A stretch of DNA of 64,000 nucleotides from Roseovarius sp. TE539 (GTDB taxonomy: Bacteria > Pseudomonadota > Alphaproteobacteria > Rhodobacterales > Rhodobacteraceae), in NCBI RefSeq assembly GCF_003298505.1, contig NZ_QNGB01000005.1, positions 1-64,000 of the forward strand. Reading direction: 5' to 3'. Below, in pieces: positions 1-64,000 of this stretch (the stretch's first letter is position 1; every line of letters starts with the position of its first letter). The notes beneath the pieces were generated by a model. That model was not told the DNA's origin, did not search any database, and saw only the letters and a program-made list of their open reading frames with translations. A program made the translations under genes and the position numbers.

Positions 1-171
1 GCCCAATTCGGGCGGCAGATCGCGCCACGGCGAGGCTCCCCGCGCCAGCCACAAGATCGCATCAAGGAAAAGCCGGTTGTCCGCCCCGGTCCGCCCGCGA
101 TCACCTTCCTTGCCAGGAACCAAAGGTCCGATGATCGCCCACTGCCTGTCTGTCAAAGTCCGTCTGCTCAA
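1..171 (-). CDS. IS5-family transposase, N-terminal fragment (runs off window)
   Basis: Reading leftward from a TTG codon at 171, the minus strand encodes 57 residues that stay open to the window edge. They begin LSRRTLTDRQWAIIGPLVPG and continue with DNRLFLDAILWLARG and SPWRDLPPELG. This is the N-terminal DUF4096-like helix-turn-helix part of IS5/IS402-type transposases, which cut and rejoin the insertion sequence ends. A GGGAGG-like ribosome site precedes the TTG. The catalytic DDE part lies outside the window, so intactness and possible programmed frameshifting (common in this family) cannot be judged. It is transcribed away from the neighbouring peptidase gene end. Confidence 0.85.
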   Translation of the reverse strand, partial: MSRRTLTDRQWAIIGPLVPGKEGDRGRTGADNRLFLDAILWLARGASPWRDLPPELG

Positions 172-225
172 GATCGCCTCCCGTTTTTGATCTTGAATCA
201 AACGAGAACCGATTTGGGAATCCCC
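1..225. mobile_element. Left end of an IS5-type insertion sequence
   Basis: The transposase fragment is preceded by about 50 bases of AT-richer leader (172-225), whose outer edge reads GGGGATTCCCAAATCGG on the minus strand. This is plausible as a terminal inverted repeat. The base triplet outside it is TAA, consistent with the short TA/TNA target duplications of some IS5 groups. The other end is outside the window, so the inverted repeat and target duplication cannot be confirmed. The boundary is inferred to within a few bases. Confidence 0.6.
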
Positions 226-241
226 TAAATGCAGACGCCGC

Positions 242-2188
242 CTAAAGCGCCGCGGCGTCCGCCGAGCCGCCACGCGACAGGATCTCGCGTTCCAGCGCGC
301 GGGCGACCTGCGGATCAAAGTGATCACCGGCCTCCTCAAAGGCCGCAAACGCGTCCCAATCCATCACTTCGGACCACATGTAGCTGTAATATCCGGCCGA
401 GTACCCATCCCCCGAAAAGACATGGGCGAAATGCGGCGTCGCGTGGCGCATCACGATGGCGTGCGGCATGCCGATACTGTCAAGCACCTCGCGCTGCCGC
501 ACCATCGGATCGGCGGGCGCCTCGTCATCGTGAAAGGCCAGATCAACCAGCGCCGAAGCCACGTATTCCACCGTCTGGAAGCCCATGTCGAAATTCGCCG
601 CGGCAAGCACCTTTTCCAGCATCTCGGGGGGCATCGGTGCGCCGGTCTCGGCATGGGTTGCGAATTCCGACAGCACCTCGGGCACTTCCAGCCAGTGTTC
701 GTAAAGCTGGCTGGGCAATTCCACGAAATCCCGCGCCACGCTGGTGCCGGAAACGGAGTCGTACGTCACGTCCGAAAGCATCTGATGCAGGGCGTGGCCG
801 AACTCGTGAAACAGGGTGCGCGCGTCATCATAGCTCAGAAGCGCGGGATCACCCTTGGCGAAATTACAGACATTGATCACCACCGGCGCCTGCGTTTCGG
901 GAAACCGCGCCTGCCCGCGCATCGCGCTGCACCACGCGCCGGACCGCTTGCCGGCCCTCGCGAAATAATCCGCGATGAACACGGCCACATGGGCGCCGTT
1001 GCGCTTCACCTCCCATGCGCGGCAATCCGGGTGATAGAGTGGCATGTCGACCGGCACGAAGGAGAGGCCGAAAAGGCGGTGCGCACAGGCGAATGCCGCC
1101 TCGATCATTCGGTCCAGCTGCATGTAGGGCTTGACGTCGGCTTCATCGAGATCGTGCTCTTTCGCGCGCCGTCTCTCGGCGTAGTAGCGCCAGTCCCAGG
1201 GCTCCAGCGGCCCGTTCATCCCGTCGGCCTGCAGCATCTCGGTCAGGGCTCGGGCATCCGCCTCGGCACGCGCCAGAGCCGGCTCCCAGACATCCATCAG
1301 CAGTTGCCGCACGGCTTCGGGTGTTCCGGCCATCTCGGTCTCGAGCTTGAAATCGGCAAAGCTGTCATAGCCCAGAAGCGCGGCCCGCTCGGCACGCAGT
1401 TCCAGGATTTCCGCGGCGATGGCGCGATTGTCGGTTTCCCCGCCAAGCGCGCCCCGTGCGACCCATGCGCGAAACGCCCTCTCCCTGAGATCCCGCCGCG
1501 GCGAAAACTGCAGGAACGGCACGATGAGAGAGCGCGACAGCGTGATCACCGGCCCGCCCCGCATCCTGTCAGTCCCGGCGGACCGCGCGGCATCGACGAC
1601 GAAATCGGGCAACCCCTCAAGATCGCGCTCCTCCAGTTCCATGTACCAGCCGGTCTCGTCCGCCAGAAGGTTCTGGGTGAATCGCGTGCCGAGCTCCGCA
1701 AGCCGCGCCATGATCGCGCGCATGCGCTGTTCGGCCTCTCCTTCAAGCGCCGCCCCGGCGCGCCGGAAACGCCGATGGGTCAGCATCAGCAACCGCTCCT
1801 CTTCGGGGTCGAGCGCCAGTTCGTTCCGGCGCGCCCACAGGTCGGCCACACGTGCGAACAGGGCCTTGTTACAGTAAAGATCCGAAGTGAATGCCGCAAG
1901 TTCCGGGCTGAGTTCGCGCTGCAGGGCCTGCCGGGCCGGGTTGCTGTCCGCCCCGGCGAGGGTGAAGAACACCGATAGCACCTTGTCCAGGGCCCGGCCC
2001 GCGGCTTCCAGCGCGGCTATGGTGTTGGCAAATGTGGGGGAATCCCGATTGTCGGCGATCGCCGCCACTTCGGCGCGCGCCGCGCGCATCGCGGTATCGA
2101 AGGCCGGGGCGAAATGGCCGTCTTCGATCCTGTCGAAGGGCGCCATGCCGAACCGCGTGTTCCACGTCTCTAGCATCGGGTTGGTCAC
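242..2188 (-). CDS. M3-family oligopeptidase (Dcp/OpdA type), C-terminus probably clipped
   Basis: A 648-residue cytosolic zinc metallopeptidase of the thimet oligopeptidase family, which degrades short peptides. The zinc site HEFGH lies at residues 461-465 (LFHEFGHALHQML), and the third ligand is probably the Glu of FVELPSQLYEHW about 28 residues on. The start is GTG at 2188, behind AAGGGAGAAAAGCC. It overlaps the upstream E1-enzyme stop by four bases (GTGA), which suggests translational coupling. The protein stops at ILSRGGSADAAAL, where family members usually continue for some 15-30 residues. Reading past the TAG gives AASAFRG and then the insertion-sequence edge, so the tail seems to have been lost. 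Whether it remains active is unknown. Confidence 0.88.
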   Translation of the reverse strand: MTNPMLETWNTRFGMAPFDRIEDGHFAPAFDTAMRAARAEVAAIADNRDSPTFANTIAALEAAGRALDKVLSVFFTLAGADSNPARQALQRELSPELAAFTSDLYCNKALFARVADLWARRNELALDPEEERLLMLTHRRFRRAGAALEGEAEQRMRAIMARLAELGTRFTQNLLADETGWYMELEERDLEGLPDFVVDAARSAGTDRMRGGPVITLSRSLIVPFLQFSPRRDLRERAFRAWVARGALGGETDNRAIAAEILELRAERAALLGYDSFADFKLETEMAGTPEAVRQLLMDVWEPALARAEADARALTEMLQADGMNGPLEPWDWRYYAERRRAKEHDLDEADVKPYMQLDRMIEAAFACAHRLFGLSFVPVDMPLYHPDCRAWEVKRNGAHVAVFIADYFARAGKRSGAWCSAMRGQARFPETQAPVVINVCNFAKGDPALLSYDDARTLFHEFGHALHQMLSDVTYDSVSGTSVARDFVELPSQLYEHWLEVPEVLSEFATHAETGAPMPPEMLEKVLAAANFDMGFQTVEYVASALVDLAFHDDEAPADPMVRQREVLDSIGMPHAIVMRHATPHFAHVFSGDGYSAGYYSYMWSEVMDWDAFAAFEEAGDHFDPQVARALEREILSRGGSADAAAL

Positions 2189-3267
2189 GGCTTTTCTCCC
2201 TTGTCTTGCGGGATGTCCGCACCACCCCCGCAGACCGGACAATCCGCGCGCGGCGACAGGCCGATAATGCGGGTCTCACCATAGAGCGTGTCATGGATCA
2301 GCATACGCCCGCGCAAGGGCCGCCCGGCCCCTGCGATCACCTTGACCGCTTCGGCCGCCATCATGGCCCCCATGATCCCCGGCAACGGCCCCAGAACCCC
2401 GGCCTCGGCGCAGGACGGGGCCAACCCTTCCGCCGGGGCCTGCGGAAATACGCACTGATAGCACGGGGCGCCCCGCGCCGGATCAAAGACGCTTACCTGG
2501 CCCTCCCACTGCGAGAGGGCCCCCGAAACCAACGGAATCCGGCATGCCACCGCGGCCGTGTTGGCGGTGTAGCGGGTGTCGAAATTGTCGGTTCCGTCAA
2601 GAACGAGATCATAGTCCGCAAAAAGCGTTCCGGCGATCTCCGGGGTTAGCCGCCGGTGATAGGGGCGCACCGCGATGAACGGGTTGAGCGCCCGCATCGC
2701 CGCGGCGGCCGAATGGCATTTCGGTGTGCCGATATCCGCATCGCGGTGGATAACCTGCCGTTGCAGGTTCGAATTCTCAACGTCGTCATCGTCGATCACG
2801 CCGATGGTGCCCACCCCCGCCGCGGCCATGTAGATCAGCGCCGGCGACCCCAGGCCGCCGGCCCCGATCACCAGAACACGGGCTTCGCGCAGGGCCTTCT
2901 GCCCCGGCCCGCCCAGTTCCCGCAGCACGATGTGTCGGGCGTACCGCTCCAGTTCGGTCTCCGAAAACCGGCCCCGTGGCGGGGCTTCGGACACTTCCGG
3001 CTCGTCGCCGCTGTTGGCCCGCGCCCGGAGACGGCGCAACCCTTCGCGGTAGACCAGCACGACGGCCGCGGCGCCGCCCAGCATCAGCCAGGGCGCGGCG
3101 CTCCCGCCGGTGGCCAGGCGCATCGGGTGCGGCGCGGGCAGGACCAGGTGCATCAGCACCACCGCCGCCCACAGCCCGCCGATCATCGCCCAGCGCAGAC
3201 GGTGCGGCACCCCGGCAAGCGCCCCCACGGCCCAGAGCCCGGCAGCCATGACGAACACCAGCGCCAT
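2185..3267 (-). CDS. MoeB/ThiF/HesA-family adenylyltransferase with N-terminal membrane anchor
   Basis: A 360-residue E1-like enzyme that adenylates the C-terminal glycine of a ubiquitin-like sulfur carrier (MoaD or ThiS) for molybdopterin or thiamine synthesis. The catalytic core starts near residue 105 with RYARHIVLRELGGPGQ. It has the ATP-binding GAGGLGSPALIYMAAAGVG, the NLQRQVIH segment and DGTDNFDTRY. Zinc cysteine pairs are seen as CYQC and CPVC. The first about 75 residues are hydrophobic and predict two or three membrane spans not present in E. coli MoeB, so the enzyme is probably membrane-tethered. The ATG overlaps the dut stop (TGATG), and the end overlaps the peptidase start. The carrier protein served cannot be told from this window. 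Confidence 0.85.
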   Translation of the reverse strand: MALVFVMAAGLWAVGALAGVPHRLRWAMIGGLWAAVVLMHLVLPAPHPMRLATGGSAAPWLMLGGAAAVVLVYREGLRRLRARANSGDEPEVSEAPPRGRFSETELERYARHIVLRELGGPGQKALREARVLVIGAGGLGSPALIYMAAAGVGTIGVIDDDDVENSNLQRQVIHRDADIGTPKCHSAAAAMRALNPFIAVRPYHRRLTPEIAGTLFADYDLVLDGTDNFDTRYTANTAAVACRIPLVSGALSQWEGQVSVFDPARGAPCYQCVFPQAPAEGLAPSCAEAGVLGPLPGIMGAMMAAEAVKVIAGAGRPLRGRMLIHDTLYGETRIIGLSPRADCPVCGGGADIPQDKGEKP

Positions 3268-3728
3268 CAGGTCTGCCCCGTCGATCCGAACCCGCCATCA
3301 CCCCGCGGCGTGGGATCAAGCGCCGCCACGACCGCGAACCGGGCCTGCACGACCGGCGCCACGATCATCTGCGCGATCCGCGCCCCGTGATCCACGTGAA
3401 AGCGCGCGTCGCCGGCGTTGGCAAGAATGACACCCAGCGGCCCGCGGTAATCGGCGTCGATGGTTCCGGGACTGTTGAGCAGCGTGATCCCGTGTTTCAG
3501 GGCCAGCCCCGAACGCGGGCGCAGCTGCAGCTCGAAACCTTCGGGAACCGCCAGCCGCAACCCGGTGGGCACCAGCGCCCGGGCACCCGGTTCCAGGGTC
3601 AGCCCCGCGCGGCCGCCAGGGGGGAAGTTGGCCCGCAGGTCGGCTCCGGCCGCGCCGCGGCTCTCGTAGGCGGGCAGGCCAAGCGAACGGTCAGCGCCAT
3701 CTTCCCAGACGAATGAAACGGTAACCAT
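3267..3728 (-). CDS. dut: Deoxyuridine 5'-triphosphate nucleotidohydrolase
   Basis: A 153-residue trimeric dUTPase that converts dUTP to dUMP and pyrophosphate, keeping uracil out of DNA and feeding thymidylate synthesis. All five motifs are visible in order: [39 protein letters not shown], and the C-terminal arm [12 protein letters not shown]. Length is typical. The ATG at 3728 was chosen because the dUTPase fold begins there and GGGGCAGGGG lies just upstream; an in-frame ATG 24 bases further up falls inside the dispersed TTCATCTTTC repeat. It overlaps the downstream E1-enzyme gene by one base and follows coaBC by 38 bases, as dut and coaBC often do in alphaproteobacteria. Confidence 0.95.
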
Positions 3729-3737
3729 CCCCTGCCC

Positions 3738-3763
3738 CTTCATCTTTCCCAAAAATACTCAGG
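3738..3763. repeat. Dispersed TTCATCTTTC/AAATACTC repeat, copy A
   Basis: CTTCATCTTTCCCAAAAATACTC lies in the coaBC-dut gap. It matches five other copies in this window (around 15995, 16166, 42356, 51023 and 51077) in the two halves TTCATCTTTC and AAATACTC. It sits directly upstream of the dut start. Confidence 0.75.
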
Positions 3764-3766
3764 TTC

Positions 3767-4960
3767 TCAGCCCAGGGTTTCCGCGATGCGGCCGGCCAGC
3801 CGGGCCGCCACCTCGTCCTTTGACATGCGCGGCCAGTCCTCGGTGCCCGAGCCGGTGATCAGGATGATGTCGTTCTCCGTCCCGCCCATGATTCCCGTCG
3901 CGGCACTCACGTCATTGGCCAGGATCCAGTCACAGCCCTTGCGCGCGCGCTTGGCGGTCGCGTTGGCAATCACGTCATCGGTTTCGGCGGCAAAACCCAC
4001 AACGAGGGCAGGACGCTGCGCGCCCATGCCCGCCACGGTCGCGAGAATGTCGGGATTCTCCGCGAAATCCAGTGCCCCGATCCCGCCCGATCCCTTCTTG
4101 ATCTTCCGTTCTGCCGTACCGCTGACATGCCAGTCGGCAACCGCGGCGGCAAAGACGGCCGCATCCGCAGGCAAGGCCGCCTCGACCGCGGCCATCATCT
4201 CGCGCGCGGTCTCGACCGCGATCACCTCGGTCCCCGCGGGCGCCGGCGCCGTCGCCGGCCCGGTGATGAAAACCACCTGCGCACCCAATGCCGTCAGGGC
4301 CCGGGCGATGGCGCTGCCCTGCACCCCGGAGGAGCGATTGGCGATGTAGCGAACCGGGTCGATCGGCTCGTGCGTCGGCCCTGACGTCACCAGCACCCGC
4401 CGTCCCGCAAGCGGCCCGCGGCTCAGGCGCGCACGGACCGCCTCGACGATCTCCGCAGGCTCGGACATGCGCCCCGGCCCGTATTCGCCGCAGGCCATGT
4501 CGCCCTCTGCCGGGCCGGCCAAGGTCACGCCATCACCCCGAAGCACGTCCAGGTTGCGCTGCGTCGCGGGATGCTGCCACATCCGAACGTTCATCGCCGG
4601 CGCGATCAGGACCGGCGTGTCAGTGGCCAGCAGCAGTGTCGAGGCCAAGTCGTCAGCGTGGCCATGGGCCATTTTCGCCATCAGGTCCGCCGTCGCCGGT
4701 GCCACGACGATCAGGTCGGCGCTGCGGCTCAATTCGATATGGCCCATCTCGGCCTCGTCCGTCAGATCGAAGAGATCCCGGAAGACCCGCGTGCCCGCCA
4801 GCGCCGACACCGACAGCGGGGTCACGAACTCCTCCGCCGCTCCGGTCAGGACAGGTGTGACACGGGCCCCGCGCTCGCGAAGGCGGCGGATCAGGTCAAG
4901 CGCCTTGAACGCCGCGATCCCACCGCCGATCACCAACAGAATACGTCTGTGCTCCAGCAT
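3767..4960 (-). CDS. coaBC: Bifunctional phosphopantothenoylcysteine decarboxylase/phosphopantothenate-cysteine ligase
   Basis: A 397-residue two-domain flavoprotein of coenzyme A synthesis. The C-terminal CoaB half joins 4'-phosphopantothenate to cysteine with CTP, and the N-terminal CoaC half decarboxylates the product. CoaC signatures are GGGIAAFKA, MGHIELSR with the catalytic His, PAMNVRMW, and the ACGEYGPGRM flap with its cysteine. The CoaB domain begins about residue 190 with VTSGPTHEPIDPVRYIANRS and has KIKK near the CTP site. The ATG at 4960 gives the conserved N-terminus MLEHRRILLVIGG; a longer reading frame upstream has no conserved sequence. It heads the coaBC-dut-E1-peptidase run on the minus strand. 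Confidence 0.95.
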   Translation of the reverse strand: MLEHRRILLVIGGGIAAFKALDLIRRLRERGARVTPVLTGAAEEFVTPLSVSALAGTRVFRDLFDLTDEAEMGHIELSRSADLIVVAPATADLMAKMAHGHADDLASTLLLATDTPVLIAPAMNVRMWQHPATQRNLDVLRGDGVTLAGPAEGDMACGEYGPGRMSEPAEIVEAVRARLSRGPLAGRRVLVTSGPTHEPIDPVRYIANRSSGVQGSAIARALTALGAQVVFITGPATAPAPAGTEVIAVETAREMMAAVEAALPADAAVFAAAVADWHVSGTAERKIKKGSGGIGALDFAENPDILATVAGMGAQRPALVVGFAAETDDVIANATAKRARKGCDWILANDVSAATGIMGGTENDIILITGSGTEDWPRMSKDEVAARLAGRIAETLG

Positions 4961-5054
4961 CGCGCAGGGTCCTTTCCCGGCTGTCAGGGCAGTTCTAGGG
5001 CTCCTGTCGCCGGGTGGCAAGCACCGGACAGGCATGCACGGCCGGGACCACCGG

Positions 5055-5849
5055 CTAACGGAACGCTGCGCACGGGTCCGGCCGGTCCACGGCGGGTGCG
5101 GAACGAACCTCGTCGAACCTGCCTTCCAGCGCGGAACCGTTCTCCGTCTGTCCGATCACGCGAAGCTCCAGTTCGGGCGCCACCCGGTCGAGATAGACCG
5201 GAATACCCTGATCGCGCCGGGCGTGGCCATTGCCCGTGATCACGGTCACCGGCCCACCAGTGGCCGTCATCGCCAGCATGACCGCGCGCGCCAATTCCGC
5301 GTCCCGCAGTCTCTGTGCCGCCACCATTCCCGGCAACATGGCTTCGGGAAGGGCGTCGCAATGTGCCGTCATCTGCATTTTCTCGCGCTGACGCTGATCG
5401 TCATCGGCCAGCGGCCGGTCGAGGCCATAGCGCGCCGCATCACCGCCGAAGGCTGCGGCAACGCCATTCTTCATCGCCGCACGTGCCACGTCGCGGGGCA
5501 CGCCGGCACCATACACAAGCGCGTCCGGCGCGGCCGCGAATATCGGGAAATACATGGAGAAGTCCGGCCAGCCGGTGTCTTCCCAGTTCAGCAACGCCGC
5601 AAGGTCGTCCTCGTCCTCCATCAGCCGTGGCGTCACACGCGCGGCCTGCGCCGGTGTCAGCATCTCGAAGACCAGCGCTTCCGGGTCAAGATCGGCGACG
5701 ATGCGGGCCTGCTCTTCGTGGTGATGCGGATTGTCGTGGATTTCCCCGATGACGACAACCTGCTCGGCCCACGCGGATCCCGACAAAGTGCAAAGGACGA
5801 ATGAAATCGCCTTCGACATTGCGGGAAACGTGGCGGCGGAGATCCTCAT
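5055..5849 (-). CDS. ChaN-like haem-binding (PF04187 type) exported protein
   Basis: A 264-residue protein with the family signature VVIGEIHDNPHHHEEQ near residues 31-46, seen in ChaN-type proteins. Campylobacter ChaN binds haem at a dimer interface. Residues 1-28 form a signal peptide ending SAWA; there is no good lipobox, so a soluble periplasmic form is likelier than a lipoprotein. A second conserved stretch, VITGNGHARRDQG, lies near residue 220. The start ATG overlaps the rpoH stop (ATGA, four bases), so it is almost certainly co-transcribed with and translationally coupled to the sigma factor. That suggests a role in oxidative or haem stress under the same control. The function in this group is not established. 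Confidence 0.8.
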   Translation of the reverse strand: MRISAATFPAMSKAISFVLCTLSGSAWAEQVVVIGEIHDNPHHHEEQARIVADLDPEALVFEMLTPAQAARVTPRLMEDEDDLAALLNWEDTGWPDFSMYFPIFAAAPDALVYGAGVPRDVARAAMKNGVAAAFGGDAARYGLDRPLADDDQRQREKMQMTAHCDALPEAMLPGMVAAQRLRDAELARAVMLAMTATGGPVTVITGNGHARRDQGIPVYLDRVAPELELRVIGQTENGSALEGRFDEVRSAPAVDRPDPCAAFR

Positions 5850-6724
5850 GCCAGCAGGTTCTGCACCTCTGCGCCCTGTCTTTCAAGGTGCCGCCGCATC
5901 TTCGCGAACGCCGCGGCTTCCAGTTGCCGCACCCTTTCCTTGCTCAGCGACAGTTCTTCGCCGAGACTTTCCAGTGTGCGTGCATCCTCGCGCAGTTTCC
6001 TTTCGCGCACGATGAACCTTTCCCGGTCGTTCAGCGCCTCCAGCGCATCGGCCAGCCAACCGCGCAACGCGTCCATGTCATGGTCACGTTCAACGAGTTC
6101 GTCGCCGCGGGCGCCCTCGTCCTCGATCGTCTCGATCCATTCGCGGCCCTCGTCCTCGGCCGATTGCGTCGCATTGAGGGAAAAATCCGAGCCGGACAGC
6201 CGCCCTTCCATCATTTCCACGTCACGCAGGGGCACGCCGACTTCGTGGGCGATCATTTCACGCAGCTGGTAACCGTCCAGTTCCTCGCCCTGTGCCATCG
6301 CCTCCCGTTCGATCCGCGCCTGAACACGGCGCATGTTGAAGAAGAGGGATTTCTGGCTCGACGTGCTTCCGGTCCGCACCATCGACCAGTTCCGCATCAC
6401 GTAGTCCTGGATCGACGCCTTGATCCACCAGACCGCGTACGTGGAAAACCGCACCCCGCGATCGGGGTCGAACTTGTCTGCCGCCTTCATCAGGCCCAGC
6501 CCGGCCTCCTGGATCAGGTCGTTCATGGGCGCTCCGTAGCGCTTGAACTTCGCGGCCATGGATATCGCGAGGCGCATGTAGGCGTTGATAAGCCTGTGAA
6601 GCGCCTCCTCGTCGCGCTGATCGCGCCATGCATAGGCCAATTGCAATTCCGTCTCGGCATCAAGCAGTTCCGCTTTCATTGCCGTGCGCGACATCGAACT
6701 TGTCTGCGGTGCGTCGAGCGCCAT
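5846..6724 (-). CDS. rpoH: RNA polymerase sigma-32 factor, RpoHII type
   Basis: A 292-residue heat-shock-type sigma factor. Region 2 shows LINAYMRLAISMAAKFKRYG, GLMKAADKFDPDRGVRFSTY and AVWWIKASIQDYVMRNWS. The RpoH-box equivalent is SSQKSLFFNMRRV, and region 4 ends in ELSLSKERVRQLEAAAF. The divergence from the RYGLPQAEV/KKLFFNLRR style of RpoHI points to the RpoHII paralogue. In Rhodobacter sphaeroides that paralogue serves the singlet-oxygen response, downstream of RpoE. The start at 6724 follows GGGGGTGAAA. A TGATCC-N18-TAACA element upstream fits the RpoE promoter type. The stop overlaps the chaN-like gene. Assignment to HII rather than HI is from residue patterns only. Confidence 0.9.
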   Translation of the reverse strand: MALDAPQTSSMSRTAMKAELLDAETELQLAYAWRDQRDEEALHRLINAYMRLAISMAAKFKRYGAPMNDLIQEAGLGLMKAADKFDPDRGVRFSTYAVWWIKASIQDYVMRNWSMVRTGSTSSQKSLFFNMRRVQARIEREAMAQGEELDGYQLREMIAHEVGVPLRDVEMMEGRLSGSDFSLNATQSAEDEGREWIETIEDEGARGDELVERDHDMDALRGWLADALEALNDRERFIVRERKLREDARTLESLGEELSLSKERVRQLEAAAFAKMRRHLERQGAEVQNLLA

Positions 6725-6782
6725 TTTCACCCCCATCTGACGATGATTTCTCGCCGATCCTCTTTTGCAGTCTATCACGGAG

Positions 6783-6811
6783 TGTTACGCACACTTGATC
6801 AAACCGGATCA
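6783..6811 (-). promoter_or_regulatory. Putative ECF RpoE-type promoter of rpoH
   Basis: On the minus strand TGATCC (6811-6806) is followed after 18 bases by TAACA (6787-6783), 59 bases before the rpoH start. Rhodobacter sphaeroides RpoE (ChrR-controlled) promoters use a TGATCC -35 and a TAA-type -10, and rpoHII is one of its known targets. The element also lies in the 5' region of divergent cobU. Confidence 0.6.
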
Positions 6812-6827
6812 AAAAAGGAACGCGGCG

Positions 6828-7349
6828 ATGCTGCCGGAACTTACGCTGGTGCTGGGCGGGGCAGCTTCTGGAAAATCGGCCTATGCCGAGACTCTGATCC
6901 ACCGTACCCGCGGTGGCGCTGTCTACCTGGCCACGGCAGAAATCCATGACGACGAGATGCGCCGCAAGATAGACCGCCACCGCGCGGCCCGCGGCCCGGG
7001 CTGGAACACGATCGAGGAACCGCTCGATCCGGGCAAGAGGCTGGCGGAGATCGGCCCGGACCGTGCGGTACTTCTTGATTGTGCCACCATGTGGCTCAGC
7101 AATCACCTGCTGGCCGGCAACGATCTTGACACCGCCGAAGCCGCCCTGTTCGAGGGACTGGAGAGTTGTGCCGCGCCGGTGGTTGTCGTCTCCAACGAGG
7201 TCGGGCTTTCGGTCGTGCCCGAAAACGCCCTCGCGCGGCACTTCCAGCAGGCGCAGGGACGTCTCAACCAGGCGCTCGCGGCCCGGTCGGCACTTGTCGT
7301 GAATGTGGTGTGCGGTCTGCCGCAGGCTCTCAAGGGTCATTTGCCATGA
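6828..7349 (+). CDS. cobU: Adenosylcobinamide kinase/adenosylcobinamide-phosphate guanylyltransferase
   Basis: A 173-residue bifunctional CobU/CobP enzyme of late cobalamin assembly. It phosphorylates adenosylcobinamide and then adds GMP. The P-loop is LGGAASGKS at residues 9-17. The DDEMRRKIDRHRAARG stretch carries the His that is guanylylated in Salmonella CobU, and DCATMWLSNHLL and SNEVGLSVVPE are family-typical. The ATG at 6828 follows AAAAAAGGAA. Its stop overlaps the next gene's start (ATGA), forming a two-gene unit with a CobC-like phosphatase, as expected for nucleotide-loop assembly. No other cobalamin genes are in the window. Confidence 0.95.
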   Translation: MLPELTLVLGGAASGKSAYAETLIHRTRGGAVYLATAEIHDDEMRRKIDRHRAARGPGWNTIEEPLDPGKRLAEIGPDRAVLLDCATMWLSNHLLAGNDLDTAEAALFEGLESCAAPVVVVSNEVGLSVVPENALARHFQQAQGRLNQALAARSALVVNVVCGLPQALKGHLP

Positions 7350-7918
7350 GCCGTGTTTTCTGGGTGCGCCACGGGCCCACGCATGCCAGGTCAATGGTCG
7401 GCTGGTCGGACCTGCCCGCCGACCTGAGCGACGGCCCGGCGCTGGAAAGGCTGGCAGCGCATCTGCCCGCCGAAGCCGTCGTCGTGTCATCCGACCTTCT
7501 GCGCGCCACCGCCACGGCAGATGCCATCGCCGGCACTCGGACCCGCCTGCCGCACGAAACCGGCCTGCGGGAGATCCATTTCGGCGACTGGGAATTGCAG
7601 GCGTTCGATACCATCCCCGATCAGGACCGGCTGCGCGCCTTCTGGGATACGCCCGGCGACATTCGTGCCCCGGGCGGCGAAAGCTGGCACGAGGTGGTAG
7701 GGCGGGTCGGCGGCACGCTGGGACGGCTGCATGCGGCCTTCCCGGGGCGCGACATCGTTGCGGTCGCGCATATGGGGGTGATCCTGACCCAGGTTCAGGC
7801 GGCACTCGGTGTCGATGCCTTTACCGCCTTCAGTCATCGCATCGACCCACTTTCGGTCACCGAAATCCATCGCCACGGCAATGGCTGGACCGCTGCAGCA
7901 ATCAATCACCGCCCGTAA
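7346..7918 (+). CDS. Histidine phosphatase family protein (CobC-like)
   Basis: A 190-residue phosphoglycerate-mutase-fold phosphatase. The phosphoaccepting motif is RHGPTHA at residues 8-14; further catalytic residues appear in SDLLRATATADAI, EIHFGDWE and VAHMGVI (the last His is typical). Overlap with cobU suggests it is the alpha-ribazole-5'-phosphate phosphatase (CobC) of the nucleotide loop pathway. The fold is promiscuous, so substrate is inferred from context. The start is fixed by the ATGA overlap at 7346 and by the immediate MSRVFWVRHG. A short CGGTTT-TGG-AAACCG hairpin follows the stop (7922-7936). Confidence 0.82.
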   Translation: MSRVFWVRHGPTHARSMVGWSDLPADLSDGPALERLAAHLPAEAVVVSSDLLRATATADAIAGTRTRLPHETGLREIHFGDWELQAFDTIPDQDRLRAFWDTPGDIRAPGGESWHEVVGRVGGTLGRLHAAFPGRDIVAVAHMGVILTQVQAALGVDAFTAFSHRIDPLSVTEIHRHGNGWTAAAINHRP

Positions 7919-8140
7919 CCGCGGTTTTGGAAACCGATCAAGCAGCGGGACCAGGCACAGGCCGCTCTGGTCTTCTTCCCGGTGGAAATTGCCCACGCAC
8001 CCGGCACGGGGCCCGTCTGTCGCGGGCGGTGCCGCCATGGTCACGGCCCGGGGGACAGGCAGGCACCCGGGGCCTCCGACCACGGGCCTCGGCGACCCGG
8101 TAAATTTCAGCAATCCCTACAGTCAGGTTGACCGGACTGT

Positions 8141-9475
8141 TCAATCCCCAGGGTCGGCCCTGCCAGCGCCGGCCTCCAGCGACGGATAACGGAGCCCGAG
8201 GGTGATACCGCGCGCCACGAACGAAACCAGCAAGGCCAGCCACAGACCGTCATTGCCCAATCGCGGCATCAGCAAGAGCACCGAAACGACGTAGATCACC
8301 GCACTCACCGCCATCATGTCACGCATGTCCCGGGTGCGCGTGGCGCCGATGAAAATTCCGTCCAGCATCCATGCGGCCAGCCCGATTATCGGTGCGAAAA
8401 CCATGTATATCAGATAGTGACGCGCCTCTTCCTGAACTTCCGGCGCCTTGGCCATCACGTCGATGATCCAGCCGCCCGCGCCCGCGAAGGCGCCCGACAG
8501 CAGCAGCACGCAGCCCAACCCCCAAAAACTGCTGAGCAGCGCACTGCGCCGCAGCCGTGTCCGGTCGCGGCGCCCTGTCGCCTGCCCGACAAGCGTTTCG
8601 GCGCCAAAGGCGAACCCGTCCAGCGTGTAGGCCGTGATATGCAGGAATTGAAGCAAGACCTGATTTGCCGCCAGCGTGACATCCCCGAAATCACTTCCCA
8701 GAAACAGAAAGGAAATGAAGATCGCCTGCAACATCAGTGACCTCAGCAGTATATCCACATTGATCGACGCCATGTTGCGCAGCGCCGCCGCATCCAAGAC
8801 CCGGGGCCAATCACGCCATGCCGGCACAAGAAACGCGTCCCGACACAACCAGAATCCCAGGGCCAGTCCGCCCCATTCCGCTATGAAGGTGGCCCATGCA
8901 ACCCCTTCCACACCCCATCCCAGATGAAGCACGAACCATAGGTCCAGAAGGATATTCAGGCCGTTCATCAGAACCTGGATTGCCAGAACCGCACCTGTCC
9001 GCTCGAGCGCGATCAGCCACCCCGTCACGCCGTAGATGGCGATGATCGCCGGTGCGCTCCAGACCCTCACGCTCATGTACTCTCGTGCCAGGGCCTCGAC
9101 GTCGGCACTGGCCGGCGACAGACGGAATGCTGTCGCGAAAACAAAGCCCTGTAGAAGGATCACGAGCGCCCCCCCACCAAGACCGATGATCAGCGAGCGG
9201 GTCAGCATGGCGGCCACTTCGCTGCTGTTGCCGGCGCCGTGCGCCTGGCTGGTGAGTCCCGTCGTTCCCATCCTGAGAAAGCCGAAGATCCAGTATACGG
9301 CCGTCAGGATCACCGCACCGATCCCCACCGCGCCGATTGGCGCGGCCAGCCCGATCTGCCCCACCACGGCAGTGTCAACGGCGCCAAGGATCGGCACCGT
9401 GGCATTGGAAATCACGATAGGAACCGCGATCCTCAGAACCCGGCCGTGGGTGACCACCGGCCCGGTGTCAACCAT
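8141..9475 (-). CDS. MATE family multidrug/metabolite exporter
   Basis: A 444-residue polytopic inner-membrane protein with about 12 hydrophobic segments in two homologous halves. It begins VLRIAVPIVISNATVPILGAVD, the N-terminal MATE pattern of the DinF-like branch, and has FLRMGTTGLTSQAHGAG in the first half. Such proteins export cationic drugs or metabolites using a Na+ or H+ gradient. The second half begins around residue 230 (LRNMASINVDILLRSLMLQ). It overlaps the upstream thioesterase gene by eight bases. The substrate is unknown. The 222 bases downstream (7919-8140) hold only a small hairpin and GC-rich sequence. Confidence 0.92.
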   Translation of the reverse strand: MVDTGPVVTHGRVLRIAVPIVISNATVPILGAVDTAVVGQIGLAAPIGAVGIGAVILTAVYWIFGFLRMGTTGLTSQAHGAGNSSEVAAMLTRSLIIGLGGGALVILLQGFVFATAFRLSPASADVEALAREYMSVRVWSAPAIIAIYGVTGWLIALERTGAVLAIQVLMNGLNILLDLWFVLHLGWGVEGVAWATFIAEWGGLALGFWLCRDAFLVPAWRDWPRVLDAAALRNMASINVDILLRSLMLQAIFISFLFLGSDFGDVTLAANQVLLQFLHITAYTLDGFAFGAETLVGQATGRRDRTRLRRSALLSSFWGLGCVLLLSGAFAGAGGWIIDVMAKAPEVQEEARHYLIYMVFAPIIGLAAWMLDGIFIGATRTRDMRDMMAVSAVIYVVSVLLLMPRLGNDGLWLALLVSFVARGITLGLRYPSLEAGAGRADPGD

Positions 9476-9977
9476 CCCGCCGGGGCATCAGGAAATGCCC
9501 GGTCGCTTGCGCGAACGGCCGCGCACGGTTGTCCTGCCACGCCTCGACCCGGACGCTGGCGTAACGCCGGCCCGACCGGTTGACATGCGCCCGTGCGTAG
9601 GCATCGCGCGGCAGGCCCGACCTTAGGTAATCCACAGTGAAATCAATGGTCTTGGGCAGTCGCGGCACCTTGCCCCCCGCCACGGCGGAGGCATCGAAGT
9701 TACCCGCTTCGATCTCTTCCCAAAGGACCGACCAGCTCAGCCCGATGATCGCGGTGATCTCAAGAAAGGCCGCGGTCGCTCCGCCGTGCAGCGCGGGCAG
9801 GACGGGGTTGCCGATCAGTTTTTCTGCATAGGGCATGATCGCCGTCAGTTCATCGCCACGGCGGTCGAATTCCACGCCCAGGAACCCGATATAGGGCACG
9901 CTGCTGACCAGGGCGCCAAGCGCGGCGTCGCGGCGCTGCTTGACTATCTGCACCGGGTCCGGTCGCGCATTGGCCAT
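9468..9977 (-). CDS. PaaI-type hotdog thioesterase
   Basis: A 169-residue protein of the PaaI/YbdB thioesterase group. The hotdog core carries the active-site-type sequence ALHGGATAAFLEITA around residues 62-76 and IDFTVDYLRSG around residue 112. Members hydrolyse aryl- or acyl-CoA thioesters in the cytosol. It overlaps the MATE gene by eight bases and lies three bases after a second thioesterase, so the three genes form one transcription unit. The paired arrangement may give a heteromeric enzyme or two chain-length specificities. An unusual insert of about 20 residues (EEIEAGNFDASAVAGGKV) lies between the catalytic helix and the next strand. Confidence 0.85.
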   Translation of the reverse strand: MANARPDPVQIVKQRRDAALGALVSSVPYIGFLGVEFDRRGDELTAIMPYAEKLIGNPVLPALHGGATAAFLEITAIIGLSWSVLWEEIEAGNFDASAVAGGKVPRLPKTIDFTVDYLRSGLPRDAYARAHVNRSGRRYASVRVEAWQDNRARPFAQATGHFLMPRRDG

Positions 9978-9980
9978 CGC

Positions 9981-10415
9981 TCAGTCATTCCCCATCGTGA
10001 ACGTGCCTGTAGCGGTCGCCACGGGCCGTTCCGGATCGTCGTCAAGGGCACGTGCGCGCACGAAGGCGACGGAGCGGGTAACATGGTAACATTCGGCCTC
10101 CGCGCGGATGCACTGCCCCGGCACCGCGGCGCGCATGTAGTCGATCCGGAGGTCGATCGTGGCCGTCCCCCCCGGGCTGTCAGGATGACTGATCGCCGCG
10201 GCCCCGCAGCATGTGTCCATCAACGCCGAGACCGCGCCACCGTGAATCACGCCCGTTTCCGGGTCGCCGATCAGCTTCTCGTTGTAGGGCATGGATAATT
10301 CCGCGCGTCCGTCACCCATCGACCCCGGTACCATGCCGAGCGCCACCGCATGCGGCAAAGCCTCGATGAATTGCCTTTGAAAACCCTCGTTTTCCTTGTT
10401 CTTCGAGTCGGACAC
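9981..10415 (-). CDS. PaaI-type hotdog thioesterase, second copy
   Basis: A 144-residue PaaI-family thioesterase. It has VIHGGAVSALMDTCCGAA, the HGG motif with the catalytic acid supplied by the following helix, and TIDLRIDYMRAA. It shares the pattern YxEKLIG and HGGAxxAxx with the gene downstream, so the two are tandem paralogues. The GTG at 10415 was chosen because AGAGGAAAGG lies eight bases upstream; the open frame extends further but lacks a ribosome site. It is divergent from the predicted manganese transporter, with about 125 bases between the starts. The substrate cannot be deduced. Confidence 0.85.
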   Translation of the reverse strand: MSDSKNKENEGFQRQFIEALPHAVALGMVPGSMGDGRAELSMPYNEKLIGDPETGVIHGGAVSALMDTCCGAAAISHPDSPGGTATIDLRIDYMRAAVPGQCIRAEAECYHVTRSVAFVRARALDDDPERPVATATGTFTMGND

Positions 10416-10504
10416 GCGAGAACCTTTCCTCTTGGTGGCAGCTTGGGGCCGGGCCACCTTTATTGGGCCTTGATTTCAGCTGTGCAAGTGATATCTGTTT
10501 TAGT

Positions 10505-10525
10505 TGCGAATAATTCTCAATTGCA
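10505..10525 (+). promoter_or_regulatory. Mur/Fur-type operator
   Basis: TGCGAATAATTCTCAATTGCA is an imperfect palindrome close to the Mur/Fur boxes of alphaproteobacteria (TGCAAAT...ATTTGCA style). It ends just before the AGGAGA ribosome site of the predicted manganese transporter, so a bound repressor would cover the promoter and leader. Confidence 0.6.
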
Positions 10526-10540
10526 GGAGAGTTGCCTGAA

Positions 10541-11698
10541 ATGCCCACTCAGCCCGGCCTTGCCGCCCAAGCCACGCCGACACCATTCGTGGCGTCGGAC
10601 CGTTTTGGCCCCTTTCGACTAAAGCGTCTGGCGGTCGCCGTCCTTTTGCTTGGGCTTGCCGTGTGGCCCGGCACCCTTGGCGAGCTGACCCGTGGTCTGA
10701 TCGTTGATGCCTATGTCCAGGTATCGGCATTCGTCGCCGCAACGCTGCTGCTGTTTTACGGGGCCGAGCGGCTGTTCCGTTTCGACATTGGCACGGCGCT
10801 CAGGAATTCACGTGGATTCCAGGTGCCGCTGGCGGCGCTGATGGGGGCGACACCGGGCTGTGGTGGCGCAGTGGTCGTCGTGGCCGCATACACCTCCGGC
10901 AATGTCGGATTCGGTGCCGTTGTCGCAACTCTCACGGCGACCATGGGGGATGCGGCCTTCCTGCTCATCGCCACCCGGCCGGATGCTGCGATCGTGGTGC
11001 TGCCGCTGTCGTTTACGGTGGGCATTCTCACCGGCTGGCTGGTGGATCGCTTCCACCGCTTCGAGTTCGGTACTGATGGCAAAACATGCTCCGATATCGT
11101 CCCGCGCATCGGCCGGACGCGCCCCCAGGACTGGCTTTTCCTGCTCATCGCGATCCCCGGCCTTGTCATCGGCGTATCCCAGCTTGCGATGATCGACCTC
11201 GACGCGGTCTATGGAGATTGGCCGCTTGTCATCGGCCTCGCCGGCACTTCGGTCGGCGTCATGATCTGGGCCACCTCGCCGCTTCAGGCGATGACCCATC
11301 CCGGAGACGCACCGGTGACGCGCATGGCCGAGGAAACCAGCTTCATCTCGATCTGGGTCATCGCCGCCTACCTCGCTTACGACTACATGGTGGTGTTCAC
11401 CGGCGTTGACCTGGAGGCGGCATTTTCCACGGTCGCGCCGCTTCTGCCACTCATCGCCATTGTCGTCGGTTTCATTCCCGGATGCGGCCCACAGGTTCTT
11501 GTGACAACGCTTTACATCAACGGGGTGATCCCCTTCGCCGCGCTTCTGGGCAACGCGATTTCGAATGACGGTGACGCACTGTTTCCGGCCATCGCCCTCA
11601 ATCCGAAGGCGGCGGTCATCGCGACGGCCTATTCCGCTATTCCGGCCCTCATCGTGGCCTACGGCTTTCACCTGCTCGTGCCCGGCTTTCTTAACTGA
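10541..11698 (+). CDS. Putative manganese transporter (ArsP_2/PF11449-like permease)
   Basis: A 385-residue membrane protein with about ten hydrophobic segments. Two copies of a PGCG motif, GATPGCGGAVVVVAAY near residue 108 and GFIPGCGPQVLVTTLY near residue 310, show internal duplication. This architecture is the family often labelled putative manganese transporter. Members are found in alphaproteobacterial Mur/Fur regulons, and the exact transport direction is not firmly shown. The ATG at 10541 was preferred to the in-frame TTG nine bases earlier because AGGAGA lies ten bases upstream of the ATG and too near the TTG. A Mur-like box overlaps the leader, which supports a metal-related role. 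Confidence 0.75.
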   Translation: MPTQPGLAAQATPTPFVASDRFGPFRLKRLAVAVLLLGLAVWPGTLGELTRGLIVDAYVQVSAFVAATLLLFYGAERLFRFDIGTALRNSRGFQVPLAALMGATPGCGGAVVVVAAYTSGNVGFGAVVATLTATMGDAAFLLIATRPDAAIVVLPLSFTVGILTGWLVDRFHRFEFGTDGKTCSDIVPRIGRTRPQDWLFLLIAIPGLVIGVSQLAMIDLDAVYGDWPLVIGLAGTSVGVMIWATSPLQAMTHPGDAPVTRMAEETSFISIWVIAAYLAYDYMVVFTGVDLEAAFSTVAPLLPLIAIVVGFIPGCGPQVLVTTLYINGVIPFAALLGNAISNDGDALFPAIALNPKAAVIATAYSAIPALIVAYGFHLLVPGFLN

Positions 11699-11767
11699 GG
11701 GGTTTCCTTGCGCGCCGAAATGCGGCACCGTTGCCGGCAACGCCCTGCATGGCTGATCGCGGATGAC

Positions 11768-12136
11768 ATGGCCGAAACCCGCCTCACGCTGAAGGAGATG
11801 TGCGCGCAGTTCGACGTAACGCCGCGCACGTTGCGATATTATGAGTATATCGAGCTTCTGCAACCCGACCGGGAAGGGCGCCGGCGCCTGTACGGGCCGC
11901 GCGAACTGGCTCGCATGACCCTGATCCTGCGTGGCAGGAGGTTCGGCTTTTCGCTCGAGGATATCCGCCAGTGGCTTCTGATCTACGAAAAGGAAGGCAC
12001 CGAAGCGCAGATGCGCAGTTGGCTGGAACTGGCGGACCGCCAGCTCGCGGAACTCGAAGAGCAGCGTATACAGATCGAAGACGCGATGGCCGAACTGAAA
12101 CGGCTGCGCGACGAAACCGCCGGAACACTTGAGTGA
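11768..12136 (+). CDS. MerR-family transcriptional regulator (first of a pair)
   Basis: A 122-residue MerR regulator. The N-terminal winged helix reads LTLKEMCAQFDVTPRTLRYY, followed by the dimerisation coiled coil (RSWLELADRQLAELEEQRIQ). It lacks the metal-binding cysteines of MerR/CueR. It is very similar to the gene 170 bases downstream, sharing VTPRTLRxYE and LILRGxRFGFSLEDIRQ. The start at 11768 gives MAETRLTLKEM; no clear ribosome site is visible, so an upstream start is possible. The setting before acyl-CoA dehydrogenase genes suggests an acyl-CoA-responsive LiuR-like regulator. Confidence 0.85.
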   Translation: MAETRLTLKEMCAQFDVTPRTLRYYEYIELLQPDREGRRRLYGPRELARMTLILRGRRFGFSLEDIRQWLLIYEKEGTEAQMRSWLELADRQLAELEEQRIQIEDAMAELKRLRDETAGTLE

Positions 12137-12207
12137 AGCCCGGATCCCGGCGGGTCCGGGAAGCTCGGCCTGCCCTGCCGGGACGCGCTGTTCACAACAT
12201 CGGGAAA

Positions 12208-12239
12208 GTGACGCGACGTACCTCTTACGTAAACGTCAC
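12208..12239 (+). promoter_or_regulatory. ACGT-type inverted repeat, candidate MerR operator
   Basis: GTGACG (12208-12213) and CGTCAC (12234-12239) flank a region containing TTACGTAAACGTCA (12225-12238). Repeated ACGT half sites of this kind resemble operators described for LiuR-type MerR regulators of fatty-acid and branched-chain amino-acid genes. It lies between the two MerR genes, about 66 bases before the second. Confidence 0.5.
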
Positions 12240-12305
12240 TTCGTGTTGTATCCCGTTCCTGTCATACACAGGTTGATCCCGAAAACGGTGAAAACAGGCC
12301 AAGCC

Positions 12306-12707
12306 ATGAGCGATGAATTTATGACAATACGGCAAATGTGCGATGCCTTCGACGTGACTCCGCGCACATTGCGTTTCTACGAGGCCAAGGAGTTGATTTC
12401 GCCCCGCCGGGAAGGCCAGAAGCGCCTTTTCTCCCGTCGCGACAGGGGGCGGCTCAAATTGATCCTGCGCGGAAAGCGCTTCGGGTTCAGCCTTGAGGAG
12501 ATCAGGCAACTTCTTGATCTCTACCACGCCGGAGACCAGCAATACACACAACTCAGCCGCACGCGGGACCTCGCCACTCGAAGGCTGCACGACATGGAGG
12601 TGCAGCGCGATGAACTCGATTCCGCGATCAGGGAATTGCACCGGCAGATCGACTGGGTCGATCAAGTGATCGCGTCCATGCGCAAGACAAGCAACGCCGC
12701 GGAATAA
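12306..12707 (+). CDS. MerR-family transcriptional regulator (second of a pair)
   Basis: A 133-residue MerR regulator with TIRQMCDAFDVTPRTLRFYE at the N-terminus, LILRGKRFGFSLEEIRQLL in the wing/helix region, and a long C-terminal coiled coil (residues about 75-125). No ligand-binding cysteines are apparent. It is a tandem paralogue of the preceding regulator and lies 45 bases before the acyl-CoA dehydrogenase gene, so it probably controls the beta-oxidation block and itself through the ACGT-type repeat upstream. The ATG at 12306 gives MSDEFMTIRQM, aligned with its paralogue. Confidence 0.88.
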   Translation: MSDEFMTIRQMCDAFDVTPRTLRFYEAKELISPRREGQKRLFSRRDRGRLKLILRGKRFGFSLEEIRQLLDLYHAGDQQYTQLSRTRDLATRRLHDMEVQRDELDSAIRELHRQIDWVDQVIASMRKTSNAAE

Positions 12708-12752
12708 CTGCCGAGGTGAGGCGAAACCATACGTCAGGGGGAAGACCACAAG

Positions 12753-14534
12753 ATGCCAAGCTACAGCCCGCCGATCAAGGATATGCAGTTCGTTCTGCAC
12801 GACGTTCTCGGGGTATCCGAAGCCGATGTGCCCGGCTACGAGGAAATGGACCGGGAATTCACAGGCGCCGTTCTGGACGAGGCTGGCAAGATCGCGGCCG
12901 AGATCCTGGCCCCCCTGAATCCGGTCGGGGATGCAAGCGGATGCACTCTGGAAAATGGCACTGTCCACACCCCCGAGGGCTTCTCGGATGCCTTCGACAA
13001 GGTGCGGGACGGGGGGTGGACGGCGCTGGACTGTGACCCGGAGTTCGGCGGCCAGGGCCTGCCATACCTGATGAGTACGGCCGTGGGCGAAATGTTTTCC
13101 GCCGCGAACATGGCGTTCAACATGTATCAGGGCCTGACACACGGGGCTTACAACGCCATTCACGCCCATGGCACGGATGCGCAGAAGAAAACCTACCTTC
13201 CCAGAATGGTGACCTGTGAATGGGGCGGCACGATGAACCTGACCGAACCGCATTGCGGGACCGATCTGGGCCTCATCCGGACCAAGGCCGAACCGCGCGA
13301 GGACGGCACTTTTGCGATCACCGGGCAGAAGATCTGGATTTCGTCCGGCGAACACGACATGGTCGAGAACATCATCCACCTCGTGCTGGCCAGGATTCCC
13401 GGCAGCCCCGATGGCGTGAAGGGTATCTCGCTTTTCCTGGTGCCCAAGTTCCTTGTGAACGACGACGGTTCGCTCGGGGATCGCAACGATCTCGGTTGCG
13501 GGGGGCTGGAAGAAAAGATGGGCATCCACGGCAATGCCACCTGCGTGATGAACTACGACGGCGCCACCGGCTATCTGCTCGGTGAGGAAAATGCCGGTCT
13601 GAGCGCCATGTTCACGATGATGAACGAGGCGCGGTTAGGGGTTGGCCTGCAAGGCTATGCGCAGGGCGAGGTGGCCTATCAGAACGCACGCGATTTCGCG
13701 CTGGACCGCCTTCAGGGGCGTGATGTCACCGGTGAAAAAAATCCCGACGGCCCTGCTGACCCGATCATCGTCCACCCCGATGTGCGCCGCAACCTCATGG
13801 ACCAGAAGGCTTTCGTGGAAGGGGCCCGCGCTTTCACCTTCTGGGGCGCCTCCCTGATCGACCGGGGCCACCGTGCCGGCGACGAGGACGCGGAGCGGAT
13901 GATCTCGCTGCTCACGCCGGTGATCAAGGGGTTCCTCACGGACAAGGGGTTCGAAACCGCGGTGCTGGCCCAGCAGACACTGGGTGGATCGGGCTTCACG
14001 CGCGAATGGGGGCTGGAGCAATTCGTCCGCGACGCCAGGATCACGATGATCTACGAGGGGACCAACGGAATCCAGTCGCTTGATCTGGTCGGGCGCAAGC
14101 TGCCCCAGAAGGGCGGCAAGGCGATCATGGCCTTCTTCGACATGGTCAAGGAGTTCATCAAGGACAGATCGGGACAGGACGAAGATTTCGATACGCAGTT
14201 CCTCGATCCGTTGAAGACCGCCAGCAAGGATCTGCAGGCCGCGGCAACCTATTTCATGCAGAACGGCATGAAAGAGCCCAACAATGCCCTTGCCGGATCC
14301 TACGACTTCATGCACCTTTTCGGGCATGTCTGCCTTGGGTACATGTGGGCGCGGATGGCGCATGCGTCGCGCGCGGCGCTCGACGCGGGCCATGAGGACA
14401 CCGGTTTCCATGAAACGAAGATCGCTACCGGCCGTTACTACATGGCGCGTCAGCTTCCGATGACAGCCACGCATCTTGCGCGCATCCAGACCGGGGCCGA
14501 ACCGGTGATGGCACTGGATGCGGAACGTTTCTGA
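12753..14534 (+). CDS. Acyl-CoA dehydrogenase with extra C-terminal domain (FadE2/DmdC-like)
   Basis: A 593-residue FAD enzyme that introduces the alpha-beta double bond into acyl-CoA. The N-terminus [19 protein letters not shown] and length match the long class that includes DmdC, the 3-methylmercaptopropionyl-CoA dehydrogenase of DMSP-using roseobacters. FAD- and substrate-site motifs are [24 protein letters not shown] and [16 protein letters not shown], and [13 protein letters not shown] holds the likely catalytic base Glu. The C-terminal about 130 residues are the Acetyl-CoA_dehyd_C-like helical domain. A GGGGGAAGA site precedes the ATG. Whether the substrate is an ordinary fatty acyl-CoA or methylmercaptopropionyl-CoA cannot be settled from sequence. 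Confidence 0.9.
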
Positions 14535-14585
14535 AGCCCGGTGGCCCGCGCTGCCGCAGCCTGACAAATTCGCAGGAGGAACAAG

Positions 14586-14798
14586 ATGCCGAAACGCTTC
14601 CGGCTGACCCGCCGCTTCAATGCGGCGATGACCGAAGACGGATACCGGCGCCTGCGTCGCGTCGCACAGGAGGCGGGACTCGATGAAGGCGAGATGCTTT
14701 CCTTCGTCTTCGAGAATTTCGACAGCGTCATCGACGCCGACACGTTCGCGCACAGGCTGCGCATCTTCAACTCCGAACTCGACGCGCGCAAACGTTAG
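14586..14798 (+). CDS. Small conserved protein between acyl-CoA dehydrogenase genes
   Basis: A 70-residue charged protein starting [11 protein letters not shown] behind a strong GGAGGAACAAG ribosome site. The middle ([20 protein letters not shown]) resembles a short ribbon-helix-helix or helical adaptor, and the C-terminus is acidic then basic. It is 10 bases upstream of the next acyl-CoA dehydrogenase and in the same operon. No enzyme motif is visible. It may be a small regulator or an assembly partner of the dehydrogenases; I do not recognise a named family. Confidence 0.75.
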
Positions 14799-14808
14799 GG
14801 AGCAGGGT

Positions 14809-15948
14809 ATGACATCGACATGGATGAATGACGAACACCGCATGCTGACGGATCTCGCGGCGCGCTTCATCACCGACGAATGGACGCCACATTTCGAACG
14901 CTGGCGAAAGCAGGGTGAAATGGACCGCGAGATATGGCAACAGGCCGGCAAGCTTGGTCTGCTCTGCCCCTCGATACCCGAGGAATACGGCGGCGCAGGC
15001 GGCGATTTCGGGCATGAAGCGGTGATCTGCATGGAACAGAGCCGCGCCAATCTCGCAAGCTGGGGCAATCCGATTCATTCCGGCATCGTCGCGCATTACA
15101 TCCTCGCCTACGGCTCCGAGGAACAGAAACTGAAATGGCTGCCCCGGATGGTATCGGGGGACATGGTCGGCGCGCTCGCGATGACGGAACCCGCCGCAGG
15201 ATCGGATCTGCAGGGGATCGGCACGCGTGCCATCCGCCACGGAAATGCATATCGCGTGTCGGGGCAGAAGACCTTCATCACCAATGGTCAACATGCCGAC
15301 CTCATCATCGTTGCAGTCAAGACGGACCCCGAAAAGGGAGCCAAGGGCGTCTCGCTGGCCGTGGTCGAGACTGCGGCCGCGGACGGGTTCAGCCGCGGAC
15401 GCAATCTGGAAAAGATCGGGCTGCATGCAGGGGACACATCCGAGCTCTTCTTCGACAATGTCGAGGTGCCGCCGGAAAACATCCTCGGACAGCAGGAGGG
15501 GCGCGGTTTTTACCAGATGATGGAGCAACTTCCACAGGAGCGGCTGATCATCGCCTGCGGCGCCCAGGGGGCCATGGAGGGCGCTGTTGACCGCACGATC
15601 GTTCACTGCAAGGAACGCGAAGCGTTTGGCGGGCCGCTCACACAGTTCCAGAACACCCGGTTCAAACTGGCCGAATGCCGAACCAAGACCGCCGTTTGCC
15701 GGGCCTTCATGGACGAATGCATCGCCGAACATATGCGCGGCGAGTTGAGCGTCGAAAAGGCCGCGATGGCGAAGTACTGGCTCACCGAGGCGCAGGGCGA
15801 GGTTCTTGACGATTGCCTACAACTGCACGGCGGTTATGGCTACATGGCCGAATACGATATCGCGGGGATGTGGGCGGATGCCCGCGTCCAGCGCATTTAT
15901 GGCGGGACCAACGAAATCATGAAGGAACTGATCGCGAGGGCGCTTTGA
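14809..15948 (+). CDS. Acyl-CoA dehydrogenase
   Basis: A 379-residue tetrameric-type acyl-CoA dehydrogenase. Signatures in order are [15 protein letters not shown] (FAD and substrate binding), [48 protein letters not shown] and [18 protein letters not shown]. The last has the GGTNE loop and the conserved C-terminus. The catalytic Glu position falls in the GGTNE segment or helix G, depending on subclass. The ATG at 14809 follows AGGGAGCAGGG. It is the third gene of the acyl-CoA dehydrogenase/small-protein unit, and a 268-base gap with repeats separates it from GST. Chain-length preference is unknown. Confidence 0.93.
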
Positions 15949-15994
15949 TGCGGCCGGCACCGGCGAAAGGTCCACCGTCCGGATGCCTCCGGCG

Positions 15995-16016
15995 GGAGTA
16001 TTTGGGGAAAGATGAA
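15995..16016. repeat. Dispersed repeat, copy B (inverted relative to copy C)
   Basis: GGAGTATTTGGGGAAAGATGAA is the reverse complement of the consensus TTCATCTTTCnnnAAATACTC. With copy C at 16166 it forms an inverted pair 150 bases apart in the gap before GST. Confidence 0.75.
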
Positions 16017-16133
16017 ACCGGCAGGTCCACCCTGTCCGGCGCGCGGGCCGACTGGCATCAGGCGCCGGAGCAGGGCTTCACCTTTCACGGTCATCGGCTC
16101 TCCAGCCTGTACCGCGCCGCCGATTCAAGCGCA

Positions 16134-16143
16134 TTAACGTTAA
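16134..16143 (+). promoter_or_regulatory. TTAACGTTAA palindrome upstream of GST gene
   Basis: A perfect ten-base palindrome, TTAACGTTAA, about 75 bases before the GST start. It shares the central ACGT core of the site between the MerR genes, so it could be a second operator for the same regulators; this is inference. Confidence 0.35.
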
Positions 16144-16165
16144 CGGCGCGTGAATCAAGACCGGC

Positions 16166-16186
16166 TTCATCTTTCCCCAAATACTC
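16166..16186. repeat. Dispersed repeat, copy C
   Basis: TTCATCTTTCCCCAAATACTC, preceded by CCGGC as in copy D at 42352. It lies 30 bases before the GST start and is the inverted partner of copy B. Confidence 0.75.
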
Positions 16187-16216
16187 GAGTCCGACCCTGC
16201 CCAGAGGAGCCCAGCA

Positions 16217-16852
16217 ATGACCATTACACTCCACTGCTTCGGGGAAAGCGGCAACGCCTACAAGGCGGCGCTGGCGCTGGAGCTGTCTGGTCTCGACTGG
16301 GAACCGGTCTTCGTCGATTTCTTCGGCGGCGAAACCCGCACGGATGATTTCCGCAGGGTCAATCCGATGGGAGAGGTGCCGGTACTGGTCGATGGCGACG
16401 TAACGCTTGCCCAATCCGGTGTGATCCTGATGCATGTCGCGGAGCGGACCGGCCGGTTCGGCGGCGCCACGCCCGGGGCCGCCCGCGAGGTGATGCGCTG
16501 GATGTTCTGGGACAACCACAAACTGAGCTCACAAGCGGGCATGGTCCGCTTCCTGATGAATTTCCTGCCCCGGGACAAGCGGCCTGCCGAGGTCATCACA
16601 TTCACCAAGGCCCGTCTCAAGGCCGCCTACCGGGTACTCGACGCGCATCTGCAGAAACGAGACTGGATCGTCGGTGACGACGTCACCAATGCCGACCTGT
16701 CCTGTTGCGGATATCTGTTCTACCCGGAGCCATTCGGTTTCGAGCGGGCTGAATGGCCCGGTATTGATCGGTGGCTTGGAAACATCCAGAGCCTTCCGGG
16801 ATGGAAACATCCCTACGACCTGATGCCCGGATCGCCAGCGGACCGGGCCTGA
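16217..16852 (+). CDS. Glutathione S-transferase family protein
   Basis: A 211-residue cytosolic GST. The N-terminal thioredoxin-like domain starts TLHCFGESGNAYKAALALEL, and the glutathione contacts VNPMGEVPVLVDGD and LAQSGVILMHVAE are clear. The helical C-terminal domain has VGDDVTNADLSCCGYLF, matching the GST N-capping motif. The N-terminal Ser of GESGN is the likely thiol-activating residue. It begins the GST-thiolase-fadJ run (14 and 15 base gaps), so it is probably co-expressed with beta-oxidation. The role there is unknown; removal of reactive enoyl intermediates is one possibility. Confidence 0.9.
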   Translation: MTITLHCFGESGNAYKAALALELSGLDWEPVFVDFFGGETRTDDFRRVNPMGEVPVLVDGDVTLAQSGVILMHVAERTGRFGGATPGAAREVMRWMFWDNHKLSSQAGMVRFLMNFLPRDKRPAEVITFTKARLKAAYRVLDAHLQKRDWIVGDDVTNADLSCCGYLFYPEPFGFERAEWPGIDRWLGNIQSLPGWKHPYDLMPGSPADRA

Positions 16853-16866
16853 AAAAGGAGACGAAG

Positions 16867-18078
16867 ATGAACCATGCCTACATTTACGACGCAGTGCGCA
16901 GTCCGCGTGGCAAGGGCCGCAAGGATGGGGCCCTGCACGAGGTAACGTCGGTTCGCCTGTCCTCGCATATCCTCGACACCTTGAAGGAGCGCAACAGCCT
17001 CGAGGGGCACGCCGTCGAGGATGTGATCTGGGGCAACGCGACGCAGGTCAAGGAGCAGGGCGGGTGCCTCGCACGAACCGCTGTCCTCGCCTCGGGTCTG
17101 GACGAGCGAGTTCCCGGACTGTCGATCAACCGTTTCTGCGCCTCCGGCATGGAGGCGGTCAACCTTGCGGCCAACCAGGTTCAGGCCGGCGCGGGCGAGG
17201 GGTATATCGCCGGCGGGGTCGAGATGATGGGCCGTGTGGCCATGGGAAGCGACGGCGCCGCGATCGCCGTCGATCCAAGTGTCGCGATGGAGTCGTATTT
17301 CGTACCGCAGGGCATTTCGGCCGATATCATCGCCACCGAATTCGGATTTTCGCGGGACGATGCGGATTCCTTCGCCGTGGAGAGCCAGAAACGTGCGGCA
17401 GCGGCATGGCAGGATGGGCGATTTGGAAAATCGATCGCCCCGGTGAGAGATCAGAACGGCCTTGCGATCCTCGACCGCGACGAGCACATGCGCCCCGGCA
17501 CGGACATGCAGTCGCTGGGGGGTCTCGACCCCAGCTTTCAGCAGATAGGCGAGGTCATGCCGGGCTTCGATGCGGTGGCCAAGCTGAAATACCCGCATCT
17601 GGAGTCGATCAATCACATCCACCATGCCGGCAATTCCAGCGGTATCGTGGACGGTGCGGCGGGCGTGCTGGTGGGCAGCAAGGCGTTCGGCGAGAAATGG
17701 GGCCTGACACCCCGCGCGCGAATCCGCCAGACCACCAAGATCGGCACCGATCCCACCATCATGCTCACCGGGCCCGTGCCCGCCACCGAAAAGGCGCTGG
17801 CCGACAGCGGCATGGCAATATCGGATATCGACCTTTTCGAAGTGAACGAGGCATTTTCCTCGGTCGTGCTGCGCTTCATGCAGGCTTTCGATGTCGATCA
17901 TTCGAAGGTCAACGTCAATGGCGGGGCCATCGCCATGGGCCATCCGCTGGGCGCCACCGGCGCGATCATCATCGGCACGCTTCTGGATGAACTGGAGCGC
18001 ACCGGCCAGGGCACCGGGCTGGCCACGCTCTGCGTCGCCTCGGGCATGGGCGCGGCCACGATCATCGAACGCGTGTAA
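16867..18078 (+). CDS. fadA: Acetyl-CoA acyltransferase (3-ketoacyl-CoA thiolase)
   Basis: A 403-residue thiolase that cleaves 3-ketoacyl-CoA with CoA to acetyl-CoA and a shortened acyl-CoA. The nucleophile is Cys91 in [12 protein letters not shown]. The other catalytic segments are [28 protein letters not shown] with its His, and the C-terminal CVASGMGAA cysteine. Length and motifs fit the degradative FadA/FadI type. The ATG at 16867 follows AAAAAGGAGACGAAG. It is followed 15 bases on by fadJ, the usual partner of the multifunctional complex. The symbol is assigned by role and neighbour. Confidence 0.93.
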
Positions 18079-18093
18079 GGGGAGACGAAACAC

Positions 18094-20292
18094 ATGACCG
18101 ATTTCACGATGGAAAAGCACGCCGACGGCGTCGCGATCATCACCTGGGACACGCAGGGCAAGTCCATGAACGTGATGAACCAGCAGGGTTTCGACGACCT
18201 GGAGGCGCTGGTGGATGAGGCCCTGGCCGACGACGATGTCAAGGGCATCGTCCTGACCTCGGGCAAGCAGGACAGCTTTGCCGGGGGCATGGACCTCAAC
18301 ATCATCGCCCGGATGAAGGAGATGGCGGGCGACGCCCCGGCCAAGGGACTCTTCGAGGGGCTGATGAACATGCACTCGATCCTGCGCAAGATCGAGCGTG
18401 CGGGCATGGACGACAAAAACAAGGGCGGCAAACCCATCGCCGCCGCCCTGCCCGGCACCGCGCTCGGCATCGGGCTGGAAATCCCGCTCGCCTGTCACCG
18501 CATTTTCGCGGCCGACAATCCAAAGGCAAAGATCGGCCTGCCCGAGATCATGGTCGGCATCTTTCCCGGCGCGGGCGGCACCACACGGCTTACGCGCAAA
18601 CTGGGCGCGATGGGAGCCTCGCCACTCCTGTTGGAAGGCAAGCTCAACGATCCGAAGAAGGCGAAATCCGCGGGAATCGTGGACGAGGTCGTGCCCGCCG
18701 ATGAGCTGCTCGAGAAGGCGCGCGAATGGGTGTTGTCCGACCCGCGGATCGTCAAGCCCTGGGACGAGAAGGGCTACAAGATGCCCGGCGGCGCCCCCTA
18801 CCACCCCGAGGGTTTCATGACATTCGTCGGCGCCTCGGCCATGGTCAACGGGCGCACGCAGGGCGCGTTTCCCGCAGCCAAGGCTCTACTCAGCGCCGTT
18901 TACGAAGGTGCCCTGGTGCCGTTCGACACCGCCCTGAAGATCGAGGCCCGGTGGTTCACCCACGTGCTGATGGACCCCTCTTCGAGTGCCATGATCCGGT
19001 CACTCTTTGTCAACAAGGAGGCGCTGGAAAAGGGCGCCAACCGCCCCGACGTGCCGGACCAGAAGGTCGCGAAGGTCGGCGTGCTGGGCGCCGGCATGAT
19101 GGGGGCGGGCATCGCGCTCGTCTCCGCTCAGGCTGGGATGGAGGTCGTGTTGATCGACCAGGAGCAGGAGGCCGCGGACAAGGGCAAATCCTACACCGCC
19201 GATTACATGGACAAGGGCATAAAGCGCGGGAAGGCCACCGAGGAGAAGAAGGCCGCCACGCTTGAGCGGATCACCGCGACAACCGATCATGCCGCACTCG
19301 AGGGGTGTGACCTGATCATCGAGGCGGTTTTCGAGGATCCCGAAGTGAAGGCCGGGGTCACCAGGCGTGCGCTCGATGCGGCGGGCAGCGACGTGATCTT
19401 CGCCACAAACACCTCGACCCTGCCGATCACGGAACTGGCCAAGGCCAGTGACGATCCCGCGCAGTTCATCGGCATCCACTTCTTCTCGCCCGTGGAGAAG
19501 ATGATGCTGGTGGAAATCATCAAGGGCCGAAAGACCGGCGACCGCGCAGTAGCCAAGGCGCTGGATTACGTGCGCCAGATCCGCAAGACGCCGATCGCGG
19601 TCAACGACGCGCGGTTCTTCTACGCCAACCGCTGCATCATCCCCTACATCAACGAGGGCATCCGCATGGTGGCCGAGGGTGTGGCGCCGCCGCTGATCGA
19701 CAACGCGGCGCGGCAATTGGGCTTTCCGGTGGGTCCGCTGCAACTCGTCGACGAGACCTCGATTGATCTGGGCGCCAAGATCGCCCGCGCCACCAGGGCC
19801 GCCATGGGGGACGACTACCCCGACCAGGCCGTGGACGAGGTGATATTCTGGATGGAGGGCGAGGGCCGTCTGGGCCGCAAGGCCAAGGCCGGTTTCTTCG
19901 ACTACGACGAAAAGGGGAAAAGGCAGGGATACTGGCCGGGCCTCAGGGAAAGATACCCGCGCGCTGAAGAACAGCCCGAGCTCACCGAGGTGCAGCATCG
20001 CCTGATGTTCGCACAGGTGCTCGAAGCCGTCCGCGCGTTCGAGGACGGCGTGCTTGAAGATATCCGCGAAGGTGATGTGGGTGCGATCCTGGGATGGGGA
20101 TTCGCGCCGTGGTCAGGGGGGCCGTTCGGCTGGCTCGATATCATCGGGGCGCCCTATGCCACCGAACGGTGCGACCAACTCGCGGAACGCTTTGGCCCGC
20201 GCTTCGAGGCGCCGGACCTTTTGCGCGAGATGGGGAAAAAGAACCAGAGCTTCTACGGGCGTTTCCGGCCGGAGGACGACAAGGCCGCCTGA
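18094..20292 (+). CDS. fadJ: Multifunctional enoyl-CoA hydratase/3-hydroxyacyl-CoA dehydrogenase
   Basis: A 732-residue fusion. Residues about 1-200 are a crotonase-fold hydratase ([51 protein letters not shown], including the two catalytic Glu regions). From about 325 comes the NAD-binding domain ([21 protein letters not shown]), followed by [19 protein letters not shown] with the catalytic His and two C-terminal dehydrogenase domains. It performs hydration and oxidation of enoyl-CoA and works with the thiolase just upstream as the alpha subunit. A GGGGAGACGAAACAC leader gives the ATG at 18094. It is the last gene before a strong hairpin at 20328. Confidence 0.95.
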
Positions 20293-20327
20293 GCGGCCGG
20301 GCATGCGGGCCGTCGCACCTGCAATGT

Positions 20328-20350
20328 CCGCGCCCTGAACCGGGGCGCGG
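20328..20350. terminator. GC-rich hairpin between fadJ and the sulfotransferase gene
   Basis: CCGCGCCC (20328-20335) pairs with GGGCGCGG (20343-20350) across a seven-base loop. It lies between two convergent genes, so it could stop transcription in both directions; there is only a short T run (GTTT) on the plus side. Confidence 0.55.
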
Positions 20351-20359
20351 GCGCAAGTT

Positions 20360-21004
20360 TCAGAAGCTGTAACCGAAACGGTCGATGTCATGTGACATGA
20401 GCCCGCCGACCAGGGCCCGGTCCTCATCGCTGTAGTAGCGGCGATAATCCACGGCACGCTCCGACCGGTTTTCATGCGGCAGGCAAAGCCGAAACCCAAG
20501 GTGATCCCACAGGGGAAGGGCATCCCGCGAAAATTCTTCGATCCGGATATAGACGCTGCATCGGTCCACACCCCGTGCATCCGTCACGTAGCGCTCATAG
20601 GGCCAGGCCCGCAGGGAACGGCGGATCATCGGCGTGTTCAGGAAGGCACTGAATTCGCGATCCCGCGCGAGATGGACCGCGGGATGGTCGAAACACTGCA
20701 TTCGCAGCCAATGATAATAGCTCACGACCCGGTCCCAGGGATTGCGCACCAGAGTGAAGACAAAGCTGCGTTCCATGGTCTCGCGACTGATCACGCCGTC
20801 GATGTCCGACAGGGTGGAATGCTTCCACAGCCGCCCCGCGGGGGATAGCCCTTCAAGCCGCCTGCGCCGCCGGCGTGCCTTGGGCGTATCCCCGATCAGG
20901 ATGTCATCGGCCATGGCGCGGCTCTCCAGCGCAAGCGCCAGGGAGGTGCCGCCCGTCTTTGGCACATGCACGAAGATGTAACGGCGGCCGGGCGAAATGA
21001 TCAT
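20360..21004 (-). CDS. Sulfotransferase family 2-like protein
   Basis: A 214-residue protein with the two PAPS-binding signatures: IFVHVPKTGGTSLALALE at residues about 9-26 (5'-phosphosulfate loop) and VFTLVRNPWDRVVSYYHW at about 80-97 (3'-phosphate site). It would transfer sulfate to a carbohydrate or other hydroxyl acceptor. Such genes are common in marine Rhodobacteraceae, often linked to surface polysaccharide. The ATG at 21004 is the best-placed start (MIISPGRRYIFVHVPKTGG) but lacks a convincing ribosome site; an upstream GTG is possible. Convergent with fadJ and divergent from the acyl-CoA ligase gene. Confidence 0.85.
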   Translation of the reverse strand: MIISPGRRYIFVHVPKTGGTSLALALESRAMADDILIGDTPKARRRRRRLEGLSPAGRLWKHSTLSDIDGVISRETMERSFVFTLVRNPWDRVVSYYHWLRMQCFDHPAVHLARDREFSAFLNTPMIRRSLRAWPYERYVTDARGVDRCSVYIRIEEFSRDALPLWDHLGFRLCLPHENRSERAVDYRRYYSDEDRALVGGLMSHDIDRFGYSF

Positions 21005-21089
21005 GGCGTCAGCATAGGTCACCCCGCGCATCTGCCATAGGGCGAATCCCTGCGCCGGCCCCCCTGTCACCGAGACGGTAAATGTCTGA

Positions 21090-21126
21090 CAATTGGGTTT
21101 GACCGGATTCACAAACTCAATATTGT
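21090..21126 (+). promoter_or_regulatory. Promoter with overlapping imperfect palindrome, acyl-CoA ligase gene
   Basis: TTGACC (21099-21104) and TATTGT (21121-21126), 16 bases apart, make a plausible sigma-70 promoter. An imperfect inverted repeat, CAATTGGGTTTG (21090-21101) and CAAACTCAATATTG (21112-21125), overlaps both boxes. That is the placement expected for a repressor site. Confidence 0.45.
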
Positions 21127-21175
21127 CTGCCGAACGCGAAATTGCACCGTCAGGGCAAGAATCAGGGAGGATCCG

Positions 21176-22804
21176 ATGGGCTGGATGAAAGATGAAACGG
21201 GATTGGACAGGACCCCTGCCAACTATGCTCCACTTACCCCGCTGTCGCATCTGCGTCGTGCCGCGCAGATCTATCCCGAATACGAGGCCGTGGTCTACAA
21301 ATCGTTCCGCAAGACATACGCCGAATATCACGAGCGCTGCACGCGCCTTGCATCCGCCCTTGCGAAACTGGGCGTGGCGCCGGGGGACGTGGTGGCGACG
21401 ATCCTGCCCAACATCCCCGCACAGGCCGAGGCCCATTTCGGCGTGCCTGCTTGCGGTGCGGTCCTGAACACGATCAACACGCGGCTGGAGGCCGGGACCA
21501 TCGCCTATATCCTCGATCACGGCGGTGCGAAGGTGCTTCTGGTCGATCCGCAATTCCTGCCGACCGCCGCCGAGGCGCTGGAGCAGATGGAAGGCCCGGC
21601 GCCCACGGTGATCGAAGTGGCCGACGATCAGGCCGGGGTTCATGCCCACGGGCACTACACGGAATACGAGGATCTGCTCGCTTCGGGCGATCCCGACTTC
21701 AACTGGATCATGCCCGAAGACGAATGGGAAAGCATCTCGCTCAACTACACCTCCGGAACCACGGGTCGGCCCAAGGGCGTGGTATGCCATCACCGGGGCG
21801 CTTACCTGATGACGATGGGCACGGTCGTGAGTTGGGAGCTTACGCGCCACCCGCGATACCTGACCATCGTGCCGCTGTTCCACTGCAATGGCTGGAACCA
21901 CTCCTGGATGATGCCGGTTCTGGGTGGAACCATAATATGCTGTCGCGATATCACGGCCGCGGCCATTTACGATGCCATCGCCGACGAGGGCGCAACCCAT
22001 TTTGGTGCCGCGCCGATCGTTCTCAACGCCATAGTCAACGCACCTGAAAGAGACCGGCGTGATTTCGACCACGTGGTCAACGTCTTCACCGCGGGCGCCC
22101 CGCCGCCGGCCGCGACCCTGCGCGCGATCGAGCCGCTTGGCTTTGCGGTCACGCAGGTCTACGGGCTGACCGAAACTTATGGCCATGTCACGGAATGTCT
22201 GTGGCATGACCGTTGGGACGACCGATCCGATGACGAACGATACGCGATCAAGGCCCGCACCGGCGTGGCAATGCCCATGATGGAAGAGATAACCGCAATG
22301 GACCCCGAGTCCATGTCCCAGACACCGATGGACGGGCTCACCCAGGGCGAGATCATGATCCGCGGCAATTCGGTCATGAAGGGCTACCTCAAAAACCCGG
22401 ATGCCACGGCCAAGGCCTTCAAGGGTGGATATTTTCACTCCGGCGACATCGCGGTGCAGCATCCCGACGGCTACCTTCAGATCGCCGACCGGGCAAAGGA
22501 TATCATCATATCGGGCGGCGAGAACATAAGCTCGGTGGAAATCGAGGGGATTCTGATGATGCACCCGGCCGTGCTTTTGTGCGCCGTGGTGGCAAAGCCG
22601 GACGATAAATGGGGCGAGGTGCCCTGTGCCTTCGTCGAGGTCAAGGATGGTTCAGAAGTGTCTGGCGAGGAACTCATCGCCCATGCACGCGGCCATCTTG
22701 CCGGGTTCAAGACACCCAAGAACGTGGTGTTCCAGGAATTGCCGAAGACATCGACAGGAAAAATCCAGAAATTCGAACTTCGCCAGATCGCAAAGGGGAT
22801 GTGA
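21176..22804 (+). CDS. Acyl-CoA ligase (AMP-binding; medium-chain or DmdB-like)
   Basis: A 542-residue ANL-superfamily ligase that activates a carboxylic acid through an acyl-adenylate and transfers it to CoA. The P-loop is LNYTSGTTGRPKGVV, the A5 motif YGLTETYGH, the hinge/A8 region IADRAKDIIISGGENISSVE, and the A10 lysine PKTSTGKIQKFELR. The length and FHCNGWNHSW motif match the medium-chain AlkK/DmdB group. DmdB makes methylmercaptopropionyl-CoA in DMSP demethylation. With a DmdC-like dehydrogenase 7 kb upstream, either ordinary fatty-acid entry or an MMPA route is possible. The start follows AGGGAGGATCCG. Confidence 0.9.
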   Translation: MGWMKDETGLDRTPANYAPLTPLSHLRRAAQIYPEYEAVVYKSFRKTYAEYHERCTRLASALAKLGVAPGDVVATILPNIPAQAEAHFGVPACGAVLNTINTRLEAGTIAYILDHGGAKVLLVDPQFLPTAAEALEQMEGPAPTVIEVADDQAGVHAHGHYTEYEDLLASGDPDFNWIMPEDEWESISLNYTSGTTGRPKGVVCHHRGAYLMTMGTVVSWELTRHPRYLTIVPLFHCNGWNHSWMMPVLGGTIICCRDITAAAIYDAIADEGATHFGAAPIVLNAIVNAPERDRRDFDHVVNVFTAGAPPPAATLRAIEPLGFAVTQVYGLTETYGHVTECLWHDRWDDRSDDERYAIKARTGVAMPMMEEITAMDPESMSQTPMDGLTQGEIMIRGNSVMKGYLKNPDATAKAFKGGYFHSGDIAVQHPDGYLQIADRAKDIIISGGENISSVEIEGILMMHPAVLLCAVVAKPDDKWGEVPCAFVEVKDGSEVSGEELIAHARGHLAGFKTPKNVVFQELPKTSTGKIQKFELRQIAKGM

Positions 22805-22913
22805 CGCGCGCCCGCGGATCGGCACGGTACTATGCCGTCCGTCAACGCGATTGCCGTTGCTTGTGCAGGCATGCTATCGTTGCCATCAAGAGGCAGAGCA
22901 GGCCCACACCCGA

Positions 22914-23939
22914 ATGACAGCACTCAGCGAATACCAGAGGCTCGAAGCGTCGGGCCTGTGGCGTGCATCCCGGGATGCGCAGCGCTGCGACGTGATCGTA
23001 TCGGTGGGTGACGCGACCCTCGTGATCACCGATTTGCAGGATCGCGCGCTTGCTCACTGGTCACTTGCCGCGATCGAACGCGCCAATCCGGGACGGACTC
23101 CGGCCATTTATCATCCGGACGGAGATCCCGGCGAAACCTTGGAGCTGGCCGAGAGCGAAGAACAGATGATCTTGGCAATCGAAAAACTCCGCAGCGCGAT
23201 CGACCGCAAACGTCCGCATCCCGGGCGCTTGCGTCTTGTATCGCTGCTTTTGGCGGCAATGGCGCTGATCGCTCTCGCTGTATTCTGGCTTCCCGGTGCG
23301 GTGCGGGATCACGCGCTTGCCGTCGTACCCGAGGTCAAGCGCTCCGAAATCGGGGAAGCCCTTTTTGCCCGCATCCAGAGCGTGACCGGCCCGCCCTGCC
23401 GCTCCTCGGGTGGACCAAGGGCATTGGGCCGTCTTTCCGAGCGGCTGCCCGCCGCAGGTCATGATGGCCGGCTGATCGTGGTGCGCGACGGCGTGGAGGA
23501 TACTGTCCACCTCCCCGGCGGGACGATCCTGATCAACCGTGCCCTTGTCGAGGACCACGAAGAGCCCGATATCGTTGCCGGATACGTGATCGCCGAACGG
23601 TTGCGCACCCGGATGCGGGATCCGCTTGACAGGCTCCTCGCAGAACGTGGACTCTGGTCAAGCCTGAAGCTCCTGACGACAGGTCAATTGAGCACCGCGG
23701 CATTGCAGGCCCATGCGGAGCATATCCTCAAACAGGCACCGGCGCCTTTGTCCGACGCGGCCTTGCTCAGAGGGTTCGCTGAATGGTCGGTTCGTTCGAC
23801 CCCGTATGCCTATGCCCGCGACATATCCGGCGAAAGCACCATCGCCCTGATCGAGGCGGACCCGTTCGCCGCGACCGCACCAGCACCCGTCCTGAGCGAT
23901 GCGGACTGGCTACGGCTTCAGGCCATATGCGAGGATTGA
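22914..23939 (+). CDS. Membrane protein with degenerate M48-like peptidase domain
   Basis: A 341-residue protein. Residues 1-100 form a soluble beta-rich domain (LVITDLQDRALAHWSLAAIE), residues 107-128 one membrane span, and the rest a second domain. That domain contains HLPGGTILINRALVEDHEEP and AGYVIAERLRTRM, which line up with the M48 pattern (PGG, then VLAHEIGHV). The zinc motif HExxH is replaced by A227-E-R-L-R231. It would therefore be a catalytically dead peptidase, perhaps a binding or regulatory protein. The start at 22914 gives MTALSEYQRL; the ribosome site is weak. It follows the ligase gene by about 110 bases. No named family is assigned with certainty. Confidence 0.65.
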   Translation: MTALSEYQRLEASGLWRASRDAQRCDVIVSVGDATLVITDLQDRALAHWSLAAIERANPGRTPAIYHPDGDPGETLELAESEEQMILAIEKLRSAIDRKRPHPGRLRLVSLLLAAMALIALAVFWLPGAVRDHALAVVPEVKRSEIGEALFARIQSVTGPPCRSSGGPRALGRLSERLPAAGHDGRLIVVRDGVEDTVHLPGGTILINRALVEDHEEPDIVAGYVIAERLRTRMRDPLDRLLAERGLWSSLKLLTTGQLSTAALQAHAEHILKQAPAPLSDAALLRGFAEWSVRSTPYAYARDISGESTIALIEADPFAATAPAPVLSDADWLRLQAICED

Positions 23940-23998
23940 AGGAAAGGGCGGCCAGAATGCGTTGAGCCGGAACGGAATCCCACGCCTATCGCACCCGG

Positions 23999-24067
23999 GA
24001 CGGGCACGCGCCCGCCCGCCCCAAGGCGGGTGTGTGCCGAACCCACCCGGGCGGACGCGTGCCCGTC
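23999..24067. repeat. 20-base GC-rich inverted repeat between convergent genes
   Basis: GACGGGCACGCGCCCGCCCG (23999-24018) is complementary to CGGGCGGACGCGTGCCCGTC (24048-24067) at 19 of 20 positions, with a 29-base loop. It lies between convergent genes ending at 23939 and 24121. It may act as a bidirectional terminator or be a REP-like element; no T run follows. Confidence 0.7.
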
Positions 24068-24120
24068 TCTGGGCCGTTTCCGGTTGAATGCAACACGCGT
24101 TAAGAGGCCGCCCATCAAAA

Positions 24121-25353
24121 TTATTTCCGAAGCACCGGGCGGTGGAATCCAGCGCCCCGGACACTGGCCATCGCCGCGGTAAGTTCGGCTTGCGTCCGGA
24201 ATGGCCCCGCCAGGACAAGACTGTACGAATTCCCGCCGCGCGTCAGCTTGCCCAATCGCGCGGGCAGGCCCGCCCTTGCCACCCTTTGAGCCGCACGCTT
24301 CGCCTCGGCACGGCCATCGTAAAGACCGGCCTGGATGTAGCGATGGCTGGCCCTCTCCGCGACCTCCGCAGGCGCGGACCGGGTGGAAACCGTGGATTTA
24401 ACCTTGGGCTTGGCAGTGGTACGGGCCTTGGCAGGGGTCTTGCCCTTGGTCGAAATGGTGGCGTTGGCACGGCGCTGCGCATCATAGCTGGTATAGGGAT
24501 AGTCCAGCCCCGGGTAATCGCGGGTGACCACGCGCCCTGTCTCCCGCACGATCAGCTTGCGGGGCACGGTCTCGGTCCAGACGAGATCCATGCTGTCCTT
24601 GCCGGCAAAGGTCTGGTGCGTCCGGCGCGGGTTCAGGCGCCCGCCCATCCACACGCGTTTGTATCCTTCGGGCATCGTGATGCCGTCGGTGCTTGCCACC
24701 TGCTTTTCATAGACATGCTTGGGCGCCACGTATTGCCCGCGCCCAACCCCAACGCCGGTTGCGCCGCGTCGACCATCGGCTGTCGTCACATGGGGCGCGC
24801 TCTGTGGGCCGCAGCGCACCGCATATGGACCCGGATCGGAGTTCAGATATTGGCGCGACAGGGCACTGCCGCCCGGGCACTTGCCCGTACGCCTGACGAC
24901 CTTGCGCACCTTGCCCGGTGCCGGCGCCGGCTTGACCATTTTCTTTGCGGGCCTTTTCTTGACCACCTTCGGCGGCGTCGCGGCCGGCTTGACGGGCTTC
25001 GGCTGCACGTTCACCGGCACCGTCTTGGCCTTGCGTTCGGGCGTCTTCGGGACAGCCGCCGTCACTGTTTTTTCCGCAGGCTTCGGCGCGGCCGTTCCGG
25101 CGTTCGCGAAAGTCGGCTGGAACCCGCATACGACCTCGCGGTTGCGGGACACGCGCGGCACCCATGTGACGTTGCCGTCGATACCGGCACGCACGAAGAC
25201 GCAGCCTTCGCTATCCACGTATTGGCGCCCGGTGAATGATGACGGCGGAAACTCGGCCGGCGCGTCGGTTTCGGCAAGTGACTTGGCCTGAGCGCTTCCG
25301 ACACCACAGGATGCCGCGATCACTGCAGTCGCGATAACTCTGTTCAATCTCAT
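24121..25353 (-). CDS. Exported SPOR-domain protein
   Basis: A 410-residue secreted protein. The signal peptide is residues 1-23 (MRLNRVIATAVIAASCGVGS then AQA). A Pro/Lys/Ala-rich linker spans about 95-155, a middle region has paired cysteines (KCPGGSALSRQYL, YAVRCGPQS) and a YKRVWMGGRLNPRR stretch. The C-terminal SPOR domain covers about 335-410 (HRYIQAGLYDGRAEAKRAAQ to GAGFHRPVLRK). SPOR domains bind peptidoglycan with denuded glycan strands, so a septal or cell-wall role is likely. The ATG at 25353 follows GTGGGGGAAAAG and starts the signal peptide. It is separated by 83 bases from upp and may have its own promoter. Confidence 0.85.
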   Translation of the reverse strand: MRLNRVIATAVIAASCGVGSAQAKSLAETDAPAEFPPSSFTGRQYVDSEGCVFVRAGIDGNVTWVPRVSRNREVVCGFQPTFANAGTAAPKPAEKTVTAAVPKTPERKAKTVPVNVQPKPVKPAATPPKVVKKRPAKKMVKPAPAPGKVRKVVRRTGKCPGGSALSRQYLNSDPGPYAVRCGPQSAPHVTTADGRRGATGVGVGRGQYVAPKHVYEKQVASTDGITMPEGYKRVWMGGRLNPRRTHQTFAGKDSMDLVWTETVPRKLIVRETGRVVTRDYPGLDYPYTSYDAQRRANATISTKGKTPAKARTTAKPKVKSTVSTRSAPAEVAERASHRYIQAGLYDGRAEAKRAAQRVARAGLPARLGKLTRGGNSYSLVLAGPFRTQAELTAAMASVRGAGFHRPVLRK

Positions 25354-25436
25354 CTTTTCCCCCACAGGAATATGGCGAGAGAGTGACTCGATTCCGTTTT
25401 CAAGTAAATAGGTTAGCCGATCCACCGACCGCGATG

Positions 25437-26069
25437 TCACTTGGTCCCGAACATCCGGTCCCCCGCATCCCCGAGCCCGGGAAGGATGTAGCCGACATCG
25501 TTCAGCCTTTCGTCCAGCGCTGCGGTAACGATCGGCACATCCGGATGTGCCTCTTTCATCCGGGCCACGCCTTCGGGGGCGGCCAGCAGGCAAAGGAAAC
25601 GAATGTCACGCGCGCCCGACTTCTTGAGAAGATCGACCGCCGCCGCCGAGGAGTTGCCCGTGGCCAGCATCGGATCGACCACGATCACCAGCCGCTCTGC
25701 CAGAAGTTCGGGCACCTTGAAGTAATACTGCACCGGCTTGAGCGTTTCCTCGTCCCTGTAAAGGCCGACGAACCCGACGCGCGCCGAGGGAATCAGCTCA
25801 AGCATGCCATCCAGCAGACCGTTGCCCGCCCTGAGAATCGAGATCAGCGCCAGCTTGCGCCCCGCCAGTACGGGGGCATCCATTTCCTGCAGCGGCGTTT
25901 CGATCCTTTGGGTCGTCATTGGCAGGGCATAGGTAACCTCATATGCCAACAACTGACTGATTTCCCGCAGTAATTGTCGGAAAACTGCCGTCGATGTGCT
26001 CTTCTCACGCATGAGCGTGAGCTTGTGCTGAACAAGCGGATGCTGAACGATCGTCAGATGTTCTTTCAT
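25437..26069 (-). CDS. upp: Uracil phosphoribosyltransferase
   Basis: A 210-residue enzyme that makes UMP from uracil and PRPP. Signatures are [33 protein letters not shown], the PRPP loop [18 protein letters not shown], and the C-terminal uracil site [17 protein letters not shown]. Length matches E. coli Upp. The start at 26069 follows CCGGAGGGGCC. It lies downstream of deoB on the same strand (118-base gap), completing a pyrimidine salvage set with deoA, deoB and cdd: cytidine to uridine, nucleoside to base, base to UMP. Confidence 0.96.
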
Positions 26070-26187
26070 GGCCCCTCCGGTATTCTCGGCGCGGTCGCTT
26101 AACGGCGCGGATTGTCTGCGGGTATCCTTATGCCAGTTTCCGGTGCGGGCAAACCGCGTATGACCCACGATCCGGCAACAGATCCGA

Positions 26188-27381
26188 TCAGACGGCGCCG
26201 TCCAGTCCCAGATGACGGCCAATTTCGCGCGCGACATCGCTGAATCCGATCTGACCCAGGCTGCCGCCCCCGCACCCGGCAATCAGAACCGGCACCCTTT
26301 CTCGCGTGTGGTCCGTGCCCGGCCATGTGGGGTCGTTGCCGTGATCAGCTGTCAGCAGCATCATGTCATGCGGCCGCAGACGCGGCAGGATTGCCCCGAG
26401 GCCGGCATCGAACCGCTCCAGGGCGGCAGCATACCCGGCAACGTCCCTGCGGTGTCCGTAATGGCTGTCGAACTCCACGAAATTTGCAAACGTAAGGCTG
26501 TGGTCCTGCGCGTCGTCCACTGCCGCGGCGAGGTGTTCCAGAAGTTGCGAATCAGGTCCGGTCCGTGAATCGGTGGCCCCCTGCATCGAGAATATATCGC
26601 CGATCTTCCCGATGGCATGGACTGCGCCACCGGCCTGCTGCACCCGTGAAAGAAGCGTTGGACCGGGTGGCGGCATGCCGAAATCGCGCCGGTTGCCCGT
26701 CCTTTCGAAACCGCGGGGTGCGCTTCCGGTGAAGGGACGCGCGATGACCCGGCCAACCTTCATCTCGTGCAGACGGGGTGCGATCGCGCGGCACAGGTCC
26801 AGCAACCGATCAAGGCCGAAAGCCTCTTCATGTGCGGCGACCTGGAAGACACTGTCGGCGGAAGTGTAGCAGATCGGCCAGCCTGTCCGCAGATGTTCGG
26901 CACCCAGCCTGGAGATGATCTCGGTTCCGGACGCCCGGCAATTGCCGAGTATTCCTGTCGTGCCCGCCGCAGCGCAGACGTCCTCGACCACGTCGGACGG
27001 AAAGACCGGAGCATTTTGGGGAAAGACATGCCAGTCCCATGTCACGGGAAGGCCGGCCAGTTCCCAATGCCCCGATGGCGTGTCCTTTCCTCTGGAGCTT
27101 TCCGTGGCCGCGCCCCAAATCCCGTGTGGCGCCCGCCCCAGACCGGGCGCGGCAACGCCCGACGCCAGTTCGACGGCCGCCCCAAGGCCAAGCGCGTCGA
27201 GGTTGGGCAGATCCAGTGGCCCGCTGCGCCCGGTTTCCGCCCGCCCGCCGGCACAGGCAAAGGCGATGTGGGCCAGCGTGTTGGCGCCGGTATCCGGCCA
27301 TCTGCCGTTGAAATAATCCGCCGCGTCCGGGGCCCCGCCTACCCCGACGGAATCCATCACGACCAGGAAGGCCCGCGGCAT
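26188..27381 (-). CDS. deoB: Phosphopentomutase
   Basis: A 397-residue metal-dependent mutase of the alkaline phosphatase superfamily. It interconverts (deoxy)ribose 1-phosphate and 5-phosphate, linking nucleoside breakdown to central carbon metabolism. Signatures are the N-terminal [17 protein letters not shown] metal site, [12 protein letters not shown] with the phosphorylated Thr, and [18 protein letters not shown] with metal ligands. The ATG at 27381 overlaps the deoA stop (TGATG), so deoA and deoB are coupled. An in-frame TTG one codon earlier is unlikely to be used. Confidence 0.96.
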
Positions 27382-28685
27382 CAACGCATCCTTTCATGCA
27401 CCAGCGGCGGCAATTCGGGCGGTGTCTGGTCGATGCGGATCGCCGCGCCTAACTGCGCCTCTGCGCGATCGGCCTGTCCGACGCGCGCGGCGTGTATCCG
27501 CAGCAGCGGCTGACCCCGCGTGACATGAGTTCCGAGCGGCAGCACATCGCTCAGGCCGACCGACGGGTCGATGAGATCCCTCTCGACCTGCCGTCCGCCG
27601 CCAAGCCCGATCACCGCCAACCCCATTTCCGTGCCGTCAATTGCCGCAACATACCCGTCCCGCGGCGCCGGCATCTCGCGTATGACGGTGGCTTCGGGCA
27701 GAAAGCGGGCCCAGTCCTGGACAAACCGCGTTGGCCCACCGAGAGCGGCGACCATGCGTCCGAAACACTCGGCCGCCGTCCCGTCCGCGATCACCTCTCC
27801 GATCGCGGCCCTGCCCTTCTCCGGTCCGTCTGCCAAACCGGCGCCGCACAGCGCCATGGCGCCAAGTTCGACACTCAGATCACGCAACGCGCCGCCGCCA
27901 CTGCCGGTGAGCACCCGCATCGCCGCCGCGACCTCAAGGGCGTTTCCGACAGCCGGGGCAAGTGGCTGGTTCATGTCCGAAACAAGCGCTTCGGCCGGAC
28001 ATCCGGCACCCCTGGCCGTCCCGGTCAGGGCCGCTGCGAGACGGCGGGCGTCCTCGACGCTCTTCATGAAGGCACCACTGCCCGTCTTCACATCAAGGAC
28101 CAGGCCGGAAAGACCCGCTGCCAGCTTCTTGGAAAGGATTGACGCGGTGATCAGATCAAGGCTTTCGACTGTTCCGGTGACATCGCGCACCGCATAGAGC
28201 CGACGATCGGCAGGAGCGATACGCGCGCTTGCCCCGACGATCGCACAGCCGTTTTCCGCAACAAGACGCCTCAGTTTTTCCTCGCCCACATCCGTGCGCA
28301 GCCCGGGAATTGCTTCCAGCTTGTCCAGGGTGCCGCCCGTGTGGCCAAGGCCGCGCCCCGAGATCATCGGCACATAGGCCCCGCACGCGGCCAGCGCCGG
28401 CGCCAGGACAAGGCTCACGCAATCGCCGATGCCGCCGGTGGAATGCTTGTCCAGGACCGGACCGTCGAGATCCCAGTCAAGACGCGCGCCACTGTCACGC
28501 ATCGCAAGTGTCAGCCCGACCCGGCCTTCGTCGCAAAGCCCCTTGAGAAGCACGCACATTGCAAAGGCCCCGGCCTGGGAATCGCTGACACTGCCATCGG
28601 CCAACCCGCGGGCGAACCATGCCAGCTCCTCGCGCGAGGGGGGCCGCCCGTCCCGCAGGGCGGAAATGATCGATCTTGCATCCAT
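27381..28685 (-). CDS. deoA: Thymidine phosphorylase
   Basis: A 434-residue enzyme that phosphorolyses thymidine and deoxyuridine to base plus 2-deoxyribose 1-phosphate. The phosphate-binding [38 protein letters not shown] and the C-terminal barrel-sandwich domain (residues about 340-434) are present. Length is typical of DeoA rather than the longer AMP phosphorylase. The ATG at 28685 gives [13 protein letters not shown], four bases after the cdd stop. Its product sugar phosphate is the substrate of the overlapping deoB. Confidence 0.96.
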
Positions 28686-28689
28686 GCCG

Positions 28690-29082
28690 TCAGGCCGTAC
28701 CCATGTCCGCCGCGCCGAATGCGCCGGGCAACAAGGCGGCCAGCGTGGTGTCCCGGCGTTTCCCGTCGAGTGTGGCCATGATGATCCGCAGGTCGCCGGT
28801 GCCGAATTCCGCCAGCTTCTGCCGGCAACCGCCACAGGGCGAGACCGGCACCTCGCCCGCCGCTACCACGACGATCTCGGACAAGCCGGTTTCACCGCCG
28901 GCGACCATCGCCGCGATCGCCCCGGCTTCGGCACAGGTGCCTTCGGGATAGGCGGCGTTCTCGACATTGCACCCGACAAAGATCCGGCCCGATTCCGCGC
29001 GGAGCGCCGCGCCGACCTTGAAACCGGAATACGGGGCATGGGCATTTTCACGCACCTGCCGCGCTGCATCCAGAAGGTCCAT
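28690..29082 (-). CDS. cdd: Cytidine deaminase
   Basis: A 130-residue short, homotetrameric-type cytidine/deoxycytidine deaminase. The zinc site is made by CAEAGA (Cys ligand and catalytic Glu) and SPCGGCRQ (two Cys ligands), with VGCNVENAAYPEGT before it for ribose contacts. It starts at 29082 behind a strong GGAGGAAAG. First gene of the cdd-deoA-deoB-upp salvage run, divergent from maeB with 148 bases between starts. That gap would hold both promoters. Confidence 0.96.
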   Translation of the reverse strand: MDLLDAARQVRENAHAPYSGFKVGAALRAESGRIFVGCNVENAAYPEGTCAEAGAIAAMVAGGETGLSEIVVVAAGEVPVSPCGGCRQKLAEFGTGDLRIIMATLDGKRRDTTLAALLPGAFGAADMGTA

Positions 29083-29230
29083 CTTTCCTCCGCTGTGCTG
29101 ATCCCCTTCGATATTCAAGATTGCGCCTTGCGTTTCCAAGATGCAAGCTGGTGCTTCGGGCGCCCCGTTGCGCTGCAAACAGGGTGCTCCGGGACGCCGC
29201 GAACAAAACGGCGCCACGAGGGAGAGGGAC

Positions 29231-31510
29231 ATGAGCGACAGCCACAAGGAAACGCTGCGTCAGGCGGCGCTGGATTATCACGCGCACCCCAAGCCCGGCA
29301 AACTGGAGATCCGCGCGACCAAGCCGCTTGCCAACGGGCGCGACCTGTCGCGCGCGTACTCGCCAGGCGTGGCGGAGGCTTGCCTGGAGATCAGCAAGGA
29401 CGAAAAGAACGCCAGCCGCTACACGGCGCGTGGCAACCTCGTGGCGGTGATAACCAACGGCTCCGCGGTTCTGGGCCTTGGCAACATCGGCGCACTCGCG
29501 TCAAAACCGGTGATGGAGGGCAAGGCGGTCCTGTTCAAGAAGTTCGCCAACATAGATTGCTTCGACATCGAGGTGGATGAGCCCGATCCCGAGAAGCTGG
29601 CCGATATCGTCTGTGCGCTCGGGCCGACATTCGGCGCCATCAACCTTGAGGATATCAAGGCGCCTGATTGCTTCATCGTCGAGAAGCTGTGCCGGGAACG
29701 GATGAACATTCCGGTTTTCCACGACGATCAGCATGGCACGGCGATCGTCGTGGGGGCGGCGGCCACCAATGCCCTCCATGTCGCCGGCAAGCGGTTCGAG
29801 GATATCCGCATCGTCTCGACCGGCGGCGGGGCGGCCGGGATCGCCTGTCTCAACCTGTTGCTCAAGCTGGGCGTCAAGCGCGAGAACGTCTGGCTCTGCG
29901 ATGTTCACGGTCTTGTCTACAAGGGCCGCTCCGAGGACATGACACCGCAAAAGGAAGCCTTCGCACAGGACACTGAGCTGCGCACGCTCGACCAGGTGAT
30001 CGAAGGGGCCGACCTGTTCCTGGGCCTGTCGGGTCCGAATGTCCTGAAACCGGAAATGGTGGCCAAGATGTCGGATCGCCCGATCATCTTCGCGCTGGCC
30101 AATCCGACCCCTGAAATCATGCCGGACGTTGCCCGCGATGTCGCTCCAACCGCGATCATTGCCACCGGGCGAAGCGATTTTCCCAATCAGGTCAACAATG
30201 TTCTTTGCTTCCCGTTCATATTTCGCGGGGCGCTGGATGTAGGCGCGAGCGAAATCAACGACGCCATGCAGGTGGCCTGTGTCGAGGGTATCGCGGAACT
30301 CGCCCGCACCACCACCAGCGCCGAGGCGGCAACGATTTACAAGGGCGAACAACTGACTTTCGGGGCCGATTACCTGATCCCCAAGCCGTTCGATCCGCGG
30401 CTCTCCGGTGTCGTTTCGACAGCGGTGGCACGGGCGGCGATGGAAACCGGTGTCGCGGCACGGCCGCTCGAGGACATCGACGCCTACAAGGCCGACCTTG
30501 ACGCCAGCGTCTACAAGTCCGCATTGCTGATGCGCCCGGTCTTCGACGCGGCCGCCACGGCCGCGCGCCGGATCGTGTTTTCGGAGGGCGAAGACGATCG
30601 CGTTCTGCGCGCCGCCCAGGCGATCCTGGAGGAAACGACCGAACAGCCGATCCTGATAGGTCGACCCAAGGTCATTGACCAGAGATGCGAGAGGATGGGG
30701 CTGGAAATCCGGCCGGGCCGTGATTTCAGTCTCGTCAACCCCGAGGATGACCCCCGATACCGCGATTACTGGGAAAGCTATCACCGGATCATGGCCCGGC
30801 GGGGGGTAACGCCGGATCTGGCCCGCGCGATCATGCGCACCAACACGACCGCGATCGGTGCGGTCATGGTCCATCGCGATGAGGCTGACAGCCTGATCTG
30901 CGGCACATTCGGGGAATACCGCTGGCATCTCAACTATGTCACGCAGGTTCTTGGCAACGACGGATGCCAGCCGCACGGCTCGCTTTCGATGATGATCCTC
31001 GAGGACGGGCCACTTTTCATTGCCGACACCCATGTCCGGGCCTTCCCCGATCCCGCGCAACTGGCCGAGACGGCCATCGGGGCCGCACGCCATGTGCGCC
31101 GTTTCGGGATCGAGCCCAAGATCGCGTTCTGTTCGCAATCCCAGTTCGGAAACCAGGGCGACGATTCCGGCAAGCGCCTGAGGGCCGCGATCGATATTCT
31201 GGATACCGAAGAGCGTGATTTCATCTATGAAGGCGAAATGAATGTCGATGCGGCGCTCGATTCAGCCCTGCGATCGCGCCTCCTGCCGGAAAACCGGATG
31301 GACGGGGCTGCGAATGTCCTTGTCTTTTCGAACGCCGATGCCGCTTCGGGGGTGCGCAATATCCTCAAGATGAAGGGCGGCGGGCTGGAAGTGGGGCCGA
31401 TCCTGATGGGCATGGGCAACAAGGCCCACATCGTGACCGCAGGGGTAACGGCAAGGGGCCTGCTGAACATGGCCGCGATCGCGGGCACGCCGGTGGCACA
31501 TTACGGATAG
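29231..31510 (+). CDS. maeB: NADP-dependent malic enzyme with phosphotransacetylase-like domain
   Basis: A 759-residue hybrid protein. Residues 1-430 are the malic enzyme, which oxidatively decarboxylates malate to pyruvate with NADP ([66 protein letters not shown]). Residues about 440-759 resemble phosphotransacetylase ([36 protein letters not shown]), which in characterised MaeB is regulatory and binds acetyl-CoA rather than catalytic. GGGAGAGGGAC precedes the ATG at 29231. It supplies pyruvate and NADPH during growth on acetate, propionate or dicarboxylates, fitting the adjacent prpE. Confidence 0.94.
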
Positions 31511-31542
31511 CGCAGCACACAGGGCAACACGGATTCGTGCAG

Positions 31543-31654
31543 TTTGCAGCCGCGAAGTTTGCAGCTTTGCAAATGCTTTCGATTTCAGCGTAAAACTTGT
31601 CTTTTTCCGCTAGTTTGCAAAACTTTGCAGGCCGAATTGCCACGGAACTGCAAA
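31543..31654 (+). promoter_or_regulatory. Cluster of five TTTGCA-type half sites (ScfR/PccR-like) upstream of prpE
   Basis: TTTGCA at 31543-31548, TTTGCAGCTTTGCAAA at 31558-31573, TTTGCAAA at 31614-31621 with TTTGCAGG at 31624-31631, and CTGCAAA at 31648-31654. Rhodobacter sphaeroides PccR, a short-chain fatty acyl-CoA regulator of the RamB/MccR type, is described as binding paired TTTGCAAA elements at propionyl-CoA carboxylase genes. The presence of the same words before a propionyl-CoA synthetase gene fits this regulator. Confidence 0.65.
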
Positions 31655-31748
31655 TTTCCTGCGATAATCTGACACGCAAGCAACCGTGTCACTTGCTGCG
31701 ACCGCTCCTCATCCGTAACACCCTTGCAACGGACCGGAGGAGGATACG

Positions 31749-33641
31749 ATGGGATACCAAGAGGTATACGAGAGCTGGCAACGCGACCCCGAGGCTTTCT
31801 GGATGGAAGCCGCCGAGAACATCGACTGGGATGAAAAGCCGTCAAAGGCGCTCTTCGATGACAACGCCCCGCTTTATGAATGGTTCCGTGACGGCAAGGT
31901 GAATACGTGCTGGAATGCCGTGGACCGCCATGTCGAGGCGGGGCACGGCGCGCGCGCGGCGATCATCCATGACAGCCCCGTGACCGGAACCAAGCACAAG
32001 ATCAGCTACGCGCAGTTGCGCTCGCGGGTGGCGCGACTGGCCGGTGCGCTGCGCGCAAAAGGGGTACAGAAGGGCGATCGCGTCATCATCTATATGCCAA
32101 TGGTCCCCGAGGCCCTGGAGGCGATGCTGGCCTGTGCGCGTCTGGGGGCCATCCACTCGGTCGTCTTCGGGGGCTTCGCGGCCCATGAGCTGGCGGTGCG
32201 AATCGACGACGCCAAGCCGAAGGCGATCATTGCCGCCTCCTGCGGGGTGGAGCCGGGTCGCGTGGTCCATTACAAGCCGCTCCTCGACGGGGCGATCGAA
32301 CAGGCCGCGCACAAGCCCGATTTCTGCGTGATCTTCCAGCGGGAAGAAGAAGTGGCCAAGCTGGAAGAGGGACGCGACCACGATTGGCACGCCTTTCAAT
32401 TCGGGGTCACTCCAGCCGAATGCGTGCCCGTCGAGGGCACCCACCCGGCCTATATCCTTTACACGTCCGGCACCACTGGCGCGCCAAAGGGGGTGGTGCG
32501 TCCGACCGCCGGGCATCTGGTGGCCCTGAACTGGACCATGAAGAACATCTACAACGTCGATCCGGGCGATGTGTTCTGGGCCGCGTCCGACGTGGGCTGG
32601 GTCGTGGGGCATTCCTATATCTGTTACGCGCCCCTGATAAACGGCAACACCACGGTCGTGTTCGAGGGCAAGCCGGTTGGCACGCCCGATGCAGGCACCT
32701 TCTGGCGGGTGATTTCGGAACACAACGTGCGCAGCTTCTTCACCGCACCGACCGCATTTCGGGCGATCAAGCGCGAGGACCCGGAGGCGAAGGAGCTTCG
32801 GAAATACGACATCTCTTGCCTGCGCGCGCTCTATCTTGCTGGTGAAAGGGCCGATCCGGACACGATCAACTGGGCGGCCGAGAAGATGGGCGTGCCCGTC
32901 TACGATCACTGGTGGCAGACCGAGACAGGATGGACCATCGTCGGCAACCCGGCGGGAATCGAGGCCCTGCCCGTCAAGGTCGGATCGCCCACGGTGCCGA
33001 TGCCCGGCTACGACGTTCAGATCCTTGACGACGCGGGAAACGAACTGGGCCCGAACGAGCTTGGTGCCATCGCCATCAAGCTGCCATTGCCACCCGGCAC
33101 CCTGCCGACACTCTGGAACGCCGAGGACCGGTTCCGCAAGTCCTACCTGAACACCTTCCCGGGCTACTACGAAACCGGCGATGCCGGCATGAAGGACGAG
33201 GACGGCTACCTGTGGATCATGGCCCGCACGGATGACGTGATCAACGTGGCCGGGCACCGCCTGTCAACCGGTGGCATGGAAGAGGTTCTGGCCGCGCATC
33301 CCGATGTGGCCGAGTGCGCTGTCGTCGGTGTGACAGACGAATTGAAAGGGCAAATGCCGGTCGGTTTCCTGTGCCTGACCAAGGGGGTCAACCGCCCGCA
33401 CGAGGACATTGTCAAGGAATGCGTCACCATGATGCGGGATCAGATCGGACCGGTCGCCGCCTTCAAGCTGGCGGTCGTGGTTGACAGGCTGCCCAAGACA
33501 CGGTCCGGCAAGATCCTGCGCGGAATCATGGTCAAGATCGCGGATGGCTCGGACTACAAGATGCCCGCCACAATTGACGATCCGGCGATCCTCGACGAGA
33601 TCCGGCAGGCATTGCAGAAGATCGGGTATGCCGCAGGCTGA
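31749..33641 (+). CDS. prpE: Propionyl-CoA synthetase
   Basis: A 630-residue ANL ligase that makes propionyl-CoA from propionate, ATP and CoA. The start MGYQEVYESWQRDPEAFWMEA and length follow PrpE, shorter than acetyl-CoA synthetase. The P-loop is LYTSGTTGAPKGVVRPTAGH, A5 is DHWWQTETGW, and A8 is RTDDVINVAGHRLSTGGMEE. PKTRSGKILRG holds the catalytic lysine that is reversibly acylated in Salmonella PrpE and restored by the CobB sirtuin. A sirtuin gene lies 15 kb downstream. GGAGGAGGATACG precedes the ATG. The upstream TTTGCA cluster suggests acyl-CoA-responsive control, and a hairpin at 33661 terminates it. Confidence 0.94.
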   Translation: MGYQEVYESWQRDPEAFWMEAAENIDWDEKPSKALFDDNAPLYEWFRDGKVNTCWNAVDRHVEAGHGARAAIIHDSPVTGTKHKISYAQLRSRVARLAGALRAKGVQKGDRVIIYMPMVPEALEAMLACARLGAIHSVVFGGFAAHELAVRIDDAKPKAIIAASCGVEPGRVVHYKPLLDGAIEQAAHKPDFCVIFQREEEVAKLEEGRDHDWHAFQFGVTPAECVPVEGTHPAYILYTSGTTGAPKGVVRPTAGHLVALNWTMKNIYNVDPGDVFWAASDVGWVVGHSYICYAPLINGNTTVVFEGKPVGTPDAGTFWRVISEHNVRSFFTAPTAFRAIKREDPEAKELRKYDISCLRALYLAGERADPDTINWAAEKMGVPVYDHWWQTETGWTIVGNPAGIEALPVKVGSPTVPMPGYDVQILDDAGNELGPNELGAIAIKLPLPPGTLPTLWNAEDRFRKSYLNTFPGYYETGDAGMKDEDGYLWIMARTDDVINVAGHRLSTGGMEEVLAAHPDVAECAVVGVTDELKGQMPVGFLCLTKGVNRPHEDIVKECVTMMRDQIGPVAAFKLAVVVDRLPKTRSGKILRGIMVKIADGSDYKMPATIDDPAILDEIRQALQKIGYAAG

Positions 33642-33660
33642 GTGAACACCCCCTGATTGT

Positions 33661-33689
33661 GCCCCGGACGCTCACCGCGCAGCCGGGGC
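33661..33689 (+). terminator. Hairpin after prpE
   Basis: GCCCCGG (33661-33667) pairs with CCGGGGC (33683-33689), 20 bases after the prpE stop, followed by an A/T-rich AAGAACCATTGTTT. It overlaps the 3' end of the small minus-strand reading frame at 33672. Confidence 0.5.
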
Positions 33690-33839
33690 AAGAACCATTG
33701 TTTCCACCGGGCTGGCCGACAAACCCGGACCCGGAACCGCGGAATCGGCTCCGCTGTCATCCGCCTCCGAGGACATTGCAAGACTGACGAGGATCAAGGC
33801 GGTGAGCATGATTGCCTTCACAGTATTCTTGGGAGTCAT
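33672..33839 (-). CDS. Possible small exported protein
   Basis: A 55-residue reading frame, MTPKNTVKAIMLTALILVSL then AMSSEADDS. It has a clear signal-peptide-like N-terminus (two Lys, then an uninterrupted hydrophobic core, then AMSSEA), and the mature part ends VETMVLAPAAR. AGGAA lies immediately before the ATG, with poor spacing, so a start ten codons or so away is possible. It converges on prpE and its end lies inside the prpE terminator hairpin. No family is recognised. The signal peptide and gap position argue for it, and the weak ribosome site argues against. Confidence 0.4.
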   Translation of the reverse strand: MTPKNTVKAIMLTALILVSLAMSSEADDSGADSAVPGPGLSASPVETMVLAPAAR

Positions 33840-34001
33840 TTCCTGGCACCTCTGCATGGAGAACCGGCGCACCGTGGCCGGTGCTGAAACCCTGTGGCTT
33901 TCGGACTGCGGCAAGCAATATCTAAGCTCTGCTATCGGATAACACCCGCGAACCGGTACTCTGGCCCTTCTCGGGTCGCTCATGCGCACTATGTTCGCCT
34001 C

Positions 34002-34562
34002 ATGAAACAAAGACCGCCGACGCTCGTCCCCTTTCTTTGCGGTTTCCTGATCGTGGTGTTGCTTGCCTTGCCCTCCGAAAGCCGTGCCAACCCTGAAAAA
34101 CGCGATTACACGCCGCCACCGCCCGCCAGTTGGGAATACCTCAGCGACCGGGTGATGGGCGGCGTGAGCGAAGGCAGCGCGCGGGTCGAAGGCGACCATG
34201 TGCGCCTTACCGGGGAGGTCAGCACCCGCAACCGCGGCGGTTTCATCCAGACACGGACCGATCTTGCCCGCCCCTTTCCCGACGATGCAAAGGGGCTGAT
34301 CATCAGGGTGCGCGGCAATGGTGAACGCTATTTCCTGCACCTGCGGACCACGGGGACGATCCTGCCTTGGCAGTATTATCAGGCGGGGTTCGAAACCACC
34401 CGGGACTGGAGAACGCTGCGCGTACCATTCTCCGAGTTTCAACCGTCGGGCCGGATGCTGCGGGGCACTCCAAGGGCCGAAACGGTCAGAAGTGTCGGGT
34501 TCGTGGCGTTCGGGCGTGACCACTTGGCGGACCTGGCCGCCGAATGGATTGGCATTTACTGA
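34002..34562 (+). CDS. CIA30 family (NDUFAF1-like) exported protein
   Basis: A 186-residue protein with a signal peptide (MKQRPPTLVPFLCGFLIVVL, cleavage near SRA). The CIA30 beta-sandwich follows: WEYLSDRVMGGVSEG near residue 44, LTGEVSTRNRGGFIQTR, GLIIRVRGNGERYFLHLRT and YYQAGFETTRDWRTLRVPFS. In eukaryotes CIA30 assists complex I assembly. Bacterial members are mostly uncharacterised and resemble carbohydrate-binding folds, so the role here is unknown. The ATG at 34002 begins the signal peptide. It converges on nadK with only four bases between stops. Confidence 0.85.
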   Translation: MKQRPPTLVPFLCGFLIVVLLALPSESRANPEKRDYTPPPPASWEYLSDRVMGGVSEGSARVEGDHVRLTGEVSTRNRGGFIQTRTDLARPFPDDAKGLIIRVRGNGERYFLHLRTTGTILPWQYYQAGFETTRDWRTLRVPFSEFQPSGRMLRGTPRAETVRSVGFVAFGRDHLADLAAEWIGIY

Positions 34563-34566
34563 TCCG

Positions 34567-35328
34567 TCATACGAATTGTTCGCGGATCAGGCGTTCCTCA
34601 AGCCCGTGGCCCGGATCGAACAGGATACGATGGGCAATGCCGGGGTCCGAGGCGATCTCGACCCAGAGGACATTCTTAACCCAACGGCTGTCCGCGTCGG
34701 CCATGACCGGACGCTTGGCAGGGCTCAACACGTCGAAACGCACATGGGCCGTCTTCGGCAGCAGCGCCCCCCGCCAACGCCGCGGACGGAAGGCCGCCAC
34801 GGCGGTAAGGGCCAGCACATCCGATCCGATTGGAAGGATCGGGCCATGCGCACTGTAGTTATACGCGGTGGACCCTGCTGGCGTCGCAACCAGCGCACCG
34901 TCGCAGACGAGTTCCTCGAGACGCAGATGACCATCAATCGTGATTTTCAGCTTTGCCGCCTGGGGCCCGGCGCGAAGCAGCGAAACCTCGTTTATGGCAA
35001 GGGCCTCATGGATTGTTCCGTCGGCCCCCTGCGCCTTCATCGAGAGCGGGTTGATCACCTCTTCCTCGGCGGCGGCGAGGCGCTGGAGAAGATCGGTCTC
35101 GCTGTATTCATTCATCATGAATCCGACCGTGCCGCGATTCATGCCATATACGGGCGCCGGCAGATCCTGCGTTCGGTGAAGTGTATGCAGCATGAAACCG
35201 TCACCACCAAGAGCGACGATCACTTCCGCTTCGGGTTCGCTGCAATTGCCGTAACGCGCCACCAGCGCCGCACGGGCGGTCTGGGCCGTGGGCACGTCGC
35301 TGGCGACGAAGGCAATCTTGCGGGTCAT
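34567..35328 (-). CDS. nadK: NAD kinase
   Basis: A 253-residue ATP-NAD kinase producing NADP. It has the GGDG catalytic motif ([15 protein letters not shown], residues about 38-52), the [14 protein letters not shown] segment, and the substrate site [17 protein letters not shown] with the essential Asp and Ser/Thr contacts. It is shorter than E. coli NadK, as usual in alphaproteobacteria. The ATG at 35328 gives [11 protein letters not shown]. Convergent with the CIA30 gene; divergent from glyA with about 180 bases between starts. Confidence 0.94.
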
Positions 35329-35453
35329 TCGGGACCATCCCGTTTCCGAAGCGCGTCTGGCAGTTCTGATCGAACCACAGCTCCACGCATTGCGCCATAG
35401 ATGACGGTCCTGCAAGCGGTTTTGTCGCTTTACATCCTTTGCAGCGGCCTATG

Positions 35454-35467
35454 TTTCCGATAGGAAA
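35454..35467 (+). promoter_or_regulatory. TTTCC-GATA-GGAAA palindrome upstream of glyA
   Basis: TTTCCGATAGGAAA is a perfect inverted repeat of five-base arms around GATA, overlapped by CCTAT/ATAGG (35448-35464). It ends 38 bases before the glyA ATG, so it could be an operator for one-carbon metabolism control. No specific regulator is assigned. Confidence 0.35.
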
Positions 35468-35505
35468 TCGCCAGTCCCGACCCTTTTCACGACGGAGCCA
35501 GATCC

Positions 35506-36813
35506 ATGTCTCATGACGGAAACACCTTTACCACCGACGCGGGCTTCTTCACCCAGCCCCTGGCCGAGCGCGACCCCGAGCTTTTCGGCGCCATCGAGTC
35601 CGAGCTTGGCCGCCAGCGCGACGAGATCGAACTGATCGCCAGCGAGAACATCGTTTCCGCAGCGGTCATGGAGGCGCAGGGCAGCGTCATGACCAACAAG
35701 TATGCCGAGGGCTATCCGGGCCGGCGCTACTATGGTGGATGCCAGTATGTGGACGTGGCCGAGCAACTCGCCATCGAACGCGCGAAGGACCTCTTCGGGT
35801 GTGGTTTCGCGAACGTGCAGCCGAATTCGGGCAGCCAGGCAAACCAGGGCGTGAACCTGGCGCTTCTGAAACCCGGCGACACGATCCTCGGCATGAGCCT
35901 TGATGCCGGCGGACACCTGACCCACGGCGCAGCGCCCAACCAATCGGGCAAGTGGTTCAACGCGGTCCAGTACGGCGTGCGCAAGCAAGACAACCTGATC
36001 GATTACGACCAGGTTGAGGCACTGGCCAGGGAACATCACCCGAAAATGATCATCGCCGGCGGATCGGCCATTCCGCGGCAGATAGATTTCGCCCGCATGC
36101 GCGAAATCGCCGACAGTGTCGGCGCCTGGCTTCATGTGGACATGGCGCATTTCGCCGGGCTCGTCGCGGCCGGTGAGCATCCCTCGCCCTTCCCGCATGC
36201 GCATGTCGCCACCACCACCACACACAAGACACTGCGCGGGCCGCGCGGCGGCATGATCCTTACCGATGACGAGGCGCTGGCCAAAAAATTCAACTCCGCC
36301 ATCTTCCCCGGCCTTCAGGGCGGACCGCTGATGCACGTGATCGCGGCCAAGGCGGTGGCCTTCGGAGAAGCCCTGCGCCCGGAATTCAAGGGATATATTC
36401 AACAGGTCATCACCAACGCGCAGGCGTTGAGCGACCAGTTGGCGAAGGGCGGTCTCGACATTGTCACAGGCGGCACGGACACCCATGTCCTGCTGGTCGA
36501 CCTGCGGCCCAAGGGCGTGAAGGGCAATCAGGCGGACAAGGCACTTGGCCGGGCCCATATCACCGCCAACAAGAATGGCATCCCCTTCGATCCGGAAAAA
36601 CCGACGGTCACTTCGGGGCTGCGTCTTGGAACACCCGCCGGAACCACGCGCGGCTTCGCCGAGGCGGAGTTCCGCCAGATCGGCGACTGGATCGTCGAGG
36701 TCGTGGACGGGCTGGCCGCCAATGGCGAAGACGGCAACCAAGCGGTCGAGGAAAAGGTCAAGGCAGAGGTCGCGGGCCTCTGCGCGCGCTTCCCGCTCTA
36801 CCCGAACCTCTGA
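35506..36813 (+). CDS. glyA: Serine hydroxymethyltransferase
   Basis: A 435-residue PLP enzyme interconverting serine and glycine with transfer of a one-carbon unit to tetrahydrofolate. Signatures are [66 protein letters not shown], and the PLP-lysine stretch [29 protein letters not shown] near the C-terminus is typical. Full length. The ATG at 35506 follows GACGGAGCCAGATCC. A stem-loop at 36839 follows the stop. The one-carbon unit would serve thymidylate and methionine synthesis. Confidence 0.97.
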
Positions 36814-36838
36814 CGATCACTGTCCTGCTTGACAAAGG

Positions 36839-36863
36839 GCCCGTGCGGCCGGTCCGCACGGGC
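36839..36863. terminator. Stem-loop between glyA and convergent gene
   Basis: GCCCGTGCGG (36839-36848) pairs with CCGCACGGGC (36854-36863), a perfect ten-base stem with a five-base loop. It lies 26 bases after glyA and 11 bases from the end of the opposite-strand gene, so it is probably a shared terminator. No T run is present on either side. Confidence 0.65.
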
Positions 36864-36873
36864 TCCGGGCTGG

Positions 36874-37245
36874 TCAGAAAAATCCGCGCCAGTACAGCAA
36901 GACAGACAGAAGAACACCCAAAATCATCAGGTTGAAAACGATACCACCCAGCAGCGCCAAGATGGTGCCACGCCGTCGCTGCGCCGGATCTATTTCCTTC
37001 AGATGCGATTGCAGCGCGGCCGCATCGGCATCGAACTCAACCCTTGGCACAAGGCGCGCAAGCTTCGGATGTGCAGAAAGGCGCTTCGCGTGGGCAATCC
37101 TGTGGCCGGCGCGGCGCATGGGCCCGGGCAGGGATCTGCGCGCCCGGGATATCTGCACGGCAAACGCCCCCCGCAAACCAAGGCGGTCGCGCATGAGATC
37201 CTCCAGGGCGGCCACGGGGCGATCGATACGGTCCGGATCTATCAT
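36874..37245 (-). CDS. Hypothetical protein with C-terminal membrane anchor
   Basis: A 123-residue protein. The first about 90 residues are polar and helical (VAALEDLMRDRLGLRG, RARRSLPGPMRRAGHRI). PAQRRRGTILALLGGIVFNL and the following MILGVLLSVLLYWRGFF form one C-terminal membrane span preceded by an arginine cluster. It looks like a tail-anchored cytoplasmic protein. The ATG at 37245 is supported by GGGAG eight bases upstream. It converges on glyA. No enzymatic motif is seen, and the function is unknown. Confidence 0.75.
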   Translation of the reverse strand: MIDPDRIDRPVAALEDLMRDRLGLRGAFAVQISRARRSLPGPMRRAGHRIAHAKRLSAHPKLARLVPRVEFDADAAALQSHLKEIDPAQRRRGTILALLGGIVFNLMILGVLLSVLLYWRGFF

Positions 37246-37337
37246 CGGCAGCACTCCCATCGTGCGCAAGCTAACCCCTGGCCAGCAATGGCACAACAGG
37301 GCTGGCCGCGGGCGGCGCGGGGCGGTAGGAACGGCTC

Positions 37338-38093
37338 ATGTTGAATACAATCACGCACGGAACGCCGCGGGACCGGCCCGGACTTCTGATCGCACATGGC
37401 CTTTACGGCTCGGCGCGGAACTGGGGCGTGGTTGCAAAGCGCCTCTCCGACACCCGGCAAGTGATCGCCGCCGACATGCGGAATCACGGGGCAAGCCCCT
37501 GGTTTGAAACCCATTCCTATGAGGACATGGCCGCGGATCTGGCGATGGTTCTCGACGGGCTGGATGGACCGTTCGATGTGCTGGGCCATTCGATGGGCGG
37601 CAAGGCGGCGATGGTTCTGGCGCTGACCCGGCCGGCGCTGGTCAATCGGCTGATCGTGGCAGATATTGCGCCCGTCTCCTATTCCCATAGCCAGATAGAG
37701 TATATCGAGGCGATGAAGGCGGTTGATCTGTCGGGGATTACACGACGTTCGGATGCCGCCCCCCTTCTGACACCGCATATCGACGATCCAAATCTTGTCC
37801 CGTTCTTCCTGCAATCGCTCGACGTGAAAAACCGGCGCTGGATGCTCAACCTCGACACCCTTGCGCGGGAGATGCCGAAAATACTGGATTTTCCCGATAT
37901 TTCCGGCAGTTATACAGGCGATACACTGTTCCTTTCGGGTGCGGACTCGGACTACGTGCGGCACGAACACCGCGCCATGATCAAGCGCCTCTTTCCGAAG
38001 GCACGTTTCATGAAACTGACCGGGGCGGGGCACTGGCTACATGCCGAGAAACCGCGCGAGTTCGAGGCGGCGATTCGTGCCTGGCTGGACTGA
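37338..38093 (+). CDS. Alpha/beta hydrolase (YbfF-like esterase)
   Basis: A 251-residue cytosolic alpha/beta hydrolase. The oxyanion-hole region is LLIAHGLYGSARNWG at residues about 17-30. The nucleophile elbow GHSMGGKAAM (Ser near 84) is followed by the acid in LFLSGADSDYV and the catalytic His in GAGHWLHAEKP. The pattern fits YbfF-type esterases acting on short-chain acyl esters, possibly acyl-CoA. The start MLNTITHG lies 18 bases after an A/G-poor leader and is divergent from the tail-anchored protein gene. Substrate not determined. Confidence 0.88.
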   Translation: MLNTITHGTPRDRPGLLIAHGLYGSARNWGVVAKRLSDTRQVIAADMRNHGASPWFETHSYEDMAADLAMVLDGLDGPFDVLGHSMGGKAAMVLALTRPALVNRLIVADIAPVSYSHSQIEYIEAMKAVDLSGITRRSDAAPLLTPHIDDPNLVPFFLQSLDVKNRRWMLNLDTLAREMPKILDFPDISGSYTGDTLFLSGADSDYVRHEHRAMIKRLFPKARFMKLTGAGHWLHAEKPREFEAAIRAWLD

Positions 38094-38296
38094 GGATCGA
38101 CCATTCCGAAGCGCTTGAAGAAGGGTCGACAATCGAAGTCCGGGCGGGGCCGGACAAGACTGTTCAGAATTTCCAGTCCTGTCGGACTGCGCCCCGTCAC
38201 ACGCGCGCGGGCAGCGCCGATCCGCCCCGCAGGGGCCTCCTCACGACCGCCGCTGCCCACGTCCCGGCACCCGCAACCGGGAAGTCGTCTGCCCGG

Positions 38297-38482
38297 TCAG
38301 TCCCCGGACATAAGCTTGCGCGTTACCACATAGGTAACCGGGAAGGCCGCCAGGAACCCAAGCCCTGCCGCCACCAGGATCGGGTTGAGGGTGTCATGCC
38401 CCATGACCAGCGCCGCGATGACGGCGGAGCCGGCCATCGTCGACCCGATGAAAAGATGAAGAATGAAACCGAGCCGCAACAT
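38297..38482 (-). CDS. Two-TM small membrane protein (paralogue of 39870-40118)
   Basis: A 61-residue protein composed of two hydrophobic helices (MLRLGFILHLFIGSTMAGSA and PILVAAGLGFLAAFPVTYVV) with a basic C-terminus. Close relatives in Rhodobacteraceae are often mislabelled CTP synthetase; nothing in this sequence supports such an activity. The ATG at 38482 follows GGAGGTCACG. A similar 82-residue protein lies 1.4 kb away on the same strand, sharing G-rich turns and the P-xx-YVVxR ending. Role unknown. Confidence 0.75.
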   Translation of the reverse strand: MLRLGFILHLFIGSTMAGSAVIAALVMGHDTLNPILVAAGLGFLAAFPVTYVVTRKLMSGD

Positions 38483-38653
38483 CGTGACCTCCGCTCTGAT
38501 CCGGGACGTGTCCCCGTTGGCCTGCAATTAACAATCCGCGGTGCCTGCCGCCTTGATCCAGGTCAGGCCGGTTCGGGAATCATCGTGGTATTGTAACGGT
38601 TCGATGACGGAAATGCGAAATGCACGGGCCCCGCGGCCCGGAAGGGAGGACTG

Positions 38654-38929
38654 ATGATAACGCTGGACGACATCGAAGACATGACCGACCTTACGCGTGA
38701 CGAGATCGCGGCAATCGGCGCGCACGAACACCTGCCCGAGATCAGCGCCGCGGTTCTGGGCGAGTACGTGATGCACCTGCCGAAAGGGCCGCAAACCGTA
38801 CAGCGGATGATCTGCGAGGATATCCGCGAAGCACTGCATGCGGACGACGTGACAGGTGCGCGCAAGCTTTACGCCGTGCTGCACGGGTTCATTCAGGAAC
38901 ACCCCGACGCCGCGCGCGGCGCCTGCTGA
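38654..38929 (+). CDS. Small acidic conserved protein
   Basis: A 91-residue all-helical protein, MITLDDIEDMTDLTRDEIAA followed by HEHLPEISAAVLGEYVMH and a C-terminal helix (GARKLYAVLHGFIQEHPDAA). GGAAGGGAGGACTG gives a strong ribosome site. The spacing of charged and hydrophobic residues suggests a compact helical bundle. It is monocistronic between oppositely oriented genes and upstream of the gene-poor hairpin region. Homologues are common in Rhodobacterales by my recollection, without known function. Confidence 0.75.
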   Translation: MITLDDIEDMTDLTRDEIAAIGAHEHLPEISAAVLGEYVMHLPKGPQTVQRMICEDIREALHADDVTGARKLYAVLHGFIQEHPDAARGAC

Positions 38930-38983
38930 AACCGGAGCGCGCGCACTGAGCTTGGTGCCATGGGTGGTGCGCAAAAGAAACAA

Positions 38984-39023
38984 TTCCGCAAAATCTGAGG
39001 GTTCTTCCTCGGATATTGCGGAA
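38984..39023 (-). terminator. 17-base inverted repeat, minus-strand terminator-like
   Basis: TTCCGCAAAATCTGAGG (38984-39000) and CCTCGGATATTGCGGAA (39007-39023) match at 15 of 17 positions with a six-base loop. On the minus strand it is followed by TTGTTTCTTTTG, so it looks like a terminator for a leftward transcript arising in the gene-poor region. Confidence 0.5.
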
Positions 39024-39119
39024 ATTGTGACGTTGCCCGCGACATGTAGTTGATCCCGCGCGCCGGCCGCGATACTCAAGGCATACAGGTGCAAGGACGC
39101 GGAACGCATCGACTGACGG

Positions 39120-39163
39120 CGGGGTCCGGCTGCTCTCCAGACAGGCGGACCCCGTTTTCGTTT
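39120..39163 (+). terminator. Rho-independent-like terminator, plus strand
   Basis: CGGGGTCCG (39120-39128) pairs perfectly with CGGACCCCG (39146-39154), followed at once by TTTTCGTTT. No plus-strand gene ends within 190 bases, so it either ends the 38654 gene transcript or a small RNA starting around 39050. Confidence 0.6.
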
Positions 39164-39210
39164 CCGGACCCGACCTTCCCGAGCTTGAGGTCCGCGCGAT
39201 CCAAGACCGC

Positions 39211-39250
39211 CCGGCCCTTGGTGCACTGGTGCCCGGGCCGGTTTCCTTTT
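39211..39250 (+). terminator. Second terminator-like hairpin, plus strand
   Basis: CCGGCCC (39211-39217) and GGGCCGG (39235-39241) form a GC stem, followed by TTTCCTTTT. It follows the first hairpin by 50 bases. Confidence 0.4.
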
Positions 39251-39660
39251 GGCTTCGTTTCAAGGCATGCAACGGGAAAAAGGCGCCAGGTGCGCGGACG
39301 CGGTCCATGCATCGTGGCGCGAAGCCACTTCCTGACGCCTTCCCGAACCACGCGGCCCCGAAAGACCGGCGGTTCAGTGGTCCCGGCTCCGAGGAACCGG
39401 CACCGACCACGCGGGAACGTATGATCCCGCCTGGCTGCTCGGACCCTTTCGACACCGGCAGAACACGCAGAGCCCCGAATGGCGGCCCGGCACCCCGGCA
39501 GGCGTCCCGTGACCCGCACGGCGGGGCGTTAGCCAAAAGACCCGCATCCCGCCGCGAAGACCCCGGGGGCCGTCGCGCATCGCGCCGGGTCATGAGACCC
39601 CTTGCGATGGGAAAACTGTTACAAAGCACGGCGATTCCCGCAAGGAAATAGCGCTGCAGC

Positions 39661-39760
39661 ATGAAAAATTTCTGGGGATAAATTGTTGATATGGCTGTGG
39701 AATTTATTGTGGACAACGCGGAAATTCCGTTTCGCCCGGCCCCGTTGGGCGGGGGATAAG
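39661..39760. other. AT-rich tract with DnaA-box-like sequences
   Basis: 39661-39720 is about 63 percent A+T by my count, in a GC-rich chromosome. On the minus strand it carries TTGTCCACA (39716-39708), AATTCCACA (39704-39696) and TTATCCCCA (39681-39673), with TTATCCCCC nearby (39759-39751). These are near matches to the DnaA box TTATCCACA. It could be an origin-like, DnaA-titrating or promoter region; the neighbours are not the genes usually found at alphaproteobacterial origins. Confidence 0.4.
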
Positions 39761-39869
39761 TGACGGTTTCGCGACAGGCTTGTGACAGGGCGGTTTTCTG
39801 CGGCTGCGAAGGCAATCCGGCAGTACGCGCCCTGCCCGGCCGCCGGCGCCGGGGCGGGTCAGGCCGGCG

Positions 39870-40118
39870 TCAGGCCTCCGGTGCGCTCGGATCGGGCAAG
39901 GGGCCACTGCCCTTGCGCGTGTGATCGAACTGCGGGTCCTGCCGCTTGATCCACCGCGACACCACGTAGGCCGCGGGCCATGACAACACGATGCCGGTTG
40001 CGGCCGCGGCAACGACGGGAGCCCAGCCGTAATAGCCAAGGCTCAGCACGACAATGACCAGACCGCCGGTCAGGACCGGTCCGGTGGCAAGGGTCAGAAC
40101 AAGGCTCAATCTGTCCAT
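39870..40118 (-). CDS. Two-TM small membrane protein (paralogue of 38297-38482)
   Basis: An 82-residue protein with two hydrophobic helices (LSLVLTLATGPVLTGGLVIV and PVVAAAATGIVLSWPAAYVV) and a polar 22-residue tail rich in Pro, Asp and Ser (RQDPQFDHTRKGSGPLPDPS). It resembles the 61-residue protein at 38297 through the helix pattern and the P-xx-YVVxR end, so the two are duplicates. GGAGGCACCGAT supports the ATG at 40118. It lies 68 bases downstream of lepA on the same strand and may be co-transcribed with it. Role unknown. Confidence 0.75.
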   Translation of the reverse strand: MDRLSLVLTLATGPVLTGGLVIVVLSLGYYGWAPVVAAAATGIVLSWPAAYVVSRWIKRQDPQFDHTRKGSGPLPDPSAPEA

Positions 40119-40186
40119 ATCGGTGCCTCCTTTCGTCCTGCCACGAACGTAGGCACCATCCGGCCCAGTTTCAAAGGGGCCGGACT

Positions 40187-41986
40187 TCAGCCATCCATCT
40201 TGAGCGCCGAAATGAACGCCTCCTGCGGGATGTCGACCTTGCCGAACTGGCGCATCTTCTTCTTGCCGGCCTTCTGCTTTTCCAGCAGCTTCTTCTTGCG
40301 CGTGGCATCGCCGCCGTAGCATTTGGCCGTCACGTCCTTGCGCATCGCGCTCAGGGTTTCGCGCGCGATCACCTTGCCCCCGATCGCCGCCTGGATGGGG
40401 ATCTTGAACATGTGGCGCGGGATCAGATCCTTGAGACGCTCGCACATCGCGCGGCCGCGCATCTCGGCCCGGTCGCGGTGAACCATCATCGAAAGCGCGT
40501 CCACAGGCTCGTCATTGACCAGGATCTGCATCTTCACCAGGTTGTCGGTTCGGTAGCCGGTCATCTGGTAATCGAAGCTGGCATAGCCCCGGGTCACCGA
40601 TTTGAGCCGGTCGTAGAAATCGAAAACCACCTCGTTGAGAGGCAGGTCGTAGACCACCATCGCACGGGCGCCCGCATAGGTCAGATCAAGCTGTATTCCG
40701 CGCCGCTCCTGACAGAGCTTGAGCACGTCCCCCAGAAACTCGTCGGGGACCAGGATCGTCGCCTTGATCCGCGGCTCCTCCACATGCTCCACATCGGCGG
40801 GGTCGGGCATGTCGGCGGGATTGTGCAGCTCGTCAACGGTGCCATCCCGCATGTGTACCTCGTAAACGACCGAGGGCGCCGTGGTGATCAGCTCCAGCCC
40901 GTATTCGCGCTCGATCCGGTCGCGGATCACCTCGAGGTGAAGAAGCCCCAGGAAACCGCAACGGAATCCGAAGCCGAGCGCCGCCGAGCTTTCCATCTCG
41001 TAGCTGAACGAGGCGTCGTTGAGCGCCAGTTTCTCGATGGCGTTGCGCAGATCCTCGAATTCCGCGGAATCGACCGGAAAGAGCCCGCAGAAGACCACCG
41101 GCACAGAAGGCTTGAACCCCGGCAGAGGGGCCGGGGCCGGGCGTTTCTCGTGGGTGATCGTGTCGCCGACGCGGGTGTCGCGCACCTGCTTGATCGACGC
41201 GGTGATGAACCCGATCTCGCCAGGGCCGAGTTCATCGACCACCGTCATCGCCGGACGGAAGACGCCGATGCGTTCCACGTTGTGGATGCTGCCGGTCTGC
41301 ATCATGCGGATGCGATCGCCCTTTCTCAGGACACCGTCCATGATCCGCACCAGAACGACGACACCCAGATAGGGATCGTATTTGCTGTCCACCAGCATCG
41401 CCTTGAGGGGCGCCGCGGAATCGCCCTGTGGCTGCGGGAGGTGGGCGATTATTGCCTCAAGCGTGTCGGCGATGCCCTGCCCTGTCTTCGCGCTGACCGG
41501 GATGGCACCCGACGCGTCGATGCCGATCACATCCTCGATCTGCGACGCGGTGCGATCCAGATCGCTGGCCGGCAGATCGATCTTGTTGAGCACCGGGATG
41601 AGCTCGTGATCGGCGTCGATGGCCTGATAGACATTGGCCAGCGTTTGCGCCTCGACACCCTGGGTGCTGTCGACCACCAGGAGCGATCCCTCCACCGCCT
41701 GCATGGACCGTGACACCTCGTAGGAGAAATCCACATGCCCCGGCGTGTCGATCAGGTTGAGCACATATTGCTCTCCGTCGCGGGCGGTATAGTCGATCCG
41801 AACGGTGTTGGCCTTGATGGTGATGCCGCGCTCGCGCTCGATATCCATCGAGTCGAGCAGCTGTTCCTTCATGTCGCGCTCGGCCACCGTATCGGTCATC
41901 TGGATGAGCCGGTCGGCGAGCGTCGATTTGCCGTGGTCGATATGGGCCACGATGGAGAAATTGCGGATATGGCTGAGCGGTGTCAT
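40187..41986 (-). CDS. lepA: Elongation factor 4 (LepA back-translocase)
   Basis: A 599-residue translational GTPase. The P-loop is [14 protein letters not shown] at residues 15-28, with [13 protein letters not shown] as switch [16 protein letters not shown] as switch II and NKIDLP for guanine recognition. EF-G-like domains 3 and 5 and the LepA-specific C-terminal domain follow ([30 protein letters not shown]). It rescues stalled ribosomes or promotes ribosome assembly and is membrane-associated. Full length. The start [19 protein letters not shown] is the conserved N-terminus. Confidence 0.97.
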
Positions 41987-42067
41987 GGTAAAGGCATATG
42001 CGGCGGATCGCGGGTCGGGTCAATAGCCCGCGGTGCCGCGCCGGACAACCGCACGGGAGGGTGAGGA

Positions 42068-42346
42068 ATGAGCGACACCACCGCCATCGAGGCCCGCATC
42101 TCCGGCCGGGTGCAGGGCGTTTCCTTCCGGGCCTGGACCGAGGCCGAGGCACGCGCCCGCGGCCTGTCGGGCTGGGTCCGCAACGAGGCCGACGGCACGG
42201 TGAGCGCTCATCTTGCCGGCCCCGCCGACAAGGTCTCCGACATGGTCGAGGCGCTGCATCGCGGCCCCGCCGCCGCCCGGGTCGAGGCGGTCCGCACCAG
42301 CCCCGCCAAGGCCACCGCCAAGGGCAAATTCAGGATCATTCGCTGA
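42068..42346 (+). CDS. acyP: Acylphosphatase
   Basis: A 92-residue acylphosphatase that hydrolyses acyl phosphates such as 1,3-bisphosphoglycerate or acetyl phosphate. The phosphate cradle with the catalytic Arg is GRVQGVSFRAWTEAEARARG, and the catalytic Asn lies in LSGWVRNEADGTV. Length and motif spacing are standard. GGGAGGGTGAGGA precedes the ATG. It is divergent from lepA, with the dispersed repeat copy D immediately after the stop. Confidence 0.94.
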   Translation: MSDTTAIEARISGRVQGVSFRAWTEAEARARGLSGWVRNEADGTVSAHLAGPADKVSDMVEALHRGPAAARVEAVRTSPAKATAKGKFRIIR

Positions 42347-42351
42347 TCCGC

Positions 42352-42414
42352 CGGCTTCATCTTTCGCGAAATACTCCGGGGGTGAGGCCGGAGGCCTCAG
42401 GGGGCAGCGCCCCC
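42352..42414. repeat. Dispersed repeat, copy D, with two attached hairpins
   Basis: CGGCTTCATCTTTCGCGAAATACTC is followed by GAGGCC-GGA-GGCCTC (42384-42398) and GGGGGCAGCGCCCCC (42400-42414). The repeat core plus palindromes looks like a mobile REP-like unit, and the hairpins may also terminate acyP and the convergent Lrp gene. Confidence 0.7.
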
Positions 42415-42458
42415 TTGCGCCGGGGCCGGCCGCGCCCGCTCCGGTCCGGATCACGGCC

Positions 42459-42914
42459 TCATCCGCCGGGCAGGGCGGTGCGGCGGATCATGGTGCGCAA
42501 CGCAAAGCTCGAGCGCATCGAGCGGATCCCGGCGATCTGCATGAGCCCGTCCTCGAGGAAACGATCATAGGCCGCCAGGTCCGCCGCCACCACCCGGATC
42601 AGCACGTCGCGGGTGCCGGTCATGAGGTAGCATTCCATAACCTCCTCGAAGCCCCGCAGCGCCGTCTCGAACCGCGCAACCGCGTCGCGCGACTGCCGTT
42701 CGAGTTCAACGAAGATGAACACGTTGAGCGGCAGGCCAAGCTTTTCCTGGTCCACGCGGGCCGAATAACCGGTGATCACACCTGCCGACTCGAGCCGCGC
42801 CACCCGCCGCGCACAGGGTGTGGGCGAAAGCCCCGCGGCCGCGGACAGATCCGCCAGCCTCTGACGCCCGTCGTACTGGAGCGCAGCGATGATGCGGCGG
42901 TCGATCGCGTCCAT
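42459..42914 (-). CDS. Lrp/AsnC-family transcriptional regulator
   Basis: A 151-residue regulator with an N-terminal AsnC helix-turn-helix (MDAIDRRIIAALQYDGRQRL, SPTPCARRVARLESAGVI) and a C-terminal RAM ligand domain (VECYLMTGTRDVLIRVVAAD by pattern). Such proteins sense amino acids. It is divergent from an amino-acid dehydrogenase gene, with 122 bases between starts. It is therefore the likely regulator of that gene, responding to its substrate, as Bkd and Lrp-type regulators do. The start at 42914 follows GGGGATTGGTGAAA. Confidence 0.92.
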   Translation of the reverse strand: MDAIDRRIIAALQYDGRQRLADLSAAAGLSPTPCARRVARLESAGVITGYSARVDQEKLGLPLNVFIFVELERQSRDAVARFETALRGFEEVMECYLMTGTRDVLIRVVAADLAAYDRFLEDGLMQIAGIRSMRSSFALRTMIRRTALPGG

Positions 42915-43036
42915 TTTCACCAATCCCCGCAGCTTCTTTAGCAAATTTTACCACGATTCGCCCCATCCGCATCCCGTTTTGGCGTTTTTTCGCGGCACAC
43001 CCTGCCTAGATTCAGTCCAAAGGGAGGATTTGCACC

Positions 43037-44083
43037 ATGCTGACACGGATTTCCACCACCACCCATGAGGAGGTCTATCGCGTCACCGATGCGCCATCCG
43101 GGCTCGACGGGTTCATCGCCATCCATGCCACCGGGGCCGGACCGGCCGCCGGGGGCCTGCGGATGCGAAGCTACGCCCGGGCCGAGGACGCGCTTGCCGA
43201 TGTGCTGGCCCTGTCACGCGGCATGACCTACAAGAACGCCGCCGCGGGCCTGCCCCTCGGCGGCGGCAAGGCGGTGATCATGGGCGATCCGCGCCGTGAC
43301 AAGGCCGCTGCGATGCTGCGCGCCATGGGGCGCGCGGTTGCCCGGCTCGACGGGCGCTACTGGACCGCCGAGGACATGGGCATGAGCCCGGAAGACATGG
43401 CGGTGATCCGGCAGGAAACAGGGTTCGTCGCCGGGCTGAGCGATGGCCTCCATGCCAGCGGCGATCCCTCGCCGGTGACCGCCGAAGGCGTGTTGCGGGC
43501 CATGCGGCTGGGGGCGCGGCACCGCTTCGGCGATCCGGACCTGACCGGACGGCGCGTCGCCCTGCAGGGGCTGGGCCATGTCGGGCGGCACCTCTGCACA
43601 TTGCTGCATGATGCCGGCGCCGATTTGTGCGTGGCCGATCCGGTGGCGTCCAATGTCCGGTGGGCGGAGGCGGATTGCGGCGCCACCATTGTCGATCCCG
43701 CGGAAATCCACGCCGTCAAGGCCGACGTTTTCGCCCCCTGCGCGATCGGCGGCACGGTCAATCCCGAAACCGTCCCGGCATTGAAGGCAGGGTTGGTTGC
43801 GGGGGCCGCCAACAATCAACTGTCGGGCGATGGTTGCGCCGACGCGCTGCACGGGCGCGGCATTCTCTACCTGCCCGATTACGTGGCCAATGGCGGCGGA
43901 ATCATAAATGCCGCGGCCGAGATCCTGCGCATCGCTGATCGTGGCCCGTGGGTCTCTGCCAGGCTGGATGCCCTGGAGGACACTATGGCGCGGATACTCG
44001 ACCGGGCGGCGGCCGAGGATGTCAGCCCCGCGCATGTGGCCGACCGCATTGTCGAGGACCGGATGCTGGACCGCGCCGGCTGA
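43037..44083 (+). CDS. Leucine/phenylalanine-type amino-acid dehydrogenase
   Basis: A 348-residue Glu/Leu/Phe/Val dehydrogenase that oxidatively deaminates an amino acid with NAD. The dimerisation/catalytic half has AAGGLRMRSYARAEDALADV, MTYKNAAAGLPLGGGKAVIM with the catalytic Lys, and ED in WTAEDMGMSPEDM. The Rossmann half has VALQGLGHVGRHLCTLLHD and APCAIGGTVNPETVP. Length and AAGLPLGGGKAVI favour Leu/Phe dehydrogenase over glutamate dehydrogenase. AGGGAGGATTTGCACC precedes the ATG. The divergent Lrp gene suggests induction by the amino-acid substrate. Confidence 0.9.
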   Translation: MLTRISTTTHEEVYRVTDAPSGLDGFIAIHATGAGPAAGGLRMRSYARAEDALADVLALSRGMTYKNAAAGLPLGGGKAVIMGDPRRDKAAAMLRAMGRAVARLDGRYWTAEDMGMSPEDMAVIRQETGFVAGLSDGLHASGDPSPVTAEGVLRAMRLGARHRFGDPDLTGRRVALQGLGHVGRHLCTLLHDAGADLCVADPVASNVRWAEADCGATIVDPAEIHAVKADVFAPCAIGGTVNPETVPALKAGLVAGAANNQLSGDGCADALHGRGILYLPDYVANGGGIINAAAEILRIADRGPWVSARLDALEDTMARILDRAAAEDVSPAHVADRIVEDRMLDRAG

Positions 44084-44103
44084 CGTGCGGCGCCGGGGGC
44101 CGA

Positions 44104-44931
44104 TCAGGTCATCCGGCGTCCCGGCGGGTCGAAGGGCAGGAACTCCACCGCGCTCTGACGCACCGGCTGCGGATAGAGCTTCATCAGCTCCAGCATCTCC
44201 GGCGGCATCGCCACGGTGACGGCCAGGCCCAGATCCTGCGCCTCGGCGGGGGTGAGCGCGTAATCATGGGTCCATGTTCCGCCGGTCAGGGTTTCGGCCA
44301 GCGCCTCGGCCTTTTCGGTATCCATCCGCGGGGTCATGATCTCGACCGCCCCCCGCCGCACCTGGCGAATCGCCTTTTCGCTGACATCGGCGAGGACCAT
44401 CGCCACGTCCGAGACATGCGCGGCCGGCTTCGCGTCGCGCGCGGCCAGCACCGAGGCCGCGGACACGCCCATGATCTGCGGGTCGATCGGGCCGAGCATG
44501 GAAAACTCGCCCATCACGATCTCGTCGGCGGCCAGCGCAATGAGCGTGCCGCCCGACATCGCGTAGATCGGCACGAAAACCGTGACCTTCGCGGGATGCG
44601 CCTCGACCGCGCGGGCGATCTGCATGGCGGCAAGGACCAGCCCGCCGGGCGTGTGCAACACCAGGTCGATGGGCATGTCGTCGGGGGTGGACTTGATCGC
44701 GGAGATGACGCTCTGCGCGTCTTCAAGGTCAATCTGGCGCGACACGTTCATGCCCAGCATGCTGCGCCGTTCCTGGCGGTGAATCATGGTGATCACGCGG
44801 CTTCGGCGCTGCCTCTCGATCTTGCGGATCGCCTGCTGGCGGCGCATCGCGAACAAGCGTGCGGCCAGCATCGGTTGCAGCAGCATTGCCATGACCACCA
44901 CGAAAAAGAGGGTCGATAACGAGAAATCCAT
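44104..44931 (-). CDS. SDH-family (SppA/ClpP-like) membrane serine proteinase
   Basis: A 275-residue protein with one N-terminal membrane span (FSLSTLFFVVVMAMLLQPML), then an SDH proteinase domain of the ClpP/crotonase fold. DMPIDLVLHTPGGLVLAAMQ gives the oxyanion-hole glycines. YAMSGGTLIALAADEIVMGE carries the nucleophile Ser, and GEFSMLGPIDPQIMGV follows. Related to archaeal serine dehydrogenase proteinase and SppA signal peptide peptidase; it may cut membrane proteins or signal peptides. The ATG at 44931 starts the membrane span. It is divergent from a lipoprotein gene. Confidence 0.85.
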   Translation of the reverse strand: MDFSLSTLFFVVVMAMLLQPMLAARLFAMRRQQAIRKIERQRRSRVITMIHRQERRSMLGMNVSRQIDLEDAQSVISAIKSTPDDMPIDLVLHTPGGLVLAAMQIARAVEAHPAKVTVFVPIYAMSGGTLIALAADEIVMGEFSMLGPIDPQIMGVSAASVLAARDAKPAAHVSDVAMVLADVSEKAIRQVRRGAVEIMTPRMDTEKAEALAETLTGGTWTHDYALTPAEAQDLGLAVTVAMPPEMLELMKLYPQPVRQSAVEFLPFDPPGRRMT

Positions 44932-45087
44932 GCCAGTCGCGCGGTCCTTTCCCTGGCGCGGCCCCGGACGCCGCGCGATGCGACTGTCGCACCTGTGGCG
45001 GCGCTTGTGAATTGAAAAACACCGTGCGATGCGCCATGTAACGCCGCAGGCGTCGAAAACCGCCTGTGCCGGGACGGGGCAAGTGAG

Positions 45088-45444
45088 ATGAAGACTATTC
45101 TGATGGCTGGCGTGATCTTGCTTCTGGCGGGGTGCGGCGGGGTCCACAAGGCCCGGCAGGCGCGCGGCCCGGTGGCCGAGCTGGGGCCGGTGCCGGTCAG
45201 TTTCGGACCGATCAGCAAGGCATGCATGCGATCGGGACGCGAGGCGCGAACGCGGCGGCTTTGCGGATGCGTGCAGGCGGTCGCCGACAAGACCCTGACC
45301 AACCGCCAGCAAAGCCGCGCGGTCAAGTTCTATGCCAACCCGCATCTGGCGCAGGAAATCCGCCAATCGGACCGTCCGTCGGACGAACGGTTCTGGCGGG
45401 TCTACACGGCCTACGGCCAGCAGGCCGAACGCATCTGCGGATGA
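45088..45444 (+). CDS. Small lipoprotein of unknown function
   Basis: A 118-residue lipoprotein. The signal is MKTILMAGVILLLAGCGG with a clean lipobox LAGC, Cys16 being lipidated. The mature domain has VPVSFGPISKACMRSGREAR, RLCGCVQAVADKTLTNRQQS and DPHxxQEIRQSDRPSDERFW-like motifs, and four cysteines likely form disulfides. Relatives in Rhodobacteraceae are sometimes called arginine transporter, which nothing here supports. GGGGCAAGTGAG precedes the ATG. The GCGC repeat of cysteine motifs resembles a small periplasmic scaffold; function unknown. Confidence 0.85.
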   Translation: MKTILMAGVILLLAGCGGVHKARQARGPVAELGPVPVSFGPISKACMRSGREARTRRLCGCVQAVADKTLTNRQQSRAVKFYANPHLAQEIRQSDRPSDERFWRVYTAYGQQAERICG

Positions 45445-45468
45445 GGGCCCGGGAAAGGGCGGTGCCGG

Positions 45469-46155
45469 TCAGGCCCGTGCCGCCGTGACGATTGCCCCGG
45501 TCAGGCAATCCAGACTGTCGGTAATGCCGATGCCGGTTGGCAAGGCTCCTTCAAGCAACGAAATCTCGGTGCAGGCCACAAGCAGATGATCGGCACCGTC
45601 ACGCTGCATCGCGCGTGCCTCATGCTCAAGCGCCGGTCCAAGGTCCGCGCGCCCCTGCCCCGCCTTCACTGCGCGGATGATCGCCAGAAGCCCCGCGCCA
45701 TCATCGCGGGCATGGACCGCCTCCAGCCCGGCTGCGGCGAAAGGGGCATCAAAGACCCCGGCCTTGCGGACCGCGGGGGAGGCCAGCATACCCACCCGCC
45801 GCGCGCCCCGTGCAACAAGTGCCCGGACGCTCAGCGCCACCATGTCCAGAAACGGCAGGGTGGTGGCCCCGCGCACCGCGTCCGCATAGGCATGCGCGGT
45901 GTTGCAGGGCATCGCCAGCGCCACCGCGCCGGCACGTTGCAGATCCTGCGCCATGGCGACCAGCACCGGGGCCGGATCCGCGCCCGTGCCGTCGATCAGC
46001 GCCTCGATGCGGCTCGGTACCTGCGGGTTCTGATGGACGATCAGGGGAACGTGATCGGCATCGTCGCGCGCGTCGGGCACCGCCGCCAGCACCCGCCGCA
46101 TCAGCAGGATCGTGGCGTCGGGCCCCATACCGCCGAGAATGCCGACCGGCTTCAT
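45469..46155 (-). CDS. Aspartate/glutamate racemase family protein (possible cysteate racemase)
   Basis: A 228-residue PLP-independent racemase of the Asp/Glu superfamily. The two catalytic cysteines are in LAMPCNTAHAYAD near residue 85 and LLVACTEISLLEG near 195, and GGMGPDATILLMRR is the N-terminal signature. The gene follows a CuyA-like cysteate lyase by seven bases in one transcription unit with a HpsN-like dehydrogenase. Cysteate is the sulfonate analogue of aspartate, so interconversion of D- and L-cysteate is a reasonable hypothesis; an aspartate racemase is the default. No such cysteate activity is known to me. Confidence 0.85.
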   Translation of the reverse strand: MKPVGILGGMGPDATILLMRRVLAAVPDARDDADHVPLIVHQNPQVPSRIEALIDGTGADPAPVLVAMAQDLQRAGAVALAMPCNTAHAYADAVRGATTLPFLDMVALSVRALVARGARRVGMLASPAVRKAGVFDAPFAAAGLEAVHARDDGAGLLAIIRAVKAGQGRADLGPALEHEARAMQRDGADHLLVACTEISLLEGALPTGIGITDSLDCLTGAIVTAARA

Positions 46156-46162
46156 CGCTCCA

Positions 46163-47167
46163 TCACTCCGGCATGTCGAAACAATGGGTGTACCCGGTCA
46201 GCCCGATCGCCCCGCCGGTATGAAGGAACACCACCCGCTCACCGGCACGGAAACGGCCCTTTCGGATCAGGTCGATCAGGCCCGCTGCGCCCTTTGCCGA
46301 ATAGACCGGGTCCAGAAGGATCGCCTCGGTCCGCGCGAAAAGGTCGATCGCCTCCAGCGTGTCCTCGGCCGGCAGTCCGTAGCCGGGCCCGACGTAATCG
46401 CAATTGGCGACAACGTCGCCACGGGCAACCGCGCCGGGGCATCCCAGCTTGTCGGCGGTCTTTTCCGCCAGCGCAAAGACGTTGGCCTCCTGCTTGTCTT
46501 TCGGCGCGCGCACGCCGATGCCCAGAAGCGGGATCTGCGCGTGCATAGCGCCGAAGCCGGTGATCAGGCCCGCCTGCGTGCCCGCCGACCCGGTGGCGTG
46601 GACGACGTGATCAACCACCAGCCCCTCGGTGGCGAACTGGCTCATCAGTTCCAGCGCGCAGTTGACGTAGCCAAGCGCGCCGGTCGGGTTGGAGCCGCCG
46701 CCGGGAATCGTATAGGCGTTGCGCCCGTCGGCGCGGAAGGTTTCGGCCACCGCCTCCATCTCCGCGTTCATGTCCAGCCCGGCATCGCGATGCTCCATCG
46801 TGGCCCCGTGCAGATGATCCAGCAGGACATTCCCGTTGTGCCGGTAATTGTCGTGCTCGTAACCGGTGCGATCCTCCAGCAGGATATGGCAATCCATGCC
46901 CATCCGCGCAGCCGCCGCAGCCGTCTGGCGGGCGTGGTTGGATTGGGTGGCCCCCTGGGTGAGCACGATGTCGGCGCCCTGCGCCTCGGCCTCCGCCATC
47001 AGGAATTCCAGCTTGCGGGTCTTGTTGCCGCCGGTGCTGAGTCCGGTGCAGTCATCCCTCTTGATCCAGATCTCCGGACCGCCAAGCAGGGCCGAAAGCC
47101 GCGGCAGCGGCTCCAGCGGGGTGGGCAGATGCGCAAGGCGGACACGGGGGAAGCGGGCAAGATTCAT
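46163..47167 (-). CDS. cuyA: L-cysteate sulfo-lyase (CuyA)/D-cysteine desulfhydrase family
   Basis: A 334-residue PLP enzyme of the ACC deaminase/D-cysteine desulfhydrase fold. The PLP lysine is in [19 protein letters not shown] near residue 51. [18 protein letters not shown] and [19 protein letters not shown] are the carboxylate- and phosphate-binding loops. CuyA in Ruegeria pomeroyi splits L-cysteate to pyruvate, ammonia and sulfite. Placement between a HpsN-like dehydrogenase and a racemase favours this over D-cysteine desulfhydrase. The start at 47167 gives [19 protein letters not shown]; the gap to the upstream gene is four bases. Confidence 0.82.
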
Positions 47168-47171
47168 TCTT

Positions 47172-48479
47172 TCATCCTTTTGAATTCGCGGCAATGTCGG
47201 CCATGGGCGTGGCACTGTCCAGCCGAATGTCGGCACTGCGGGCATGGCCCTCCATCCCTTCCTCACGGCTGATGCGGGCGCTGACACGGGCAAGATCGGG
47301 CAGGCCCTGCGGCGTGACCTGCTGCCAGGTGACGGTCTTGAGGAACTTGTGAACGCTCAGCCCCCCGGTATAGCGCGCCGCGCCGGACGTGGGCAGCACA
47401 TGGTTGGGGCCAGCGGCCTTGTCGCCGAAGGCCACCGTGGTTCCGGATCCCAGAAACAGTGAGCCATAGGCGCTCAGGCGGTCACGCCACCACGGCAGGT
47501 CGGTGGCCTGCACATGCAGGTGTTCGGGCGCACGGGCATCCGCGTGGCGGGCCATCTCCTCGCGCGTGTCGCACAGCGCCACCTCGCCCAGTTCACGCCA
47601 TGCGGTCGCGGCCGCGTCGCGGTTCGGGGCCGGCAGCTCGGCGATCAGCGCCGGAATGCGCGCCAGCACCGCCTCGGCCAGCGGGCGGGACGTCGACGCC
47701 AGCCAGACCGGCGAGGTCGCGCCATGTTCGGCCTGCCCGACAAGGTCCGTCGCCACTGTATCGGGGTTTGCCGTGTCATCGGCCAGAACAAGACTGTCGG
47801 TGGGTCCGGCGAACATGTCGATCCCGATGGGGCCGAAAAGCTGCCGCTTGGCTTCCGCGACGAAGGCGTTGCCGGGCCCCACGAGAATATCCGCCGGCGG
47901 CGCCCCGAAGAGGCCGAATGCCATCGCCGCAACCCCCTGAACACCGCCCATGCAGAGGATCCGCGTGGCCCCGGCCAGGTGCATGGCGTAGAGCATCGGG
48001 GCGGGAATGCCAGCATCCCCTCGCGGTGGCGAACAGGCGGTGATGTCGGCCACCCCGGCCTCGCGCGCGGTGGCGATGGACATCAGCGCCGAAGCGATAT
48101 GCGCGTAACGCCCGCCCGGTACGTAACAGCCCGCCGCCGAAAGCGGGATCTGGCGCTGCCCGGCAATGAGCCCGGGGCGCAGCTCCACCTCCATGTCCCG
48201 CGCAGTGGCGCGCTGCGCGGCGGCGAACCGGCTGATGTTGTCATGCGCCCAGCGGATATCGTCGCGCAGATCGACGGGCACCTGTGCCTCGGCCCGCGCG
48301 ATGCGCTCGGGGTTTACTGTGATCTCGCCGGTCCAGCCATCCAGATCGCGGGCATATTCCAGCGCCACCTGCGCACCGCCCGCACGCAGCCGACCCAGCA
48401 TGACCTGAACGGTATCGGCAACATCGGCTTCTGCCTGTGGCGCTTGGCCCGGGGCCTGCTTGAGATAGGTGAGCGGCAT
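47172..48479 (-). CDS. hpsN: HisD-family dehydrogenase, sulfopropanediol 3-dehydrogenase (HpsN)-like
   Basis: A 435-residue NAD-dependent dehydrogenase of the histidinol dehydrogenase fold. The zinc ligands are in [14 protein letters not shown], the catalytic Glu-His pair in [13 protein letters not shown], and the C-terminal HNVLP-type motif reads [18 protein letters not shown]. It also has [16 protein letters not shown]. The partner genes concern C3 sulfonates, so oxidation of 2,3-dihydroxypropane-1-sulfonate to sulfolactate, as by HpsN in roseobacters, is likelier than histidine synthesis. No other his gene is nearby. The start at 48479 gives MPLTYLKQ. First gene of the operon. Confidence 0.75.
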
Positions 48480-48577
48480 GGCTTTCGTCCTCCCTGCCAC
48501 CCGACTTGCGCCCACCGCGCTTCGCGGGCAAGCGTTTTGCCCGGTTCGAGGCGGGGTTTTTCCCTGCGCTTAAACAG

Positions 48578-48598
48578 GCTTTCGGGTTTTCCGAAAGC
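48578..48598. promoter_or_regulatory. GCTTTCGG/CCGAAAGC inverted repeat before hpsN
   Basis: GCTTTCGG (48578-48585) and CCGAAAGC (48591-48598) are perfect arms around a five-base GTTTT spacer. The element lies in the 216-base divergent region between hpsN and the sirtuin gene, about 100 bases from each start. It is a candidate operator for the sulfonate operon. Confidence 0.45.
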
Positions 48599-48695
48599 TC
48601 CTTCCCGTCCACGCGGGCTCTTGCATGGAAAGGTCAGACACTCTTTTCTGGGCCGGGAGGGTTACCGTGGCACACGCCACGGGCGAGGGGGCCGA

Positions 48696-49394
48696 ATGGA
48701 CAGGATCGTGATACTCACCGGCGCCGGGATTTCCGCGGAAAGCGGCCTCGGCACATTCCGCGACGAGGGCGGACTCTGGGCCCGCCACCGGATCGAGGAC
48801 GTGGCCACGCCGGAGGGATTCGCGCGCGACGCGGAACTCGTGCATGACTTCTACAATGCCCGCCGCAAACAGGCCGCACGGGCCCGACCGAATGCCGCCC
48901 ACCGGGCACTGGCACATCTTCAGGCCGAACATGCCGGCGAGGTGGTGATCGTGACGCAGAATGTCGATGCCCTGCACGAGGCGGCAGGCAGCATCGGGGT
49001 TCTTCACATGCACGGGACCCTGGCGCGTGCCCTGTGCGCGCATTGCGGGCACCGATGGTCGGCGCCGGATGAAATGGCGGCCGACACGCCCTGCCCGTCC
49101 TGCGGGCATGGCGCGGCAAGGCCCGACGTTGTCTGGTTCGGGGAAATGCCCCATCACCTTGATGAGATATGGGAGCTTCTGCAGGGGGCAACCCTCTTTG
49201 CGGCCATCGGCACGTCAGGTCAGGTGCATCCGGCCGCGGGCTTCGCCCTGCAGGCCCGCGAGGCCGGGGCGCACACCGTCGAGCTCACTCTCGAACGCTC
49301 ACAGGTTTCGGACGATTTCGACGAAACACGAAATGGACCCGCGACACGTGTCGTGCCGGACTGGGTATCAGGCATCCTGAGAGGCCGGGGCTGA
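48696..49394 (+). CDS. cobB: NAD-dependent protein deacylase (sirtuin, class III-like)
   Basis: A 232-residue sirtuin. The NAD site is ILTGAGISAESGLGTFRDEGG, the catalytic His is in QNVDALHEAAGS/GVLHMHGTLAR, and the zinc is held by CAHC and CPSC. FYNARR supplies the Tyr and Arg spaced as in SIRT5/CobB enzymes, which accept succinyl and malonyl groups as well as acetyl. Such enzymes reactivate acyl-CoA synthetases by deacylating their A10 lysine; prpE and the acyl-CoA ligase in this window are natural targets. The ATG at 48696 begins the fold behind GGCGAGGGGGC. Confidence 0.92.
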   Translation: MDRIVILTGAGISAESGLGTFRDEGGLWARHRIEDVATPEGFARDAELVHDFYNARRKQAARARPNAAHRALAHLQAEHAGEVVIVTQNVDALHEAAGSIGVLHMHGTLARALCAHCGHRWSAPDEMAADTPCPSCGHGAARPDVVWFGEMPHHLDEIWELLQGATLFAAIGTSGQVHPAAGFALQAREAGAHTVELTLERSQVSDDFDETRNGPATRVVPDWVSGILRGRG

Positions 49395-49499
49395 GCTCCG
49401 GCCCGCCCGCCGATTCGGTGGCAGCAGCCTCCGCTCATTGCCGGGAGGCAGCCAGGTGCTGCACACAGGGTGGTTGCGCTCCCGGGCGGGAGACGCCGG

Positions 49500-49790
49500 T
49501 CAGGCTTCGGCGGATATGGCCCTGGCGATTTCGTTCTTCACCTTGAGCGCGCGCGGCGACAGCTCGCTGTCCTTTGCCTTGGCAAGATAGGCATCCAGCC
49601 CGCCACGGTGATCGACGCTGCGCAGGGCGGCGGCAGTGATTCGCAGCTTGATGCCGCGCTTGAGCGCCTCGGACCGAAGGGTCACGTCATTCAGGTTGGG
49701 CAGGTACCGGCGCTTCGTCTTGTTGTTGGCATGGCTGGAATTGTTGCCAACCATTGGGCCTGTTCCGGTCAGTTCGCAGCGGCGCGACAT
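49500..49790 (-). CDS. rpmB: 50S ribosomal protein L28
   Basis: A 96-residue ribosomal protein. It starts [20 protein letters not shown] and continues with [20 protein letters not shown], the conserved L28 N-terminus. It lacks the CxxC zinc motif of zinc-type L28 (only one Cys in RRCEL), so it is the zinc-free kind. Typical length for the longer alphaproteobacterial form. It is monocistronic, convergent with the sirtuin gene and 160 bases from meaB. Confidence 0.96.
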
Positions 49791-49950
49791 GGGTTCATCC
49801 TCGTGCTTGTCGGGCCGTCTGGCGGCCCATTCAATACAAATGGGCACCACCCATGGCAGCGCCCCGAATTCCGTCAGCGGCTCATAGGCGCTATCATGGT
49901 CCCCGTCAAGGGCCAGGGCCGCACTCCGGCACACCGGGCCCGCGCCCGCC

Positions 49951-50940
49951 TCATGCCTCCGACATGGCTTCGCCCAACCGCTCCAGCATCTCGCGCGCCG
50001 CAACCGCCGGGGTGATCCGGCCCGCCGCCACGCGCGCGGCATACTCTTCCATCGCGGCACGGGCCGTGCCGGTGCGCAGCCGCGCAAGTAGCGCCTGGCG
50101 CACCTCCTCCTCGAACCAGTACCGCGCCTGCTCGGCACGCCGCGCATCGAAATGCCCCTCCTCGCGCCGCCAGCCGGTCAGCGCGGTCATCTCTTCCCAC
50201 GCGGCGCGCAGGCCCGCCTCCTCCAACGCCGAAACCATCATCGCCTTGGGAAAGCCCGGCGGATCCTGCGGGCGCTTGCGCAACAACCTCAGCGCACCGG
50301 CATAATCGTTGCAGGTGCGCCGGGCCGCCGGCTCAAGATCGCCGTCGGCCTTGTTGACGAGGATGAGATCGGCGATCTCCATGATGCCGCGCTTGACGCC
50401 CTGAAGCTCGTCGCCTCCGCCGGGGGCGAGCAGGAGCAGGAACAGATCCGACATCTCGGCCACAACGGTCTCGGATTGCCCGACACCCACCGTCTCGATC
50501 AGCACCACGTCGAATCCGGCCGCCTCGCAAAGCGCCACCGCCTCGCGCGTGCGCCGCGCCACCCCGCCCAGATGGGATTGCGCCGGCGAGGGACGGATGA
50601 AAGCAAGAGGGTCGCGGCCCAGCCGTTCCATCCGTGTCTTGTCACCCAGGATCGACCCTCCCGTACGGGCGCTCGACGGGTCCACGGCGAGCACCGCCAC
50701 CTTGAGGCCCTGCCCCGTGAGCATGGTGCCGAACGCATCGATGAACGTGGATTTGCCCACCCCCGGGGTGCCCGACAATCCGATGCGCAGCGCCTGAAGA
50801 CCGGACTCCTTGAGACGCTCCAGCAATGCGCCCGCCGCTTCGCGATGATCGGCGCGGGCGCTCTCGATCAGGGTGATCGCCCGCGACAGCGCCCGCCTGT
50901 CGCCCGCGATGATGCCCTTGCCCAGTGCCTCGATATCCAT
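49951..50940 (-). CDS. meaB: Methylmalonyl Co-A mutase-associated GTPase (MeaB)
   Basis: A 329-residue G3E-family GTPase that gates cofactor loading and protects coenzyme-B12-dependent methylmalonyl-CoA mutase. The P-loop is [17 protein letters not shown] near residue 60. It also has [20 protein letters not shown], the Mg-binding [10 protein letters not shown], and NKAD for guanine recognition. It serves the propionyl-CoA to succinyl-CoA route, complementing prpE; the mutase itself is not in the window. The start [10 protein letters not shown] at 50940 is conserved. Repeat copies E and F lie just upstream. Confidence 0.94.
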
Positions 50941-51022
50941 GCGCCCGCCGGAGGTGATCGTTTCTGCCCTGTCTTCATGCCTTGGTGCCGCGGCAAATGT
51001 CCAGACCGGGACAGTCCGGCCC

Positions 51023-51098
51023 CTTCATCTTTCTCCAAATACTCGGAACACGATGCGAGCCGCTGTGCCGGGACATGAGTATTTCAGGAAAGATGAAG
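51023..51098. repeat. Dispersed repeat, copies E and F as an inverted pair
   Basis: CTTCATCTTTCTCCAAATACTC (51023-51044) and GAGTATTTCAGGAAAGATGAAG (51077-51098) are inverted copies of the consensus, 32 bases apart, between divergent meaB and hrpB. A transcript across both could fold into a long stem. Confidence 0.75.
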
Positions 51099-51152
51099 CC
51101 GCCCGCCGATGCGACTCTGGCCAATCGCGCGCGGCTCGTCGATAACCGGGTC

Positions 51153-53651
51153 ATGGCCGACACCTTGCCGATCCACGACGTGATCCCGGACCTGCTCGAG
51201 GCCCTGGGCAGCCGCGCCCGGGCCGTGTTGCAGGCTCCGCCGGGCGCCGGCAAGACCACGGTCGTGCCTCTGTCGTTGCTGGGCGCCGGACTCTGCGCGG
51301 GGCGCATCCTGATGCTGGAGCCGCGACGGCTTGCAGCGCGCGCGGCCGCCGAACGCATGGCCGAAACCCTGGCGGAGGAGGTTGGTGAAACGGTGGGCTA
51401 CCGCATGCGCGGCGCCGCGAAGGTGTCGGACGCGACGCGTGTGGAGGTGGTCACAGAAGGCATCCTGACCCGGATGATCCAGACCGACCCGGCACTTTCG
51501 GGGGTGGGCGCCGTGATCTTCGACGAGTTCCACGAACGCTCGCTCAACGCCGATCTCGGGCTTGCTCTGTGCCTGGACCTGGCCGGCGCTCTGCGCGAGG
51601 ATCTGATCTTGCTGGCAATGTCGGCCACGCTCGAGGCCGCGCCCGTGGCCGATCTGATGGGCGGCGCCCCCGTGATCACCTCGAGGGGACGAAACCACCC
51701 TGTGGATATCCGCCATCTAGACAGGCCCTTGCGCAAGGGAGCGCGCCTTGAACCGGAGATTTCGGACCTGATCGCGACGGCGGTCGCGGAGACTGGCGGC
51801 GGGATGCTGGTCTTCCTGCCCGGCGAGGCCGAGATCCGGCGCACCGAACGTCTGCTGCGCGAGCGCCTGCCCGCCAGCTGCGAGATACGGCCGCTTTTCG
51901 GAGCGATGGATTTCACCGCGCAGAGGGCCGCACTGGCGCCGGTGCGCGACGGCCGCAAGGTGGTTCTGGCCACCGCCATCGCGGAGACCTCGCTCACCAT
52001 TCCCGATATCCGGGTGGTGGTGGATGGCGGCAAGGCGCGGCGGGCGCGCTTCGATCCTGGCAGCGGCATGTCGCGCCTGGTGACCGAGCCCGTGACCCGC
52101 GCGGAGGCCGCGCAACGGGCCGGCCGCGCCGGGCGGATTGCGAAAGGGGTTTGTTACCGGTTGTGGACGAAGGGCGAAGAGGGCGCGCTGATGGCCCATC
52201 CACCGGCCGAGATCGAAGCGGCGGATCTGGCCGGGCTGGCGCTGGAACTGGCGCTTTGGGGGGCCGCGCCGGACGATCTGCCGTTTCTCACGGCGCCCAA
52301 TCCCGGCAGTTTCGCGGAGGCAAAGGCGCTCCTGCGGATGCTGGGAGCGCTGGACGCGAAGGACAGGATCACCGCGCACGGACGGCTGCTGGCGGAGTTG
52401 CCCCTGCACCCCCGCCTCGCGCACATGCTGGCGGTGGCGGGGCCGGGCACGGCGCAACTGGCTGCGCTTCTGGCCGATCGCGACCCGTTGGCGCGCGGGG
52501 CACCGGTTGACCTGTCGCTGCGCCTGTCCGCGATCCGGGATTCGGACGCCTACGCTGCCCGGCATCCGTGGAACGCCAACCGAGGCGCAGTGGCCCGCAT
52601 CCGGGCCGAGGCGAAGCGCCTGGAAAGACGGCTGGAAAGGGCGGCGCGGCGACCGGGGCAGGGTACCGAAGCAAGCCCCGCCGGCCCGGGCATGACAGGC
52701 AGCACGGCCAGCGACGCTGCCCTTGCCTATCCCGACCGGATCGGACTGCGCCGCAAGGGCGACGCGCCGCGCTACGTGCTCTCCGGCGGCAAGGGCGCGG
52801 TCCTGCCCGATGGCGATCCGCTTTCGGGCGCGCGCCTTCTCGTGGCCACCGATCTGGACGGCGACCCGCGCGAGGCCCGCATCCGGCAGGCCGCACCCAT
52901 TCAGGAGGCCGATCTGCGCCGCCACTTTGCCGATCAGATCGCGTGGCACGACCTGTGCGCCTGGTCGCGGCGCGACCGCCGGGTGATCACGCGCCGGCAG
53001 GAAAGGTTCGGCGCCCTGGTGCTGGATGACAGGCAATGGACGGACGCGCCGCCCGAGCTGGTGGCGCGCGCGATGATGGACGGCGTCCGCGATCTGGGCC
53101 TGACCTGGAGCGATGCGGCCAGGCGTTTCGCGGCACGGGTCGAACTGGCGCGCGCAGCCGGGCGCGACCTTCCGGAAATGACCGCCGAGGCCCTGCTGCA
53201 AGATCTCGAGGACTGGCTTCTGCCCTACCTCACCGGCCTGCGGACGGCCCAGGACTGGAAGCGGTTCGAGATGCTGGAGCCTCTTCGCGCGCAGCTGTCA
53301 TGGGAACAGATGCAGACACTGGACCGCGAGGTGCCGGCGCATTTCACCACGCCGCTCGGGCGCCGCATCCCCATCGACTACAGCGATGAGCAGCCCGCCA
53401 TTTCCCTGCGCCTTCAGGAGATGTTCGGCCAGACAACCCATCCCAGCGCCGGTGGCCGTCCGTTGCGGGTGACGCTGCTGTCGCCGGGGGGCAAGCCGGT
53501 GCAGACCACAACCGACATCCCCGGTTTCTGGACCAATTCCTACCCGGAGGTCCGCCGCGACATGCGCGGGCGTTATCCCAAGCACCCGTGGCCGGAAGAC
53601 CCTCTTGCGGCCGATCCGACCCTTCGGACCCGACCCCGCAGCCGGCGCTGA
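51153..53651 (+). CDS. hrpB: ATP-dependent RNA helicase HrpB
   Basis: An 832-residue DExH-box helicase. Motif I is QAPPGAGKTTVVPL, motif II DEFHERSLNADLGL, motif III SATLE, motifs V and VI AETSLTIPDIRVVVDGG and RAGRAGRIAKG. The C-terminal HrpB domain (residues about 480-820) is complete (DLEDWLLPYLTGL and GRRIPIDYSDEQPAISLRLQ, with the DY motif). The cellular RNA target is not known. The ATG at 51153 was chosen because MADTLPIHDVIPDLLEAL starts the conserved region; upstream reading frame runs through the repeat. Confidence 0.94.
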   Translation: MADTLPIHDVIPDLLEALGSRARAVLQAPPGAGKTTVVPLSLLGAGLCAGRILMLEPRRLAARAAAERMAETLAEEVGETVGYRMRGAAKVSDATRVEVVTEGILTRMIQTDPALSGVGAVIFDEFHERSLNADLGLALCLDLAGALREDLILLAMSATLEAAPVADLMGGAPVITSRGRNHPVDIRHLDRPLRKGARLEPEISDLIATAVAETGGGMLVFLPGEAEIRRTERLLRERLPASCEIRPLFGAMDFTAQRAALAPVRDGRKVVLATAIAETSLTIPDIRVVVDGGKARRARFDPGSGMSRLVTEPVTRAEAAQRAGRAGRIAKGVCYRLWTKGEEGALMAHPPAEIEAADLAGLALELALWGAAPDDLPFLTAPNPGSFAEAKALLRMLGALDAKDRITAHGRLLAELPLHPRLAHMLAVAGPGTAQLAALLADRDPLARGAPVDLSLRLSAIRDSDAYAARHPWNANRGAVARIRAEAKRLERRLERAARRPGQGTEASPAGPGMTGSTASDAALAYPDRIGLRRKGDAPRYVLSGGKGAVLPDGDPLSGARLLVATDLDGDPREARIRQAAPIQEADLRRHFADQIAWHDLCAWSRRDRRVITRRQERFGALVLDDRQWTDAPPELVARAMMDGVRDLGLTWSDAARRFAARVELARAAGRDLPEMTAEALLQDLEDWLLPYLTGLRTAQDWKRFEMLEPLRAQLSWEQMQTLDREVPAHFTTPLGRRIPIDYSDEQPAISLRLQEMFGQTTHPSAGGRPLRVTLLSPGGKPVQTTTDIPGFWTNSYPEVRRDMRGRYPKHPWPEDPLAADPTLRTRPRSRR

Positions 53652-53726
53652 TTTGTAAAACCTGAGTCCCAGCGTTACATTAAACGCCAACCAACACAAA
53701 CGGCCCGAGCAGACCCGAACAGACCC

Positions 53727-54185
53727 ATGACCGAAGGCTTGAAGAAAACCTGGACCGAGGTGGTCCGGCCATTGCTGCGTCGCCCGCCGCAGATACAGGT
53801 CGCGGCGCTTTGTTGCCGCGACGGCCCCGCGGGGCGCGAGGTGCTGCTCATCACCAGCCGCGATACCGGGCGCTGGATCCTGCCCAAAGGCTGGCTGGTT
53901 CCCGGCAAGGACGCCGCCGGTTCCGCCCTGCAGGAAGCATGGGAGGAAGCCGGCGTCAGGGCCAGCGCCATCGGGTCCGCACCTGTCGGGATCTATCACT
54001 ATGACAAGCGGTTCGACGAGGGGTACCCGGCCCCTGTCGAGGTGCGTATCTTCCGGGTCGACGTGACCGCGCTTGCCGATCGGTATCCCGAGCGGCGCGA
54101 GCGTGAGCGGGCCTGGGTCAGCCCGGCCGAGGCCGCCGAACGCGTCGACGAACCCGAGCTGAAAGCCATCCTGCGGGACCTGTAA
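53727..54185 (+). CDS. NUDIX hydrolase (DIPP-like)
   Basis: A 152-residue NUDIX protein. The NUDIX box occupies about residues 56-78: PKGWLVPGKDAAGSALQEAW then EEAGV. The two metal-binding Glu of EEAGV are kept, but the box's first Glu is Lys and the Arg is Gln, a variant seen in the diphosphoinositol/diadenosine polyphosphate (DIPP) group. Substrates could be inositol pyrophosphates or Ap-type nucleotides. It lies 90 bases upstream of pit, whose Pho-box-like repeats overlap this gene's stop. A phosphate-linked role is suggested but not shown. Confidence 0.85.
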   Translation: MTEGLKKTWTEVVRPLLRRPPQIQVAALCCRDGPAGREVLLITSRDTGRWILPKGWLVPGKDAAGSALQEAWEEAGVRASAIGSAPVGIYHYDKRFDEGYPAPVEVRIFRVDVTALADRYPERRERERAWVSPAEAAERVDEPELKAILRDL

Positions 54186-54208
54186 CGCTTTTGTAACAAA
54201 TTGATGAC
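54180..54208 (+). promoter_or_regulatory. Pho-box-like direct repeats upstream of pit
   Basis: CTGTAAC (54180-54186), TTGTAAC (54191-54197) and TGATGAC (54202-54208) are spaced by four bases each, giving the seven-plus-four period of PhoB sites (consensus CTGTCAT). The first repeat overlaps the NUDIX stop. PhoB control of a phosphate carrier gene is plausible. Confidence 0.5.
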
Positions 54209-54275
54209 ATTCGCGGTTGCACCCTGCACCGAGCCGCCATAGCGCTTGCACCATGAACGGGGGAAACGGTGCGGG

Positions 54276-55757
54276 ATGACCGACGACAGCCAAGAAAACC
54301 AGTGGAAGACGCTCGACAAGGATCTGGGGCGGATCTCGCATGTCGAGTATGCCGCGGCCCACGTCGCCCGGCCTATGGTGGGGGCCGGTGTGGCACTGGT
54401 CTTCATGGTGGCCGCGGGGATCTGCGCGGCGCTCTTATTCGGATCCTTCCCGCAGAACATGATCGTGGTCGCGGCGGCCGTGTTCGGGGCCTACATGGCG
54501 CTCAACATCGGGGCCAACGACGTGGCCAACAACATGGGCCCGGCCGTGGGCGCCCGGGCGCTGACGATGGGCGGGGCGATCGCGATTGCGGCCGTCTGCG
54601 AGAGCGCCGGAGCGCTGCTTGCGGGCGGGGATGTCGTCGCGACCATATCAAAGGGCATCATCGATCCGGCCGGTGTGGCCGAAACCCGCGACTTCATCAA
54701 TGCCATGATGGCAGCGCTGGTTTCGGCGGCGCTGTGGGTCAACCTTGCCACCTGGATCGGGGCGCCCGTCTCGACCACGCATTCGGTGGTGGGCGGGGTA
54801 ATGGGCGCGGGCATCGCCGCCGCCGGCTTCGCCGCTGTCAGCTGGTCCACGATGGTGGCGATCGCTGCCAGCTGGGTGATCTCGCCAGTGCTGGGCGGCG
54901 TCATCGCGGCGGTTTTCCTCGCCCTGATCAAGAGCCGGGTGATCTACCGCGACGACAAGATCGCGGCAGCCCGCCGGTGGGTGCCCATCCTGGTGGGCAT
55001 CATGTCCGGCGTCTTTGCCGCCTACCTGGCCCTCAAGGGCTTCAAGCGCATCGTCTCGATCGAGGTCGGCACGGCCCTGCTGATCGGAATTGGTACGGGA
55101 GTGGCGGTTCATGTGCTGACCATTCCGCTGATCCGCCGCCAGGCGCGGGGCATGGAGAACCGCAACCGTTCGCTCAAGGCATTGTTCGGGCTGCCCTTGA
55201 TCCTGTCGGCGGCGCTGCTGTCCTTCGCACACGGGGCCAATGACGTGGCCAATGCCGTCGGCCCTCTGGCCGCCATCGTTCATGCCTCGGAATTCGGGGC
55301 CGCCGCGGGCACGGTGGCGATCCCGTTCTGGGTGATGGTGATCGGCGCACTCGGAATTTCCTTCGGCCTGTTTCTCTTCGGACCCAGACTGATCCGCATG
55401 GTCGGCAGCCGGATCACCCGGCTCAACCCGATGCGGGCGTACTGTGTGGCCCTCAGCGCCGCCATCACCGTAATCATGGCCAGCTGGCTCGGCCTGCCGG
55501 TCAGTTCCACGCATATCGCGGTCGGCGGGGTCTTTGGCGTCGGCTTTTTCCGCGAATGGCACATGGAACGGCGCCTGCGCGGCCATCGCGCGGCCCGCGC
55601 GACGGGACCGGCTCTCCCGACCGAGGAGCGGAGGCGACGCAAGCTGGTCCGGCGCAGCCATTTCATGACCATCATCGCGGCCTGGGTGGTGACGGTGCCG
55701 GCCGCCGCCCTGCTTTCAGCGCTGATCTTCGCGATCCTGACCTCGGTCGCGGGCTGA
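54276..55757 (+). CDS. pit: PiT-family inorganic phosphate transporter
   Basis: A 493-residue low-affinity phosphate symporter with about 11 membrane helices. The PiT signatures occur twice: NIGANDVANNMGPAVGA near residue 88 and FAHGANDVANAVGPLA near 322. The paired WIGAPVSTTHSVVGG and WLGLPVSSTHIAVGG loops mark the duplicated PHO4 domains. A 25-residue Arg-rich loop (MERRLRGHRAARATGPAL) before the last helices is longer than usual. It imports metal-phosphate or H+/Na+-phosphate. The ATG at 54276 follows GGGGGAAACGG. Confidence 0.94.
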   Translation: MTDDSQENQWKTLDKDLGRISHVEYAAAHVARPMVGAGVALVFMVAAGICAALLFGSFPQNMIVVAAAVFGAYMALNIGANDVANNMGPAVGARALTMGGAIAIAAVCESAGALLAGGDVVATISKGIIDPAGVAETRDFINAMMAALVSAALWVNLATWIGAPVSTTHSVVGGVMGAGIAAAGFAAVSWSTMVAIAASWVISPVLGGVIAAVFLALIKSRVIYRDDKIAAARRWVPILVGIMSGVFAAYLALKGFKRIVSIEVGTALLIGIGTGVAVHVLTIPLIRRQARGMENRNRSLKALFGLPLILSAALLSFAHGANDVANAVGPLAAIVHASEFGAAAGTVAIPFWVMVIGALGISFGLFLFGPRLIRMVGSRITRLNPMRAYCVALSAAITVIMASWLGLPVSSTHIAVGGVFGVGFFREWHMERRLRGHRAARATGPALPTEERRRRKLVRRSHFMTIIAAWVVTVPAAALLSALIFAILTSVAG

Positions 55758-55909
55758 GAGGCGGCTCATCGCGCCCTTGCGGGCGCGCCTCGCGAGGCCG
55801 GCGCGCAACGGCGTGAAGGACCACATGCAGCCAAGTCCGGCATGCGAGATCGACAGGCACGCCGCGTGGCGTTACCCTTCGGGCCTCGACAACCGGGAGG
55901 AACGGGAAG

Positions 55910-56989
55910 ATGGGACAGAACGGCATCCGCAGCACATCAGGACGCGGGCGGCGCTTCGACAGCGTGCTCGATACGATCGGCGACACGCCGGTCATCCGCA
56001 TCAACAACCTCGGCCCCGATCACGTGACGATCCATGTCAAGGCCGAGGCCTTCAACCCCGCCGCGTCGGTCAAGGACCGGCTGGCGGTGAACATCATCGA
56101 GGCGGCCGAACGCGACGGCAGCCTGAAGCCCGGGCAAACGGTGGTCGAGGCCACCAGCGGCAATACCGGGATCGGCCTGGCGATGGTCTGCGCGCAGAAG
56201 GGCTATCCGCTGGTGGTGACCATGGCCGACAGCTTCTCGATCGAGCGCCGCCGCCTGATGCGCATGCTGGGCGCCAAGGTGGTCCTGACGCCGCGCGCGG
56301 AGAAGGGATTCGGCATGTACCGCAAGGCGGTGGAACTGGCCGAGGCCAATGGCTGGTTCCTCGCGCACCAGTTCGAAACCGATGCCAACGCCGCGATCCA
56401 CGAATCAACCACCGCCCGCGAGATCCTGGGCGATTTCGAGGGTGACCGGCTGGATTATTTCGTCACCGGCTACGGCACCGGCGGGACCGTCAGCGGCGTG
56501 GCCCGTGTCCTGCGCCGGGAACGGCCGGAAACGAAGATCATCCTGTCCGAGCCGGACAACGCGCAGCTTGTCGGATCGGGTCACGCCCAGGACCGCAACG
56601 CCGCGGGCGAACCCGCGGCCAGCCACCCGGCCTTCGAGCCGCACCCGATCCAGGGATGGACCCCGGATTTCATCCCCCTTGTCCTGCAGGAGGCGATCGA
56701 CGCGGGTCATTTCGACGAGCTGATTCCGGTTGCCGGTGCCGCCGGCATCGCATGGGCGCAGAAACTGGCGGCAAAGGAAGGGATCCTGACCGGCGTTTCC
56801 GGGGGATCCACCTTTGCGATCGCCATGCAGATCGCCGAGAGGGCCGAGCCGGGGTCGGTGATCCTGGCCATGCTGCCCGATACCGGCGAACGCTACCTGA
56901 CCACGCCGCTTTTCGAAACCTTTCCCGAGGACATGACCGAAGAAGAGGCCGAGATCTCCCGCTCCACGCCGGGATACCGGATGCCCTGA
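55910..56989 (+). CDS. cysK: Cysteine synthase A
   Basis: A 359-residue PLP enzyme making cysteine from O-acetylserine and sulfide. The PLP lysine is Lys55 in FNPAASVKDR, and VVEATSGNTGIGLAMV binds the substrate carboxylate. GYGTGGTVSGVARVLR anchors the PLP phosphate, with GVSGGSTFAIAM at the C-terminal loop. It is about 40 residues longer than E. coli CysK, through an insert at residues about 222-240 (AQDRNAAGEPAASHPAFEPH) and a C-terminal tail. AGGAACGGGAAG precedes the ATG. The sulfite released by the CuyA route could feed it after reduction. Confidence 0.92.
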   Translation: MGQNGIRSTSGRGRRFDSVLDTIGDTPVIRINNLGPDHVTIHVKAEAFNPAASVKDRLAVNIIEAAERDGSLKPGQTVVEATSGNTGIGLAMVCAQKGYPLVVTMADSFSIERRRLMRMLGAKVVLTPRAEKGFGMYRKAVELAEANGWFLAHQFETDANAAIHESTTAREILGDFEGDRLDYFVTGYGTGGTVSGVARVLRRERPETKIILSEPDNAQLVGSGHAQDRNAAGEPAASHPAFEPHPIQGWTPDFIPLVLQEAIDAGHFDELIPVAGAAGIAWAQKLAAKEGILTGVSGGSTFAIAMQIAERAEPGSVILAMLPDTGERYLTTPLFETFPEDMTEEEAEISRSTPGYRMP

Positions 56990-57043
56990 CCGGCCACCGC
57001 GCGGCACCTCACCTCCCATGGCGGTCAGCCCGACCAGTGCGCC

Positions 57044-58444
57044 TCAGTCCCACCATGGCCCGTGGTGGCGCCCCGGTGTGTCGAGCCGCTCGAACCCGTG
57101 ACGGCCGAAAGTGTCGCGTTGCGCCTGGATCACATTGGCGGTGCCAAAGCCCTGCCGCATCGTGTCATACCATGCCAGCGCGGCCGACAGGACAGGCACT
57201 GCGTGCCCCGCCACCACCGCGCCGGCGACGACCTCGCGCAGGGCCAGAACGGCGCGCGCCAAGGTTTCGGCGACATCCGGCGCCAGGATCAGCTGACCTT
57301 CGGGCGCCCCGCCGCGGAAAGCGCGCGCAATGTCGTCCAGCAACGCCGAACGAATGATGCACCCGGCACGCCAGATCTCGGCGATGCGGGCGAAATCCAG
57401 GGTCCAGTCATATTCCTGCGACGCCGCCGCGAGGATCCGGAACCCCTGTGAATGGGCCAGTATGCGCGCCGCCAGCAGCGCCTCGCCGAGCGCGGTCGGT
57501 CCCGGGTCGAAAACGCCCCTCGTGCCGCCCAGAACCGCCTCGGCCGCCATTCGCACGTGCTTTTCCGAGGACCAGCTGCGCGCCCCCACCGCCGCCTCGA
57601 TCGTATTGGCCGACTGGCCCAGGCGCACGGCCTCGACGACCGTCCATCGGCCGGTGCCCTTCTGCCCGGCGGAATCCAGGATCACATCCACCACCGGGTG
57701 TCCGGTATGCGGATCAGCATATTGCAGCATCTCCGCCGTTATCCCCGTCAGGTAGGACTGCAACGGTCCCCGGTCCCATTCGGCGAAGATCCCTCCGATC
57801 TCGGCCGGGGGCAAGGCGGCGCCGTGGCGCATCAGACCATAGATTTCCGCGATCGCCTGCATGTCGGCATATTCGATCCCGTTATGCACGGTCTTGACGA
57901 AATGCCCGGCCCCGTCCGGACCCAGGTGATCGACGCAGGGATCACCTTCGTGGCGGGCCGCGATCGCGTCCAGAATCGGGCGCAGCTGCTTCCAGCTGTG
58001 CTTGCTGCCGCCGACCATCATCGAAGGCCCGTGGCGCGCGCCGGCCTCGCCGCCCGAGACCCCCATGCCGACGAAATGCAGGTCGCGCCCGGCCAGGGCC
58101 GCCGCCCGCCGCCGCGTGTCGTGGAAATCGGCATTGCCCGCGTCAATGATCGTGTCCCCCGGCGCCAACATCGACGCAACCGTCTCTATCATCGCGTCCA
58201 TCGGCGCGCCCGAGGGGATCATGAACAGGATCACCCGTGGCAACGCCAGCCCGGCGACGAAATCCTCAAGGCGGTCATGCGGGTGCAATTGCGCCGCCAG
58301 CGGCCCCGCCTCGGCGATGAAATCCGCGATCCAGTCGGTTTCCCGGTTGGACACGGCCACGGAAATGCCGTTTTCGGCCAGGTTCAGCGCCAGCGCGCTG
58401 CCCATCGTGCCGAGCCCGTAGACCCCGATCCGCGCCATCGTCAT
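57044..58444 (-). CDS. gnd: 6-phosphogluconate dehydrogenase, decarboxylating
   Basis: A 466-residue enzyme of the oxidative pentose phosphate pathway, making ribulose 5-phosphate, CO2 and NADPH. The NADP-binding fold is RIGVYGLGTMGSALALNLAE. HFVGMGVSGGEAGARHGPSM and HFVKTVHNGIEYADMQ (catalytic Lys and Glu) are followed by SAGQKGTGRWT and the C-terminal tail FERLDTPGRHHGPWW. Full length and dimeric type. The ATG at 58444 follows GGAGATTGGCG; an in-frame TTG two codons upstream is less likely. It converges with cysK 54 bases away. Confidence 0.95.
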   Translation of the reverse strand: MTMARIGVYGLGTMGSALALNLAENGISVAVSNRETDWIADFIAEAGPLAAQLHPHDRLEDFVAGLALPRVILFMIPSGAPMDAMIETVASMLAPGDTIIDAGNADFHDTRRRAAALAGRDLHFVGMGVSGGEAGARHGPSMMVGGSKHSWKQLRPILDAIAARHEGDPCVDHLGPDGAGHFVKTVHNGIEYADMQAIAEIYGLMRHGAALPPAEIGGIFAEWDRGPLQSYLTGITAEMLQYADPHTGHPVVDVILDSAGQKGTGRWTVVEAVRLGQSANTIEAAVGARSWSSEKHVRMAAEAVLGGTRGVFDPGPTALGEALLAARILAHSQGFRILAAASQEYDWTLDFARIAEIWRAGCIIRSALLDDIARAFRGGAPEGQLILAPDVAETLARAVLALREVVAGAVVAGHAVPVLSAALAWYDTMRQGFGTANVIQAQRDTFGRHGFERLDTPGRHHGPWWD

Positions 58445-58747
58445 CGCCAATCTCCTGTCCCGTTCGGGTCCAGCCTATTGCAATGGCGCCGGGGCGCAAG
58501 TGGCCGCAGGGCGGGCACCGCGCGGGCCGGTGCGATGCGCGTTTTGCACTTCACGGGCGGGAAGGAATGCGCTATGGGCCGCTGCATGATCACGCCCCGA
58601 GCATATTCCGCCCTTCGACGTCCGCACCATCGCGCCTGACGTCACGGCTGCCTGATCGCGGCCCGCGCCGCCGCCCTCCCGCCTGCCACGATTGTTGACT
58701 TGCCCGCGGTGTTTCGGCACTCAAAGGCTTCTTGGACAAGGAATGTT
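58445..58747. other. 303-base divergent intergenic region, gnd/argD
   Basis: It holds the 5' regions of gnd and argD. No long reading frame has a start and ribosome site. A TTGACT (58695-58700) could be a -35 element for argD, but no good -10 is seen at the right distance. No ARG-box palindrome is recognisable. Confidence 0.4.
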
Positions 58748-59938
58748 ATGATGATCCCGCCCGTTCTGCCCACCTACAACCGCGCGCCGCTCAGCTTCGT
58801 GAGCGGTGAAGGCTCATGGCTGACCGAGGCGGACGGGCGCCGATTCCTCGATCTCGGGGCCGGTATCGCCGTCAATGCGATGGGCCATGCACACCCGGCG
58901 CTGGTTGCCGCGCTCACGCAACAGGCCCGCAGGCTGTGGCATACCTCCAATCTCTTTCATATCCCCGAACAGGAGGCGCTGGCCGAACGGCTGGTGGCGG
59001 AAACCTTCGCCGATACCGTGTTCTTCACCAATTCCGGTACCGAGTCGCTGGAACTCGCGGTCAAGATGGTGCGGCGCCACTTCCACGACCGGGGTGAGGC
59101 GCGCCACGGCATCATTGCCATCGAAGGGGCGTTCCACGGCCGGTCCAATGCCGCCATCGCCGCCGCGGGCTCCGAGAAGATGACCACCGGGTTCGGTCCG
59201 CTGATGCCGGGGTTCACCCAGGTGCCCTGGGGCGACCATGACGCGCTTCACGCCGCGATCGACGACAGCACCGCGGCGATCCTGATCGAACCCGTTCAGG
59301 GCGAAGGCGGAATCCGCGTGCTTCCCGATCAGTGCCTGAAGGGGTTGCGCGCACTCTGCGACGAGAAGGGCCTGCTGCTGGTCCTCGACGAGGTGCAATG
59401 CGGCATGGGCCGGACGGGTCGTCTCTTTGCCCATGAATGGGCCGGCGTCACCCCCGACATCATGATGGTCGCCAAGGGGATCGGCGGGGGCTTCCCGCTG
59501 GGCGCGGTGCTGGCCACCGAGGCCGCAGGCGCGGCGATGACCGCGGGCACCCACGGCTCCACCTATGGCGGCAACCCCCTGGCCTGCGCGGTGGGTTGCG
59601 CGGTCATGGATCACGTCGCCGATGCGGAATTCCTGGCGGACGTGCGACGCAAGGCGGGCCTCTTTCGTCAGAAGCTCGAAGGGCTGGTGGCCGCGCATCC
59701 CGACATCTTCGGAGAGGTCCGCGGCACCGGACTGATGCTGGGACTGAAATGCCGCGCGCCCAATGCCGATCTGGTCCGCGCGGGCCATGACGCCGGGGTG
59801 ATCACGGTGCCGGCGGCCGACAACGTGCTGCGCGTGCTGCCACCCCTCACAATCACCGATGAGGAGATCTCCGAGGCGATCACGCGACTTGACCAGGCCG
59901 CCGCGGCGCTGAGCCCGTCAGCGGAGGCTGCGACATGA
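58748..59938 (+). CDS. argD: Acetylornithine/ornithine aminotransferase
   Basis: A 396-residue class-III PLP aminotransferase of arginine synthesis, converting N-acetylglutamate semialdehyde to N-acetylornithine. It has [19 protein letters not shown], the PLP Asp in [19 protein letters not shown], and the Schiff-base lysine in [33 protein letters not shown] closes the active site. The start at 58748 ([17 protein letters not shown]) lies behind AAGGAATGTT. It overlaps argF by four bases (ATGA), so the two genes are translationally coupled. Confidence 0.95.
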
Positions 59939-60861
59939 ACCATTTCCTCGACATCCACAAGACGGACCCGGACGCGCTTGAGGCGATGATCGCCGCGGCC
60001 GACCGCATGAAGGCCGCTCGCGGCGACCGCCCAAGGGGCGCCCCGGATGACGAGCAACCGCTGGCGGGCCGCATGGTCGCACTCATCTTCGAAAAGCCCT
60101 CGACCCGCACCCGCGTCAGCTTCGACGTGGGCGTGCGCCAGATGGGCGGGCAGAGCATGATCCTGTCCGGCACAGACATGCAACTCGGCCACGGCGAAAC
60201 CATCTCCGACACCGCCCGGGTCCTGTCGCGATACGTGGACCTGATCATGATCCGCACCTTTGACGAATCGGTGTTGGCCGAACTGGCGGACCACGCGACG
60301 GTTCCGGTGATCAACGGCCTCACCGACCGCAGCCACCCGTGCCAGATCATGGCCGACATCCTGACCTTCCGGGAACTCCGCGGTCCGATCGCGGGGCGCA
60401 AGGTGGTGTGGTCGGGCGACGGCAACAACGTCTGCGCGTCCTTCCTGCACGCTGCGGCACAGTTCGGCTTCGACCTCACTTTCACCGGCCCGGTTCAGCT
60501 TGACCCGGAGGCCGAATTCGTCGGGCTGGCGCGCAAGGCCGGCCGCACCGTCGAGATCGACCGCGACCCGGCCCGCGCCGTCGCCGGCGCCGACCTCGTG
60601 GTCACCGACACCTGGGTGAGCATGCATGACAGCCAGTCAAACCGCGAAAGGCGCCACAACATGCTGCGCCCGTACCAGGTCAACGCGGCGCTGATGGAGG
60701 CGGCGGGTCCGCAGGCGCTTTTCATGCACTGCCTGCCGGCGCATCGCGGCGAAGAGGTCACCAGCGAGGTGATGGACGGCCCCCAATCTGTGGTCTTCGA
60801 TGAGGCCGAGAACCGCCTGCACGCGCAGAAGGCGATCATGCGCTGGTGCCTGGACGTGTGA
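59935..60861 (+). CDS. argF: Ornithine carbamoyltransferase
   Basis: A 308-residue trimeric OTCase joining ornithine and carbamoyl phosphate to citrulline. [20 protein letters not shown] is the carbamoyl-phosphate loop, [15 protein letters not shown] the HPCQ motif, [16 protein letters not shown] the DGNN ornithine contact, and [13 protein letters not shown] the HCLP motif. Full length. It starts inside the argD stop, an arrangement usual in Rhodobacteraceae, so both are made together. A convergent ABC-2 permease gene ends 41 bases downstream. Confidence 0.96.
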
Positions 60862-60902
60862 GCGCCCTGCCCGCCTTTCAGGCACCGCGCCCCGGCGGCG
60901 CC

Positions 60903-61706
60903 TCAGGCCTTGAGACGATACCCGCGCGCGAACATCCACCACGCGATGACCGAGATCGCCAGCGTCGCGCCGATGCCCACGGCAAGCCCCGTCCATGGCG
61001 AACCGTCCGAAACCCCGATCACCCCGTAGCGGACCCCGTCGATCATGTAGAAGATCGGATTGTAGCGCGTCACCGTCTCCAGAAACGGCGGCAGCGCGGT
61101 GACCGAGTAGAAGGTGCCGGACAGGAAGGCCAGCGGCGTGATGACGAAATTGGTGATCGCCGCCATCTGGTCGAACTTGTTGGCGAACACCCCCGCGACG
61201 ATCCCCAGCCCCGAAAGAAACGCCGCGCCAAGGATCACGAAGGTCAGCGCCCAGACCGGGTGGCGCACCTCGATCCCGAGGAAGACCAGCAGCCCCAGCC
61301 CGATCGCCAATGCCACCATAAGGCCCCTGCCGGTGCCCCCGGCCAGATACCCGATCACCAGTTCGACAGGGCTCAGTGGCGGCATCAGCGTATCCACGAT
61401 ATTGCCCTGCACCTTGCCGATCACGATCGAGGACGAGGTGTTGGCAAAGGCATTCTGGATCACCGTCATCATCAGGATGCCGGGCGCTATGAAGGTTGTG
61501 AAATCGACACCCATGACCTCGCCCCTGCGCGGCCCTATGGCGATCGAGAAGATCATCATGAACAGCCCCGCGGTGATCAGCGGCGCCATCAGCGTCTGGG
61601 TCCAGACAGCCATGAAACGCTGGATCTCGCGCGCCGAGAGCGTGTAGAGTCCCATCCAGTTGACCCGCCCGAAACGGCGCGTGCCCATTTGAACGCCATT
61701 CGTCAT
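60903..61706 (-). CDS. ABC-2 type transporter permease
   Basis: A 267-residue membrane protein with six helices of the ABC-2 exporter type. It begins RRFGRVNWMGLYTLSAREIQ and has the family segment TFIAPGILMMTVIQNAFANT and GIVAGVFANKFDQMAAITNF. It would export a lipid-linked or polysaccharide-like compound, or a drug, as the half membrane partner of an ATPase. No ATPase gene is adjacent on either side, so it is an orphan here; the partner may be encoded elsewhere. Divergent from gcrA, convergent with argF. Confidence 0.85.
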   Translation of the reverse strand: MTNGVQMGTRRFGRVNWMGLYTLSAREIQRFMAVWTQTLMAPLITAGLFMMIFSIAIGPRRGEVMGVDFTTFIAPGILMMTVIQNAFANTSSSIVIGKVQGNIVDTLMPPLSPVELVIGYLAGGTGRGLMVALAIGLGLLVFLGIEVRHPVWALTFVILGAAFLSGLGIVAGVFANKFDQMAAITNFVITPLAFLSGTFYSVTALPPFLETVTRYNPIFYMIDGVRYGVIGVSDGSPWTGLAVGIGATLAISVIAWWMFARGYRLKA

Positions 61707-61832
61707 TGTGATGTCCCTCCGGAAGTGATTCGACGCCTTGTAACTCAGCCCTGAGTGACTAGAATAGGCCCAGCATGAAATTTACGGGGCGGCGCGCTTG
61801 ATCGGGCCGCCCTTTCGGATGGGGAAATGGCC

Positions 61833-62417
61833 ATGTCCTGGAGCGACGAGCGCGTGGATCTGCTCAAGAAATTGTGGGGCGAGGGCCAGTCGGCCAGCCA
61901 GATCGCCAAGGAGCTGGGCGGCGTCACCCGCAACGCCGTTATCGGCAAGGTGCATCGCCTCGGGCTTTCAAATCGCAACGGCGGCGCAGCTCCCGCATCC
62001 GAACCGCCGGCCAAACCCGATCCGAAACCGGCCGCGGCGACGCCACCGCCCGACGAGGCGGAGCCGAAAAAGCCCGCCGCCCCGGCGGCCCCTCCGGCGC
62101 CCGAGGCACCGGCCGCAGCGCCCGTCTCAAGCCGCGCCGACAGGATCGTGCCGGCCGGACAGCCGCTGCCGCCGCAGCCCTCCACGAACGAGATCGACCC
62201 CAAGGCGCTTGCCAAGGTTTCCGAGATCGAGAAGAAGGCCAAGCGCCTTTCGCTGATGGAACTCACGGCGCGAACGTGCAAATGGCCCGTGGGCGACCCG
62301 GCGACCGAGGATTTCTGGTTCTGCGGCCTTCCGGTACAATCCGGCAAGCCCTATTGCGAAGCCCATGTCGGGGTCGCGTTCCAGCCGATGTCAAGCCGCC
62401 GGGACCGCAAGCGCTGA
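61833..62417 (+). CDS. gcrA: GcrA cell-cycle regulator
   Basis: A 194-residue GcrA protein. The N-terminal helix-turn-helix is MSWSDERVDLLKKLWGEGQS with the following KELGGVTRNAVIGKVHRLGL (residues 24-43). The middle is a Pro/Ala/Glu-rich linker. The C-terminal sigma-70-binding domain has CKWPVGDPATEDFWFCG and KPYCEAHVGVAF, with cysteines and His placed as in Caulobacter GcrA. It activates sigma-70 promoters methylated at GANTC. The ATG at 61833 is behind GGGGAAATGG; the upstream ATG at 61827 is an alternative. A GATTC site at 61727 lies in the promoter region. Confidence 0.94.
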   Translation: MSWSDERVDLLKKLWGEGQSASQIAKELGGVTRNAVIGKVHRLGLSNRNGGAAPASEPPAKPDPKPAAATPPPDEAEPKKPAAPAAPPAPEAPAAAPVSSRADRIVPAGQPLPPQPSTNEIDPKALAKVSEIEKKAKRLSLMELTARTCKWPVGDPATEDFWFCGLPVQSGKPYCEAHVGVAFQPMSSRRDRKR

Positions 62418-62523
62418 CGCGGCCCGGGGCACCGCACAGCTGACGTGTTCTTCGCCCCGCCCCTCATTCCGCCGGACGCGCCGCCATCGCCCCGCGCTTG
62501 AGCATGTCCGCCCGCGTGACAGG

Positions 62524-63567
62524 TCAATAGGGCATCGGATGGGTCCGGTGGGCACTGTCGATCTCCTCCAGCACAGCGTCGCTCAGGGTCACGGCAGTGC
62601 TGTCCAGTGCCAGATCCAGTTGATCCATCGTCGTTGCCCCGAAAATGGCCGATGTCATGAAGGGCCGCGTCCGGCACCAGGCCAACGCCATCTGCACCGG
62701 GTGCAGCCCGTGCCGCCGCGCGATCCCCAGATAGGCATCGACCGCCGCGAAGGCGCGCTCGGTCCGGCGTCCGCCCAGATCCCCGTTGAGCGCCATGCGC
62801 GAGCCTTCCGGCACCGCCCCGCCCTGATACTTGCCGCTCAGGAGCCCCGCCGCCAATGGCGAGAAGGCCAGAAGGCCGACATCCTCGTTGACGCTCAGCT
62901 CCGCGAGGTCGGTATCGTACAGCCGGCACATGAGCGAATATTCGTTCTGGATCGAGGCCACCCTCGGCAGGCCCCGCTCGTCTGCCACGCGCAACCACTG
63001 CGCGGTGCCCCAGGCGCTTTCGTTGGACAGGCCGAAATGCCCGATCGTGCCGCGTGCCACCTCGCGCTGCAACGCCTCCAGCGTCTCCTCCATATGGGCT
63101 ATGGTCGCCTGCCGGTCCTGCCCGGACGGGTCATACCGCCAGTTCTGACGGAACATGTAGCTGCCGCGGTTGGGCCAATGGAACTGATAGAGATCGATGT
63201 GATCGGTGCGCAGCCGCCGCAGTGACCCCTCGATCGCGCCGGGGATGGTTTCGGCGCTGATCGGTGCCCCGCCCCGCGCATGGCGGAAGCCCTCTCCGGA
63301 ATGCTTTGTAGCCAGGATCACCGCGTCCCGCCGGCCGCTGCGTGCGATCCATTCGCCGATGACCTCTTCGGTGCGTCCGGTGGTTTCGGCGCGGATCGGG
63401 TTGACCGGATACATCTCGGCCGTGTCGATGAAATTCACCCCCCTCTCCAGCGCCCTGTCGATCTGCGCATGACCTTCGGCGGCCGTATTCTGGCTGCCCC
63501 ATGTCATCGACCCGAGGCAAAGCTCGCTCACCATCAGCCCGGTCCGGCCCAAAGGATTCATCTGCAT
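62524..63567 (-). CDS. Aldo/keto reductase (Tas-like)
   Basis: A 347-residue TIM-barrel NADP-dependent reductase. The catalytic Tyr is in NFIDTAEMYPVNP, the Lys in VILATKHSGEG and the His in HIDLYQFHWPN. The start MQMNPLGRTGLMVSELCLGS and the long insert after RAETTGRTEEVIGEW match the E. coli Tas group, for which a substrate is not established. VAWCRTRPFMTSAIFGATT near the C-terminus binds the adenosine phosphate. It is oriented away from gcrA in a head-to-tail spacing of 106 bases. Confidence 0.9.
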   Translation of the reverse strand: MQMNPLGRTGLMVSELCLGSMTWGSQNTAAEGHAQIDRALERGVNFIDTAEMYPVNPIRAETTGRTEEVIGEWIARSGRRDAVILATKHSGEGFRHARGGAPISAETIPGAIEGSLRRLRTDHIDLYQFHWPNRGSYMFRQNWRYDPSGQDRQATIAHMEETLEALQREVARGTIGHFGLSNESAWGTAQWLRVADERGLPRVASIQNEYSLMCRLYDTDLAELSVNEDVGLLAFSPLAAGLLSGKYQGGAVPEGSRMALNGDLGGRRTERAFAAVDAYLGIARRHGLHPVQMALAWCRTRPFMTSAIFGATTMDQLDLALDSTAVTLSDAVLEEIDSAHRTHPMPY

Positions 63568-63666
63568 GTTGCGGCTCCTGTCCCTGCCGTTGTCAATCTA
63601 TTGCCGGCGCGACCTTAGCGTTTTTTCCCGGCGCGTCACCCCCGGTTGTCCGGTATCGGGGATTGA

Positions 63667-63681
63667 GAACATAAGAAGAAC
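63667..63681 (-). promoter_or_regulatory. LexA (SOS) box, alphaproteobacterial type
   Basis: GAAC (63667-63670), seven bases, GAAC (63678-63681), which is GTTC-N7-GTTC on the minus strand, the LexA site of alphaproteobacteria. It lies 17 bases before the ImuA-like start, where it would block transcription. Confidence 0.7.
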
Positions 63682-63697
63682 ATTATATCTTCCCCCG

Positions 63698-64000
63698 ATG
63701 ACCTCCACGCATCTTCTCTCCCGCACGCCGCACCTGCCGCGCCCCGCCCTGACCATTCTCGAGGGCGGCGTCACGCTGCCGCTGGCGCGCCTGCACGAAT
63801 GCTGCGGCCCAGGGCGCCACAGCTTCGCGATGCTGGTCGCCGGCGCCTCACGGGGGGCGGTCTTCTGGATCGCGCCACGCTGGCGGGGCGATACGCTCAA
63901 CCCGGACGGCATGACGGCCTTCACCGATCCCGCGCGTTTCACCTTCGTGACCCCGGACAGGGCCGAGGATGTGCTCTGGACCCTGGAGGAGGTGCTGCGC
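63698..64000 (+). CDS. ImuA-like (RecA/SulA-related) protein, partial at window end
   Basis: The first 101 residues of a longer protein, beginning MTSTHLLSRTPHLPRPALTI. GRHSFAMLVAGASRGAVFWI, LNPDGMTAFTDPARFTFV and the closing RAEDVLWTLEEVLR resemble the RecA-like ImuA proteins of alphaproteobacteria. These precede imuB and dnaE2 in the SOS mutagenesis cassette. The upstream LexA box supports that reading. No P-loop is expected in this group. ImuA helps the ImuB-DnaE2 translesion polymerase; assignment is from the fragment and the operator, with imuB expected just beyond the window. Confidence 0.75.
   Translation, partial: MTSTHLLSRTPHLPRPALTILEGGVTLPLARLHECCGPGRHSFAMLVAGASRGAVFWIAPRWRGDTLNPDGMTAFTDPARFTFVTPDRAEDVLWTLEEVLR

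Follow-up and report, generated by a model that had tools for sequence, protein, structure and literature searches.

An HpsN-family dehydrogenase encoded ahead of cuyA and cuyB in Roseovarius sp. TE539, a candidate cysteinolate dehydrogenase

The described systems closest to the locus analysed here are the (R)-DHPS dehydrogenase HpsN, the histidinol dehydrogenase HisD, and the CuyB/CuyA pair of cysteate dissimilation. HpsN converts DHPS to sulfolactate, prefers R-DHPS over the S form 10^6-fold, and is represented by solved structures from R. pomeroyi (SPO0594, PDB 8WWE) and C. pinatubonensis (8V35, here CpHpsN); the published survey of HpsN kept only genes adjoining hpsO and hpsP. HisD, which shares the Pfam family PF00815 with HpsN, takes an amino alcohol to an amino acid, histidinol to histidine, via the same two-phase chemistry. 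CuyB interconverts L- and D-cysteate, and D-cysteate is the preferred substrate of CuyA, according to PMC11382572, which cites two references for this, one of them J Biol Chem 2024;300:107371. A further C3 sulfonate, cysteinolic acid, occurs widely among marine algae, whose cells contain it at levels similar in range to those of DHPS (PMC8703288); there is also a report of it from R. pomeroyi (PMC8319176). Within the parts of the literature covered by our search, no bacterial enzyme degrading cysteinolic acid is named; Org Biomol Chem 2022;20:3043 and J Biol Chem 2024;300:107371, which lie outside that scope, may name one.

The window, that is, the whole stretch of 64,000 nucleotides of the TE539 genome that was analysed, carries on its minus strand the genes hpsN2, cuyA, and cuyB, in that order and with intergenic gaps of 4 and 7 bases (Table 1), in agreement with the layout given by a first-pass annotation made from the letters alone. 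Each of the three starts has a Shine-Dalgarno-like sequence ahead of it, as judged by eye. The genes of the window were called by a crude codon-bias method, and no transporter or regulator among them directly adjoins the trio. A cysK-like gene does lie nearby, as the same annotation had mentioned, with a score slightly under the family cut-off. Its remark that a CuyZ-type exporter is absent holds for the called genes of the window, whose names were assigned by eye; R. pomeroyi CuyZ, used as a query, gave no match at E<=1e-20 in the whole TE539 genome.

Table 1. Positions of the gene trio and neighbouring features in the window.
Feature	Coordinates	Strand	Description
hpsN2	47172..48479	-	Candidate cysteinolate dehydrogenase, 435 aa; NAD-dependent C3-sulfonate dehydrogenase of the HpsN (histidinol-dehydrogenase-like) family
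cuyA	46163..47167	-	Probable D-cysteate sulfo-lyase (PLP enzyme), 334 aa; NCBIfam NF052482, PDB 7ysk, GGNK
cuyB	45469..46155	-	Probable cysteate racemase, Asp/Glu racemase superfamily, 228 aa; NCBIfam NF052483, Pfam PF01177
Shine-Dalgarno-like GGGAGGA	48488..48494	-	8 bases ahead of the hpsN2 start; sequence read directly
Divergent sir2-family gene	48696..49394	+	Pfam SIR2; synteny; landmark adjoining hpsN2 in many relatives, outside the pathway
cysK-like gene	55910-56989		339.8 bits, under the cut-off of 350.95

Judging by their family matches, the two downstream genes very probably encode a cysteate racemase and a D-cysteate sulfo-lyase. CuyB reaches 258.4 bits against the NCBIfam family "cysteate racemase" (cut-off 190) and CuyA 550.9 bits against "D-cysteate sulfo-lyase" (cut-off 450); CuyA also matches PDB 7ysk with 452 bits and has its GGNK motif at residues 46-49 (the query in these searches, 46163-47170, was one codon longer, which leaves the matches unaffected). 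CuyB matches Pfam PF01177 as well, and the two catalytic cysteines noticed in the first pass are C84 and C195, both kept in 94 of 94 extracted homologues. The suggestion that the racemase acts on cysteate and makes the D form available to CuyA thus finds support in the family score and, for its direction, in PMC11382572. The name L-cysteate sulfo-lyase given to CuyA is out of date, the family now being that of a D-cysteate sulfo-lyase (PMC11382572), and the statement that no cysteate racemase is known fails, as does the idea that this one would be the first, because CuyB is already a named family and is described in PMC11382572. The pair in TE539 resembles the known dissimilation system in that both enzymes are encoded side by side and exceed curated cut-offs; it differs in lacking an adjoining transporter or regulator, in belonging to a genome where the CuyZ search gave no match, and in sitting behind an HpsN-family dehydrogenase. 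It is this dehydrogenase adjoining cuyA and cuyB that stands out.

HpsN2 matches PF00815 with 405.7 bits, and its best match in the PDB is the (R)-DHPS dehydrogenase 8wwe from R. pomeroyi (529 bits, 60% identity), its identity to CpHpsN being 55%. It carries the GRY[AS]H motif as GRYAH, and its H127 and K354 correspond to the sulfonate-binding H126 and K353 of CpHpsN, so that the description of the gene product as HpsN-like is borne out by family, motif, and active-site residues. In CpHpsN numbering, 78 of 78 HpsN2 rows keep H126 and K353 (sulfonate), Q248, H251, D352, and H411 (zinc), and E318 and H319 (catalysis), the comparison leaving out rows L079 and L082, which lie outside the HpsN2 clade, and one row shorter than 400 aa. 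The compared residues are kept in HpsN2 with the exception of Ser226, which is Thr in both HpsN2 and the R. pomeroyi type of HpsN (HpsN1), and Arg153 at a domain tip, which is Gly. In contrast, Tyr replaces both His126 and Lys353 in the HisD rows (11/11), and the identity of HpsN2 to the HisD rows compared is 34-40%. A separate hisD lies on contig C5 of the TE539 genome; this gene and the motif lead us to reject an assignment of the dehydrogenase as hisD.

In a quick tree calculated without bootstrap from 72 rows picked by hand from 125 loci with homologues, HpsN2 does not group with R. pomeroyi HpsN but belongs to a clade of 39 rows (SH-aLRT 92), separate from the one formed by 15 HpsN1 rows (96). 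Rows L079, L082, and L095, first labelled HpsN2, were placed outside the HpsN2 clade, and the verified HpsN of Cupriavidus lies on a long branch outside both. The alignment has 24 columns that separate HpsN1 from HpsN2, among which, of the residues named in PMC11382572, only the adenine-stacking position 45 is found; the Cupriavidus DHPS enzyme is without the HpsN1 letter at 19 of the 24. We therefore rejected these residues as a means of reading the substrate.

The neighbours of hpsN2 were surveyed by tblastn in the best 80 of 465 relatives, of which 3 loci were incomplete and 77 usable, several of the 80 having flanks shorter than 10 kb. The trio, which the first-pass annotation had proposed to seek in other genomes, recurs in the order hpsN-cuyA-cuyB in 15 of these 77 loci; in another 29, cuyB follows hpsN2 directly, which gives 44/77 with cuyB behind hpsN2 either directly or via cuyA. 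Both genes are merely nearby in 5/77, and neither is present in 28/77. Where hpsN2-cuyB stands without an adjoining cuyA, CuyA is encoded elsewhere in the four genomes tested, and it is missing in two (G397, G403) of three tested genomes in which HpsN2 stands alone. Of 84 genomes of the genus to which the window belongs, 54 encode the enzyme, at identities of at least 73%. The island that contains hpsN2 in Defluviimonas also carries xsc together with genes for a TauE-type exporter and a molybdopterin enzyme. Some "LysR" tags in further loci called by codon bias look like antisense artefacts.

The DHPS role that the first-pass annotation implied for the dehydrogenase receives no support from these neighbours. 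HpsO, HpsP, HpsK, HpsM, SlcD, ComE, and SuyB gave no match beside hpsN2 in any of the 80 loci (best 80 of 465) at the thresholds used, nor are TRAP genes found adjoining it, whereas HpsO and HpsP follow HpsN1-type genes in 8/8 loci examined. The only members of this protein family in the TE539 genome are hisD and HpsN2; HpsP and the DHPS TRAP binding protein HpsK were not found in it, nor was a close SlcD, the nearest relative being 42% identical. SuyB had no match in 9/9 genomes, among which there was no positive control, so that this result carries no weight, and the ComC cut-off (NF040650) was passed in 0/10 genomes, including an R. pomeroyi strain although DSS-3 has an annotated comC, which makes this test too strict. 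HpsN2 is retained besides hpsN1-hpsO-hpsP in eight genomes, and an R. pomeroyi strain has both an HpsN1 (98.5% to 8WWE) and an HpsN2 (73% to that of the window).

Fifteen plasmid regions were also inspected, picked by eye and several of them for the closeness of CuyA and the HpsN relative to each other. In seven, an HpsN relative shares an operon with cuyA and cuyB, and none of HpsO, HpsP, SlcD, or ComE has a match there. The cut-off for the taurine (aminosulfonate) binding protein of a taurine-type importer is exceeded in four of the seven, a YeiH-type exporter-like gene lies near three, and six (all but L147) have an aminotransferase gene whose product could make cysteate from sulfopyruvate. 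In P. seriniphilus, the cuy-type and the DHPS-type operons are on two different plasmids.

What was observed directly is how the genes are ordered, which families they belong to, that the active site is conserved, that HpsN2 splits from the R. pomeroyi type of HpsN, and which neighbours recur; the substrates are inferred from this, with cysteinolate for HpsN2 as the least certain step. With a probability of about 0.47, the trio would be an operon that degrades a C3 aminosulfonate via cysteate. HpsN2 would oxidize cysteinolate (2-amino-3-hydroxypropanesulfonate) to cysteate in a four-electron reaction that depends on NAD and zinc, the amino counterpart of the HpsN and HisD reactions; CuyB would equilibrate L- and D-cysteate, and CuyA would split D-cysteate into pyruvate, ammonium, and sulfite. 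An amino compound can fit HpsN, since CpHpsN binds L-cysteate essentially like R-sulfolactate (PMC11382572) and R. pomeroyi HpsN has a weak activity with L-histidinol, 691-fold below that with DHPS (PMC11131964). The wider proposal, that HpsN2 is a widespread HpsN paralogue acting as cysteinolate dehydrogenase and, with CuyB and CuyA, completes a bacterial route from cysteinolic acid to pyruvate, ammonium, and sulfite, is tentative, and we would not bet on it at even odds. If true, HpsN2 would be the missing first enzyme for the use of a common algal compound, overlooked because its relatives are annotated hisD and the published survey was limited to neighbours of hpsO and hpsP.

Several observations count against cysteinolate as the substrate. 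CpHpsN showed no L-histidinol activity, HpsN2 stands alone in the 28 loci mentioned above, with CuyA missing in two of the three genomes of this kind that were tested for it, and the plasmid HpsN relatives do not form one clade with chromosomal HpsN2, two of them being placed as sister to HpsN1. Stereochemistry also speaks against the simplest version: by our own reasoning, the R-DHPS preference of HpsN matches L-cysteinolate, and the title of an older paper calls the algal compound D-cysteinolic acid. If the product of HpsN2 were L-cysteate, the natural enantiomer of cysteinolate may not be its substrate; if it were D-cysteate, CuyB would not be needed.

The strongest alternative, which we regard as a serious possibility though doubtful, takes HpsN2 to be a second (R)-DHPS 3-dehydrogenase yielding (R)-sulfolactate, which unlinked enzymes would convert to sulfopyruvate and L-cysteate before CuyB and CuyA finish the route. 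Because the active site is the same in HpsN2 and HpsN1, HpsN2 may turn over R-DHPS too, and its 60% identity is to a verified DHPS enzyme; since the verified Cupriavidus enzyme is placed in neither clade, the ancestor of HpsN2 may already have acted on DHPS. This route, too, requires CuyB, DHPS routes via CuyA exist in print, and the aminotransferase genes of the plasmid operons would fit passage through sulfolactate. Against it stand the failure to find adjoining DHPS genes in 80/80 loci (best 80 of 465), a TE539 genome in which a second HpsN, HpsP, and HpsK were not found and SlcD has only a distant relative, the eight genomes that keep HpsN2 in addition to a full hpsN1-hpsO-hpsP set, and the importers linked on four plasmids, which are of the taurine type and not TRAP transporters.

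It is unlikely that HpsN2 is instead a broad C3-sulfonate alcohol/aldehyde dehydrogenase (for DHPS, sulfolactaldehyde, and cysteinolate), recruited because all of these end in cysteate or pyruvate. CpHpsN is about 12-fold better on sulfolactaldehyde than on R-DHPS, and the varied surroundings of hpsN2, from none of these genes through cuyB or cuyAB to the Defluviimonas island, would suit such an enzyme; however, the repeated pairing with cysteate genes, with DHPS genes not found in the best 80 of 465 loci, points to a specific role. Finally, that the racemase is an ordinary aspartate/glutamate racemase grouped with CuyA incidentally is highly improbable: it does pass the general amino acid racemase model TIGR00035 (112 bits, cut-off 93.1) and its best PDB match is the aspartate racemase 1jfl (127 bits), but it scores 46.5 bits against a cut-off of 417 in the aspartate/glutamate racemase equivalog while exceeding that of the CuyB equivalog, and its linkage to CuyA or HpsN2 recurs across loci and in the seven plasmid operons.

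We propose that HpsN2, our name for the HpsN-like dehydrogenase of the window and its clade, most likely makes cysteate directly from cysteinolate (2-amino-3-hydroxypropanesulfonate) by HisD/HpsN chemistry. Cysteinolate, the amino counterpart of DHPS, would be the substrate that gives cysteate in this way, and the racemase, the D-cysteate lyase and the C3-sulfonate alcohol dehydrogenase would form a self-sufficient operon if the dehydrogenase yields cysteate. The three genes are separated by gaps of 4 and 7 bases, all three starts are preceded by Shine-Dalgarno-like sequences, and G+C by codon position follows the pattern of real genes. A divergent sir2 gene flanks the trio on one side and a small open reading frame on the other, and neither a transporter nor a regulator was seen directly adjoining it in the window. 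The regulator and dehydrogenase genes just past it are possibly for amino acid catabolism; this dehydrogenase scores under the cut-off of its best equivalog. The window is part of contig C45; the genome measures 3.7 Mb and is 99.9% complete.

Coordinates of the trio, of its neighbors in the window, and of an aminotransferase gene from a plasmid region
Feature	Position	Strand	Remark
hpsN2	window 48479-47172	minus	first gene of the packed trio
cuyA	window 47167-46163	minus	middle gene of the trio
cuyB	window 46155-45469	minus	last gene of the trio
Small open reading frame	window 45088-45444		putative lipoprotein, read by eye; family search without a match
Lrp/AsnC-type regulator and Glu/Leu/Phe/Val-type dehydrogenase	window 42459-44083		regulator divergent; both just past the trio
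DegT/DnrJ/EryC1-type aminotransferase	L145 5296-6504		relatives in L146, L148, L149, L152 and L153

The lyase scores 550.9 bits against the NCBIfam model for CuyA, "D-cysteate sulfo-lyase" (cut-off 450), and the racemase 258.4 bits against that for CuyB, "cysteate racemase" (cut-off 190). According to PMC11382572, which cites J Biol Chem 2024;300:107371 as its reference 20, CuyB interconverts L- and D-cysteate and CuyA prefers D-cysteate; an earlier paper, known from its title in a reference list, names a "(S)-cysteate sulfolyase" in Roseovarius nubinhibens. The first-pass annotation had suggested cysteate racemization as a possibly new function, and this main novelty falls because CuyB is already a named NCBIfam family described in PMC11382572. 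The same source gives the CuyB of R. pomeroyi as unknown, so that the position of CuyB next to HpsN2 in Roseovarius, including R. nubinhibens, is a useful addition. Across the order, 81 of 390 genomes encode a CuyB above its cut-off. In three loci (L014, L023 and L024), a LysR gene with 40-42% identity to R. pomeroyi CuyR (named in PMC4334477) adjoins cuyA-cuyB, and in the latter two it sits between hpsN2 and cuyA.

The window dehydrogenase shares 60% identity with R. pomeroyi HpsN (SPO0594; 8WWE, identified as such in PMC11131964) and 55% with C. pinatubonensis HpsN (CpHpsN); its best named matches, at up to 84%, are from Roseovarius. Judged from its sequence, it is a C3-sulfonate dehydrogenase, since the HpsN motif GRYAH is present and the residues that PMC11382572 names for zinc, sulfonate and catalysis are kept (78 of 78 related rows). 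The position of CpHpsN Ser226 is Thr in HpsN2 and likewise in HpsN1, the clade with R. pomeroyi HpsN. It counts against the proposal that the active-site residues do not separate cysteinolate from R-DHPS, which may be turned over as well. In favor of cysteinolate, CpHpsN binds L-cysteate essentially like R-sulfolactate (PMC11382572); against it, the same source reports that CpHpsN does not act on L-histidinol, although weak activity on that compound is described for R. pomeroyi HpsN (PMC11131964).

In a tree of 72 rows, built by a quick method with SH-aLRT as its only support, the window enzyme falls in a 39-row clade (92), apart from the 15-row clade of the R. pomeroyi enzyme (96). Because the verified Cupriavidus HpsN, on a long branch, belongs to neither clade, the tree gives no order of substrate age. 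R. pomeroyi strain SZCCDBG043 carries both types, one 98.5% identical to 8WWE and one 73% to the window enzyme. By a hand tally of the match listing for 84 genomes of the window's genus, 54 have HpsN2 at 73% identity or more (one partial). A second relative, with 58-65% identity, occurs in 48, and both are present in 35. The HisD family is represented in the window's genome by hisD and HpsN2 only. A third, distant group of this family (L137, L139 and L140; about 45% identity to the window enzyme) differs in the letters of the GRYAH motif, and its short loci gave no HpsO/HpsP or cuy matches.

Neighbors were surveyed for the best 80 among 465 relatives; three of these loci are truncated, leaving 77 scored. 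Among these, hpsN2-cuyB occurs in 29, cuyA and cuyB lie within the flank though not directly downstream of hpsN2 in five, and both are missing from the flank in 28. The full trio, whose search in other genomes the first-pass annotation had suggested, recurs in 15. At the thresholds used, HpsO, HpsP, HpsK, HpsM, SlcD, ComE and SuyB were found in none of the 80 HpsN2 loci within the flanking DNA covered; in contrast, HpsO and HpsP lie downstream of the HpsN1-type genes of the same genomes in all eight loci examined.

Whole-genome searches for HpsP, HpsK and SlcD covered nine or ten genomes. Neither HpsP nor HpsK was found in the window's genome and five others without HpsN1; HpsP is present at 65-67% identity in three genomes with HpsN1, and HpsK at 59-83% in four of four. 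SlcD reaches 69-74% in two HpsN1 genomes and at most 42% in the window's genome, the five others without HpsN1 and one HpsN1 genome. SuyB matched in none of nine genomes, a set lacking a positive control, and ComC (NF040650) stayed under its cut-off in all 10, a R. pomeroyi strain among them despite the comC annotated in DSS-3, which makes that cut-off too strict. A search of the window's genome for CuyZ gave no match. CuyA is above its cut-off in 10 of 12 genomes tested, including all nine with hpsN2 adjoining cuyB; five of the nine have it as the cuyA of the trio itself, and the telling figure is thus four of four with hpsN2-cuyB only. Against cysteinolate stand the 28 loci with HpsN2 alone; two of three such genomes tested (G397 and G403, with loci L049 and L081) are without CuyA above cut-off, so that HpsN2 may have a second role there. 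R. pomeroyi has HpsN2 alone at the locus, yet CuyA is present in its genome.

Fifteen plasmid regions were picked by eye, not sampled, among the 30 matches listed for each of CuyA (35 records) and HpsN (87 records). Seven carry cuyA, cuyB and an HpsN relative, seven carry hpsN, hpsO and hpsP, the fifteenth is the cuyA region of R. pomeroyi, and none of the 15 has a mixed operon; Paracoccus seriniphilus carries both operon types, each on its own plasmid. A binding protein above the taurine-binding cut-off is encoded in four of the seven cuy operons and a weaker relative in two, with none seen in L146; three have a YeiH-type exporter-like gene. The four taurine-type importers point to aminosulfonate import; cysteate taken up from outside would make the dehydrogenase needless. 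Cysteinolic acid, a solute widespread among algae (PMC8703288), has been reported in R. pomeroyi (PMC8319176); a review gives it as a roseobacter aminolipid head group, whereas the primary paper gives aminopropane sulfonic acid. Two further points count against cysteinolate. The plasmid enzymes are scattered over the tree, two being sister to HpsN1, and the cuy linkage is therefore ancestral or of more than one origin. Six of the seven operons also have a DegT-type aminotransferase gene between cuyA and cuyB; the two such proteins scanned matched no NCBIfam equivalog above cut-off.

There is a real chance that HpsN2 represents a new enzyme function. A literature search of partial coverage, with two likely sources outside it, returned no report of an enzyme acting on cysteinolate. 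The survey of 272 HpsN genes in PMC11382572 selected for nearby hpsO and hpsP, so that any HpsN2 lacking these neighbors is missing from it by design.

In Defluviimonas (L053, L057 and L060), the genes upstream of hpsN2-cuyB include xsc, a TauE-type exporter gene, and acetate kinase or phosphotransacetylase. Scans of the island covered L053, L057 and a related locus, L072, in which cuyB was not found. It also has an oligopeptide-type ABC importer and, upstream of hpsN2-cuyB, a molybdopterin/iron-sulfur/DmsC-like set that matched no family model and is taken to be a putative sulfite dehydrogenase.
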